From IMG/VR virus record IMGVR_UViG_3300007734_000613, positions 1 through 34,897 of that record: a DNA stretch of 34,897 nt; one strand, given 5' to 3'. A program made the translations under genes and the position numbers. This DNA comes from a virus. Shown here in pieces: positions 1 to 34,897 of this stretch. The notes beneath the pieces were generated by a model. It was not told where the DNA came from and did not search any database. It saw only the letters and a program-made list of their open reading frames with translations. Within the stretch, counting starts at the first letter, position 1. Each line of letters opens with the position of its first letter.

Positions 1-2
1 GC

Positions 3-299
3 GGCGTAAACTTCGCGATCAAAGCTCTAAATTTATTACCCGGAGTCGAGATCGACGTAATCGGAAACGTCTCGATCAGTCTCCCGTCGATTAGCGCTCC
101 GAGCTCACCATCTGGAACCGGCTTCGACGCTCCCGGCAGAGCCGACCGGATCGACACTCCCGGCACTATCTTGACTCCCGGCTTCACGGTCCCGGACGTA
201 TCGCTTCCCGGCGGCAGTGGCGGCAGTGGCGGCGGCGGCAGTGGCGGCGGCGGCGGCGGCGGAGGCGGCGGCTCGCGCTACGCGCTCACCTTCCCGTGA
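3..299 (+). CDS. Partial Gly/Pro-rich protein C-terminus, probable foreign sequence
   Basis: An open frame enters from the left edge and ends at TGA 297-299, giving 98 residues without a start. The first ~70 residues look like real protein: a hydrophobic stretch (AIKALNLLPGVEIDVIG), then Ser/Pro/Gly-rich repeats, resembling the C-terminal ends of tape-measure or other long tail proteins. A poly-Gly/Ser run follows. Codon choice (CTA, TTA, AAT, GTA, GGA) differs from every other gene here, and the strand is opposite to the operon. From the GGC tract at 210-272 onward the reading frame is antisense to a convincing minus-strand gene, so the last residues are probably not genuine. I infer a fragment of another genome joined at the repeat; a real convergent gene is the alternative. 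Confidence 0.4.
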   Translation, partial: GVNFAIKALNLLPGVEIDVIGNVSISLPSISAPSSPSGTGFDAPGRADRIDTPGTILTPGFTVPDVSLPGGSGGSGGGGSGGGGGGGGGGSRYALTFP

Positions 300-728
300 T
301 GCCTCTCGCGTGCCTTCCTGCCCACAGCGCACTGCCGCGGCTTCCAGTGCCACGGCATGAGCCGGATTCCGCCGAGCAGCCGCACGCAGGGCCAGCGGCA
401 CCGACCGGCGAATGGTGATGTCCACCACTCGCCGCACGAACTCGCCTTCGTCCAGCACGCCCGCGCTGCCCAACTGCACCAGCGCCATCCGCAGTAGGCC
501 TGCCGCCCGCGCCTCCTTCGATGACCAGGACGCCTCGTTTAGCGTGATCTCGATCCGACGCAGCGATTGGGCCACGCAGCCCGGATCGTCCCCGTGCGGA
601 AGGCCGAGCGAGTAGCACACGGCGGCTTCGACGCACATTTTCCCAAGCTCCGCTACTCCCACACCGGAGACCAGCCCGGCCATGACCGTGTCGCGCACCT
701 TCTCCGCGAGGGCGCGCGTGATCTCCAT
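105..728 (-). CDS. Ala-rich conserved phage protein of unknown function, C-terminus displaced
   Basis: ATG at 728 overlaps the upstream stop as TAATG. As written the frame gives 207 aa. Residues 1-135 are a well-formed domain with CVEAAVCYSLGLPHGDDPGC, a WSSKEARAAGL motif and a TIRRSVPLALRAAA segment, which I recall from a widespread but unassigned family in phage and environmental sequence. The family, from memory, continues with an Ala-rich repeat and ends in an ILIDM.APGC.WLDL motif. Here the Ala repeat runs into the (GGC)n tract at 210-272 and the residues after it look unlike protein, while exactly that terminal motif is encoded at 34832-34897. The real gene is therefore probably split between the two ends of the window. 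Function unknown. Confidence 0.7.
   Translation of the reverse strand: MEITRALAEKVRDTVMAGLVSGVGVAELGKMCVEAAVCYSLGLPHGDDPGCVAQSLRRIEITLNEASWSSKEARAAGLLRMALVQLGSAGVLDEGEFVRRVVDITIRRSVPLALRAAARRNPAHAVALEAAAVRCGQEGTREASREGERVARAAASAAAAAATAAAATAATAAGKRYVRDREAGSQDSAGSVDPVGSAGSVEAGSRW
210..272. repeat. (GGC)n / GGCAGT low-complexity tract, suspected assembly junction
   Basis: About 63 bases made almost wholly of GGC triplets interrupted by AGT and one GGA. On the plus strand it reads poly-Gly/Ser, on the minus strand poly-Ala. Sequence to its right fits the phage operon; sequence to its left differs in base composition, codon use and coding strand. Such tracts commonly cause false joins in short-read assembly, so this is the likely breakpoint. 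Confidence 0.6.
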
Positions 729-946
729 TAGACTGTCCTCCCTGTCGAGTCGCACGTCAGCCCCCGAGCCGTCAGGTCCCGATAGCGCCGCTGCCCCGCC
801 GCCCGGTCGTGGTCCTCGCAGTCCGGGCAGCCGTCCGGCGTGGCGTGGAGTTCCTTGGGGTGGTAGAGACTCGCCCACCCGTGCGTCTCGCATATCCGCA
901 CGATGTCCACGCGGTCCCCGGCGGGCACGTCGATGATGTGACTCAT
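728..946 (-). CDS. Small early protein with CPDC motif
   Basis: 72 aa. The start at 946 (MSHIIDVPAGDR) overlaps the upstream stop as ATGA. It contains ETHGWASLYHP and a single CPDC pair with nearby His residues (HATPDGCPDCEDH), so metal binding is possible, though only two Cys are clustered. It is translated between the zinc-binding protein at 943-1272 and the Ala-rich protein starting at 728, downstream of the repressor. No family recognised. Confidence 0.65.
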   Translation of the reverse strand: MSHIIDVPAGDRVDIVRICETHGWASLYHPKELHATPDGCPDCEDHDRAAGQRRYRDLTARGLTCDSTGRTV

Positions 947-1272
947 GCCACCTCGTCCCGCTGCGCGTCCAGCGCATCGCCGTAGCAGGGGGTGCATTGC
1001 CCACGCGCCTGCTCGTCCTCGTCGCGGTAGGGCTGGTGACAGTCCGGGCAGCGCGTGTCACAGTCGCATGGCGTGTGCCCGCAGCCGGGACAGGCGGTGT
1101 CCTCGTCCGGCTCAGGCGGCCGGACCACTGGCAGCGCCCGGCGCAGGGCCGCGAGCAGATTCGCCTGCAACGTGGCGAGGGCGTCGGCCGACAGCACGCG
1201 GCGCAGCGGCCCACCGATGGACGGGTTCAGCGGGTCGCGGTCGTCCGGCGGGTCGCTGGGATAGAGGCTCAT
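943..1272 (-). CDS. Small protein with Cys-rich zinc-binding C-terminal half
   Basis: 109 aa. The start overlaps the repressor stop as ATGA, so the two are coupled. Residues 1-55 include a helical stretch (ADALATLQANLLAALRRALP). Residues 60-95 carry closely packed Cys: CPGCGHTPCDC, then CPDCH and a later CTPC, enough ligands for one or two zinc sites. Rubredoxin- or zinc-ribbon-like folds are possible. Co-transcription with an XRE repressor suggests an early regulatory or host-interaction role, which is inference. Confidence 0.7.
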   Translation of the reverse strand: MSLYPSDPPDDRDPLNPSIGGPLRRVLSADALATLQANLLAALRRALPVVRPPEPDEDTACPGCGHTPCDCDTRCPDCHQPYRDEDEQARGQCTPCYGDALDAQRDEVA

Positions 1273-1499
1273 TCGGCCCCCTGCGCCAGCGTTGGCAGGG
1301 CGGACACGGCCACGCGCAGCACCTTCGCAATCGCCTTGCGCTGGGCGTCGGTCGGCTCTCGCCAGCCATTCTCAATGTTAGACAGCAGCGGCGGGGTGAT
1401 CCCGGTCCGGTCGGCCACTTCCTGCGCTGTCAGATTGCGGTCGTCTCGAAAGTTCCGGTAGGCCCGCCGCACGGCCTTACGCTGTGTCGCTGTCACCAT
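1269..1499 (-). CDS. XRE/Cro-C1-type helix-turn-helix repressor
   Basis: 76 aa, a single-domain HTH protein. The core (AQEVADRTGITPPLLSNIE) is the classical Cro/C1 helix-turn-helix, followed by NGWREPTDAQRKAIAKVLRV, the usual fourth and fifth helices. It lacks a LexA-like peptidase or dimerisation domain, so it is Cro-sized rather than CI-sized. Upstream lie two inverted repeats at 1562-1607 and a weak promoter whose predicted start falls next to the ATG, suggesting autoregulation and a leaderless message. No Shine-Dalgarno precedes the ATG. With no integrase seen, a full lysogeny switch is doubtful. Confidence 0.85.
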   Translation of the reverse strand: MVTATQRKAVRRAYRNFRDDRNLTAQEVADRTGITPPLLSNIENGWREPTDAQRKAIAKVLRVAVSALPTLAQGAE

Positions 1500-1506
1500 G
1501 CGCGAG

Positions 1507-1535
1507 AGATTACCGCGCCGCTGGACGGATTACAA
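1507..1535 (-). promoter_or_regulatory. Weak sigma70-like promoter for the repressor, leaderless transcript predicted
   Basis: On the minus strand TTGTAA (1535-1530), a 17-base spacer and TAATCT (1512-1507) match the -35/-10 consensus at 4/6 and 3/6. The expected transcription start falls at about 1500, one base before the ATG at 1499, which would give a leaderless message like that from lambda PRM. The hexamers are weak, so this is tentative. Confidence 0.35.
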
Positions 1536-1561
1536 GAAGTTTTTGTGGTCCTCTCCCGGTT

Positions 1562-1607
1562 CGCAATAATCACACGCGGGCGTGTGTCGTGACGCCATGT
1601 TATTGCG
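1562..1607. promoter_or_regulatory. Operator-like nested inverted repeats upstream of repressor
   Basis: Two dyads occupy the only non-coding stretch near the repressor (1500-1632). One is a perfect compact palindrome, CACACGC-GG-GCGTGTG, at 1571-1586. The other is CGCAATAA (1562-1569) facing TTATTGCG (1600-1607), exact inverted copies 30 bases apart. Both lie upstream of the repressor start, where a Cro-like protein would be expected to bind. Apart from these and the promoter at 1507-1535 I see nothing else in this gap. Confidence 0.55.
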
Positions 1608-1632
1608 CGGAGGTGGGCTATGGAGACACTAT

Positions 1633-1734
1633 TCAGCCGTAGAACGGGCCGATACGCAGCCCACGGACGTGGTAGGCCGTCGCACCGCCCACCGACAGGA
1701 GCAGGGCCGCCGCCGCGCGCCGGAGGCCGCGCAT
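1633..1734 (-). CDS. Membrane microprotein, signal-anchor type
   Basis: 33 aa, beginning MRGLRRAAAALLLSVGGATA and ending RIGPFYG. A positively charged N-terminus precedes one short hydrophobic helix, as in a signal peptide or single-pass anchor. It starts 10 bases after the holin-like gene and is the last gene of the late operon before the operator region. The Shine-Dalgarno is poor. The position suggests a lysis accessory, but no family is assigned. Confidence 0.45.
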   Translation of the reverse strand: MRGLRRAAAALLLSVGGATAYHVRGLRIGPFYG

Positions 1735-1744
1735 GGGGTCGCCG

Positions 1745-2116
1745 TTACTTCGCGACGCCGGTCTGGTCGCCGTCCTTCGCGGCCAGGCCCAGCGCCGCCA
1801 CGGCCGCCGCCATCAGCGCATCTTTTGGAGACAGGCCGCTCTGCACGGCTGCGAGGAACGCGATGCCCGCCCCGGCGCCGATGCCAATGAGCGACGTTTT
1901 CCAGTTCTTCAGCGCACCCTTAAGAACACCCATGATGGCAACTCTCCAGACAGGCGGTAAGGGAAGCACTTCCACCAGCGCGGCCACCGCCGTCAGCCCG
2001 CGCCGATACAACGCCGCATCTCGGTATCGCTCCGGCCGCCGCGCGCCCTCGTTGAGCACGTCATGCACCGCATTAGCCCGCGTCAGCACCTTCAGCGCGC
2101 GGAAGGGGTTTTTCAT
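1745..2116 (-). CDS. Holin-like membrane protein with N-terminal extension
   Basis: 123 aa; the start at 2116 overlaps the zinc-ribbon stop as ATGA. The C-terminal 60 residues (NWKTSLIGIGAGAGIAFLAA, then an amphipathic Ala-rich segment ending GLAAKDGDQTG) resemble small phage holins, with a membrane segment and the Lys-Asp ending often seen in that group. Residues 1-60 are soluble and basic (MKNPFRALKVLTRANAVHDV). An internal ATG at 1933, preceded by GGAGAG about 8 bases upstream, would give a 62-aa short form containing just the holin-like part. A dual-start holin/antiholin arrangement is therefore possible. The neighbouring DUF5675 gene supports a lysis context. Confidence 0.6.
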   Translation of the reverse strand: MKNPFRALKVLTRANAVHDVLNEGARRPERYRDAALYRRGLTAVAALVEVLPLPPVWRVAIMGVLKGALKNWKTSLIGIGAGAGIAFLAAVQSGLSPKDALMAAAVAALGLAAKDGDQTGVAK

Positions 2117-2214
2117 GCTGGCCAGCTTTTCCCACACACTGCGCAAAACCAGCGCGGCAGCGTGTGGCCGATGCGCTCGAGGAGGGTCGATTCGCCACAG
2201 TGCGGGCAGGTCAT
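2113..2214 (-). CDS. Zinc-ribbon microprotein (33 aa)
   Basis: A 33-aa frame with coupled ATGA overlaps at both ends (2211-2214 and 2113-2116), strong evidence that it is translated. It opens MTCPHCGESTLL and closes WFCAVCGKSWPA, two CxxCG knuckles 20 residues apart, i.e. a minimal rubredoxin/zinc-ribbon fold with little else. It would bind one Zn ion; partner unknown. It sits inside the lysis region. Confidence 0.7.
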   Translation of the reverse strand: MTCPHCGESTLLERIGHTLPRWFCAVCGKSWPA

Positions 2215-2321
2215 CGGCCGATCCTCCGACGCAGCACGGCCAGCGCGAGCTTTTCCCACCAGCGCAACGGCCGGAATCGGCCCGCCGCATCCCGGACACG
2301 CACGCTAGGCCCCGTCGTCAT
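2211..2321 (-). CDS. Basic microprotein
   Basis: 36 aa, strongly basic (about ten Arg/Lys) with a C-terminal amphipathic helix (RWWEKLALAVLRRRIGR). Two ATGs two codons apart are available; I chose 2321 because GGAGG lies six bases before it, the other being at 2327. It overlaps the upstream frame's 3' end and its own stop overlaps the next ATG as ATGA. It may associate with membrane or nucleic acid; no family recognised. Confidence 0.5.
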   Translation of the reverse strand: MTTGPSVRVRDAAGRFRPLRWWEKLALAVLRRRIGR

Positions 2322-2511
2322 CGTCATCCTCCGGCGAGGAATACCCCGTCGCGTCCGGCTGGCTCCGCACCGGCACCGGCGCGGGACACGTGGCGTCGTC
2401 CAGCACGAGCCAGCCCTGCGCCCGCGCCTCGGGTGCCGCATCGGACGGGATCTGCAACTCGCGCACCTCGCCCAGCGGATCGACCAGCCCCGCCCACACC
2501 AGCCGCGTCAT
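2305..2511 (-). CDS. Small acidic-tailed protein of unknown function
   Basis: 68 aa, coupled to the upstream DUF5675 gene by an ATGA overlap. The N-terminus (MTRLVWAGLVDPLGEVRELQI) is predicted beta-like, and the C-terminus ends in a run of six acidic residues (PEDDDDDGA). No recognisable domain. It lies between the candidate cell-wall protein and the basic microprotein, so a lysis-module accessory role is possible on position only. Confidence 0.55.
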   Translation of the reverse strand: MTRLVWAGLVDPLGEVRELQIPSDAAPEARAQGWLVLDDATCPAPVPVRSQPDATGYSSPEDDDDDGA

Positions 2512-2969
2512 GCGGCCAACTCCCCCGGCAGCCGCGCGGGCGGATTCTTGATGTCGAGGTAGACATCCATCACGCGGACGGCGTGCTTGAGCCGCTTGAA
2601 CAGCTCGTCAAACGCCAGCCGGGACCGCAGCAGCGTGTTCGTCCCGCCGATGGCCTGCCCCACCAGCAAACAACCGCTCGTGTCCGCATTGGTGTTACCG
2701 GGGTGAATCCGCACGCCGCTAAAGCCGTCCACGCCGAGCAGCAGCGGCAAGGGCCGCCCGAACCGCTGCGACTGCGTGACCGTCAGCTTGTAGCGGCCCG
2801 CGGGGATCGCCGTGGCCCCCGGCACCTTCCACGCCGCCACGGGCACGCCAGGGGCCTCCCGGATGGCATCTTCCAGCGTGTAGCAGAACCGCCCGGACCC
2901 GAGGTCCAGCTCGCCAATCGTCGCCCCGTCCACCGTGGGCCGCCGCTGCACCGTCCAGATCAGGCTCAT
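2508..2969 (-). CDS. DUF5675-like protein, candidate cell-wall active lysis protein
   Basis: 153 aa. Family features visible are an N-terminal beta strand pair (TIGELDL...CYTLEDAIRE), WKVPGATAIPAGRYKLTV, and the block GVRIHPGNTNADTSGCLLVG. The His-Gly...Ser-Gly-Cys arrangement resembles the catalytic motif of L,D-transpeptidase/YkuD enzymes (HGT...S.GC), with His about 88 and Cys about 99. DUF5675 proteins are found in many phages and prophages and are suspected peptidoglycan-active enzymes; the activity is not established to my knowledge. No other endolysin was seen, so this is the best lysin candidate. It follows a membrane/coiled-coil protein by ATGA overlap. Confidence 0.7.
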   Translation of the reverse strand: MSLIWTVQRRPTVDGATIGELDLGSGRFCYTLEDAIREAPGVPVAAWKVPGATAIPAGRYKLTVTQSQRFGRPLPLLLGVDGFSGVRIHPGNTNADTSGCLLVGQAIGGTNTLLRSRLAFDELFKRLKHAVRVMDVYLDIKNPPARLPGELAA

Positions 2970-3166
2970 CGCGTGCGAATCTCGCGGATGTCCGCCTGCA
3001 TGTCCGCCAGCCGTCGCAGCACTTCCTGGAACTGGCTGACCTGTGTGGCCTTGATGCCCGCGATTTCGGCCTGAATACTGGCCTGTGTCGTGAAGTAGGC
3101 GACGAGCGCCGCGACAATCACCCCCGCGAGCTGCACGCCCAAGCCAATGCGTCGTTCCGTGGTCAT
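2966..3166 (-). CDS. Single-pass membrane protein with coiled coil, holin/XhlA-like
   Basis: 66 aa from ATG 3166 (MTTERRIGLGVQLAGV); a GTG at 3187 would add seven residues. Residues 8-25 form a transmembrane helix and residues 30-64 an amphipathic helix with heptad spacing (IAGIKATQVSQFQEVLRRL). This topology matches small haemolysin-XhlA-like or spanin-like lysis components. It precedes the DUF5675 gene with an ATGA overlap, supporting a lysis cassette. Confidence 0.55.
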   Translation of the reverse strand: MTTERRIGLGVQLAGVIVAALVAYFTTQASIQAEIAGIKATQVSQFQEVLRRLADMQADIREIRTR

Positions 3167-3173
3167 CGTGGTT

Positions 3174-3239
3174 TCACCTGAACACAATCAGCCGACCGGG
3201 CCACCCGAGGTCGTGGTGCATCTGGACCAGGGGACTCAT
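3174..3239 (-). CDS. Possible 21-aa coupled peptide
   Basis: ATG at 3239 overlaps the stop of the preceding gene as ATGA and the frame closes at TGA 3176-3174, seven bases before the next gene's ATG. The product would be 21 residues (MSPLVQMHHDLGWPGRLIVF plus R). It may simply carry ribosomes from the fibre genes to the lysis genes. Without it this stretch would be a 70-base gap. Confidence 0.35.
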   Translation of the reverse strand: MSPLVQMHHDLGWPGRLIVFR

Positions 3240-3550
3240 CCAACGTCCTGATAGGCGCGCAGCAGCGCTTCGCGGGCCGCCCGGCGTTCCGCCGCAGACG
3301 GGTCACGCCCGAGGGTGAGCCGGGCCTGATAGAGCAGCCACGCCGCCCACGCCCGACCCCCGAAGTCCGCCACGCCCATCTCCGCGACCGATGGCGCCAG
3401 CCGGGGCGTGAACACGCCGGCCACATACGTCTCACCGCCCTGCACCCACTCCGGCGCGGGCACGAACGTGCGGCCGATGGGCGCCTCGTCCGGCGCCCGG
3501 TCAATGAAGCCGGTGACCACGCCCCGATCCACTTGCGCGTAGCGGGCCAT
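3236..3550 (-). CDS. Fibre-associated protein of unknown function
   Basis: 104 aa, coupled to the fibre protein by a TAATG overlap. The N-terminal half (MARYAQVDRGVVTGFIDRAP) is beta-rich, and the C-terminal half is a helical, Arg/Ala-rich segment (LTLGRDPSAAERRAAREALL). Short proteins of this layout after fibre genes often act in fibre assembly or as a terminal fibre segment; that role is inferred from position. No specific family recognised. Confidence 0.55.
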   Translation of the reverse strand: MARYAQVDRGVVTGFIDRAPDEAPIGRTFVPAPEWVQGGETYVAGVFTPRLAPSVAEMGVADFGGRAWAAWLLYQARLTLGRDPSAAERRAAREALLRAYQDVG

Positions 3551-4128
3551 TAGTAGAACTCCACCACCTGATACCCGATGGTCACGTTGTTCGTGCCGAC
3601 CGCGCGAGTCGCCGTGATCGTGGTCGCATTGGTCAGTTCGATCCGCGTCATGATGCGGTTCGGGACGCTCAGTTCCGTGCAGAGGAATCCGAGACAGTTG
3701 AGGCGCGCCTTGGACGTGTTCACGGTCGTGATGGTCGCCGTGTTCGACCCGACGCCGGTGAGCGCAATCGTGCCGCGCTGCACTTGCTTGATGACCCCGG
3801 GCCAGTATTCGATGACCTCATACACGTAGGTCTGGTTGTCGCCCGTCGTGCCCGTGCGCGTGGCCGTGATGGTCGTGGCATTGGTCAGCGCCAGATGACC
3901 GAACACGCAATCCCACTTATCCACCGTGGCGTCCGACGAACTCGACACCAGCGACAGGTCCGCGTTCGCCGTGCTCACCGCCGTAATCGTCGCGGTGTTG
4001 GACGAGGCCGTATTGCCGATGACGATGCTCCCGCGCTGAATCGATTTAATCAGCGACCGGAAGCCCGCCTGTGCGGTGCGAGAACTGAGCGCCGAGCCGG
4101 TCAGCGCCGCCGTGCTAGGCCGTCGCAT
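3550..4128 (-). CDS. Fibre/virion protein with two internal repeats
   Basis: 192 aa, coupled upstream and downstream through TAATG. The protein is an internal duplication. IKSIQRGSIVIGNTASSNTA...LTNATTITATRTGTTG...YEVIEYW recurs about 75 residues later as IKQVQRGTIALTGVGSNTA...LTNATTITATRAVGTN...YQVVEFY. Each copy is Thr/Ser-rich and beta-predicted, typical of trimeric fibre or adhesin segments. It sits after the tailspike-like fibre protein. The exact role, whether fibre shaft or receptor-binding module, is not readable from sequence. Confidence 0.6.
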   Translation of the reverse strand: MRRPSTAALTGSALSSRTAQAGFRSLIKSIQRGSIVIGNTASSNTATITAVSTANADLSLVSSSSDATVDKWDCVFGHLALTNATTITATRTGTTGDNQTYVYEVIEYWPGVIKQVQRGTIALTGVGSNTATITTVNTSKARLNCLGFLCTELSVPNRIMTRIELTNATTITATRAVGTNNVTIGYQVVEFY

Positions 4129-4496
4129 TAGGGCTGTATCCTGTTGACGAACCCGTAGGCAATGATGACGTTCGTGGTCGCGGCAAAGACCTTGACCGTG
4201 AGCGCCACCGTGCCGCTCCCGAGCAGCGGCAGGCCATCCACCGCCCACACCAGGCCCGACTTGAACGGCACCGTCAGGACGATGTTCTGGTCCGGCGCGG
4301 TCGCCCCGCCGAACTCAATCGTCACCAGCACGTCGGCCGTGTGCGCGTTGTAGAACCGAATCCACATCTCATCGATGGTGGTCGCGCTGGTGCCGGTCGT
4401 GTGGATGAGCGTCCCGGCCGAGGCCGTGGCCGCGACCTTGATGCCCTGCCCCTGCGTGGATGCGGAAAACGGAATCTTGCTAACTGCGTTCGCCAT
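4128..4496 (-). CDS. Small beta-rich virion protein
   Basis: 122 aa with alternating hydrophobic/polar strands (DEMWIRFYNAHTADVLVTIE, TNVIIAYGFVNRI) and Thr/Ala-rich loops. It lies between two fibre proteins in the same coupled series and is similar in style to small head- or fibre-decoration proteins. No signal peptide and no Cys. Structural role inferred from context only. Confidence 0.5.
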   Translation of the reverse strand: MANAVSKIPFSASTQGQGIKVAATASAGTLIHTTGTSATTIDEMWIRFYNAHTADVLVTIEFGGATAPDQNIVLTVPFKSGLVWAVDGLPLLGSGTVALTVKVFAATTNVIIAYGFVNRIQP

Positions 4497-4505
4497 CTCT
4501 ACCCC

Positions 4506-5195
4506 TTAGCCCCAGGTCTGGAGCTGCACGTAGTCGTAGCCACCGGAGGACGGCGCGCCGCCCGCCAGCACCAGGCTGGTTGTGGTATCTGCCCGGCCGA
4601 TGAGCCGGGACAGGCTCGGCGCGGTCGCCGTGAGTGCGCCGGCCGTGGCGCTGGCGTAGTAGTCCGACCCGGCCGACAGGCCCGAGAGGCCCGTCACCCG
4701 GCCCGCTACGCGCACCGTGCCCGTCGCCCCGGCCGCGATGGCGTTCGGCGCGATGCCGACGACGTTGGCCGTGCTGGAGGCATAGGCGAGGTCGGCATCG
4801 GTCAGATACCACCGGCCCGCCGTCAGGCTCCCGGAGCCGTCCGAGAGATAGACGGCCTCGCCCGCCGCAATCGCCACCCCGGCAATCGCCACCACGTCCA
4901 CATCGGCCGCCGTGGTCGGGACCGCCGACACGTTGTCCTGCGTCCAGACCGTGACCCCCGCCGACGTTTTCAGCACGAACTTGTAGGACGTGGCCGACAG
5001 ATACACCGTCGCCCGGCCCGCGCTGCTCAGCACGACGGGGTTGGCGTTCGGCGTGGTCAGCGTGACCTCGGAATACGTCGCCAGGGGGGTGGTGGTCCCG
5101 GCCGCGTAGGTGTACAGCAGGCCCCCGCTGAGGGGGTCGCCGTTGTCGTCCCAGCCATAAAACAGGGGGGACGGCATCACAGTTCCGGTCGCCAT
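4506..5195 (-). CDS. Tail fibre/spike protein with tailspike-like virion-binding N-terminus
   Basis: 229 aa; AGGAG lies eight bases before the ATG at 5195. Residues 8-80 carry the signature of the N-terminal attachment domain in many phage spikes and fibres: PLFYGWDDNGDPLSGGLLYT, an AGTTTPLATY turn, a TPNANPVVL strand, SSAGRATVYL, then YKFVLKTSAGVTVW. The rest is Ala/Thr/Gly-rich beta sequence with no enzymatic motif, shorter than a full tailspike. It is probably the baseplate-proximal part of the fibre, with the proteins at 4128-4496 and 3550-4128 completing the adhesin. Confidence 0.75.
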   Translation of the reverse strand: MATGTVMPSPLFYGWDDNGDPLSGGLLYTYAAGTTTPLATYSEVTLTTPNANPVVLSSAGRATVYLSATSYKFVLKTSAGVTVWTQDNVSAVPTTAADVDVVAIAGVAIAAGEAVYLSDGSGSLTAGRWYLTDADLAYASSTANVVGIAPNAIAAGATGTVRVAGRVTGLSGLSAGSDYYASATAGALTATAPSLSRLIGRADTTTSLVLAGGAPSSGGYDYVQLQTWG

Positions 5196-5228
5196 TACCT
5201 AGACTCCTGTGCTACCCTGATCGGCCAC

Positions 5229-5405
5229 ATGCGGCGCTGGCTCGACCGGCTCTGGCTCGTCCTTGTCGGACTCGCGTTTCTCATCGGGGCGCCCATCTGG
5301 ATCGCCCTGTGGTGGGAGCGACACTGGGCACTCGGGGCCATCCAACTCGCCTTCATCTGGCACCGGCTGTGGACGTGGATAGTTGTCCCGGCACGGACGC
5401 CGTAA
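5229..5405 (+). CDS. Opposite-strand membrane microprotein (58 aa)
   Basis: A plus-strand frame from ATG 5229 to TAA 5405. The product is Trp-rich and hydrophobic: a basic amphipathic start (MRRWLDRLW), a transmembrane helix (LVLVGLAFLIGAPIWIALWW) and a second hydrophobic stretch (GAIQLAFIWHRLWTWIVV). It fills the 157-base gap between minus-strand genes (5196-5352), the only gap of that size in the late operon below 18.4 kb. By hand count its third-position G+C is higher than that of the acidic/Pro-rich antisense frame. No clear Shine-Dalgarno is visible and its last 53 bases overlap the 3' end of the 5353-6771 gene. A moron-type membrane gene or holin is possible. Confidence 0.45.
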   Translation: MRRWLDRLWLVLVGLAFLIGAPIWIALWWERHWALGAIQLAFIWHRLWTWIVVPARTP

Positions 5406-6771
5406 TCTTCCCGAGCGCACCGAGAATCTCGCTGGTCTTGCCGGACGCCAGCGCCTCCGCGAGCTTGTCCTTGAGCGGCCCCGCCACGCGCGTGCGGAAC
5501 TCCGGCGACTGGAGGACGCGCACCAACTGACGCCCGACCACCCCGCCGATGATCGCGTTCTGCACGCGGTCGCTCATCGAGTCGCCTGACGCGAAGCCAG
5601 ACACCGCTCCCATCCCGCCCGTGACGCCAGAGACAAGGCCACCGCCCTGCGACTGCACGCGCTTCTCGGTTTCGTTCAGCACACTACGAAGGCCCTTCCA
5701 GAAGGCGTATTCCTTGTTGAGCTTGTCCAAGTTCGGGACTTCCTCAAGGAGCTGCCGGAATGCCCCAGCGCCTTCACGGATCGCCCACGCATCCGCGTTA
5801 TCCGTAGCGGAGGCCGTCGCCTTCGGACCAAACAGCCCGGCCTTGCTCACGATGTGGTCCCACTGCGTTTTGACCTTCGCAGCTTTTTCAACCGGGATGT
5901 CGGGTCCGAGTCTCTTAACAAAGTCATCCAGACGGCGGAGTGCTTTGACGGTGCGCTCGGCCCCGGCGATAGGAAGTCCGACGCCCTTTGAGTCCGTCAC
6001 ATACAACGTGCCTGCCGCCTTGCGGAGAGCTTCGCGTATCCCGAATCCGTCGATGGTCTGCCCGGCCTTCGCCGCTTCGGCAATCGCCTCGCTAATCTGC
6101 GCCCCGACGGCCCGCGTCTGGCCCTTCGCCTGTTCCAGCATCGCGGCCCGTGAGCCTTTGACGCCGCGCTCCAACATGCCGGGGGCGACCTTCGCAGCGG
6201 TATCCTTCGCCCATTCCTTCGTCGCTCCGAGCGCCTGCGCCATCGACTTCTCGGCGCCCGCGCGCATCTTCGGCGCGGCCTTTGCCAGCGTTCCGGCCGC
6301 CGGGATCACGGCCGTCAGGCCACCAGAGACACCCGCCGAGAACGGATCGCGGGTCTGCGCCAGCGTCAGCGCAACAGACTTGCCGACCTCCGCGAGCTTG
6401 GAGCCTTTCCAGGGCGTGGGGAGGAAGAACTGCCCCACATCGCCCGCGAAGGACGCCATCTGCCCCGTGCGGCTGTCCGGGGCGCGCATCTGCGCCTGCA
6501 CCTCTGGCGTGTCGATGATCCGTTCCGTGTCCAGCGAGTCCGGCATCACGGCGTTCCAGCCGCGCCGGAGGTAGTCGCCGCCGCCGTAGACCGTGCGGGC
6601 CGCGCTGGACCGCAGCCCGCCGAGCGCATCGCCCGCCATCTCCCCAATCGTGGCGAGGCCCTGCGGCCGGTCCGGCGTGCGGGCGGGCGGAATCGTGGCG
6701 GCGTTCGGGTCATCCGAAAGCAGCACGGCGGCCTTCGGGTCACCGGAGAGCAGGCGCTCAGTCGGCGGCAT
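5353..6771 (-). CDS. Putative internal (DNA-ejection) virion protein, 472 aa
   Basis: Third of three consecutive large proteins between the tail genes and the fibre. Residues 1-60 are Pro/Asp-rich; the middle contains long Ala-rich amphipathic helices (KSMAQALGATKEWAKDTAAK) and Gly-rich hydrophobic stretches near 130-155 and 375-410 (GGGLVSGVTGGMGAVSGFAS). This composition fits ejection proteins of P22- and T7-like phages, which leave the head and line the channel through the envelope. It overlaps the upstream gene by 14 bases. No enzymatic motif was seen. Assignment rests on composition and position. Confidence 0.5.
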   Translation of the reverse strand: MPPTERLLSGDPKAAVLLSDDPNAATIPPARTPDRPQGLATIGEMAGDALGGLRSSAARTVYGGGDYLRRGWNAVMPDSLDTERIIDTPEVQAQMRAPDSRTGQMASFAGDVGQFFLPTPWKGSKLAEVGKSVALTLAQTRDPFSAGVSGGLTAVIPAAGTLAKAAPKMRAGAEKSMAQALGATKEWAKDTAAKVAPGMLERGVKGSRAAMLEQAKGQTRAVGAQISEAIAEAAKAGQTIDGFGIREALRKAAGTLYVTDSKGVGLPIAGAERTVKALRRLDDFVKRLGPDIPVEKAAKVKTQWDHIVSKAGLFGPKATASATDNADAWAIREGAGAFRQLLEEVPNLDKLNKEYAFWKGLRSVLNETEKRVQSQGGGLVSGVTGGMGAVSGFASGDSMSDRVQNAIIGGVVGRQLVRVLQSPEFRTRVAGPLKDKLAEALASGKTSEILGALGKITASVPGQLSTSTAGAR

Positions 6772-8257
6772 ACCACCCAGCCTTCCCGTTGACCGTTTTC
6801 CAGACGGCTGGCTGGCCGTTCACGACGCCCCGCGTGCCTTCCGCTGGAGTGCCACCACCGCCAGCCTTTTGTGCCCGGGACTTGTAGCCCTGCACGAGTG
6901 CGGCAGCCGCTTCCCCGTCGCCTTCGTATTCCGCCAGCGCCTGCCCGGCTTCCGTGCCGAGGGAGGCCAGCACCGCCGCCCGTGCGCGGCGCTTCTGTTC
7001 CAGCGTCTCCTTGCTGTCCCCAGGCTGGGCAAAGTAGGTCTGCCGGTCGTTGGCGAACTCCTGTTCAGGAATCGCCGCGCCGGAGTCCTTGCGGAGTCTG
7101 GCTTCCGTGAAGGCCCGCTGCGCCTGCGTATACTGCTGCCCGGTCTGGCTCTGGAGCACGTTCGGGGCGACGGCCATACGGGTCTGCGCCCCGAGGCCCA
7201 TGCCCTGAATCTCCGGCTCCAAGCCTTCCAGATCGATGTCGGCCTGCCGCGCCCGGTTGAAGAAGCCCATCGCGCGCTTCTCCATGCCACTAGCCGGTCG
7301 CTGGGAGCCGGTCGGCTTCTGGAATCCGCCCGCGCGGATTTCATCCGGCGTCACATAGACGTTCTTCCCGGACTTCGGGTCGAACGCCCATTCGTAGGTC
7401 GCCTTGTTCGGCTTGTCCGGTTCACGCCCGGCCGCGCTCACCTTGCCCTTGAGGCTGAGCAGGCGCTGCACTTCGGCCGTGTTGCCGGCGCGTTCCGCGT
7501 CGAGAATCGCGGCGTCGATGCTGGTCGGTTCCTTCGGCGCGGCTGCGACACTCGCAATCGGCTTCCCGTCGGCCCCGAACCGCTGCTGGCCGGGGCTGAG
7601 GGTAAAGCCCTCATCCTTCGGCTTGGCGATCTCCTTGCCCGTGCCCCACTGAATCAGGCCATCGAGGAACGACGCATCCGGCGCGTCCGGGAACGGCACC
7701 GCATCGCCCCACCCGCCCCGCTTCGCCGCATCCTTGACCGGCTGCCACAGCGCCGCCTGTGCCTGCGGACTCATCACCTTGAGGCCGAGCGCCAGCCGCC
7801 CGGCCGTCTCGCGGGCGTCCTTAACATCGCCTCGCTGCAACTCCCCGAAGGCGTGCAAGCCCTGCGCGATCGTCAGGCCCTTCTGTGGGCCGTAGATGCT
7901 CACCACGGCACGCGGGTCCGGGTTGCCGTCCGGCGACTCCGAGAGCAGCCGCATGAAGGCCGAATCCTGCGCCGCCATCCGTGCCGGTTCCGCCGCTTCG
8001 CGTTCCGCCGCCTGCATCCGCAAGCCGCGCATCCGCGCTTCATCGCGGCGAATCGGCGCCTCGCGCTTCTCCGTCACGTAGTCGTTCACCGCGCCCTGCG
8101 CCATCTGCCCGAGCCGCCCCCACATCTGCGCCTGAATCTCGCCGCCCCGCAGAATCGCCTGCGCCGTGGTGTCCCCACGGCGGCGCAGCAAGTCCCCGAT
8201 GCGCCCGTCCGTCGAGGCGTAGGGGCGCGTGACGTAGCCGACCGACTGGATCGGCAT
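6758..8257 (-). CDS. Putative internal virion protein, 499 aa
   Basis: ATG abuts the stop of the preceding gene with no gap. The N-terminal 100 residues are helical and charged (GGEIQAQMWGRLGQMAQGAV; MRGLRMQAAEREAAEPARMA). A central part has short helical-repeat-like segments, and residues ~330-460 form a further helical region with GFFNRARQADIDLEGLEPEI. The C-terminus ends in a small beta motif (GVVNGQPAVWKTVNGKAGWY). Similar large helical proteins occupy this place in many podoviruses and are found inside the virion. No catalytic motif is visible. Confidence 0.5.
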   Translation of the reverse strand: MPIQSVGYVTRPYASTDGRIGDLLRRRGDTTAQAILRGGEIQAQMWGRLGQMAQGAVNDYVTEKREAPIRRDEARMRGLRMQAAEREAAEPARMAAQDSAFMRLLSESPDGNPDPRAVVSIYGPQKGLTIAQGLHAFGELQRGDVKDARETAGRLALGLKVMSPQAQAALWQPVKDAAKRGGWGDAVPFPDAPDASFLDGLIQWGTGKEIAKPKDEGFTLSPGQQRFGADGKPIASVAAAPKEPTSIDAAILDAERAGNTAEVQRLLSLKGKVSAAGREPDKPNKATYEWAFDPKSGKNVYVTPDEIRAGGFQKPTGSQRPASGMEKRAMGFFNRARQADIDLEGLEPEIQGMGLGAQTRMAVAPNVLQSQTGQQYTQAQRAFTEARLRKDSGAAIPEQEFANDRQTYFAQPGDSKETLEQKRRARAAVLASLGTEAGQALAEYEGDGEAAAALVQGYKSRAQKAGGGGTPAEGTRGVVNGQPAVWKTVNGKAGWYAAD

Positions 8258-9208
8258 TTACAGGCCCGCCCCGGCCGTGGCGATGGAGGTGTTCGCGTCC
8301 AGTTCGGCCTTCCAGCGCCGGTAGATGTCATCGAACGTGGCCTGGGCCGCGCGTTCCTTCGGGGCGAACATGTCCTTCGCGCCCTGGTAGTCGTAGCCGA
8401 ACTTGTCCTTCCGCTGGCCGTAGTCGCGGTCGAACACGTCCCGGCTGATGCCGTAGTTGGTCTGGTAGGCATCGGCCGCGTTGTTCCGGTTGCGGTCGTA
8501 GGTGCTCGCGGCCGCGTTCCAGTTGCGGTCGTAGGTCTGCCCGGCGCGGTTAAACACGTTGCCGTAGTTCTGCTCGGCAAATCGGTTGCCCCAGCCGATC
8601 AAGTCCTTGAGCGTGCCGCCCGTGCGGGCCACGCCCCGGCTGGCCGCGACGTTCTCCAAGCCGCGCAGCCCTTCGGAGCGGGCGAACTCGTAGCCCGGCT
8701 CGGCTTTGGCTTCGTCCAGCGTCGGCGCTTTGAAGGCGTCATAGCGGAACGGCTCGTAGCTGAACGCGGGCGGGGCGACAAACGCCGGGCCGGGGTCGAA
8801 GGTCGGCGCGTTGAACTCCGGCCAGACGAAGCCGCCGCTGTAGTCGGAGCCGCCAGTGCCACCCGATGGCGGCGCGGGCGTATCACCGCCCGACGGCTGG
8901 ACGTTGTAATCAGGATTACCTGGGATTTGCGGCGCGTTCGGGTCGTAAGGCTCCCACGCGACATCACCAGAACGTCCAGACACTGGACGGCCAGCCGTTG
9001 GGGGAGGCGTCTCCACCGTCCCAGGCGTCCCAGGCGTGCCCGTGAATGGCCCACCCCCACCGATGCTCGTGCCAATCTTCGGCCCGGGCGCCTGTGGAGG
9101 CGGCGTGGTCGCCGTGGTGGTCGGCGGCGGGGTCGCGTTGTCATACGGCGCGGTATCGCGCCACTCGATCACGTTGCCCATGTCGTCAAAAATCGGCACA
9201 ATCGCCAT
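8258..9208 (-). CDS. Putative virion protein with Tyr/Asn periodic repeats
   Basis: 316 aa from ATG 9208 (MAIVPIFDDMGNVIEWRDTA), with GGAGA seven bases upstream. Residues 25-150 are Pro/Gly/Thr-rich and probably disordered. Residues ~215-290 hold a periodic helical region in which Tyr, Asp and Asn recur about every 10-11 residues (QTYDRNWNAAASTYDRNRNN, AYQTNYGISRDVFDRDYG). It lies between two ejection-type proteins, so an internal or tail-tube role is likely. The repeat resembles segments in other phage structural proteins of unknown function. Confidence 0.5.
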   Translation of the reverse strand: MAIVPIFDDMGNVIEWRDTAPYDNATPPPTTTATTPPPQAPGPKIGTSIGGGGPFTGTPGTPGTVETPPPTAGRPVSGRSGDVAWEPYDPNAPQIPGNPDYNVQPSGGDTPAPPSGGTGGSDYSGGFVWPEFNAPTFDPGPAFVAPPAFSYEPFRYDAFKAPTLDEAKAEPGYEFARSEGLRGLENVAASRGVARTGGTLKDLIGWGNRFAEQNYGNVFNRAGQTYDRNWNAAASTYDRNRNNAADAYQTNYGISRDVFDRDYGQRKDKFGYDYQGAKDMFAPKERAAQATFDDIYRRWKAELDANTSIATAGAGL

Positions 9209-9212
9209 TGGC

Positions 9213-10145
9213 TTATCTCCCTGCGACGGCGCCGAGCGTGCCCGGCCGTCCGACATTGGACGGCGACCTCCACTGGCCCTGTCCACCGCCCATCAGCGAC
9301 CCGAGCCGCCCGAGCGCCCCAAGTGAGGCATCCCGATACGGCTGCCGCCGCGCATCCCGTTCCTCGTCCAGCCGCCGCCGATACAGTCGCTCGTCCTCGG
9401 TGCTGGCGTTCATGCGTTCTTCCAGCGCGGCCCGGCGCGTCCGCTCGGCCGCGTTGGCCTCCGACTGCGTCCGGTTGTAGGCGCGCTCTTCTTCCGACGC
9501 GGCCCACTGGCGGGCCTGCTGCTGCTGATCGGCGTCCCACTGGCGCCGCCGTTCGGCCTCCTGCTCGCGCAGAAATGCCAGTTCCGCCGCGTTGCCGCGT
9601 TCGCTGGCGTCCGCCGCGCGGTTACTCGCGGCGTTGGCCCGATTCGCGCCGTAAACCTGTGCTGCGGCATTGATGCCGGTCCCGACAATGTGTGCTGGCA
9701 TACCGACTCCTGCTGCTGTCCCTACCACTGCGCCAGTCGCCCCCGGCGCGGCCGCACCCGTGCTGATGCCGCCCAGCGTGCCCGCCGTAGCGCCCGCGCC
9801 TGACGGCAACGCGGCTCCAAGCGCGGACATCCCGCCAAGCATGGCGATGCCGCCCAAGATCCCATTGCGAAGGCTGTGGTTGTCGTTCACAATGCGGCCG
9901 TCCCGCACGGCCCGGTCCTGCCCCAGCCCATAGAGTTCCTGCAGCCACATCGTTTTGTAGCGGTCGTCCATCTGTGCAAAAAACGGCGACGCGACGGCTT
10001 GCTCCCACGACTCAAACACCGGCATCGTCGCGTTGAGTTCGTCGGCGGTTTTCCCGCGATACTCCGCACGGTTGTTCATCCCTGTCAGGAGCGACGGGGA
10101 GCGGTTGAAGTCTGGGCGCTGTGGCCCGGCGTCGTTACGCGGCAC
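9213..10145 (-). CDS. Putative ejection protein with Gly/Ala hydrophobic segment and long helix
   Basis: 310 aa. Residues 90-165 are rich in Gly, Ala and hydrophobics (GGIAMLGGMSALGAALPSGA), a likely membrane-inserting region. Residues ~175-280 are a long charged helix with Glu/Arg/Gln (QEAERRRQWDADQQQQARQW), probably a coiled coil. The combination is typical of small P22 gp7/gp20- or T7 gp14-like internal proteins. It overlaps the acetyltransferase gene by 11 bases. Function assigned by composition and gene order. Confidence 0.55.
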   Translation of the reverse strand: MPRNDAGPQRPDFNRSPSLLTGMNNRAEYRGKTADELNATMPVFESWEQAVASPFFAQMDDRYKTMWLQELYGLGQDRAVRDGRIVNDNHSLRNGILGGIAMLGGMSALGAALPSGAGATAGTLGGISTGAAAPGATGAVVGTAAGVGMPAHIVGTGINAAAQVYGANRANAASNRAADASERGNAAELAFLREQEAERRRQWDADQQQQARQWAASEEERAYNRTQSEANAAERTRRAALEERMNASTEDERLYRRRLDEERDARRQPYRDASLGALGRLGSLMGGGQGQWRSPSNVGRPGTLGAVAGR

Positions 10146-10518
10146 GGCTGGCCTCTCGGTCGCGCAAGGGCATCACGTAGGTGTCCATCGGCAGCTTCTG
10201 CGCCCCGGCGTGGTCCAGCAGCGCCCGCACGTCGTCCGTCGCCGCCCCGGTCATCGCCCACCCGCTCGTCCAGCGCCGCGCCGCCGTCAGCGTGGCCTCA
10301 TACAGCCGCCGCGCCACGCCCGCCCGCCCCCGGTAGGCCGGGTCAATCCACAGCCCTTCCAGATGCACGACGCGCAGCACGGCCCACGACGCCACAATCC
10401 GGCCCGCGTCCTCCACGACGACGACTTGGGCATCGCCGGGAATGACGTGCGGCAACAGCGCATGCAGGTCGGTCGGCACCCGCGCCCACTCCGTCGCGTC
10501 AAGAATCCGCGTGGTCAT
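10135..10518 (-). CDS. GNAT-family N-acetyltransferase
   Basis: 127 aa from ATG 10518 (TAATG coupling). Core GNAT features: VVVVEDAGRIVASWAVL (strands 2-3), HLEGLWIDPAYRGRAGVARR (strand 4 and the acetyl-CoA pyrophosphate loop Q/RxxGxG/A, here RGRAGVA) and a C-terminal YEATLTAARRWTSGWAMTG. GNAT enzymes transfer an acetyl group from acetyl-CoA to amines on proteins or small molecules. Small GNATs are common in podovirus tail operons between neck and ejection genes; their substrate is unknown. Both flanking genes overlap it. Confidence 0.8.
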   Translation of the reverse strand: MTTRILDATEWARVPTDLHALLPHVIPGDAQVVVVEDAGRIVASWAVLRVVHLEGLWIDPAYRGRAGVARRLYEATLTAARRWTSGWAMTGAATDDVRALLDHAGAQKLPMDTYVMPLRDREASRAA

Positions 10519-11003
10519 TAGGCGTTCACCTGTTCCAAGACGAGGGAGAGCTTGTAGACCATCTGGCCGGCCGTGTTCGACGCATAGGTCGTGGCATAGG
10601 TGACCGGGGTCGCGGCGTCCACGTTCACCATGAGCGTCTGGCTTTGCACTGTCCCGGTCGTGTTCCCCGTCATCGCCGCCCCGGAATACGTGCAGGTCAC
10701 GCCGCCATCCGTCCAGCCCGCCGTCACCGTCAAGGAACTGGTCGCCGCGCCCGTCGTCGCCGGGGTGGTCACCCGGGCATACCAGGTCACCCGATAGAGG
10801 CCCGTGGCGAGCGATCCGGTGACAATCGGCGTCGTGCTGATCGAGGCCGTCTGGCCCGTCACCGACGTGACCTGCAGCCGCGCCGGGGACGCATCGACAT
10901 CGGCCACAAGCTGCGTGACCCAATCAATGAACGTCTTGGTCGGCCTCCGCTTGAGGTCCACCATCGGTTCCCGGGTGTTGAGCGTGGCGGTGGTGTAGGC
11001 CAT
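10518..11003 (-). CDS. Beta-rich virion protein next to gp10-like gene
   Basis: 161 aa from ATG 11003, coupled through TAATG on both sides. The N-terminus has LKRRPTKTFIDWVTQLVADV; the remainder is Thr/Ser/Ala-rich beta sequence with a long GLYRVTWYARVTTPATTGA strand pair and a repeat-like second half. It looks like a fibre, decoration or tail-knob domain. No enzymatic residues. Virion role inferred from location. Confidence 0.5.
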   Translation of the reverse strand: MAYTTATLNTREPMVDLKRRPTKTFIDWVTQLVADVDASPARLQVTSVTGQTASISTTPIVTGSLATGLYRVTWYARVTTPATTGAATSSLTVTAGWTDGGVTCTYSGAAMTGNTTGTVQSQTLMVNVDAATPVTYATTYASNTAGQMVYKLSLVLEQVNA

Positions 11004-12460
11004 TAGCGTGCCTGCACACTCGGGCGGAACTGCGCCCCGGTAATCCGCCACGGAATCGGGTCACTGACCGTAATTTCCGGCTGCCACGCATCGCCCCGCT
11101 TCGCGGAGCCGCACCGGGTCCAGAACACGCGCGTGGAATACTGCCCAACCGCGCCGGCACTCCGCCACCGCTCCGGCCCCCACGTCTTGCCGCCGTTGCC
11201 GCTGATCTTCAGCGCGACTTGCGGGTCGCTGCCCTGCCCGGTCTGCAACCCGAGGCCGGTTTCCATCCCCAGTTCAAATTCGGAGACAAACAGCCGCGCG
11301 TCCGTCGCCGGAATCGCCGGGGGCCGACGGAGCCGCACCAGCGGGCGGCTGTCCACGTCGGTGTAAACCGCCGCGTCAAGCTGGTAAAGCGCCCCCGTGC
11401 TCCGGTCCAGCATCCGGTGCTGCCCGAACGCAAAGGCGTGATACAGGGGCCGCCACGCGACGAACTGGTTATCCTCGCTAATCCACGTCCCGCGCTCCGT
11501 CCAGCGCATGGCCGGGGGCAGCGGGCCGACCGTGGCGTCGTAGGCCCAGGTAATCTCGTCCGCGAACGTCAGCAGGTAGAAGCTGTGCCCGTCCAGCTCG
11601 TAGGTGTCCCCGATGCCGGTGCCAATCGAGGCGTAGCTCTCAAGCGCGACGTGAATCGGGAAGGTGCTGACTTCATCCGGTGTGAAGCCGGAGGCCCGCA
11701 TCACGGTCCCGGTGCCTTCGGCGTTCCGGGCGAGGAACATGATCGCGCCGGAGACGACTTCCGGCGAGAACGCCGCCGCGCAGCCCATCTCCACCAGCCC
11801 GGAGGGGTGCGGGGCGAAGGGGAACGGCGCAGTCCCGGCGTCATACCAGATTTCCGACGTTTCCGAGCCGAACAGCCAGATGTAGCGGTCCCACACCTTC
11901 ATCGAGATCCACGGGTCCGGCGCAATCGACCGCTGGGCATACTGCGTCGGGTCCCACGTCGTGCCGTCGTTCAGGTCGGAGATGTAGAGCGTTGAGGTCG
12001 CCGCATCGAGGGCCAGGAAGAAGCCGTCGAGGAAGTCCCCCATCGTGGTGCCGCCCGTGCGGACCTGCGCGAAGGCATTGGTGGACAGCGTGAAGATGTA
12101 GCCGTTGTCCCCGGACGTGATGAACAGCTCGCCCCCCGCATCCCCGGAGCTGCAGATCGTGGCCGGATTCGCATCGAGCGCGACGGTGCCTCGGCTCGTC
12201 AGCGTCCCGGCGCTGCTGATCTCGTAGAAGGTCGGCCCGATGACGGCAAACTCCCGCCCGGCCTGCGCGAAATGCGCCCGGCCCGGGGACACCGTGGCCG
12301 TATCCAGCAGCGTCACGCCGGGCGTCGGATACAGGATGTCCGTCGGGGCCCCGCCGCCCACGTCCTGCCGCTCACAGTAGAAGTTCACCGTGCGGGCATT
12401 GGCCGCAATGGGCGACTGGGCCACGTAGGAGCCACCGACGAACGCGGGGTAGGCTGGCAT
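11003..12460 (-). CDS. P22 gp10-like packaged DNA stabilisation (tail accessory) protein
   Basis: 485 aa, close to the usual length of this family (~470-490). The N-terminus (MPAYPAFVGGSYVAQSPIAA, then ARTVNFYCE and the PGVTLLDT strand) and the repeating beta-blade pattern (REFAVIGPTFYEISSAGTLT, GELFITSGDNGYIFTLS, YIWLFGSETSEIWYD) match the beta-propeller-like gp10 group. In P22, gp10 attaches below gp4 and closes the head after packaging. Its start abuts the stop of the gp4-like gene, the same order as in P22. No frame damage. Confidence 0.7.
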   Translation of the reverse strand: MPAYPAFVGGSYVAQSPIAANARTVNFYCERQDVGGGAPTDILYPTPGVTLLDTATVSPGRAHFAQAGREFAVIGPTFYEISSAGTLTSRGTVALDANPATICSSGDAGGELFITSGDNGYIFTLSTNAFAQVRTGGTTMGDFLDGFFLALDAATSTLYISDLNDGTTWDPTQYAQRSIAPDPWISMKVWDRYIWLFGSETSEIWYDAGTAPFPFAPHPSGLVEMGCAAAFSPEVVSGAIMFLARNAEGTGTVMRASGFTPDEVSTFPIHVALESYASIGTGIGDTYELDGHSFYLLTFADEITWAYDATVGPLPPAMRWTERGTWISEDNQFVAWRPLYHAFAFGQHRMLDRSTGALYQLDAAVYTDVDSRPLVRLRRPPAIPATDARLFVSEFELGMETGLGLQTGQGSDPQVALKISGNGGKTWGPERWRSAGAVGQYSTRVFWTRCGSAKRGDAWQPEITVSDPIPWRITGAQFRPSVQAR

Positions 12461-13189
12461 CTACTGGCCCGCGTTGATGTCGTACCAGAACGGCGAGCGC
12501 GTCACGAACGCTCGCGGGTCCGCCGACATGTCCATCCGGCGCGTGTTCGTACGCTTGATGTCGGCCTTGCTCTCCGCCGCCGCCTGCAGCAGCGCTGGCG
12601 ACGGGGACGCCTGAAACGCCCCGGCGATCTCCAGCGTCAGGTTCGTGCGGAAAAACCGCTTGTAGCCGGGCGGCAGCGTCACCGTATCCGTCAGCGCCGA
12701 GAACTGCGTCAGGGCCGTCTGCGTGTAGAGCACCCCCTGCAGCGTCGAACTGGTCGGAATCGGATACGGAATCAACGTACCCGTCGGCATCGTCGGGTTG
12801 TAGTAGAAATACTGGGGATAGACGCCCGTCAGCGCCTTCTGCGGAATCGCCGCGTAGGCGTCCTCCGTCAGACACGGGCCGAGCATCCGCTCCAGCGTCG
12901 GGCTGATGGACGTGTCCTGATAGCCGATGTTCTGGATGGCCTGCGCACTCACCGGCCGCACCACGTTCACCGTCGAGCCGCTGCCGACCGCGTAGGACGC
13001 CGCCGAGCTAATGGTCCACGTCGTGCGCGTGATGGTGTAGATGGTCAGGTTCTCGTTGGCGAGGCCGTCGATCCACTCGTTGACACGCGCGAGCGCGAGC
13101 GCGGAATCTTCCGAGGCCGGGGTGTTCCCAGCCTCGTAGATGCCCAAGTCCTGCAGGGCGGCGGTAATCGTGTCCCCGATGGTCGCCAT
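12461..13189 (-). CDS. P22 gp4-like head-to-tail adaptor / tail accessory factor
   Basis: 242 aa. The opening MATIGDTITAALQDLGIYEA, then ALARVNEWIDGLANENLTIY, and PPGYKRFFRTNLTLEIAGAF further on, is the characteristic layout of podovirus gp4-like adaptor proteins. Two helical blocks flank a middle beta insert. The adaptor binds the portal dodecamer and extends the channel; in P22, gp4 also has muramidase activity, for which I see no clear motif here. It is immediately followed by the gp10-like gene. Confidence 0.7.
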   Translation of the reverse strand: MATIGDTITAALQDLGIYEAGNTPASEDSALALARVNEWIDGLANENLTIYTITRTTWTISSAASYAVGSGSTVNVVRPVSAQAIQNIGYQDTSISPTLERMLGPCLTEDAYAAIPQKALTGVYPQYFYYNPTMPTGTLIPYPIPTSSTLQGVLYTQTALTQFSALTDTVTLPPGYKRFFRTNLTLEIAGAFQASPSPALLQAAAESKADIKRTNTRRMDMSADPRAFVTRSPFWYDINAGQ

Positions 13190-13195
13190 CGCGTG

Positions 13196-13501
13196 CTACC
13201 GGATGTAGAGCACCACGGCCCAGGTGCCACCAACCGTGTTGTTGTCGATCCCCACGGCGTCCACCATGCGAGACGGCCTAGCGCCCCACAGGTCGGCCGC
13301 ACTGGACGACGCCTGCACGGCGTAGTCGGCCATGATCGAGCCGCCGCCCACCGTGGCGCTGTCCCGCAGGGTCACGCGCTGCCCCGCCGTGAGGCCGGTG
13401 CCCTGAAACGTCGCGCCCACAACTTCCACAGGCACGGCAAACGCGAGGCTGTCATTGACCGCCGTGATGGTCACGGATGCCGGCTGTCGAGTGATCGCCA
13501 T
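13196..13501 (-). CDS. Small beta-rich virion protein
   Basis: 101 aa, starting MAITRQPASVTITAVNDSLA. The whole protein is beta-predicted (VTLRDSATVGGGSIMADYAV, GGTWAVVLYIR), the length and style of small head-completion or decoration proteins. It is separated by only a few bases from the gp4-like gene and the 13504-13986 gene. Function unknown. Confidence 0.5.
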   Translation of the reverse strand: MAITRQPASVTITAVNDSLAFAVPVEVVGATFQGTGLTAGQRVTLRDSATVGGGSIMADYAVQASSSAADLWGARPSRMVDAVGIDNNTVGGTWAVVLYIR

Positions 13502-13503
13502 AC

Positions 13504-13986
13504 TTACGCCTCCGCAGCCTGCTCACGCAGGCGCTTCCGGGTCTTGGGGCCGACATCCGCGATGTGCTCATGGGTCAGCTCGTTCGCCTCGTCCAGTTCC
13601 CGCTGCGCCAGATCCGACATGCGCCGGGCCGCGAAGTTCGCCTCGGCTGCGGCATCGCCCAGCGCCCTGGCCTCCTTCTCGGCCACCGCCAGCGCCTCAG
13701 CGGGCGATTCTCCCCAGCCCTGCCCTTTCGCGATCCGCTCGTGCCCCTCGTCCTGCACGATCAACTGACAGGACGTGGTAAAGGACTCGGCCTGGTTGAT
13801 GGCGGCCTGATACTCGGCCTGATCCCGCCAGCCGAACGGCGACGGCGGCGGCGCCATGCACAGCGTCTTACCGTTCAGACTCCCGGCGCGGTAGAGCATC
13901 TTGGGATAGTCCGTGCGGGGGCGCGGCGCGTCCCACTTGGCGAGTTCGCGGCCGAGTTCCGAATCAGGGTTGATGACGATAGACAT
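13504..13986 (-). CDS. Helical protein of unknown function in head operon
   Basis: 160 aa from ATG 13986 (TAATG coupling with the glycosyltransferase stop). The N-terminal half has a short beta region (KMLYRAGSLNGKTLCMAPPP) and the C-terminal half is a long Ala/Glu-rich helix (EALAVAEKEARALGDAAAEA) ending in KTRKRLREQAAEA, a likely coiled coil. The ending resembles a small virion or chaperone protein. Translational coupling to the glycosyltransferase may mean they act together; this is inference. Confidence 0.55.
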   Translation of the reverse strand: MSIVINPDSELGRELAKWDAPRPRTDYPKMLYRAGSLNGKTLCMAPPPSPFGWRDQAEYQAAINQAESFTTSCQLIVQDEGHERIAKGQGWGESPAEALAVAEKEARALGDAAAEANFAARRMSDLAQRELDEANELTHEHIADVGPKTRKRLREQAAEA

Positions 13987-15452
13987 TACGACTCCTGCAC
14001 AGGTGACGCGCACCATGCGCGCCACAACGTCCGATACGCCGCCGAGACGGCCTCCGCATAGCCGGTGCAGATGGGCGAGGCCAGTAGTCGATCCCGCAAC
14101 GTGGCCTTGTCTGCGGCCAGCGCGGCCGTGTCCTGCATCAGCGCGACCGCAGCAGCGATGTAGCCCTCGCGCGTCGTGGCGATGCCACGGGCGGCCCCCA
14201 CATGCGTCAGGAGGGCACTAGCGACCCGCGCCCTGGACTCGGTGCCCTGCAGCGTCACGGTCGGAACGCCCATGTAGAACGCCTCGCACGTCGTCACGCC
14301 CCCGCCCTGCGGGAACGGCTCCAGCATCACGTCCACTTCGCCAATCGCCGCCAGATGCGCGCGGTGCGTAGTCCCGCCGACAAACTCCACCCGAGGCACG
14401 ACGGCGCGAATCGCCTCCTGCACATGCGGCGCCTGGTAAATCTCGCCCTTGCACCGCAGAACCGAGGCCGGCACGCGGCGGATGATCTCGCCCCACGTCG
14501 CCAGCACGTCGTCGTTCACTTTATCCCACCGATGGAACGCCCCGAACACGGGATAGTCGGCCTTGACCGACTGCGGGAGGAATCCGGCTGGAGGGGTCCA
14601 CGGGATGATCGATGGCAGTTCAATCACCTGTTCGGTGCCCGGTTCCTCCCCCCGCGCAATGGGGTCTGAGAACCGCGCATCCATCGCGTCTAGGCCAGTG
14701 CCGAGCGCGTAGCCCCACGCCGTGATCTGGATGGGCGCGGGCTTGTGGCAGAACATCGGCAGCCGGTTGCCTGACGTGTGCCCGGACAGGTCCACGAGGA
14801 TGTCGATCTTGTCCTCCCGAATCCGCGCCGCCAGCGCCTCATCGGTCAGGTGCGCCACGTTCCGGTAGCGCGTCAAGCTCTGATAGACCGCCGTGCAGGC
14901 GTCGTCCCGGTCGGGCATGTGGTTCGCGTAGCAGAACGTCCGCGTGCCGGGTATCCCCGCCGTGAGCAGCCCTTCCAGCGCGAGGCCGGCTGAGTGCTGC
15001 CGGAAGTCCGCCGAGACATAGCCCACCCGGAGTAGCCGATCCGGCATCCGGGCATTGGTGTGCGGCGTCCGGGCCGCATAGGCGGGTGCCCCGTAGAGCG
15101 CCCACCACAGCCGCCGCTGCGCATACCGCTCGTCCGCCGACATCGACGGGTCCAAGTCCTGCGCGAAAATCAGCGCGTCCCGAACATCCCGCCGCATCGG
15201 ATCTTGCGTCAAACAGGCGTGGAAGTGGGCGCTCGCCTTCGCAGGCTGCCCCATCTTCCACGCCAGCATTCCGGCTGCCTGATGGGTGTCGGGCGTCCGA
15301 ATGCCCTCCGCAATCAACCCGTCAAACAGCGCCGCGGCCTGCTGCCACGCGAGCGAGACGGTCCCAGACCCGGCCTGGACCTGGCGCACCAGATCCAGCA
15401 TCCGCGCCTGCGACACGTCGTCGCCCGGTGGAATCACGACCGCGTAGGCCAT
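13986..15452 (-). CDS. GT41/OGT (SPINDLY-like) protein glycosyltransferase
   Basis: 488 aa. Residues 30-135 look like one or two TPR-type helical pairs (TPDTHQAAGMLAWKMGQPAK). The catalytic part matches the O-GlcNAc-transferase family: LRVGYVSADFRQHSAG (141-156; His153 aligns with a conserved active-site His), DILVDLSGHTSGNRL (217-231), KPAPIQITAWGYALGTGL (237-254), a conserved Lys at 311 in FHRWDKVNDDVL, and DVMLEPFPQGGGVTTCEAFY (374-393), the nucleotide-sugar binding region. OGT enzymes transfer a sugar from a UDP- or GDP-sugar to Ser/Thr of proteins. The gene sits between coat-region and neck genes, so virion proteins are plausible substrates; the Ser/Thr-rich virion proteins nearby fit. 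Not damaged, full catalytic core. Confidence 0.85.
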   Translation of the reverse strand: MAYAVVIPPGDDVSQARMLDLVRQVQAGSGTVSLAWQQAAALFDGLIAEGIRTPDTHQAAGMLAWKMGQPAKASAHFHACLTQDPMRRDVRDALIFAQDLDPSMSADERYAQRRLWWALYGAPAYAARTPHTNARMPDRLLRVGYVSADFRQHSAGLALEGLLTAGIPGTRTFCYANHMPDRDDACTAVYQSLTRYRNVAHLTDEALAARIREDKIDILVDLSGHTSGNRLPMFCHKPAPIQITAWGYALGTGLDAMDARFSDPIARGEEPGTEQVIELPSIIPWTPPAGFLPQSVKADYPVFGAFHRWDKVNDDVLATWGEIIRRVPASVLRCKGEIYQAPHVQEAIRAVVPRVEFVGGTTHRAHLAAIGEVDVMLEPFPQGGGVTTCEAFYMGVPTVTLQGTESRARVASALLTHVGAARGIATTREGYIAAAVALMQDTAALAADKATLRDRLLASPICTGYAEAVSAAYRTLWRAWCASPVQES

Positions 15453-15455
15453 GCG

Positions 15456-16094
15456 TTAGGCCCAGGTCACCGTCGCCAGGGCCGTCACTGCGGTCGTGCC
15501 GCCGATGACGCCCTCCAGCGCGCACCAGGCGCCGTTGACCGCGATGAACGGCATCGAGATCTGCGAGCCGGTGGCGAAGGTGCCCACGTCAATCGTGGTG
15601 CCGCCCGCGCCGAGGCCGCCGGCAATCGTGATGGTGTGCGCCGCCGCGCCGTTGCCGACCACAATCAGCAGCGACCCGTCCATGTCCTTCGTCGGGGCTG
15701 CGAGGGTGATCGGGAGCGCCGTGGTGCCGTTCAGGACGTAGACGGCATCCTGTCCGGGGTAGCCGGACACGGTGGCCGTCGCGCTGACGCTGGTCACGAC
15801 GCGGGCCTTGCCCGCCACCGGGAACTGCGTCATGGTCTGTGGTCCCTGCGACGTGATGTCCGACGCGAGGAACGTGGTGACGTTGGCGGACGAGGCGTGC
15901 GCGGCGGTCACGGAGCCGTTCTGACCCCGCGACACCGGAATGCTCGTGCCGCTGACGTAGTTCTTGGCGACAACCATGACTTCCTGATCCACGAGGACCA
16001 AGTTGCCCGCCGCGAAGCCGGTGGCCGAGGCCACCGTGAGGGAGATATCCGTGACCGTGACAGCGGCCGAGAGCGTGGTGGTGGTGAGTGCCAT
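15456..16094 (-). CDS. Head decoration/stabilisation-like virion protein
   Basis: 212 aa directly after the coat gene (6-base gap). Ala/Thr/Val/Gly-rich beta protein. Residues 1-75 (MALTTTTLSAAVTVTDISLT, then a VSRGQNGSVTAAH loop) resemble the N-terminal motif seen in phage head-decoration-like proteins; the second half has VNGAWCALEGVIGG. No Cys pairs and no catalytic motif. A head-surface role is inferred from position and composition. Being Thr/Ser-rich, it is a possible target of the adjacent glycosyltransferase. Confidence 0.5.
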   Translation of the reverse strand: MALTTTTLSAAVTVTDISLTVASATGFAAGNLVLVDQEVMVVAKNYVSGTSIPVSRGQNGSVTAAHASSANVTTFLASDITSQGPQTMTQFPVAGKARVVTSVSATATVSGYPGQDAVYVLNGTTALPITLAAPTKDMDGSLLIVVGNGAAAHTITIAGGLGAGGTTIDVGTFATGSQISMPFIAVNGAWCALEGVIGGTTAVTALATVTWA

Positions 16095-16100
16095 GATCGA

Positions 16101-17339
16101 TTACCCCCACACCCGGGCAGCGAGCCGGGCCTGAATGGTGGCCGCGCCGATCAGCATGTCGAGGCGCGACGGGTTCTGGTCCGAGCCGATCTGATACTGC
16201 TCCACCATGCGGAGCGAGAATCCGAGGGCTTTGCTGCGGACCCTGGTTGCCTTACAGCCCGCGTCTGGCTCGAACAGGTCGGCCATGACGAACGCGAAGG
16301 CGTCCGGGTGATAGACCAGCGACTGCGGGGAGGCCGTCGCCGCCAGCGTGCCCGAGGCCGCCGCCGTCGCGCCCAGCACCGTGATGACGGCGTTGTTCGC
16401 GGGCGAGGCGTCCACGGTCTGGAGCTGGCCCGACGTGATGATCGAGGGCGAAATCGCAATCGTCATGTCGCCACCCGTTGAGGTGATGGTAGCGGTCACG
16501 ACGAACTGCTGCAGCCGCCCCGTCGAGGCGTAGGACAGCGGGTTAACCGTGTTGACCCCGGCGATGGTGAACACGTCGCCCTTGTTGAGCGTGGCCGCAC
16601 CCGAGGCCCAGCCATCCGTGATGAGCGACGAGCCGGTCTGGCTGCCGCCGTTCACCAGCGGTGTGGACGTGGTGTAGCTGCCCGTGGTGTGGGACAGCCG
16701 GTTCGGGTCCTGATACCACGCCGTCACGCCCAGTTGCTCGCGTCCGAACTGGCCCTTCCGGTAGTTCTCGGAGATGACCGCGCTTGGGTTGAACAGCGTG
16801 GATGAGGCGTTCGCCAGGGTGACCATCGCCATCGGGTCGAGGACCGCCACGCGGCCATCCATCGGAGTCGCCAGATCCGTCAGCTTCACGCCGGCCTGCA
16901 GATAGGTCAGCGTGGCGCTGGGGGTCGTGCCGGGCGTGCCCACGGACGAGTAGACATCCCGGACCACCTGGTTGTAGGCGAGCACGTCGGCGGCGTTCGC
17001 CAGCGTTTCCGCGCCCGGCTGCGTGTAGCGGGTGCGGATATTGTCCAGTTCGGTCGACGCCTGCGCGGACGAGTAGCCGAACGCGACATTCTTCTGGTTG
17101 GTCAGCGTGATCGGGACGGTCTGGTCGTAGAGGCTCTGGAGTTGCAGCGCCTGCCCGTCCGTCGCGGTGAACCGCTGCGGGAGCCGCGCCTGCACGGTGT
17201 TCCCGACACGGGCACCGGCCTGCTTGTACTGGTCGTCATAGGTGCGGTTCACGTTGGCGAGGAACTTGACCTCATTCGTGAAGCCCCTGGCGACCTCTTT
17301 CATCACCCATGTCGGGGTGGCGAGTGTGTTGAGTGCCAT
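16101..17339 (-). CDS. Major capsid protein, P22 coat (gp5)-like
   Basis: 412 aa, near the 430-aa length of P22 coat. The start (MALNTLATPTWVMKEVARGF, then NEVKFLANVNRTYDDQY), the GNTVQARLPQRFT strand and PVPITLTNQKNVAFGYSS-type segment (PITLTNQKNVAFGYSSAQAS), and the late GKATRVRSKALGFSLR-like region (TRVRSKALGFSLRMVEQYQI) are recognisable coat-family features with an HK97-type core expected. Gene order scaffold-coat supports it. The middle (residues ~230-330, LVNGGSQTGSSLITDGWASG onward) would hold the inserted beta domain of P22-type coat. Confidence 0.85.
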   Translation of the reverse strand: MALNTLATPTWVMKEVARGFTNEVKFLANVNRTYDDQYKQAGARVGNTVQARLPQRFTATDGQALQLQSLYDQTVPITLTNQKNVAFGYSSAQASTELDNIRTRYTQPGAETLANAADVLAYNQVVRDVYSSVGTPGTTPSATLTYLQAGVKLTDLATPMDGRVAVLDPMAMVTLANASSTLFNPSAVISENYRKGQFGREQLGVTAWYQDPNRLSHTTGSYTTSTPLVNGGSQTGSSLITDGWASGAATLNKGDVFTIAGVNTVNPLSYASTGRLQQFVVTATITSTGGDMTIAISPSIITSGQLQTVDASPANNAVITVLGATAAASGTLAATASPQSLVYHPDAFAFVMADLFEPDAGCKATRVRSKALGFSLRMVEQYQIGSDQNPSRLDMLIGAATIQARLAARVWG

Positions 17340-17345
17340 GTGGCG

Positions 17346-18383
17346 TTACCGAGCGCGTCGGGCCGCCTGCCGCCGATTCTCTCGGGCAATATACGCCTCG
17401 ATGGACTCGTCGTCAGACCCTTCGTCGCTCTTAAGTGGCGCGCCCCGTTCTGGCCGGATCGGGGGTTTCGCCTGACTGGAGACACGCGGAAGCTGGGCTG
17501 GGCCAGAGGGAGCAGCACCGATCCGCGATTCGAGGAGCGCCATGGACCGCGTCAATTCGCGCGGGGGCAGCGTGGCGAGGCGCTGAAGCTCATCGGGGTG
17601 CTGCGTGAAAAACCGCATCAGCCCCACAACGTGTTCCGACCGGCGAATTTCTTCACCGATGGCGTGCCAGGCGGTAACAGGCTCGCCCGGCTGCAAACTG
17701 TCGAAGGTCGGGATGTTCAGGACTTCTTGGGAGACGGACTCCAGAAAGGCCGGCTCGGCCGCTTCGATGCGGCTGATGAAGGACTCGTTGACGGCCTGCC
17801 GCGCCTGTTCGGCGCCCCGCTGTGCGGCGGTCTGCTGCCGGGCCTGTTCCTTCTCGGCATACCGCTGATCCGCGATGAAGATGGACAGGTCGGCGGTGTA
17901 ATCCGAATACCGCTCGTAGTCCTCCTCCTTCGGGGCGTTCGGCATCGCCATGTAGCGCTCGCGGTCGGGCACCGGCTTGGGCTGCTCCACCTGCGGCTGG
18001 CTGCGTGCGGCTTCGAGTTCGGCGGCCCGGCGCTCAGCGGCTTCAGCGCGGCGCTCGGCTTCGCGCTGGCGGGCGATGGCCTGCGAGATGCGGGCGTTAG
18101 GATCTTCCCTGGGCTTGGCGGGCTTCTTCGGCTCAGGATCGGGCGTGGCGGCGGCCACAGGGTCGGCCTCTTCCGGCTCGACCGGGTCCACCGTCACGCC
18201 ACGAAAACGGCCGCGCTGATCCCGGCCGTGTGGGGCGTTCGGCTCGGATACTTCGATGTCGTCAGCCGCAGCAGGCGCGGCGGTCACCCCCGCAACAGGG
18301 GCGGCCGGGGCCTGGGCGTCCGGCTCCGGGATGTTGCTGTCTATCTCGAATCCGTCCGTGCTCTCGGCGTATTGCGTGCCCAT
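17346..18383 (-). CDS. Scaffolding protein
   Basis: 345 aa from ATG 18383, chosen because an AGGGGG Shine-Dalgarno precedes it and because longer versions would cover the terminator hairpin. Acidic/Pro-rich N-terminus (residues 1-90), then an Ala/Glu/Arg coiled coil (QREAERRAEAAERRAAELEA), a middle with ERYSDYTADLSIFIADQRYA, and a basic C-terminus (ARENRRQAARRAR), the usual coat-binding end of scaffolds. Sits directly upstream of coat. It directs procapsid assembly and leaves before or during packaging. The gene lies only 15 bases below an intrinsic terminator, so read-through of that element must control its expression. Confidence 0.75.
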   Translation of the reverse strand: MGTQYAESTDGFEIDSNIPEPDAQAPAAPVAGVTAAPAAADDIEVSEPNAPHGRDQRGRFRGVTVDPVEPEEADPVAAATPDPEPKKPAKPREDPNARISQAIARQREAERRAEAAERRAAELEAARSQPQVEQPKPVPDRERYMAMPNAPKEEDYERYSDYTADLSIFIADQRYAEKEQARQQTAAQRGAEQARQAVNESFISRIEAAEPAFLESVSQEVLNIPTFDSLQPGEPVTAWHAIGEEIRRSEHVVGLMRFFTQHPDELQRLATLPPRELTRSMALLESRIGAAPSGPAQLPRVSSQAKPPIRPERGAPLKSDEGSDDESIEAYIARENRRQAARRAR

Positions 18384-18397
18384 CTGCCCCCTGAACG

Positions 18398-18438
18398 AAA
18401 AAAGGCCGCCCCGGAGCGGTCTGCTCCAGAACGGCCTT
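18398..18438 (-). terminator. Intrinsic terminator just upstream of scaffold gene
   Basis: On the minus strand AAGGCCG (18438-18432) pairs with CGGCCTT (18408-18402), with an inner stem GGAGC/GCTCC (18427-18423 with 18417-18413), followed directly by six T (18403-18398). This is a textbook Rho-independent terminator, oriented with the operon. It ends 15 bases before the scaffold ATG, leaving no room for a promoter in between. Confidence 0.8.
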
Positions 18439-18560
18439 GACCCTAGAAACGACAACAGCCGCGCCCAGCGCCTACGCGCTAGATGCGGCCTTGTCCCCTC
18501 GCGGGGTCATCGAAGCCTATTCAGTTCGGTCGCGGCTCACACGGCGCGAGCCTACCAACC
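18398..18560 (-). ncRNA. Candidate structured leader RNA / small RNA ahead of scaffold
   Basis: From the predicted start near 18560 to the terminator T-run is about 163 nt with no convincing frame. The RNA would be highly structured: GGCTC/GAGCC near the 5' end, a CCCC-GCGA-GGGG hairpin with a GNRA tetraloop (18507-18496 region), an AGCGC-GUAG-GCGCU hairpin enclosed by GCCGC/GCGGC, then the terminator. AAGGCCG occurs twice, at 18492-18486 and 18438-18432; the first could pair with the terminator's CGGCCTT and prevent hairpin formation. This is the layout of a transcription attenuator, or of a discrete phage small RNA. No tRNA features were found. No known RNA family is recognised. Confidence 0.45.
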
Positions 18561-18566
18561 GTGTCA

Positions 18567-18596
18567 ACTATGCGCGTCTACCTCGCGCCCTGTCAA
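18567..18596 (-). promoter_or_regulatory. Sigma70-type promoter for the head operon leader
   Basis: On the minus strand a perfect TTGACA (18596-18591), an 18-base spacer and CATAGT (18572-18567, 4/6 to TATAAT). It lies in the 255-base non-coding stretch between the 18711 gene end and the scaffold region. It points toward scaffold and coat. It is the best promoter match I found in the window. Between 18597 and 18710 I see nothing else convincing. Confidence 0.6.
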
Positions 18597-18710
18597 GCGA
18601 AAACCGCAGACGGTCACCGCCCACATCGGCCCGACGCCAGGTATCCAATACTCAATCGAACATCCGGTCTGGCATGGCATTGATGGTGACGCATTACGGC
18701 TCTTGATGGA

Positions 18711-18926
18711 TCATCGCGCAATTTTCAGCACACGCGCGCCAACCTCCACCAGCCGGGGCTTACCGTGCAGAAAGTGGAACGGCCGCCCGGTAATCTGCAG
18801 CGCGTAGACCAGTTCCACGGCCTCGAAGAACGTCACCGCGCCCGGCTCGGCCACGGCCGCCACGACGCCGGAGCCTTCGCAGGTCGAACAGCCACCAGGG
18901 ACGCCGTAACAGGTCGGGCAGGTCAT
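18711..18926 (-). CDS. DnaJ-like CxxCxGxG zinc protein
   Basis: 71 aa from ATG 18926 (ATGA overlap). Residues 2-21 read TCPTCYGVPGGCSTCEGSG, two CxxCxG-type knuckles like one half of the DnaJ zinc domain. The rest is a small alpha/beta tail (VTFFEAVELVYALQITGRPF). It would bind one zinc ion; role unknown. It is the last gene before the promoter/leader of the head operon. Confidence 0.65.
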   Translation of the reverse strand: MTCPTCYGVPGGCSTCEGSGVVAAVAEPGAVTFFEAVELVYALQITGRPFHFLHGKPRLVEVGARVLKIAR

Positions 18927-19189
18927 GCCGCTCGCGCCATCCAGATAAACGCCCAGCGCCCATCCGTTGGCGGGTTCCATGCCTCGGAATGATGATGCGC
19001 CTCAGTTTCCACGCCGGCTGGCAGGCTCAGGCCATGCTCAGCGAGTCCATAGTGATAGGCGTCGCGCCAAATATCGTAGGACCGCACGACGCGGAAGCGT
19101 GGCGTAACCGTCACCGCTGAGGCCAGCGACGGCACCGCAAGCACGGCACCGATGCGCGCGAGAAAGCCGCGTCTGGTATGCGCAATCAA
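18923..19189 (-). CDS. Small protein with twin-arginine signal peptide
   Basis: 88 aa from TTG 19189, overlapping the upstream stop as TTGA. The N-terminus LIAHTRRGFLARIGAVLAVP carries the Tat consensus (T-R-R-G-F-L), a hydrophobic stretch and an SLASA cleavage site, predicting export of a folded mature protein of ~63 residues from residue 26. The mature part (WRDAYHYGLAEHGLSLPAGV; EAHHHSEAWN) has a His/Glu cluster that may bind metal. No family recognised. Translation from TTG and the short frame mean the call needs care, but the signal is clear. Confidence 0.6.
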   Translation of the reverse strand: MIAHTRRGFLARIGAVLAVPSLASAVTVTPRFRVVRSYDIWRDAYHYGLAEHGLSLPAGVETEAHHHSEAWNPPTDGRWAFIWMARAA

Positions 19190-19359
19190 TGCGGCTGCCC
19201 CTGTCCCGCCTGATACGCCTTCAGCGCGTTGGTCGCGGCGATGTAGTCCTGCCATAGCTTCTCGCTGACCACGGTTGGCCGTGAAGTCGGATGAGCCGCA
19301 TACGCCCGAGACGCGGCCTGCCACGCCTCGAAGAGGCGCTGCTCGGTCTTGTCAGCCAC
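19186..19359 (-). CDS. Small helical protein, duplicated start region
   Basis: 57 aa from GTG 19359 (MADKTEQRLFEAWQAASRAY as initiated). Helical, mildly basic, ending AYQAGQGQPH. The start was chosen because it overlaps the previous stop and because the 24 bases ending at this GTGGC are an exact copy of those before the GTG of the gene upstream. No domain recognised. Confidence 0.6.
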   Translation of the reverse strand: MADKTEQRLFEAWQAASRAYAAHPTSRPTVVSEKLWQDYIAATNALKAYQAGQGQPH

Positions 19360-19882
19360 GGTCAGCAGCCCTTGCGCTGGACTCAATGAACGCGACGACG
19401 GCGTCGTCGTGGTCATTGGGACCATGTGGTTCGTCCTCAGGAAAGGCGCCGGCATCCCGACTCGCCACGAACTTCAGGAGGCCGTGAGGGTCAGAATCGC
19501 CGTCTACATACACCATCGTCGGTTTGAGCCAGTTCGTCGGGCACGAGCTTTCTTCATAGAAGAACTGCTCGGAGGCGCGTCGATCTTCGTCGTCGCGTGG
19601 CATAATGTTCGCCCCTTCGACGCGCATCCCCCGCACGACGAAATAGACCGGCGTGGGATGCGGTGGCAGCATCAGCACATTCACGGTCGTGACCTTTCGC
19701 TCTGGGTAGGGCGCGATGGATACCGATCCGTCACCAGGGCACACCAGTTGATACCCATCTCCGCATGTGTCACAGAACCAGTGCGTGGTCGTCGCCCTCG
19801 GCAAAAGATGGTCCACGCAGCCAGCGTCTGCCCCACAGGACGGACACACGGCGTAGGTTTTGGTCCGTGTGACGGTGGCCAC
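19352..19882 (-). CDS. Zinc-binding protein of unknown function, 176 aa
   Basis: Starts at GTG 19882, five bases into the intercistronic repeat and two bases after the stop of a 13-aa peptide. Residues 13-55 contain CPSCGADAGCVDH, then WFCDTCGDGYQLVC, i.e. paired Cys knuckles of a treble-clef or zinc-ribbon type. Residues 60-120 are beta-rich (TVNVLMLPPHPTPVYFVVRG), and the C-terminus has acidic stretches (PHGPNDHDDAVVAFIESSA). Longer frames exist upstream but would overlap the preceding genes. Function unknown. Confidence 0.6.
   Translation of the reverse strand: MATVTRTKTYAVCPSCGADAGCVDHLLPRATTTHWFCDTCGDGYQLVCPGDGSVSIAPYPERKVTTVNVLMLPPHPTPVYFVVRGMRVEGANIMPRDDEDRRASEQFFYEESSCPTNWLKPTMVYVDGDSDPHGLLKFVASRDAGAFPEDEPHGPNDHDDAVVAFIESSARAADRG
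19355..19378 (-). repeat. 24-bp intercistronic repeat, copy 1
   Basis: Identical over 24 bases to 19878-19901. On the minus strand it reads AGCGCAAGGGCTGCTGACCG then TGGC and covers the ribosome-binding region and GTG start of the gene at 19186-19359. The two copies are 523 bases apart, each at a gene start. Confidence 0.8.
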
Positions 19883-19901
19883 GGTCAGCAGCCCTTGCGC
19901 T
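19878..19901 (-). repeat. 24-bp intercistronic repeat, copy 2
   Basis: Second exact copy, covering the stop of the 13-aa peptide (19885-19926) and the GTG start at 19882. Exact conservation over both the untranslated part and the first codon suggests a recent duplication of the translation-initiation region or a functional element. Confidence 0.8.
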
Positions 19902-19926
19902 TGCCGTTCTTGCTCGACTTCTTCAA
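19885..19926 (-). CDS. Possible 13-aa basic leader peptide
   Basis: TTG at 19926 sits three bases after a strong AAGGAGGT Shine-Dalgarno and opens a 13-codon frame (MKKSSKNGKRKGC) ending in TGA two bases before the next GTG. The peptide is very basic. It may be a genuine microprotein or a reinitiation device that hands ribosomes to the gene at 19882. Confidence 0.45.
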   Translation of the reverse strand: MKKSSKNGKRKGC

Positions 19927-19935
19927 GTGACCTCC

Positions 19936-20154
19936 TTAGATCCCGAACAGGCTGACAGGCTCGTGCCGCCAGAACTTCACACGTACCGTCACACCGCAGC
20001 CGCATGTAACATCCCACTGGCTGGTCGCCTCCAGTGTTGGCGGATTCGGCACATTCTGAGGCTGCGGGATGGCCCCTCCGCACTTGGGACAGTAGGGCTG
20101 CACCTTCTCGACGTGGTAGTTCGGCAACGCATACTTCGCCGCGTCGTCGCTCAT
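19936..20154 (-). CDS. Zinc-ribbon protein, 72 aa
   Basis: ATGA-coupled to the gene before it. CPKCGG (22-27) and TCGCGVTV (50-57) supply four Cys for one zinc ribbon, separated by a Pro-rich linker (AIPQPQNVPNPPTLEATSQW). The last strand VRVKFWRHEPVSLF completes a beta-hairpin. Function unknown; one of several Cys-pair microproteins in the operon. Confidence 0.65.
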   Translation of the reverse strand: MSDDAAKYALPNYHVEKVQPYCPKCGGAIPQPQNVPNPPTLEATSQWDVTCGCGVTVRVKFWRHEPVSLFGI

Positions 20155-20378
20155 CGGAACCGCTCCGGCAGACGCACCGTCACCGTCTGGCCCACGCCCA
20201 TCAGTGGCCGCGTCACCACCACGCCACGGTCATCAGTGAGCACCACTACAGCGCCCCCGTAGCGCCGGAGCGGCTTAGCCCTATCTGTCATCAGACTGCG
20301 TAGCTCGTCCTTCACCCATGCGGGGATCTCAAACAACGGCCCCGGCCTTGCTGGCGTCCCGTCCGCCCTGAGAATCAT
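20151..20378 (-). CDS. Small protein of unknown function, 75 aa
   Basis: ATGA overlaps at both ends. Begins MILRADGTPARPGPLFEIPA, then a short helix (VKDELRSLMTDRAKP) and a beta-hairpin (GGAVVVLTDDRGVVVTRPLM). No Cys and no membrane segment. Located in the accessory block after the portal; no family recognised. Confidence 0.6.
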   Translation of the reverse strand: MILRADGTPARPGPLFEIPAWVKDELRSLMTDRAKPLRRYGGAVVVLTDDRGVVVTRPLMGVGQTVTVRLPERFR

Positions 20379-20623
20379 CGTCCCGTCACCAGCCAGCGCA
20401 GCCGCCGGCGCCAGTTCCCGCCAAGAATCGCCTCCACCGCCGCCGCGCTCTGCGCGAGCGCCTGCACCGCGTCCCCGGTGGTCGTCGCCCAGGTTTCGAT
20501 CTTCTCGAGCCGGTTCTCCGCGTCCGTCACCCGCTGCCGCGTCACCTGCTCGTTGTGCAGGGCGGCGTCCACGTTCGGGGCGATCTTCCGGGCCAGCGTC
20601 CGGCGCGAGAGGGGCACCGCCAT
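20375..20623 (-). CDS. Small coiled-coil protein after portal
   Basis: 82 aa whose ATG abuts the portal stop. A central helix with heptads (EQVTRQRVTDAENRLEKIET, then DAVQALAQSAAAVEAIL) and a basic C-terminus (GNWRRRLRWLVTGR). It could be a head-assembly chaperone or portal-associated protein; only position supports this. Confidence 0.6.
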   Translation of the reverse strand: MAVPLSRRTLARKIAPNVDAALHNEQVTRQRVTDAENRLEKIETWATTTGDAVQALAQSAAAVEAILGGNWRRRLRWLVTGR

Positions 20624-22687
20624 CTAGTCCAGCTCCATTTCGCCCATCTGTCCCAGCTCCGTCCGGGCATCCATCCGGTCCTCTGCCGACGCCGCCTGCT
20701 GCCCCTTGATCTTGGTCAGCAGCAGGTCAAACGACTGTTCCATCTTCAACAGCCGCTCATCATTCGCGGCCTTGGCCTGCTGGACCTGCAGCCTGCTCTC
20801 CGCGTCGATCTGCGCCTTCTCCAGCGTGGCCTTGGCCTTGATCGCGTCGGCCTCCGCCTGCTGGCGCAGCGTGGCGATTTCCTGCTGGGCCATCTCCAGC
20901 ATCTGCTGGGCCTGTTGAATCTGCCGCTGCAGCACTTCGGGCGGCGGTCCCTGCGCGTCGGCATCATCCCGGTCGATGCCGGGGTATTCCTTCTCGCGCA
21001 CCTTCTTAAGAATCTTGGCGATCTCCTTCATGCCCGGCTCATCCCGGAACTTGAAGTAGGTCGCCCCGATGAGCGGGAGCATCTGCGGGTTGCCCTCCAA
21101 GATGCTGCCAATCGTCTCCGCCCCCTGCTGTAGCCGGGTCTGGAAGGACTTGCCGATAGTCACGGCCACGCCATACGTGCCCGCCCGGAGGTTGTAGTGC
21201 TTGACCCCCTCGCCCCTCGTCGGCGCGGGCATCGGCCGCCCCGTCGTGGGGTCGGCCACAAACGGCGCGTTGAGCATCACCGCCCGCGAGTTGTCCTCGC
21301 CGTCCAGAATCCGCGCCACGCGACCCGGCCGGTCGTAAATCGCCGGCATCAGGTCCAGCACTACCTTTGCCTCGTAGGTCATCGAGATGTCCGCGAGGTT
21401 CTGTAGGTAGTTGGAATTGCCCGCGTCCGATTGCTGCTGCAGCGCGAGGATGGCTTTCCCGCTCCGGTCCTTCTGCGGCATGTTCCCGAGCGACGGATCG
21501 AACGTCGCCGTGCCAGCTTGGATGAACTGGTCGGCTTTTTCAAGCAAGATCAGCGACGTGTTCAACGCGCTCGCGTCCGCGAATACCCTCTGCGGCTGTG
21601 GGGCTGGCGCCCCCCCAGGTAGCGTAATCACCTTTGTGAGCAGGTAAGGGAAGTTACGGATATTGGCCTGCTGCCACATGTCTTCGTAGCCTTCCTGCTG
21701 GCCCTCATACATGAGGAATGGCGCTCGGTTTTCAAGAGCCGATCTCTCTAGGGCGCCAGTGGCCGCGTAGTTGAACATCCGGGCCGCGCCCTTGTTAGGC
21801 CCATACATGCCCACCCAGCGCCGCGTCTCATCGAAGGGCTGCAGCTCCTTGCCGATCACCGGGACGATGGGGATATACCGGCCGTTGAGTTCCTGCGTCG
21901 GCTCCAGTTCCTCGACGGCGTTGATCTTGGACCACAGCACCACCGGGGCCGCATCCGGGCCGGCCGGCCAGTCCTTCCGGAAATACTCCGCCACGAGCAC
22001 GGCGGGCCTATCGCCGTCCAGATTGACCCAGCCAGGGGTGTCCGCGACGAGCGCCGGCAGTTCGCCCGACTCAAACCCGGCCATCTGCGAGTCGGGATAC
22101 CGGCGCTTGTAGGCGTCGAACGACATCCACGACGTGACGAAGGCGTATTCCCCGTCCGACCAGTCCGGCTCCTGCGCCGACGGGTCCAGATACACGGAAT
22201 CCTGGTAGAGAATCCGCTTGATGACGATCTTCTGGTCGGCCGGGTCCGGTGACTCTGTGTCGTATTCCGTCACCACGCGATAGGCGCCCACGCCCGCCTT
22301 CACCGCCCGATCAAACGCCCACGACCGCGCCAGATTCGCTCGGCTGTCCCGCTCAATCGCCCGATACAGGCCCTGCAGGACTTCGGCCGTGTCGTCGGTC
22401 GCGTCCTCGCTCACCGGATGGATGTTCACGCCCAGGTGCGCGGCCTTCTCCTGATTCAGCACGAGCTGAATGGGCTGGTCGAGCTTGGGGATCGAGATCA
22501 TCGGCCTGGCCGGCACCGGCACGCCGTCGATGGTCACCGGCTCACGGGAGGCCGCGGCGTTCTTGTCCCACTGGTTTTCGGGCACCTGAAACGCGAGGTC
22601 GTCCTTTTCGCGCTTGCGCTGCTCGGCGAAATACTCGACGGACGCCTTGAGGCGGCCCATCGCTTCGGTCATGTTGGTTTCGGCCAT
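20624..22687 (-). CDS. Portal protein, P22 gp1-like
   Basis: 687 aa, near P22 portal (725 aa). The N-terminal clip/wing features are clear: KASVEYFAEQRKREKDDLAF, QWDKNAAASREPVTIDGVPV, SIPKLDQPIQLVLNQEKAAH, IERDSRANLARSWAFDRAVK and GVGAYRVVTEYDTESPDPAD. A long C-terminal coiled coil (QRQIQQAQQMLEMAQQEIAT; DAIKAKATLEKAQIDAESRL) corresponds to the P22 barrel. Twelve copies form the packaging vertex and DNA channel. The ATG overlaps the terminase stop as TAATG. Confidence 0.9.
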   Translation of the reverse strand: MAETNMTEAMGRLKASVEYFAEQRKREKDDLAFQVPENQWDKNAAASREPVTIDGVPVPARPMISIPKLDQPIQLVLNQEKAAHLGVNIHPVSEDATDDTAEVLQGLYRAIERDSRANLARSWAFDRAVKAGVGAYRVVTEYDTESPDPADQKIVIKRILYQDSVYLDPSAQEPDWSDGEYAFVTSWMSFDAYKRRYPDSQMAGFESGELPALVADTPGWVNLDGDRPAVLVAEYFRKDWPAGPDAAPVVLWSKINAVEELEPTQELNGRYIPIVPVIGKELQPFDETRRWVGMYGPNKGAARMFNYAATGALERSALENRAPFLMYEGQQEGYEDMWQQANIRNFPYLLTKVITLPGGAPAPQPQRVFADASALNTSLILLEKADQFIQAGTATFDPSLGNMPQKDRSGKAILALQQQSDAGNSNYLQNLADISMTYEAKVVLDLMPAIYDRPGRVARILDGEDNSRAVMLNAPFVADPTTGRPMPAPTRGEGVKHYNLRAGTYGVAVTIGKSFQTRLQQGAETIGSILEGNPQMLPLIGATYFKFRDEPGMKEIAKILKKVREKEYPGIDRDDADAQGPPPEVLQRQIQQAQQMLEMAQQEIATLRQQAEADAIKAKATLEKAQIDAESRLQVQQAKAANDERLLKMEQSFDLLLTKIKGQQAASAEDRMDARTELGQMGEMELD

Positions 22688-24180
22688 TAGGTCCAGTTCC
22701 AGTTCTGCGCGGGAGCCACGGATGTGCTCCGGCGTGACGGCAGCGCCACCGACGCCGCAAAGGTAAGCGCCAGCGCATCCCCGTCGTCGGGGCTGTCGAT
22801 GCCGCGCTTCTTCATTTGTTCCTTGCTTTCGAGCAGCAGCCGGTCCCGCTTGTCGTGGAAGTAGCCCGGCCCGGTCAGGTCGATTTCGAGCGCGGGCGTC
22901 TTGTCAATCGCCCCGCGCGGCAGCCAGTCCCGCAGCCGGGTCCACATGTAGGCGCGCATGTTGGCGCACTTGGGGTCCGGTGACTCCGCGCCAAACTGCA
23001 CTTCCGTCACGTTGCGGTGCCCGAGCTGCTTGAGCCGGTCCACAATCGGGCCGCCAATGCCCGTCCCGTCGATGAACAACATCGACACCTTGCGCCCGCC
23101 GTAGTCCCGCCCGAGCACGTCCGCCGCCAGGGTTACCAGCCGCATCGAGTCCCGTGACTGCTCCCCCGGGATGCGGATGGGCGGGATGGTCCGCGCGTCA
23201 TGCCCACGCCGGAAGCGCAGCACGCACTCATCCGACCCACCCCGCGCCACGTCCAATCCGGCCACAAGCGGGTCATCCGGGAACGCCTGCGCCTCCCGCG
23301 CTTGCGCCGCATTCACCAGCCCGGCGTCGATGAACTGGAGATCGCCACCGGCCGGCGGCAGGCCCCGGACCCGGACCCGCACGAAGTCGGAATCCTCGCC
23401 GTAGTCCTGCACCCACTCGGCAATCTGCGCCTTGTTGGTGAACCGGGATTCCCGGCTGTCCACGATGGTCACGCGGTAGCGGTTCCGGCTGGAGCCGAAG
23501 GCCGCCCGATGGAACGCGCCGCTGGTCCGGGTCGGGTTGCCGAACAGGAACTGCATCGGCTCGCCGTCCGTCAGGCCGCCCTCTGCGACTTCGTGGATCT
23601 TGTCCGGGACGGCGGAATCCTCATCGAAGATGTAGAACGAGGTCGAATCGGCCGCGTGCTGGCCGGCGAAGGCTTCCGAGTTCTCTTCCCGGCAGGACTG
23701 CGGGGCGCAGAACCACGATTCCCGGTAGTCGTGGTGATACATCCGGTTCGACACCACGGCGAACCAGTGCCCCGTCAGGCACAGCTTGGTCCACCGCTGG
23801 ATGCTGGCCCACGTCTTCGTCTCAAGCTGCGTGAACGTGTTGGCCGTGACCGTGCCCTGGCAATGCGGCCGGGTGGACATGATCCAGTCCACCAGCCACG
23901 CCACCATGACGGACTTCCCGATGCCGTGGCCGCTCGACGTGGCGCACCGAATCGGGGCCACGGGCGTCACGCCGTCAAAGCCACGCGCCCGCACGTCCTG
24001 CCCGAGCTGGTCGAGGAACGCCATCTGCCAGGTATCCGGCCCGGCGTGGTCCTTGAGCGGCCCCGGCTCGCCCCACGGGTAGGCTTCCAGCACGAACCGG
24101 AGCGGGTCATCCGCGCAGTCCCGCGCCCATTCCGCCAGGGCTGTCTCCGACGCCGTATCCACGCGCTGGGCGACGGGCAT
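22687..24180 (-). CDS. terL: Terminase large subunit (packaging ATPase-nuclease)
   Basis: 497 aa. Walker A SSGHGIGKS (82-90), Walker B FYIFDE (182-187) with the catalytic Glu, and a C-terminal RNase-H-like nuclease with acidic residues in GLDVARGG (Asp310), LFIDGTGIG (Asp371) and DDGDALALT (Asp466/468). The motor docks on the portal, cuts concatemeric DNA and drives it into the procapsid. It lies between the small-subunit candidate and the portal, as usual. The circularly permuted look of the window fits headful packaging, though that is inference. Confidence 0.95.
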   Translation of the reverse strand: MPVAQRVDTASETALAEWARDCADDPLRFVLEAYPWGEPGPLKDHAGPDTWQMAFLDQLGQDVRARGFDGVTPVAPIRCATSSGHGIGKSVMVAWLVDWIMSTRPHCQGTVTANTFTQLETKTWASIQRWTKLCLTGHWFAVVSNRMYHHDYRESWFCAPQSCREENSEAFAGQHAADSTSFYIFDEDSAVPDKIHEVAEGGLTDGEPMQFLFGNPTRTSGAFHRAAFGSSRNRYRVTIVDSRESRFTNKAQIAEWVQDYGEDSDFVRVRVRGLPPAGGDLQFIDAGLVNAAQAREAQAFPDDPLVAGLDVARGGSDECVLRFRRGHDARTIPPIRIPGEQSRDSMRLVTLAADVLGRDYGGRKVSMLFIDGTGIGGPIVDRLKQLGHRNVTEVQFGAESPDPKCANMRAYMWTRLRDWLPRGAIDKTPALEIDLTGPGYFHDKRDRLLLESKEQMKKRGIDSPDDGDALALTFAASVALPSRRSTSVAPAQNWNWT

Positions 24181-24185
24181 TTTCC

Positions 24186-24632
24186 TTAGGCTTTTGCGCG
24201 ATGTCGGGCCGACCGCTGCCGCAGGATTTCCACCACGTCCACCGTGCCCGTGACTTCCATCGAGACGGATTCATGGGCGCGGCCCATCGTGCGGTCCAGA
24301 ATGTCCCGGCTGGCCTGGTAGGCCACCGTCGGAAACTCGGCCTGCTCGATGAGCTTGGCCATGCGGTCGATGGCTGGATGCTGCAACGCCATGAGGCGTT
24401 CCAGCGCCGCCTGCTTGACCTGTGGGGCGCCGCCGCCGTGCATCCGGCAGACCGTGCCGCCCTGAATCGCGGGGCCTTTGCACCGGTGGCCTGTGCGTTT
24501 ACTGACCGCCGTGCACGGCTCGCCCTTCGTGGGCTTGTGCATGTGGTCGGCATTGCGCATGGGCTGCGTCAAAGTTTTGACGGGGCCGCGCGGGGCGTGG
24601 CGCTTAGGGCGTGTCGCTGGCGCGTCGGCCAT
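24186..24632 (-). CDS. Probable terminase small subunit with HGG zinc motif
   Basis: 148 aa if begun at ATG 24632 (MADAPATRPKRHAPRG); a GTG at 24695 or an ATG further in are alternatives because no good Shine-Dalgarno settles the start. The centre has CTAVSKRTGHRCKGPAIQGG then CRMHGGGAP, the zinc-binding C...C...C..HGG motif common in phage proteins next to terL. Residues 75-110 are helical (ERLMALQHPAIDRMAKLIEQ), followed by a short strand SVSMEVTGTVDVVEIL like the C-terminal oligomerisation strand of small terminases. It ends five bases before terL. Confidence 0.65.
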   Translation of the reverse strand: MADAPATRPKRHAPRGPVKTLTQPMRNADHMHKPTKGEPCTAVSKRTGHRCKGPAIQGGTVCRMHGGGAPQVKQAALERLMALQHPAIDRMAKLIEQAEFPTVAYQASRDILDRTMGRAHESVSMEVTGTVDVVEILRQRSARHRAKA

Positions 24633-24720
24633 AGGCTGAGGGCCGCCGCCCGGCGCTGGCTCAGTCCGGCCGGAGGGAGGAACGGCGGGACACACGGGAC
24701 GGCGGCACCTCTAGGCTGCG

Positions 24721-24742
24721 CTTGTGCGATCCCTCGCGCAAG
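24721..24742. other. Stem-loop between NrdR-like gene and terminase
   Basis: CTTGTGCGA (24721-24729) faces TCGCGCAAG (24734-24742) across a four-base loop, giving a 9-bp stem with one G-T pair. It lies in the short gap 24696-24761 that separates the accessory genes from the packaging genes. No T-run follows on the minus strand, so it is not a standard terminator. An operator, RNA-processing or packaging-initiation site are possibilities. Confidence 0.4.
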
Positions 24743-24761
24743 CCACTACATATAGCGTTGC

Positions 24762-25013
24762 TCAGGCGGCGCGGTGGAGGCGGGCCTTGACGAGCGTGTG
24801 CAGGCGCACCGCGTCCTCGAGGATGGCGTCTGCGTCGGCGTCCGAGAGTTGCGCGGGGTCTTCGATCCGCTCGACGGTGCGGTAGCGGGCGTGGCAATGG
24901 AGACAGTGCCGGCGGCGGCGCACCTTCCGGCCCGAGGTCACGCCCCGGCTGTCTTTGACCGCGCTGGCGAGCTGGCCGCATGCCGGACAGCGCAGATCGG
25001 CGGGGTGGCTCAT
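24762..25013 (-). CDS. NrdR-like zinc-ribbon protein lacking the ATP-cone
   Basis: 83 aa from ATG 25013 (ATGA overlap). Residues 9-50 match the zinc-ribbon of the ribonucleotide-reductase repressor NrdR: CPACG, VKDSRGVTSGRKVRRRRHCL and CHARYRTVERI, with Cys 9, 12, 37 and 40. Host NrdR continues into an ATP-cone domain of ~100 residues, absent here; instead a short helix follows (DADADAILEDAVRLHTLVKA). It may bind NrdR boxes and act as a competitor or antirepressor of host nucleotide metabolism, or serve as a phage transcription factor like Ogr-type ribbons. DNA binding is inferred from the family. Confidence 0.7.
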   Translation of the reverse strand: MSHPADLRCPACGQLASAVKDSRGVTSGRKVRRRRHCLHCHARYRTVERIEDPAQLSDADADAILEDAVRLHTLVKARLHRAA

Positions 25014-25345
25014 CCCTGGTCCACGGCGGCACGGTAGGCCGCTTCGAGGGCGCGGAGTTCTGAGAGGGGCGCCCGACCACAAATGCCGCGCCAGAGGGCG
25101 TTCCACGCGGGCGGCAGGCCATTGGTAGGATTGAAGTCGCCTCCGCACGCCATCCATGCCCGCTTTTCGATGGCCTCCCGCTGGCGCTCGTCGTCGGCGG
25201 TCAGGAGGGCGGCGAGGCGCTCAAGGTCGGACACCGATACCGGCAACTCGGCGTTGGCGATGGTCGTGCCTCTCACTGTGTCCAGCAGCCACCCCACGCG
25301 ACTCAAGAGTTCGCTCACGTCGTGCGCTGACTTTGTCTCGCTCAC
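25010..25345 (-). CDS. Accessory protein of unknown function, 111 aa
   Basis: Begins at GTG 25345, overlapping the previous stop as GTGA. N-terminal helix (VSELLSRVGWLLDTVRGTTI), an acidic helical middle (LERLAALLTADDERQREAIE), then a conserved-looking segment WMACGGDFNPTNGLPPAWNA and a final helix. No known domain. It is coupled to the NrdR-like gene downstream. Confidence 0.6.
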   Translation of the reverse strand: MSETKSAHDVSELLSRVGWLLDTVRGTTIANAELPVSVSDLERLAALLTADDERQREAIEKRAWMACGGDFNPTNGLPPAWNALWRGICGRAPLSELRALEAAYRAAVDQG

Positions 25346-25629
25346 TGTCCCTCCTTCGGCCCCTGCGGGAGCCAGCCCTGTGCGGCGATGTGGTCATGTG
25401 CAGCCTCGGTGCAGGCCGTTTCCCCGACGCCGCCCCGGAAGTAGTCATATTTGCGCGCGAACGCCAGCACGGCCTCCGCACGGGCGGCCTGTTCGTGGGC
25501 GGTCAGGGCGGCAGAGTAGGCTTCCTCGGCATCCAATCGTCCATCGCCCACCGCTTCCGGGTCCGCCTGCACTGCCATCACGTAGGCGTCCAGAGCCCTG
25601 TCTAGCCTCGCCCGCGTCTCGTCGTTCAT
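25342..25629 (-). CDS. Accessory protein of unknown function, 95 aa
   Basis: ATG at 25629 with GGAGG about nine bases upstream. Mostly helical (ARLDRALDAYVMAVQADPEA; AEEAYSAALTAHEQAARAEA), ending with a FRGGVGETACTEAAHDHIAA segment. Its first 185 bases lie inside the C-terminal part of the frame at 25445-25786. No family recognised. Confidence 0.6.
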   Translation of the reverse strand: MNDETRARLDRALDAYVMAVQADPEAVGDGRLDAEEAYSAALTAHEQAARAEAVLAFARKYDYFRGGVGETACTEAAHDHIAAQGWLPQGPKEGQ

Positions 25630-25786
25630 CGGCCCATCCCTCCTTCGTCAGCGCCCGATAGTGCAGCGTGCCCATCACCGTGACCGGCACCGTCAGGAAC
25701 AGTAGTCCACGCCAGTCATAGTCCAGCAGACACGCCCCAGCGAACGCACACAACGCCCACGCGAGTGCTTCTCGATCTGTCAGCAT
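25445..25786 (-). CDS. Membrane protein with long out-of-frame overlap
   Basis: 113 aa from ATG 25786, with AAGGAGAGG directly upstream. Residues 8-42 hold hydrophobic segments (EALAWALCAFAGACLLDYDW, then GLLFLTVPVTVMGTLHY), one or two membrane passes. The second half (from about residue 53) overlaps the next gene for 185 bases in another frame and is Gly/Arg-rich, looking poorly conserved in style. Either the natural stop was lost by mutation and the protein runs on, or both products are made. The membrane part is convincing, the tail is not. Confidence 0.5.
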   Translation of the reverse strand: MLTDREALAWALCAFAGACLLDYDWRGLLFLTVPVTVMGTLHYRALTKEGWADERRDAGEARQGSGRLRDGSAGGPGSGGRWTIGCRGSLLCRPDRPRTGRPCGGRAGVRAQI

Positions 25787-25932
25787 GGCCTCTCCTTCGT
25801 CAGTGCCGCACGCCTTCTCAGGACGTAGAACGGCCCGAACTGGTAGAGCGTCCAATACTCGAACGCCTCCCTCCGCACACGCCACTGGCAGCGCCACAGG
25901 AAGTGCAGTCGGTTCGGTGTCCACGCGCTCAT
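25780..25932 (-). CDS. Small aromatic-rich protein, 50 aa
   Basis: ATGA overlap with the previous stop, and its own TGA overlaps the next ATG. Sequence rich in Trp, Tyr, Phe and Arg (WTPNRLHFLWRCQWRVRREA; EYWTLYQFGPFYVLRRR). Perhaps membrane-associated through its aromatic face. No family recognised, but double coupling supports translation. Confidence 0.55.
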   Translation of the reverse strand: MSAWTPNRLHFLWRCQWRVRREAFEYWTLYQFGPFYVLRRRAALTKERPC

Positions 25933-26252
25933 GACTTGCCCAGCGCCGCACGCAGGGTGTCGAGGGCCGCGAAGATCGCTCTGTCCAGTTTCGGGCGCAT
26001 CATCACCCTTGCCTCATGGCCTGACTTCACCTCGGCCCACATCTCCGGCGTCATCGCGTCCCGGAAGCGCAGGAGGGCGGCGATGGTTTCGGCGTCCTCG
26101 CGTTCCCAGCACCGCGCAATGCGGTCGTGATTCCGACCGACATCCCACCACTCACCGTCTCGCGTGACTAGAATGGGCGTGGGTGTCGGGGTCATCGCTG
26201 GGCCTTCAGCACGTTTGGCCAACTGTTCCTCGTCTGGCATCGGAAACCTCAT
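25929..26252 (-). CDS. Accessory protein of unknown function, 107 aa
   Basis: Starts at ATG 26252 (ATGA). Has a small beta core with WWDVGRNHDRIARCWEREDA and a helical end (DRAIFAALDTLRAALGKS). A short Thr/Pro-rich stretch (TPTPTPILVTRDGEW) precedes the core. No family recognised; coupled on both sides in the accessory block. Confidence 0.6.
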   Translation of the reverse strand: MRFPMPDEEQLAKRAEGPAMTPTPTPILVTRDGEWWDVGRNHDRIARCWEREDAETIAALLRFRDAMTPEMWAEVKSGHEARVMMRPKLDRAIFAALDTLRAALGKS

Positions 26253-26575
26253 CTCGGCTCCCTCTGGGCCTCCGCGTGGGCGCGGCACTTGGCGGCGATT
26301 TGCCGCAACGTCTCTGGCGTCCACCGATCCATCTCGCCGGACAGGGCGCTTGCGATAATCAACAGCGCCTCCGCGCTCAGCGGCTCCGGCCCATCGGGGA
26401 GGGCGAGGGCGGCGGTCAGCGCGACGACAGCTTCATGGAGATAGTCCACGCCAAGTCGTGCCTCTTCCACCGTGATGTCTGGTGGAGGAGACAAAACCGC
26501 AGTCGTGGCCACAGATAACCGCTCCGTATACCTGTCCCGCAGCGCCTCGATCCGCTGTCTCAGTGTCTCAGCCAT
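26249..26575 (-). CDS. Helical accessory protein, 108 aa
   Basis: ATG one base after the previous stop. Helical throughout (LRQRIEALRDRYTERLSVAT; ARLGVDYLHEAVVALTAALA), with the end reading WTPETLRQIAAKCRAHAEAQ. No membrane segment or Cys pairs. Unknown function within the early/middle accessory series. Confidence 0.6.
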   Translation of the reverse strand: MAETLRQRIEALRDRYTERLSVATTAVLSPPPDITVEEARLGVDYLHEAVVALTAALALPDGPEPLSAEALLIIASALSGEMDRWTPETLRQIAAKCRAHAEAQREPR

Positions 26576-26576
26576 C

Positions 26577-27029
26577 TCAGCGTCCCTCCCGGAGGGCGGC
26601 GAGCCGCCCCACCCACGATCCGACAGTGGACTGTGCGCCCTGACTCACTTCGGCCCACATCTCCTGCTCCAGCGCCGCGAGTCGGGCCCGGAGGCGGGTG
26701 AGGTCGGCTTCGGCCTTGCGCTGCGCCTTCTCCGCGTTGACCGCATCTTGGTAGACCGCAGACTCACGCGAATGCCAGATGAGCGAATCCTTGAACGCGA
26801 TCTGCGCCTCAAGGTCCGCAATCTTCGCGGCGTGCTCACCCGGCTGCTGCTCGGCACGGGCGAACTCCATCTGCTGCCGTTCCCACTCAGAGAATCCAGC
26901 TCCGTTTGCGACCAACACGCCTTGGTGTCTCTTGTGTCCGCTGCGCCATTCGAGGGTTCCTAGTTCACGGAACCAGACCGCGTGCCCCTCCGGCACCTCG
27001 GCCCACGGGAGGAGATCGGGGTTAGCCAC
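26577..27029 (-). CDS. Coiled-coil protein, 150 aa
   Basis: GTG at 27029 overlaps the previous stop by eight bases. Residues 1-50 form a small beta region (LLPWAEVPEGHAVWFRELGT). Residues 55-130 are an extended coiled coil (EWERQQMEFARAEQQPGEHA; AEKAQRKAEADLTRLRARLA). Possibly a structural or regulatory adaptor; no family recognised. Confidence 0.6.
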   Translation of the reverse strand: MANPDLLPWAEVPEGHAVWFRELGTLEWRSGHKRHQGVLVANGAGFSEWERQQMEFARAEQQPGEHAAKIADLEAQIAFKDSLIWHSRESAVYQDAVNAEKAQRKAEADLTRLRARLAALEQEMWAEVSQGAQSTVGSWVGRLAALREGR

Positions 27030-27207
27030 GGTCGCGCTCCTTCCAGTCCTCACAGTCGTCACAGTCCATGTCCGGCTCCTGCCGACAGACGTGGCACAGG
27101 TCCGGGCCATCCGCGTCCCCGTTGCAGTCCCGGCCACTCGCCACAACGCACGGCATGAGGCGCTTGCAGTAATCGCAGGCGTGCAGCGTTCCTACTAGGT
27201 TAGCCAT
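27022..27207 (-). CDS. Cys-rich zinc-binding microprotein, 61 aa
   Basis: ATG immediately after the previous stop. Eight Cys in 40 residues: ACDYCKRLMPC, then CHVC and CDDC, enough for two zinc sites, followed by an acidic end (EDWKERDRG). A small RING- or treble-clef-like fold is plausible, but the spacing fits no family I can name. Confidence 0.65.
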   Translation of the reverse strand: MANLVGTLHACDYCKRLMPCVVASGRDCNGDADGPDLCHVCRQEPDMDCDDCEDWKERDRG

Positions 27208-27468
27208 CTACGCCCCCTCCTGCTCGCGCACCGTGCGGCGGATGGCACGGGCGTAGGCCGCCTCAGCGTGTGCGAGGTTCCGGCGTGCCGCCGTGACCGC
27301 GTCCAATTTTTGCAACGACTTCTTGAACAGTTCTCCGCTGATGTCGGGTTGACAGCTTCGCCAGCCGTTGAACCGTCCGTCGTTATGCTCTGCGATGGCC
27401 AGTGACGCGATGGCTCCGTGCAGCACCACCCGCGCCTCCCGTTCCCGCTGCTGCGCCGTGGGCCTCAT
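27208..27468 (-). CDS. Helical protein of unknown function, 86 aa
   Basis: ATG at 27468 (ATGA overlap). Two long helices: REREARVVLHGAIASLAIAE and KLDAVTAARRNLAHAEAAYA, with a loop GRFNGWRSCQPDISGELF between. No Cys pairs and no membrane segment. Position among the small accessory genes is the only hint to role. Confidence 0.6.
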   Translation of the reverse strand: MRPTAQQREREARVVLHGAIASLAIAEHNDGRFNGWRSCQPDISGELFKKSLQKLDAVTAARRNLAHAEAAYARAIRRTVREQEGA

Positions 27469-27773
27469 GCCGCCCCGCCTTTCCATACGTCTCCCATGAC
27501 ACGGTGCCAGTCTGGTCCGCTCGGCCCCCAATAGCACGCATAGATGCCGCACCAACCGTGGATGCTCCATGCGATGCGGCAGCGCGTGCAATGGGCCTGC
27601 CTGCCGATCCTCGGGTGACGCCAAGCGGTCATCGCCACCTTTCGGTATGAGTGCGCGCGGCACCTCGGGCAGACGGGGCCGCACTCAATACCGCGACCAT
27701 CGCGCAACACGCGCACCACTTGATGGCGCTCGCCCACATGGGGCCATGTTTCGACTCCGGCGTGCACGCTCAT
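27465..27773 (-). CDS. Zinc-binding protein, 102 aa
   Basis: ATGA overlap with the preceding gene. CPRCRAHS (35-42) and HCTRCRIAW (61-69) give two CxxC knuckles ~25 residues apart, a zinc ribbon, followed by an aromatic-rich segment (GWCGIYACYWGPSGPDWHRV). Unknown function. Confidence 0.65.
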   Translation of the reverse strand: MSVHAGVETWPHVGERHQVVRVLRDGRGIECGPVCPRCRAHSYRKVAMTAWRHPRIGRQAHCTRCRIAWSIHGWCGIYACYWGPSGPDWHRVMGDVWKGGAA

Positions 27774-28078
27774 GCCGCCGCCTCCTGCCGTCGCCGTCGC
27801 TGGCTCCCGGCGTCATACCCCGCCACATACGCCCGCTGAATCGCCTCGCGCACCCGCCCGGCCAGCGCCAGCTCCACCAGCCGCGCCACGGTCTGCTCCC
27901 GCGACTGCCGCGCCCGTGCTCGACTCGCCGCCGTCATGGACCAGTCAGAGCGCCCCGCCACGCCCGCCCGTGCCCGGGCCTGCCGGCGTTCGGGTCCCGC
28001 CATCCGCCAGACACACGCCGGGGCCGCGTAGCGTCGGCCAGGTTGCACGATCCCGCAGCAGCCGCAGGGACAGGTCAT
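27770..28078 (-). CDS. Small basic protein with Cys-rich N-terminus, 102 aa
   Basis: ATG at 28078 (ATGA). MTCPCGCCGIVQPGRRYAAP supplies closely spaced Cys, with a further Cys at ACVWR. The rest is strongly basic and helical (SRARARQSREQTVARLVELA; REAIQRAYVAGYDAGSQRRR). It could be a nucleic-acid-binding accessory; no family recognised. Confidence 0.6.
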   Translation of the reverse strand: MTCPCGCCGIVQPGRRYAAPACVWRMAGPERRQARARAGVAGRSDWSMTAASRARARQSREQTVARLVELALAGRVREAIQRAYVAGYDAGSQRRRRQEAAA

Positions 28079-28257
28079 GTCGTCGCTCCTGCGTCCGGTG
28101 GCGTCAGGCCGACCTCGGCCGCGCACGCCGCACAGCGCACCGTCTGCCGCCAGCCTGCCCGGCTGAACAACGCCCACGCCCCGGACGGGATCGCCGCCCC
28201 GCACAGGCACGTCAGCGCCCCACGCGAGAGCACCCACCGACGCGATACCGCGCTCAT
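28075..28257 (-). CDS. Zinc-binding microprotein, 60 aa
   Basis: ATGA-coupled on both sides. CLCGAAIPSG and VRCAACAAEVG give paired Cys ~25 residues apart, a zinc-ribbon pattern, with the amphipathic segment GAWALFSRAGWRQT between. It follows the helicase-loader-like gene directly. Function unknown. Confidence 0.65.
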   Translation of the reverse strand: MSAVSRRWVLSRGALTCLCGAAIPSGAWALFSRAGWRQTVRCAACAAEVGLTPPDAGATT

Positions 28258-28820
28258 GCGGGTTCCTTCCGCGCCGGGAACGGCCGCACGACCCAGCCCG
28301 CAATCCGCCGCTGTTCGCTGGCGATGAATGCCTTTACGTCAGGATGCACGGTCCCGGCCGTCAGCCGCTTCTCCAGATCGCGCCGGTCCTGTGACAGCCA
28401 CGCGGACTTGAACTGCTTCATCCAGCCCACCAGCTCCGGGCCTTCCCCGGGCAACGTCTCGCACAGGCGCAACCAGCTCCCCCACACTTCGCGGACGGTA
28501 ATGGCCGTGCGCTCATCACTGAACCGGGGCGTGCCCAAGTAGCCCACACGGGCGATCTCGCGGGTCAGTTCGCCCCACGCGACATCCGCGTTCGCGTCCG
28601 GCGTGCCCATCACCAACTCGCGCAGTTCCACCGGCTTCGGGAAGAACCGGCAGGAGCGCAGCGAGAGGCGCACCGCCGCGTGGACCTGCTCGATGCTCAA
28701 ATCCGACAGGGCGTCGAAGTAGGCATCCACGCGGATGCCCTGGTCGTCCAGTGGCTCGTTGAACGCCTTCGACAGCACAAGCATGTTCTTGCCGAACGCC
28801 GCGAGGTCGCTACTGGTCAT
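28254..28820 (-). CDS. Helicase-loader-like replication protein
   Basis: 188 aa from ATG 28820, overlapping the initiator gene by 11 bases. The N-terminal ~85 residues (YFDALSDLSIEQVHAAVRLS, then CRFFPKPVELRELV) follow the pattern of the small G39P/DnaI-N-like loader fold: Y-x2-L-x-D-L-x4-V, helix, and F-P-x-P-x-E-L. The rest is helical with Trp (REVWGSWLRLCETLPGEGPE). Phage loaders bring host DnaB helicase to the origin bound by the initiator, matching the gene order here (lambda O-P layout). No helicase or ATPase motif is present, so the host helicase must be used. Confidence 0.6.
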   Translation of the reverse strand: MTSSDLAAFGKNMLVLSKAFNEPLDDQGIRVDAYFDALSDLSIEQVHAAVRLSLRSCRFFPKPVELRELVMGTPDANADVAWGELTREIARVGYLGTPRFSDERTAITVREVWGSWLRLCETLPGEGPELVGWMKQFKSAWLSQDRRDLEKRLTAGTVHPDVKAFIASEQRRIAGWVVRPFPARKEPA

Positions 28821-29625
28821 TGGCGGCCCTCCGGTCAAGGAAGCTCTTGATGGCGTCCACGTTGCCGCCCGTGCGGTCGCCAAACGGGGCGCGGGAGGTT
28901 TGGATGCCACCGCCACCCGCACGGCGGGGGCCGCTATTGGTCGCTTGGTTCAGCCAGTTCACAAGGAACCGGCTCATTCCCCCGGCCGTCTTGCGCTTGT
29001 TCGCCAGCAGCCACGCCTTCGCCTTCCGGCACTCGGCCAGCACGTCCAGCCCCGGGTAGAGCGCGGCCCATGCGTCGATCTGCGTCTGCGTCAGTCCCCA
29101 CGAGGGCGGCTTCCCCACAGCCGGATAGTCGATCACCGACGGCTCCGCGCTCGTCGCGGAGCTAATCTCTTGTTCTTCCGAAGGCGTTGACGTAGTCGCT
29201 GCCGTTGTCGCTGTCGTTGTCGTTGTAATTGGGTTTTCCGGTAAGGTTTGTGTCTGCGAAACCTTTGGGAAACCTTCAAGGTTTTCAGGAAGGTTATGCG
29301 TGGGGCGTCCGCCGAGCTTCCCGCCAGCCGCCCGGGCGTCCCGAATCGACTTCACTTGGTCGGCCGTGCGGTTGTGCGCGAGATAGTCGTGGACCCGCCA
29401 GCCGTCGGTGTCGCGCTCCCACAACCCGACCTCCACCAGCCGGTGCGCCAGCTTCACAGCCCCGGGCACGCCGAGTGTGGGCAGCGCCATCGCCGGGATG
29501 TGGCCGTCCGTCAGCCCTTCGTTGCAGTAGCAGCAGCCCGCCAGCCAAAGCCAGGAGGCCGCAGGACCGGCCGCGAGGAACTTCCGATGGCGCGGGACAG
29601 ATGTTTCGATACGGACGTGGGCCAT
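28810..29625 (-). CDS. Replication initiator (lambda O-like organisation)
   Basis: 271 aa. The N-terminal ~95 residues look like a winged-helix domain (MAHVRIETSVPRHRKFLAAG; KLAHRLVEVGLWERDTDGWR; VHDYLAHNRTADQVKSIRDA), a pattern shared with phage replication initiators. A low-complexity Thr-rich linker follows (residues ~131-150), then a C-terminal domain with DVLAECRKAKAWLLANKRKT that may contact the loader. The gene carries iteron-like repeats at 29243-29296, so it probably contains the origin, as lambda O does. Confidence 0.7.
   Translation of the reverse strand: MAHVRIETSVPRHRKFLAAGPAASWLWLAGCCYCNEGLTDGHIPAMALPTLGVPGAVKLAHRLVEVGLWERDTDGWRVHDYLAHNRTADQVKSIRDARAAGGKLGGRPTHNLPENLEGFPKVSQTQTLPENPITTTTTATTAATTSTPSEEQEISSATSAEPSVIDYPAVGKPPSWGLTQTQIDAWAALYPGLDVLAECRKAKAWLLANKRKTAGGMSRFLVNWLNQATNSGPRRAGGGGIQTSRAPFGDRTGGNVDAIKSFLDRRAANDQ
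29243..29296. repeat. Iteron-like repeats, candidate replication origin
   Basis: Five copies of AAGGTT(T/A) or its complement occur within 54 bases: AAGGTTT 29243-29249, AAACCTT 29259-29265, AAACCTT 29270-29276, AAGGTTT 29278-29284 and AAGGTTA 29290-29296. They alternate in orientation and lie inside the initiator gene in one of the most A+T-rich stretches of the window (29155-29300), next to a run of GTTGTC-type triplets. Placement matches lambdoid origins inside O. Confidence 0.6.
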
Positions 29626-29955
29626 TTATCCGCGCCTCGCGTTGAACCGTGGACGCAACCTGTTAATCAGCCTGATTTCGCGCATAGCCCACTCGCCGTA
29701 GCGAGTGCCCAGCTTGACCTTGAGGCCGACAGACCGGCATGGACCCCACGGGGTGATGTATTCACCGAAGTAGCCAGGGCGAACGTTGTGCATGCCCAAG
29801 CGACCCCGCAGATTGCGGGTCTGCCCGATATACGAAAGCACTCCGTCCACGTAGAAGGCGTAACAGCCTCCAACCGATGGGAGTGTCCAGTGTTCGTCGG
29901 GTGGAACGGTGAGCCACGGCGTGCGCCGCGCGATGGTAGAATCGGAATCAGCCAC
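29626..29955 (-). CDS. GIY-YIG endonuclease, possibly free-standing homing nuclease
   Basis: 109 aa from GTG 29955, chosen because AAAGGAGG lies four bases before it; an upstream TTG at 30051 is much poorer. The domain runs from GGCYAFYVDGVLSYIGQT (29-46), with GCY and YIG forming the GIY-YIG signature, through conserved Arg in RNLRGRL to REIRLINRLRPRFNARRG, which holds the metal-binding Glu and Asn. GIY-YIG enzymes cut DNA with a single domain. It has its own candidate promoter and leader hairpin, is not coupled to the upstream gene, and sits beside replication genes, where homing nucleases often insert. No intron is evident. Confidence 0.8.
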   Translation of the reverse strand: MADSDSTIARRTPWLTVPPDEHWTLPSVGGCYAFYVDGVLSYIGQTRNLRGRLGMHNVRPGYFGEYITPWGPCRSVGLKVKLGTRYGEWAMREIRLINRLRPRFNARRG

Positions 29956-29981
29956 TCGACCTCCTTTGTCGATGCTGGTTA

Positions 29982-30015
29982 GGGGTGCATGGGGGTTCGC
30001 GCCCTCATGTGCCCC
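29982..30015. other. Imperfect stem-loop in the leader of the GIY-YIG gene
   Basis: GGGGTGCATGGGGG (29982-29995) faces CCCTCATGTGCCCC (30002-30015) across a short loop, 11 of 14 positions pairing. It sits between the candidate promoter and the Shine-Dalgarno of the GIY-YIG gene. In some phages nuclease mRNAs carry such hairpins that limit early translation. Between 29956 and 30052 no gene is supported. Confidence 0.4.
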
Positions 30016-30029
30016 GTCTGTTTGCTCCG

Positions 30030-30038
30030 ATTTTACCA
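30030..30038 (-). promoter_or_regulatory. Candidate extended -10 promoter for GIY-YIG/replication genes
   Basis: On the minus strand TGGTAAAAT (30038-30030) is an extended -10 element (TGn plus TAAAAT). No good -35 hexamer is seen at the proper distance, acceptable for this class. It lies in the only gap of any length between 31.7 and 28.3 kb and points toward the nuclease and replication genes. Confidence 0.35.
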
Positions 30039-30052
30039 CGGTTTCGCCCAAT

Positions 30053-30199
30053 CTACGCCGCCTTTCGCGCCGCCAGAACAGCCTTGAGATGCGCCCGCCA
30101 TTGCCACGCGAACGCGCGGCAGAAGGGGTGATACTTCGCCTTCGGGTCGCGGCTGGTGATGAACCGGGGGCAGCCGGAGTAGCACTGACAGCGCCTCAT
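30053..30199 (-). CDS. Cys-rich microprotein, 48 aa
   Basis: ATGA overlap with the nuclease gene upstream. MRRCQCYSGCPRFITSRDPK followed by YHPFC gives a C-x-C-x3-C...H-x2-C set of likely zinc ligands; the remainder is basic (WRAHLKAVLAARKAA). A small nucleic-acid-binding zinc knuckle is plausible. Last gene before the gap at 30052-29956. Confidence 0.65.
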   Translation of the reverse strand: MRRCQCYSGCPRFITSRDPKAKYHPFCRAFAWQWRAHLKAVLAARKAA

Positions 30200-30510
30200 G
30201 CGGCCTCCGTCAGCGTCAGCGCCTGCTCGACCAGCGCCACGGCCTGCCCGTTGCTGACCTGCTGCGGCGTCACGCGCAGCAGCCGCCAGCCGCGGATCGC
30301 CAGCGTGTTGTATTTCTCCATGTCCTTCGCCATGCCCGCCCCGCGTGAGTGCCGCCCGCGAATCCAGATGCCGCCCTCCACTTCCAGCGCCAGCTTGCGC
30401 TCCGGCCACGCGAAGTCCAGCCGCCACTTGCGGGGCGGGGCAAAGCGATACTCCGGGGTCGGCTCTGGCAGATTCAGGGCGCGGCATTGCAGGGGCACGC
30501 TCACGCTCAT
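30196..30510 (-). CDS. Vsr/DUF559-like PD-(D/E)XK endonuclease
   Basis: 104 aa. The core WRLDFAWPERKLALEVEGGI (residues ~29-48) is the D...ExE/K nuclease strand pair of Vsr-like/DUF559 enzymes, followed by RHSRGAGMAKDMEKYNTLAI and RGWRLLRVTPQQV, the conserved K.N.....G end region. Such small nucleases are common in phage recombination regions and may replace a Holliday-junction resolvase. ATGA-coupled on both sides. Substrate unknown. Confidence 0.75.
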   Translation of the reverse strand: MSVSVPLQCRALNLPEPTPEYRFAPPRKWRLDFAWPERKLALEVEGGIWIRGRHSRGAGMAKDMEKYNTLAIRGWRLLRVTPQQVSNGQAVALVEQALTLTEAA

Positions 30511-30728
30511 GCGGCCCTCCGCTCATGCATCGCGCCGTTGATGGCGTGGGGCCGGTGCGGAGGCACAGGCCAATGCGCTTCTTCCAGCGCGTTCAGGTCA
30601 CGGTAAATCGTGCGGCTGGTCACGCCCAGTTCTCGCGAGAGATGCGCCACGGCCGGACGAAATCGGCGCCCGTTGATGAGCGACCACAGGCGCAGTATCC
30701 GCACCAGCGTGCGCCCACGCGGACTCAC
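30507..30728 (-). CDS. Single-domain HTH regulator (WYL/DeoR-type N-terminus)
   Basis: 73 aa from GTG 30728 (GTGA overlap). RILRLWSLINGRRFRPAVAH then LSRELGVTSRTIYRDLNALE is the HTH_11-type helix-turn-helix that normally starts WYL-domain regulators (Y-R-D-L at the recognition helix). The WYL and C-terminal parts are missing; only a basic tail follows (HWPVPPHRPHAING). Likely a small DNA-binding regulator of the early operon. Confidence 0.7.
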   Translation of the reverse strand: MSPRGRTLVRILRLWSLINGRRFRPAVAHLSRELGVTSRTIYRDLNALEEAHWPVPPHRPHAINGAMHERRAA

Positions 30729-30955
30729 GCCGCCGCCCCACAGGTGCAGACCGGCTCCACACGCACGGCGCACTCCCGATGGTGCCGGTCCGCCTCGTCC
30801 AGCACGGCCACCACCGCCCGCCGCAGTTCCAGATACTCCGCCGCGAGCCGTTCGACGTCGCGCTCGGAGGCTTGCGCCCCATGGATGCTCCAGGTGGCGA
30901 CCTGCTCGACCACCCGAGGGTCCGTGGCGTCGAGCACGCGCTGAATGTCCCTCAT
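30725..30955 (-). CDS. Small protein with Cys-pair end, 76 aa
   Basis: ATG at 30955 (ATGA overlap); a GTG at 30964 is a weaker alternative. Helical core (DIQRVLDATDPRVVEQVATW; ERDVERLAAEYLELRRAVVA) and a CAVRVEPVCTCGAAA end with three Cys. No family recognised. Lies between two HTH-type genes and the 30952 gene, all coupled. Confidence 0.6.
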   Translation of the reverse strand: MRDIQRVLDATDPRVVEQVATWSIHGAQASERDVERLAAEYLELRRAVVAVLDEADRHHRECAVRVEPVCTCGAAA

Positions 30956-31152
30956 CGCAGCCACTCCGCAAACGCGACGTGATGCTCAGGATGGAGCGAC
31001 CCGCCCACCCCCGCCTCGGCACGCCACGCCGCCCACCGTCGCCCTATCCAGCGGATAAACTGCCACTGCCAGCCGCGTGACGCGCGCACGGCCTCCGGCG
31101 ACTGCCGACGCATCGCACAATAGGCGACGAAGTAGGGCTGATAGGCGCTCAT
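30952..31152 (-). CDS. Small basic protein, 66 aa
   Basis: ATGA overlaps at both ends. Aromatic and Arg-rich: MSAYQPYFVAYCAMRRQSPE, then GWQWQFIRWIGRRWAAWRAE and a final HPEHHVAFAEWLR. The Trp/Arg pattern suggests a small helical protein; no known domain. Early region. Confidence 0.6.
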   Translation of the reverse strand: MSAYQPYFVAYCAMRRQSPEAVRASRGWQWQFIRWIGRRWAAWRAEAGVGGSLHPEHHVAFAEWLR

Positions 31153-31466
31153 GCCGCCGCCCCAAATGGCAGCCGCGCCACCGGTTCCGCGACCGTCCAG
31201 ACAATGCACTGGCGGCCCTTCGCGTTCTTCCGCACGGCCCCGGAGTCCGCCAGGATGCCCGCCCGGGACAGGTGCGCGATCTGCGCCGAGGCCGTCTGAT
31301 GCGACAGGCCGAGCGTCTCTTCCACTTCGGCACAGGTGCAGCCGTGGCGCTCCAGCACGCAGCGCAGGATGCAGCCGTCGATGTGCCCGAGCTGGTCCGC
31401 CATCGAGCGCCACGCCGCGCGGCTGGTGGGCTGGTAGCGGCTGAGCAGCACGCGGTAGTGGCTCAC
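31149..31466 (-). CDS. Winged-helix (MarR/ArsR-like) regulator
   Basis: 105 aa. The centre TCAEVEETLGLSHQTASAQI then AHLSRAGILADSGAVRKNAK and GRQCIVW is a winged helix: recognition helix SHQTASAQIAHLS, wing RKNAKGRQCIVW. It is one of two small HTH proteins in this part of the early operon. ATGA overlap with the gene before. Target unknown. Confidence 0.75.
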   Translation of the reverse strand: MSHYRVLLSRYQPTSRAAWRSMADQLGHIDGCILRCVLERHGCTCAEVEETLGLSHQTASAQIAHLSRAGILADSGAVRKNAKGRQCIVWTVAEPVARLPFGAAA

Positions 31467-31666
31467 GCCGCGTCTCCATCCGGCCGCACGTAGGCCGCGC
31501 CCGCCCTCGCGCCCTTGCCCGTCACCGGGAACGGCACCACGACGCCGCGATCCGGCGCGGGCGTGTCATAGACCGGGCTGAGATAGCGGCCCATTGGGGC
31601 CTTAGCCGTGCCGTCGAACAGCACGAGCACGTCAGACGAGAGCGACGGTTGATAGCTCAGATGCAT
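31463..31666 (-). CDS. Small protein of unknown function, 67 aa
   Basis: ATG at 31666 with a GGAGGG Shine-Dalgarno; the gene begins 35 bases inside the 3' end of the HNH gene. Beta-rich start (MHLSYQPSLSSDVLVLFDGT) and a Gly/Ala/Arg end (VTGKGARAGAAYVRPDGDAA). No family recognised. Confidence 0.6.
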   Translation of the reverse strand: MHLSYQPSLSSDVLVLFDGTAKAPMGRYLSPVYDTPAPDRGVVVPFPVTGKGARAGAAYVRPDGDAA

Positions 31667-31955
31667 AGTGTCCCTCCATCACAAAGGTAAGCGGCTGGTT
31701 CGCGTCGAGGCCTACCACACGCAGCCGCCGGGCGTGGATGGCGTCATGGCAGGCCACACAGACCAACACGACGTTCTCCGGCGTCGTCGGCCCGCCCTGA
31801 CTCCGAAATACCAGATGGTGCCGATGCAGCCCCCACGTCCGGCCACAGCACCGGCAGCAGATGTCCCGCGCCGTCACCGCCGCGTAGGCCGCGCGATGGG
31901 CCTTCGCGTAACTCTGGCGCTTTGAGGGGCGGCGCGTCGGCTTGGGGAAGCTCAT
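31632..31955 (-). CDS. HNH endonuclease
   Basis: 107 aa from ATG 31955 (ATGA overlap with ninB). Basic N-terminus, then CCRCCGRTWGLHRHHLVF (33-50) with the HNH His-His pair, the Asn in PENVVLVC (61), and a final CVACHDAIH (66-74) with the second Cys pair and catalytic His. Small HNH enzymes are common near recombination genes; it may act as a NinG-like resolvase in this place, but the sequence reads as a generic HNH nickase/nuclease. Confidence 0.8.
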   Translation of the reverse strand: MSFPKPTRRPSKRQSYAKAHRAAYAAVTARDICCRCCGRTWGLHRHHLVFRSQGGPTTPENVVLVCVACHDAIHARRLRVVGLDANQPLTFVMEGHYASELSTVALV

Positions 31956-32422
31956 GTCGCCTGCGCCTCGGTGCGCTTGCGCCAGAACGCCGGATCGGGG
32001 TCCGGGGTCGCGACGTCCAGAAACTGCGCGCAGAACAGCCGGACCTGTTCCACGAACGTGTAGAAGTCGCTGATCGTCAGCTTGGAGGACCGGCCGGGGA
32101 TGGTAAGCTCCTCCGCCTCGCCGGTCGCGTAGTCCACGATCTCGATCCGTCGGCGCGTCAGGAACCGGGCGCACATCTCATCGTGGAAGTCCTCCGGCGT
32201 GTCGCCCGTGTGGGCCGTCGCCAGCTTCACGACCACGCCCCAGTAGTAGGCATTGGCCCGGGCGCTCCGGGAGGCGGCGTGCTCCGCCACGGTGACATCC
32301 ACGCGCTTGCCGCGCAGGCCGCGCAGCACGCCGGACAGCCGCGCCCGGTCGGCCGGGGCCAGCACGAGCCTGCCCGCGTCCGTCACGGTGCCGGGGATGC
32401 CGTCGAGGGGGCTGATGGTCAT
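31952..32422 (-). CDS. ninB: NinB-like recombination protein
   Basis: 156 aa, close to lambda NinB (146 aa). RSARANAYYWGVVVKLATAH is the family hallmark (RS..AN.YYW), followed by DTPEDFHDEMCARFLTRRRI and a DFYTFVEQVRLFCAQFLDV helix. NinB binds single-stranded DNA and helps RecA-independent recombination (ORF function). It completes the cassette with ERF, the YqaJ nuclease and the SSB-tailed protein. Confidence 0.8.
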   Translation of the reverse strand: MTISPLDGIPGTVTDAGRLVLAPADRARLSGVLRGLRGKRVDVTVAEHAASRSARANAYYWGVVVKLATAHTGDTPEDFHDEMCARFLTRRRIEIVDYATGEAEELTIPGRSSKLTISDFYTFVEQVRLFCAQFLDVATPDPDPAFWRKRTEAQAT

Positions 32423-32424
32423 GG

Positions 32425-32697
32425 CTAGAACGGGACGTCGTCTGCGTCCACGGGCGCAGCGGTGGGCCGGTCCTGCCGCGTCGGCTGCCAGGTGTCCAAC
32501 TTGACACTGTGCGTGTCGCCGTAGCTGCTCGGCTCCCGCCGCTTGCTCACGTCGAAGTTAATGTAACCCTTGGCGTTGACGTGCTCCCGGACGAACGTCA
32601 CCAGATCGTCAACCTTGAACGAGATCCGTAGCACTTCTCCGCTGGGCGTCAGCCGCGCCTTCGCGCTGGACTTCGGGACGTAAATCGTGTCGCTCAC
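32425..32697 (-). CDS. Small protein with SSB-like acidic C-terminal tip
   Basis: 90 aa, ATGA overlap with the nuclease gene. The body has an OB-like alternation of strands (EVLRISFKVDDLVTFVREHV; KGYINFDVSKRREPSSYGDT; HSVKLDTW) followed by a Pro/Asp linker that ends DADDVPF, nearly identical to the DDDIPF tip by which SSB recruits partner proteins. It sits between nuclease and NinB. Probable phage ssDNA-binding protein, shorter than cellular SSB (~170 aa); OB fold is inferred. Confidence 0.65.
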   Translation of the reverse strand: MSDTIYVPKSSAKARLTPSGEVLRISFKVDDLVTFVREHVNAKGYINFDVSKRREPSSYGDTHSVKLDTWQPTRQDRPTAAPVDADDVPF

Positions 32698-33407
32698 GTG
32701 GTCTCCTTCTGCTCTGTCAGGTCTCGGATGGCGGCTTCCTCGGCGTCCACTTCGCGCAGAAATTGCCGAACATTAAGCTCGTGCGCGGCGAGGTCCACCA
32801 TGTACGCCTGTGTCGCTGCGCATCCCTCCCACGGGCCGGTTGGGACGCCTTTCGCAGCCAGCCGCACAATGACGAGCTGCCCCCGCGCAGGGAACGCCGG
32901 GCAGTAACTCGCCAAGTCCCACCAGGGAGCGCCGCAGACCAGTAGGGTGTGGGCCACCTGAATCTCGTAGGCCGCCACCAGCCGTGACGGGTCCTTCAAA
33001 TACTTCCAGTGCGTCGTGTCGTCCGGACACTTGATCTCAACGCCGCCGCGAAACTCGTCGTGGTCGTTCAGGAGCGCCCCGTCAGGCGAACAGCCGATGG
33101 GCAATTCGTCGGACTCGACAAAGCCTACGTAGGACAGCAGTTGGCCGGTTCTGCCCTCGTAGGAGGACAGCGCCTCGACTTCCATCTCCCGGCCGCGCTG
33201 CATCGACGGCGTATCAAACGGATTCTGCTGCACCTTGCCGGTGACACGACCGAGGGCCGTGCGGAATACGAGCTTGCTGCGCGTCTCTGACTCCGCTTGG
33301 CCCTTCTTCGGCTGCGTGTAGATCACCGCCGCATCACTGGCCGTCAGACGCCCGGCCCTCAGACGCATCCACTCGTCCGACCGTTGGTCGACACGGTGAA
33401 TCTTCAT
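32694..33407 (-). CDS. YqaJ/lambda-exonuclease-type recombinase nuclease
   Basis: 237 aa. QRSDEWMRLRAGRLTASDA (8-26) is the start of the YqaJ domain; Glu in RGREMEVEAL (71-80), Asp109 in GCSPDG, Glu124 and Lys126 in VEIKCP, and Gln150 in YEIQVAH form the active site. It digests the 5' strand of dsDNA ends and hands ssDNA to the annealing protein, the ERF gene just upstream. ATGA overlaps at both ends. Confidence 0.9.
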   Translation of the reverse strand: MKIHRVDQRSDEWMRLRAGRLTASDAAVIYTQPKKGQAESETRSKLVFRTALGRVTGKVQQNPFDTPSMQRGREMEVEALSSYEGRTGQLLSYVGFVESDELPIGCSPDGALLNDHDEFRGGVEIKCPDDTTHWKYLKDPSRLVAAYEIQVAHTLLVCGAPWWDLASYCPAFPARGQLVIVRLAAKGVPTGPWEGCAATQAYMVDLAAHELNVRQFLREVDAEEAAIRDLTEQKETT

Positions 33408-34138
33408 GCCGCCACCGCTCCCCGTGCCTTGGCCTTCAGCGCCTCCCGTGCCTGCGGGCTGACCGTGGCCTGGTAGTGCGTGCGGAACGGCTCCGGGGCC
33501 GCCTTGAACGCCGCCGCCAGCGCGTCGTAGCCGTGCGCCGCCGTCGCCTCGAAATCGAGCAGCCAGTCGGCGTAACCCTTCGGGGCTGACGGCTCGGCTG
33601 GTTCCGGCGTGTGCGCGTCGGCGTCGTTGTCGCCTTCGGTTGGGATGCAGAACGTCTGAAACGCGGCGTATTTGTAGGCCGCACTCATGGCCTTGTTCGT
33701 GGCCTTGTCGCCGCTGTCCTGCGCTTCGCCGTAGGTCCGCGCCGTCACCGTGGAGCCGTCCGCCACGGCGATGAAGTCAAACTCCGCTGAGACGGTCACG
33801 TAGAACTGCGCCGTGCCGCTCTTGCTCGTCCGCTCCACGCACTCCCGCGTCAGGATGCGCGGCACCACGATCAGGCCGTGCTTGGGGAGCAGCGGAGCCA
33901 GTGCCCCGTAGACTTCATCGATGCCGCGGAACTTGTAGCCCTGCGACTGGTTCTGGCGGCTCTTGCTGATGCCGACTTTCGATAGTTCCTCGGCGACCGC
34001 CGAGATGGCGGCGTGGACCGCGAGGCCGGTCGGCTTGGGGTCCAGCGCGGCCACCAGGGACTCGCCGGGTGTCTGCGTGAACGCGGCTTCATACGCCGAT
34101 TCCTTCGAGGGCATCGTCACGGCCTTCACGCCAGCCAT
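33404..34138 (-). CDS. erf: ERF-family single-strand annealing protein
   Basis: 244 aa from ATG 34138 (MAGVKAVTMPSKESAYEAAF), TAATG-coupled. The ERF core is plain: LAVHAAISAVAEELSKVGIS, then KSRQNQSQGYKFRGIDEVYG and ALAPLLPKHGLIVVPRI, and later DKATNKAMSAAYKYAAFQTF. P22 Erf anneals complementary strands and can circularise phage DNA. The C-terminal tail (residues ~170-244) has a helical segment. Pairing with the YqaJ nuclease downstream makes a Red-like recombination system. Confidence 0.9.
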   Translation of the reverse strand: MAGVKAVTMPSKESAYEAAFTQTPGESLVAALDPKPTGLAVHAAISAVAEELSKVGISKSRQNQSQGYKFRGIDEVYGALAPLLPKHGLIVVPRILTRECVERTSKSGTAQFYVTVSAEFDFIAVADGSTVTARTYGEAQDSGDKATNKAMSAAYKYAAFQTFCIPTEGDNDADAHTPEPAEPSAPKGYADWLLDFEATAAHGYDALAAAFKAAPEPFRTHYQATVSPQAREALKAKARGAVAA

Positions 34139-34290
34139 TACTGCACCCTCCCGCTCATCGGCTGCGCGTGGGCCTTGGCGATGTGCGCCGCAATCGCCTG
34201 ATACGCCGCCTCGCACGTCGTCGCCGTGCAGCCATACCGGCAGCAGGGGCAATGCACGATCACCGGGGCCGTGCGCGTCTGTGTCTCCAT
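34138..34290 (-). CDS. C2H2-like zinc microprotein, 50 aa
   Basis: ATG at 34290, TAATG junction with erf. HCPCCRYGC (13-21), then a helix ending AAHIAKAHA with two His, fits a C2H2 or C2HC zinc finger (Cys pair before, H-x4-H after). It is coupled to the recombination genes and could be a small DNA-binding accessory. Confidence 0.65.
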   Translation of the reverse strand: METQTRTAPVIVHCPCCRYGCTATTCEAAYQAIAAHIAKAHAQPMSGRVQ

Positions 34291-34300
34291 GTCGGCCTCC

Positions 34301-34540
34301 CTATTTCGCCCGATACATCCGCACCGGCAGAACATCCGCCGGGGCCATCCGCCGATACGCCGCCGCCAGCCCATGTCCCGCCGCCGCCACCGGCAGCAGC
34401 ACCAGCAGCGCCCCACCCGTCAGCAGCCAGCACGCCACCGGCACCAGATGCCGGAAGTTCGCCAGCCCCGCGCCCGTCCAGTCGAAGAAATCACGGACCA
34501 GCAGCGGCAGTTCGTCGCGGAACTCTCGATAGGGCGTCAC
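34301..34540 (-). CDS. Small membrane protein, 79 aa
   Basis: GTG at 34540 overlaps the previous stop as GTGA. Amphipathic N-terminus (YREFRDELPLLVRDFFDW), then a transmembrane stretch (LVPVACWLLTGGALLVLLPV) and a basic end (AAYRRMAPADVLPVRMYRAK). Part of a run of three small membrane proteins at this end; role unknown. Confidence 0.6.
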   Translation of the reverse strand: MTPYREFRDELPLLVRDFFDWTGAGLANFRHLVPVACWLLTGGALLVLLPVAAAGHGLAAAYRRMAPADVLPVRMYRAK

Positions 34541-34725
34541 TTCACCCTCCACGTCGGCCGCTGATTGCCCTCGCCCTGCCAGTCCTCGGAGCGGTGCAGG
34601 AGTTCCAGCCTGTGCGCCTCCATCCACCGCTGAGACATCTGGGCGATGCCGGCATCCTTCCCGAGTGCATGGCCGAGGCCGTAGGCCACCATCGCCACGC
34701 CGAGCAGCGCCAGTCCGATTACCAC
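34537..34725 (-). CDS. Small membrane protein, 62 aa
   Basis: GTG at 34725 overlaps the 3' end of the previous gene. One N-terminal transmembrane helix (VIGLALLGVAMVAYGLGHAL) followed by a soluble, charged part (AQMSQRWMEAHRLELLHRSE). Single-pass topology; no family recognised. Confidence 0.6.
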   Translation of the reverse strand: MVIGLALLGVAMVAYGLGHALGKDAGIAQMSQRWMEAHRLELLHRSEDWQGEGNQRPTWRVK

Positions 34726-34835
34726 TTCACCCTCCGCGCCAGCAGTTCCACCACCGCCACCAGCCCCGCCGCCGTCCCGAGCAGCGCGAGAAAGGCCACC
34801 GCGAACACCAGCAGCGCCAGCACGTCGTCCGTCAT
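34719..34835 (-). CDS. Single-helix membrane microprotein, 38 aa
   Basis: ATG at 34835 overlaps the stop of the partial gene as ATGA; ends seven bases inside the next gene. Almost wholly hydrophobic: DDVLALLVFAVAFLALLGTA then AGLVAVVELLARRVKW, one membrane helix with a positive C-terminus. Coupling at both ends supports translation. Confidence 0.6.
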   Translation of the reverse strand: MTDDVLALLVFAVAFLALLGTAAGLVAVVELLARRVKW

Positions 34836-34897
34836 GCGGCCTCCTTCGGCACCAGGTCCAGCCATTGGCAGCCGGGTGCCTGCATGTCGATCAGAAT
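34832..34897 (-). CDS. C-terminal fragment of the Ala-rich protein that starts at 728
   Basis: The frame is open at the right edge and ends at TGA 34834-34832, giving 21 residues beginning ILIDMQAPGCQWLDLVPKEA. No start is present. From memory this is the C-terminus of the family to which the gene at 105-728 belongs; that gene lacks it. The missing piece would be the rest of the Ala-rich repeat. Together they imply that the two edges of the window adjoin on the phage map. Its stop overlaps the next ATG as ATGA. Confidence 0.65.
   Translation of the reverse strand: MLIDMQAPGCQWLDLVPKEAA

Follow-up and report, generated by a model that had tools for sequence, protein, structure and literature searches.

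Late gene expression in phage lambda is controlled by pR', the 6S RNA and tR' together with Q, an arrangement in which a promoter, a short RNA and an intrinsic terminator precede late genes that are reached by read-through. The mechanism of Q has been described (PMC7171158, PMC6606751). The put RNA of phage HK022, which is about 70 nt long and folds into two stem-loops, suppresses termination in the early genes (PMC9378689). The IsrK RNA of Gifsy-1 acts in trans on a read-through message leading to AntQ (PMC4825925). The glutamine riboswitch (glnA-like) of methylophage Melnitz controls tmRNA (PMC9004378), and the manA and wcaG motifs of cyanophages follow a comparable principle (PMC2864571).

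We analyzed a locus directly ahead of the scaffold gene in an uncultured P22-like phage (IMG/VR virus record IMGVR_UViG_3300007734_000613; the whole stretch of 34,897 nt is called the window). Like pR'-tR', the locus has a promoter, a short RNA, an intrinsic terminator and late genes to be read through, but its position is amid the late genes, the genome yielded no Q-family match, and the RNA structure itself is conserved. It resembles put as a structured nascent phage RNA near a promoter, whereas the RNA is about 143 nt in relatives, has its own terminator within the fold and precedes late genes; the folds of the window leader and of the relatives' RNA both differ from the two stem-loops described for put. 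With IsrK it shares a promoter, small RNA, terminator and read-through message with alternative structures; the action in trans is IsrK's. Like the Melnitz riboswitch, it would be a phage-borne, cis-regulatory structured RNA of marine phages, but that riboswitch has a known Rfam-type fold, a ligand and a tmRNA target, whereas here capsid genes follow and no Rfam match was found. Bacterial attenuators and riboswitch leaders likewise place a structured 5' domain, together with an antiterminator and an intrinsic terminator that exclude each other, immediately ahead of the start codon of the gene they control; the present locus differs from them in matching no Rfam family, in preceding phage scaffold and coat genes, and in a hairpin that, in relatives, goes past the U-run. 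Among open-licence PMC papers on phage attenuators or structured RNAs before capsid genes, the element was undescribed.

Promoter, leader and terminator ahead of the scaffold gene

The gene products of the window included P22-type coat, portal, head closure and adaptor proteins and the scaffold. Profile matches identified the head scaffolding protein gene (PHROG 8865) at 17346-18383 and the P22-type major head (coat) protein gene (PHROG 283) at 16101-17339, both on the minus strand. ERF, YqaJ exonuclease, NinB/Orf, HNH and replication-initiation proteins were encoded upstream on the element's own strand. Since the order of transcription was recombination and replication genes, terminase, portal, small genes, the element, scaffold, coat and connectors, the element was placed within the late genes, at the start of the scaffold-coat part. 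Scanning of window proteins revealed no phage RNA polymerase, and the Q-type antiterminator families PF06530 and PF03589 had no match in the genome, the record of which is possibly incomplete.

The promoter, structured leader and intrinsic terminator were all located on the minus strand where the original prediction had put them. The sigma-70-type promoter (18567-18596) consisted of TTGACA (18596-18591), an 18-nt spacer and CATAGT (18572-18567); its -35 box and spacing were also present in one close relative, contig 3300011116_000496 (L003), the coat of which is 92% identical. The 5' part of the leader (18510-18562) was predicted to form a hairpin, GGCUCGC/GUGAGCC within GGUUG/CGACC, followed by UAGGCUUCGA. 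A long inner hairpin (18439-18508) was built of GACCC..GGGUC, GACAA/UUGUC and the anticipated GCCGC/GCGGC stem, where L003 had a short hairpin only. The terminator hairpin (18402-18438) had 16 pairs, a loop of 5 nt and a stability of -29.9 kcal/mol, and its stem ran into UUUUUU (18398-18403), the predicted 3' end of the RNA. The post-terminator strand GUUCAGGGGG (18384-18396), kept in L003, carried the ribosome-binding site of the scaffold gene (SD AGGGGG, ATG at 18383). As had been claimed, no promoter could fit after the terminator, because the 14 nt between U-run and ATG leave no room for a sigma-70 promoter. When both strands of the full 34,897 nt were scanned, one promoter of such quality and one terminator below -25 kcal/mol were found, both inside the element; the next best terminator reached -20.3 kcal/mol. 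The order of promoter, leader, intrinsic terminator and start codon, with no later promoter, is that of an attenuator, and a promoter, short RNA and intrinsic terminator before late genes is the lambda-type layout as well. Just 5' of the -35 box the window had a weak hairpin followed by TTTT (18625-18605), which was missing from L003 and could be the end of portal-operon transcripts; in L003 the upstream gene extends into the promoter.

The 180-nt leader folded with a minimum free energy (MFE) of -101.3 kcal/mol, compared with -77.1 +/- 4.5 for dinucleotide shuffles (z = -5.4). The antisense strand folded only at -73 kcal/mol, 28 kcal/mol worse than the sense strand (-101), which indicated that it is the head-gene strand whose RNA carries the structure. 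A predicted GNRA hairpin, CCCC-GCGA-GGGG near 18506-18495, was present as sequence, but the MFE fold instead paired GACCC with GGGUC around the inner stem. Within the leader, the conserved TTCGATG block contains the start of a 12-codon open reading frame (18510-18472). The corresponding 12-aa leader peptide, ATGACCCCGCGA..TAG, was not favoured, given its weak SD and an L003 frame of different phase and length; from the matching ATG, the L003 frame stops 1 nt before the L003 scaffold ATG.

The 5' strand of the terminator, AAGGCCGUUC, was common to a candidate antiterminator. When prefixes without the 3' arm of the terminator were folded, the MFE structure paired GGCUU (18517-18513) with AAGGCC (18438-18433) in the window and in L003 alike; in the window the helix was lengthened by GAAU:GUUC, so that the candidate 5' strand GAAU-A-GGCUU (18513-18522) faced 18438-18429. 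This GGCUU:AAGGCC pairing is a prediction from two sequences rather than a covariation result: it was kept in the single close relative, and a counterpart, ACACG:CGUGU, was compatible across the marine family of relatives described below, with little sequence variation. An antiterminator had been proposed from the sequence AAGGCCG, and both copies were indeed found (18492-18486 and 18438-18432). The duplication cannot be a conserved device, since the whole inner stem holding the second copy was missing from L003; the candidate pairing that L003 does share is a different one, between 18522-18513 and 18438-18429. The terminator fold was more stable than the antiterminator fold (-101 vs -89 kcal/mol), so something must hold the antiterminator.

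Conservation of the leader and a family of RNAs in relatives

Comparison of leaders of the window type involved the window and L003. The 5' part was identical at 46 of 52 positions while fourfold-degenerate sites were 50% (scaffold) and 61% (coat) identical, so the window leader is under selection. L003 shared the -35 box, the spacing (its promoter being TTGACA-18-CATGCT), the 5' hairpin, the UAGGCUUCGA block, the terminator strand AAGGCC, the U-run and the GUUCAGGGG ribosome-binding site, and lacked the long inner stem with the second AAGGCCG copy. A lack of conservation of 18398-18560 in relatives, which would have counted against the original prediction, was thus not observed. Searches of IMG/VR by scaffold and portal and with two leader patterns gave no window-like leader beyond the contig already known; the remaining pattern matches fell within a conserved region that is unrelated, and are probably fortuitous. 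Neither Rfam at gathering or relaxed thresholds nor BLASTN of the region against 50,697 phage records gave a match to the window.

We then turned to 80 IMG/VR loci whose coat gene is related; 67 of them had enough upstream DNA. A strong hairpin and U-run stood directly before the scaffold in 22 of the 67, some of them near-duplicates. Many other relatives had a short upstream region followed by the scaffold; because these lack any leader, leader control is dispensable. Many of the terminator-bearing loci shared an RNA of about 143 nt, in which a three-way junction (P1-P2-P3) is followed by a long hairpin, P4, whose upper part is the terminator. In the lower part of P4, (A)AGGGGACACACGAC is paired with GUUGUGU-AGUCCCC, a strand located past the U-run. 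Recognisable -35 and -10 boxes lay upstream of the RNA in many relatives; none were clear in others.

A plain MAFFT alignment of all members misplaced P1 and P4, and a hand-specified structure with a covariance model (R1, with eight members as input) was used instead. It found 23 distinct examples. In their alignment 94.5% of cells were paired, and both-sided changes occurred in 32 of 51 pairs, compared with 13.6 +/- 2.4 when shuffled and at most 10 with partners slid; as the alignment was fitted to the structure, the pairing counts are somewhat raised and the slid and shuffled controls carry the weight. All six helices showed both-sided changes, including those past the U-run. Outside the U-run, G-U cells outnumbered A-C cells 80 to 18 in the marine family, as expected for a sense-strand RNA. 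A soil contig binned as Acidobacteria (L116), kept out of model building, scored 46.5 bits (E = 2.4e-9). No Rfam match was obtained in ten relatives at gathering or relaxed thresholds, and BLASTN of one relative's RNA against the 50,697 phage records, which include cultured phage genomes, gave none. With 23 aligned examples and the independent soil one, the alignments indicate that the relatives' RNA is a new covariation-supported family undescribed by any Rfam model. Two close coat relatives, L115 and L116, are in MAGs labelled Planctomycetota and Acidobacteria, which are weak host hints.

Exactly one copy was present in 9 of 13 records searched whole and zero in the other 4, and among relatives the marine-family RNA was seen solely ahead of the scaffold. 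In several members, prefixes ending before the 3' arm of the terminator folded the ACACG:CGUGU antiterminator hairpin, which uses the 5' strand of the terminator; the L116 counterpart was CUGG:CCAG. The strand GGGGA was complementary both to the P3 loop and, as part of P4, to the strand past the U-run, the latter pairing showing covariation. Loop and strand were complementary as UCCCC/GGGGA and, in three individual members, as ACCCU/AGGGU (L050), CUCCG/CGGAG (L081) and UCCUC/GAGGA (L116); a pseudoknot between P3 loop and GGGGA is suggestive only, as base composition by itself makes C-rich loops fit G-rich strands. One locus (L014) had lost the RNA between two T-runs (~3950-4040) and kept the promoter and ribosome-binding site; a second (L016, ~170-270) showed a resembling loss in a pairwise alignment that was not clean. 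Both are apparent natural leader deletions, with assembly error as an alternative.

The window was considered as a member of the marine family and rejected, the models R1 and R2 matching terminator-like stems only (8.8 and 11.6 bits). Since the family model does not match the window leader, the covariation of the family does not apply directly to it. What the two share is the layout of promoter, structured 5' domain, terminator with an upstream partner strand, and scaffold start, and a further locus (L063) had the identical layout in unrelated sequence. Among distant cultured phages, PBR31 (L136 1996-2075) and PAE2 (L137 2154-2242), with coats 37-39% identical, had a simple intrinsic terminator before the scaffold, after the portal or a small gene, with no long leader and no evident promoter after the terminator. 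A CCAGT hairpin before the scaffold was common to BA3, X14, FGH and ctn9Y15. These terminators and hairpins indicated that a stop signal or hairpin before the scaffold recurs in the lineage while the 5' domains differ. In P22-coat phages of Vibrio, Shewanella, Thalassomonas and spring water (L141, L142, L143, L144 and L149), a CCAGT..ACTGG hairpin lay about 30-50 nt before the scaffold start.

Proposed attenuation and competing explanations

The existence of a structured leader and a terminator requiring read-through was supported by position, by conservation in L003 and by the recurring terminator in relatives. We read the locus, with a probability of about 0.52, as an attenuator acting in cis on transcription of the scaffold-coat part of the late operon. 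Polymerase would initiate at 18596-18567 or come in from the upstream portal gene. During synthesis of the leader, AAGGCCGUUC (18438-18429) would pair back first to GAAU-A-GGCUU (18522-18513), forming the antiterminator. With the 3' arm synthesised, AAGGCCGUUC could instead enter the 16-pair terminator, and transcription would mostly end near 18398, yielding an RNA of about 163 nt. If the antiterminator were held by a bound protein, a ligand, a host factor or an altered polymerase, transcription would read through into the scaffold, coat and tail genes. The scheme presumes, from sequence, that promoter and terminator are active, that the antiterminator forms in the cell and that a regulator exists.

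A more ambitious reading, which we hold only tentatively, is that the locus represents an undescribed class of phage regulatory RNA timing capsid production, in which a sensor domain toggles one strand among antiterminator, terminator and post-terminator helix. In the marine and soil family the sensor would be a three-way junction, possibly with a pseudoknot between loop and strand; in the window it would be an unrelated domain. A capsid-assembly protein or a metabolite of the host could act as its reader.

The main rival to attenuation is antitermination as in lambda, because the order of promoter, RNA of about 160 nt, intrinsic terminator and late genes is identical. The promoter would then be constitutive and the RNA short and terminated until a trans-acting phage factor or a put-like RNA modifies the polymerase, the leader being a loading platform with no self-contained switch. 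In keeping with such control, on one strand the genome looks lambdoid, with hits to ERF, YqaJ exonuclease and NinB/Orf, and no phage RNA polymerase turned up among the proteins scanned. We consider it unlikely, as the Q families PF06530 and PF03589 gave no match, the element is preceded by terminase and portal, which is not so in lambda, and the relatives' RNA is a three-way junction and hairpin of about 143 nt as opposed to the two-hairpin put RNA of about 70 nt (PMC9378689).

The original prediction had left the choice between attenuation and a small RNA, and the comparisons favoured the former. A terminated, structured RNA of about 163 nt would arise at the locus and might work in trans as a small RNA of the phage in its own right, and perhaps on the read-through message too, as at the IsrK locus, where terminated and read-through forms cooperate (PMC4825925). 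This is rather improbable, because in relatives the conserved pairing reaches past the terminated 3' end and the RNA occurs solely before the scaffold, in one copy per record searched; antiterminators in both leader types also argue for attenuation. A third possibility is that the portal and scaffold units are simply insulated by a terminator, or separated by a hairpin for RNA processing, without any regulated switching. This would suit the leaderless simple terminators of PBR31 and PAE2 and the plain hairpin of other distant phages, but is likewise improbable, as it would need neither a conserved 5' domain nor a covarying three-way junction with post-terminator pairing, and no promoter after the terminator would restart transcription.

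No part of a phage burst costs more than the head proteins, whose ratio and timing must be right. How head proteins are timed in P22-like phages that have no recognised late regulator is poorly known, and a conserved attenuator directly before the scaffold would offer a concrete control point. Relatives naturally lacking the leader, together with the apparent deletions, are ready comparisons. If the reading as an undescribed class were true, it would mean RNA-level feedback on scaffold and coat expression in P22-like phages.
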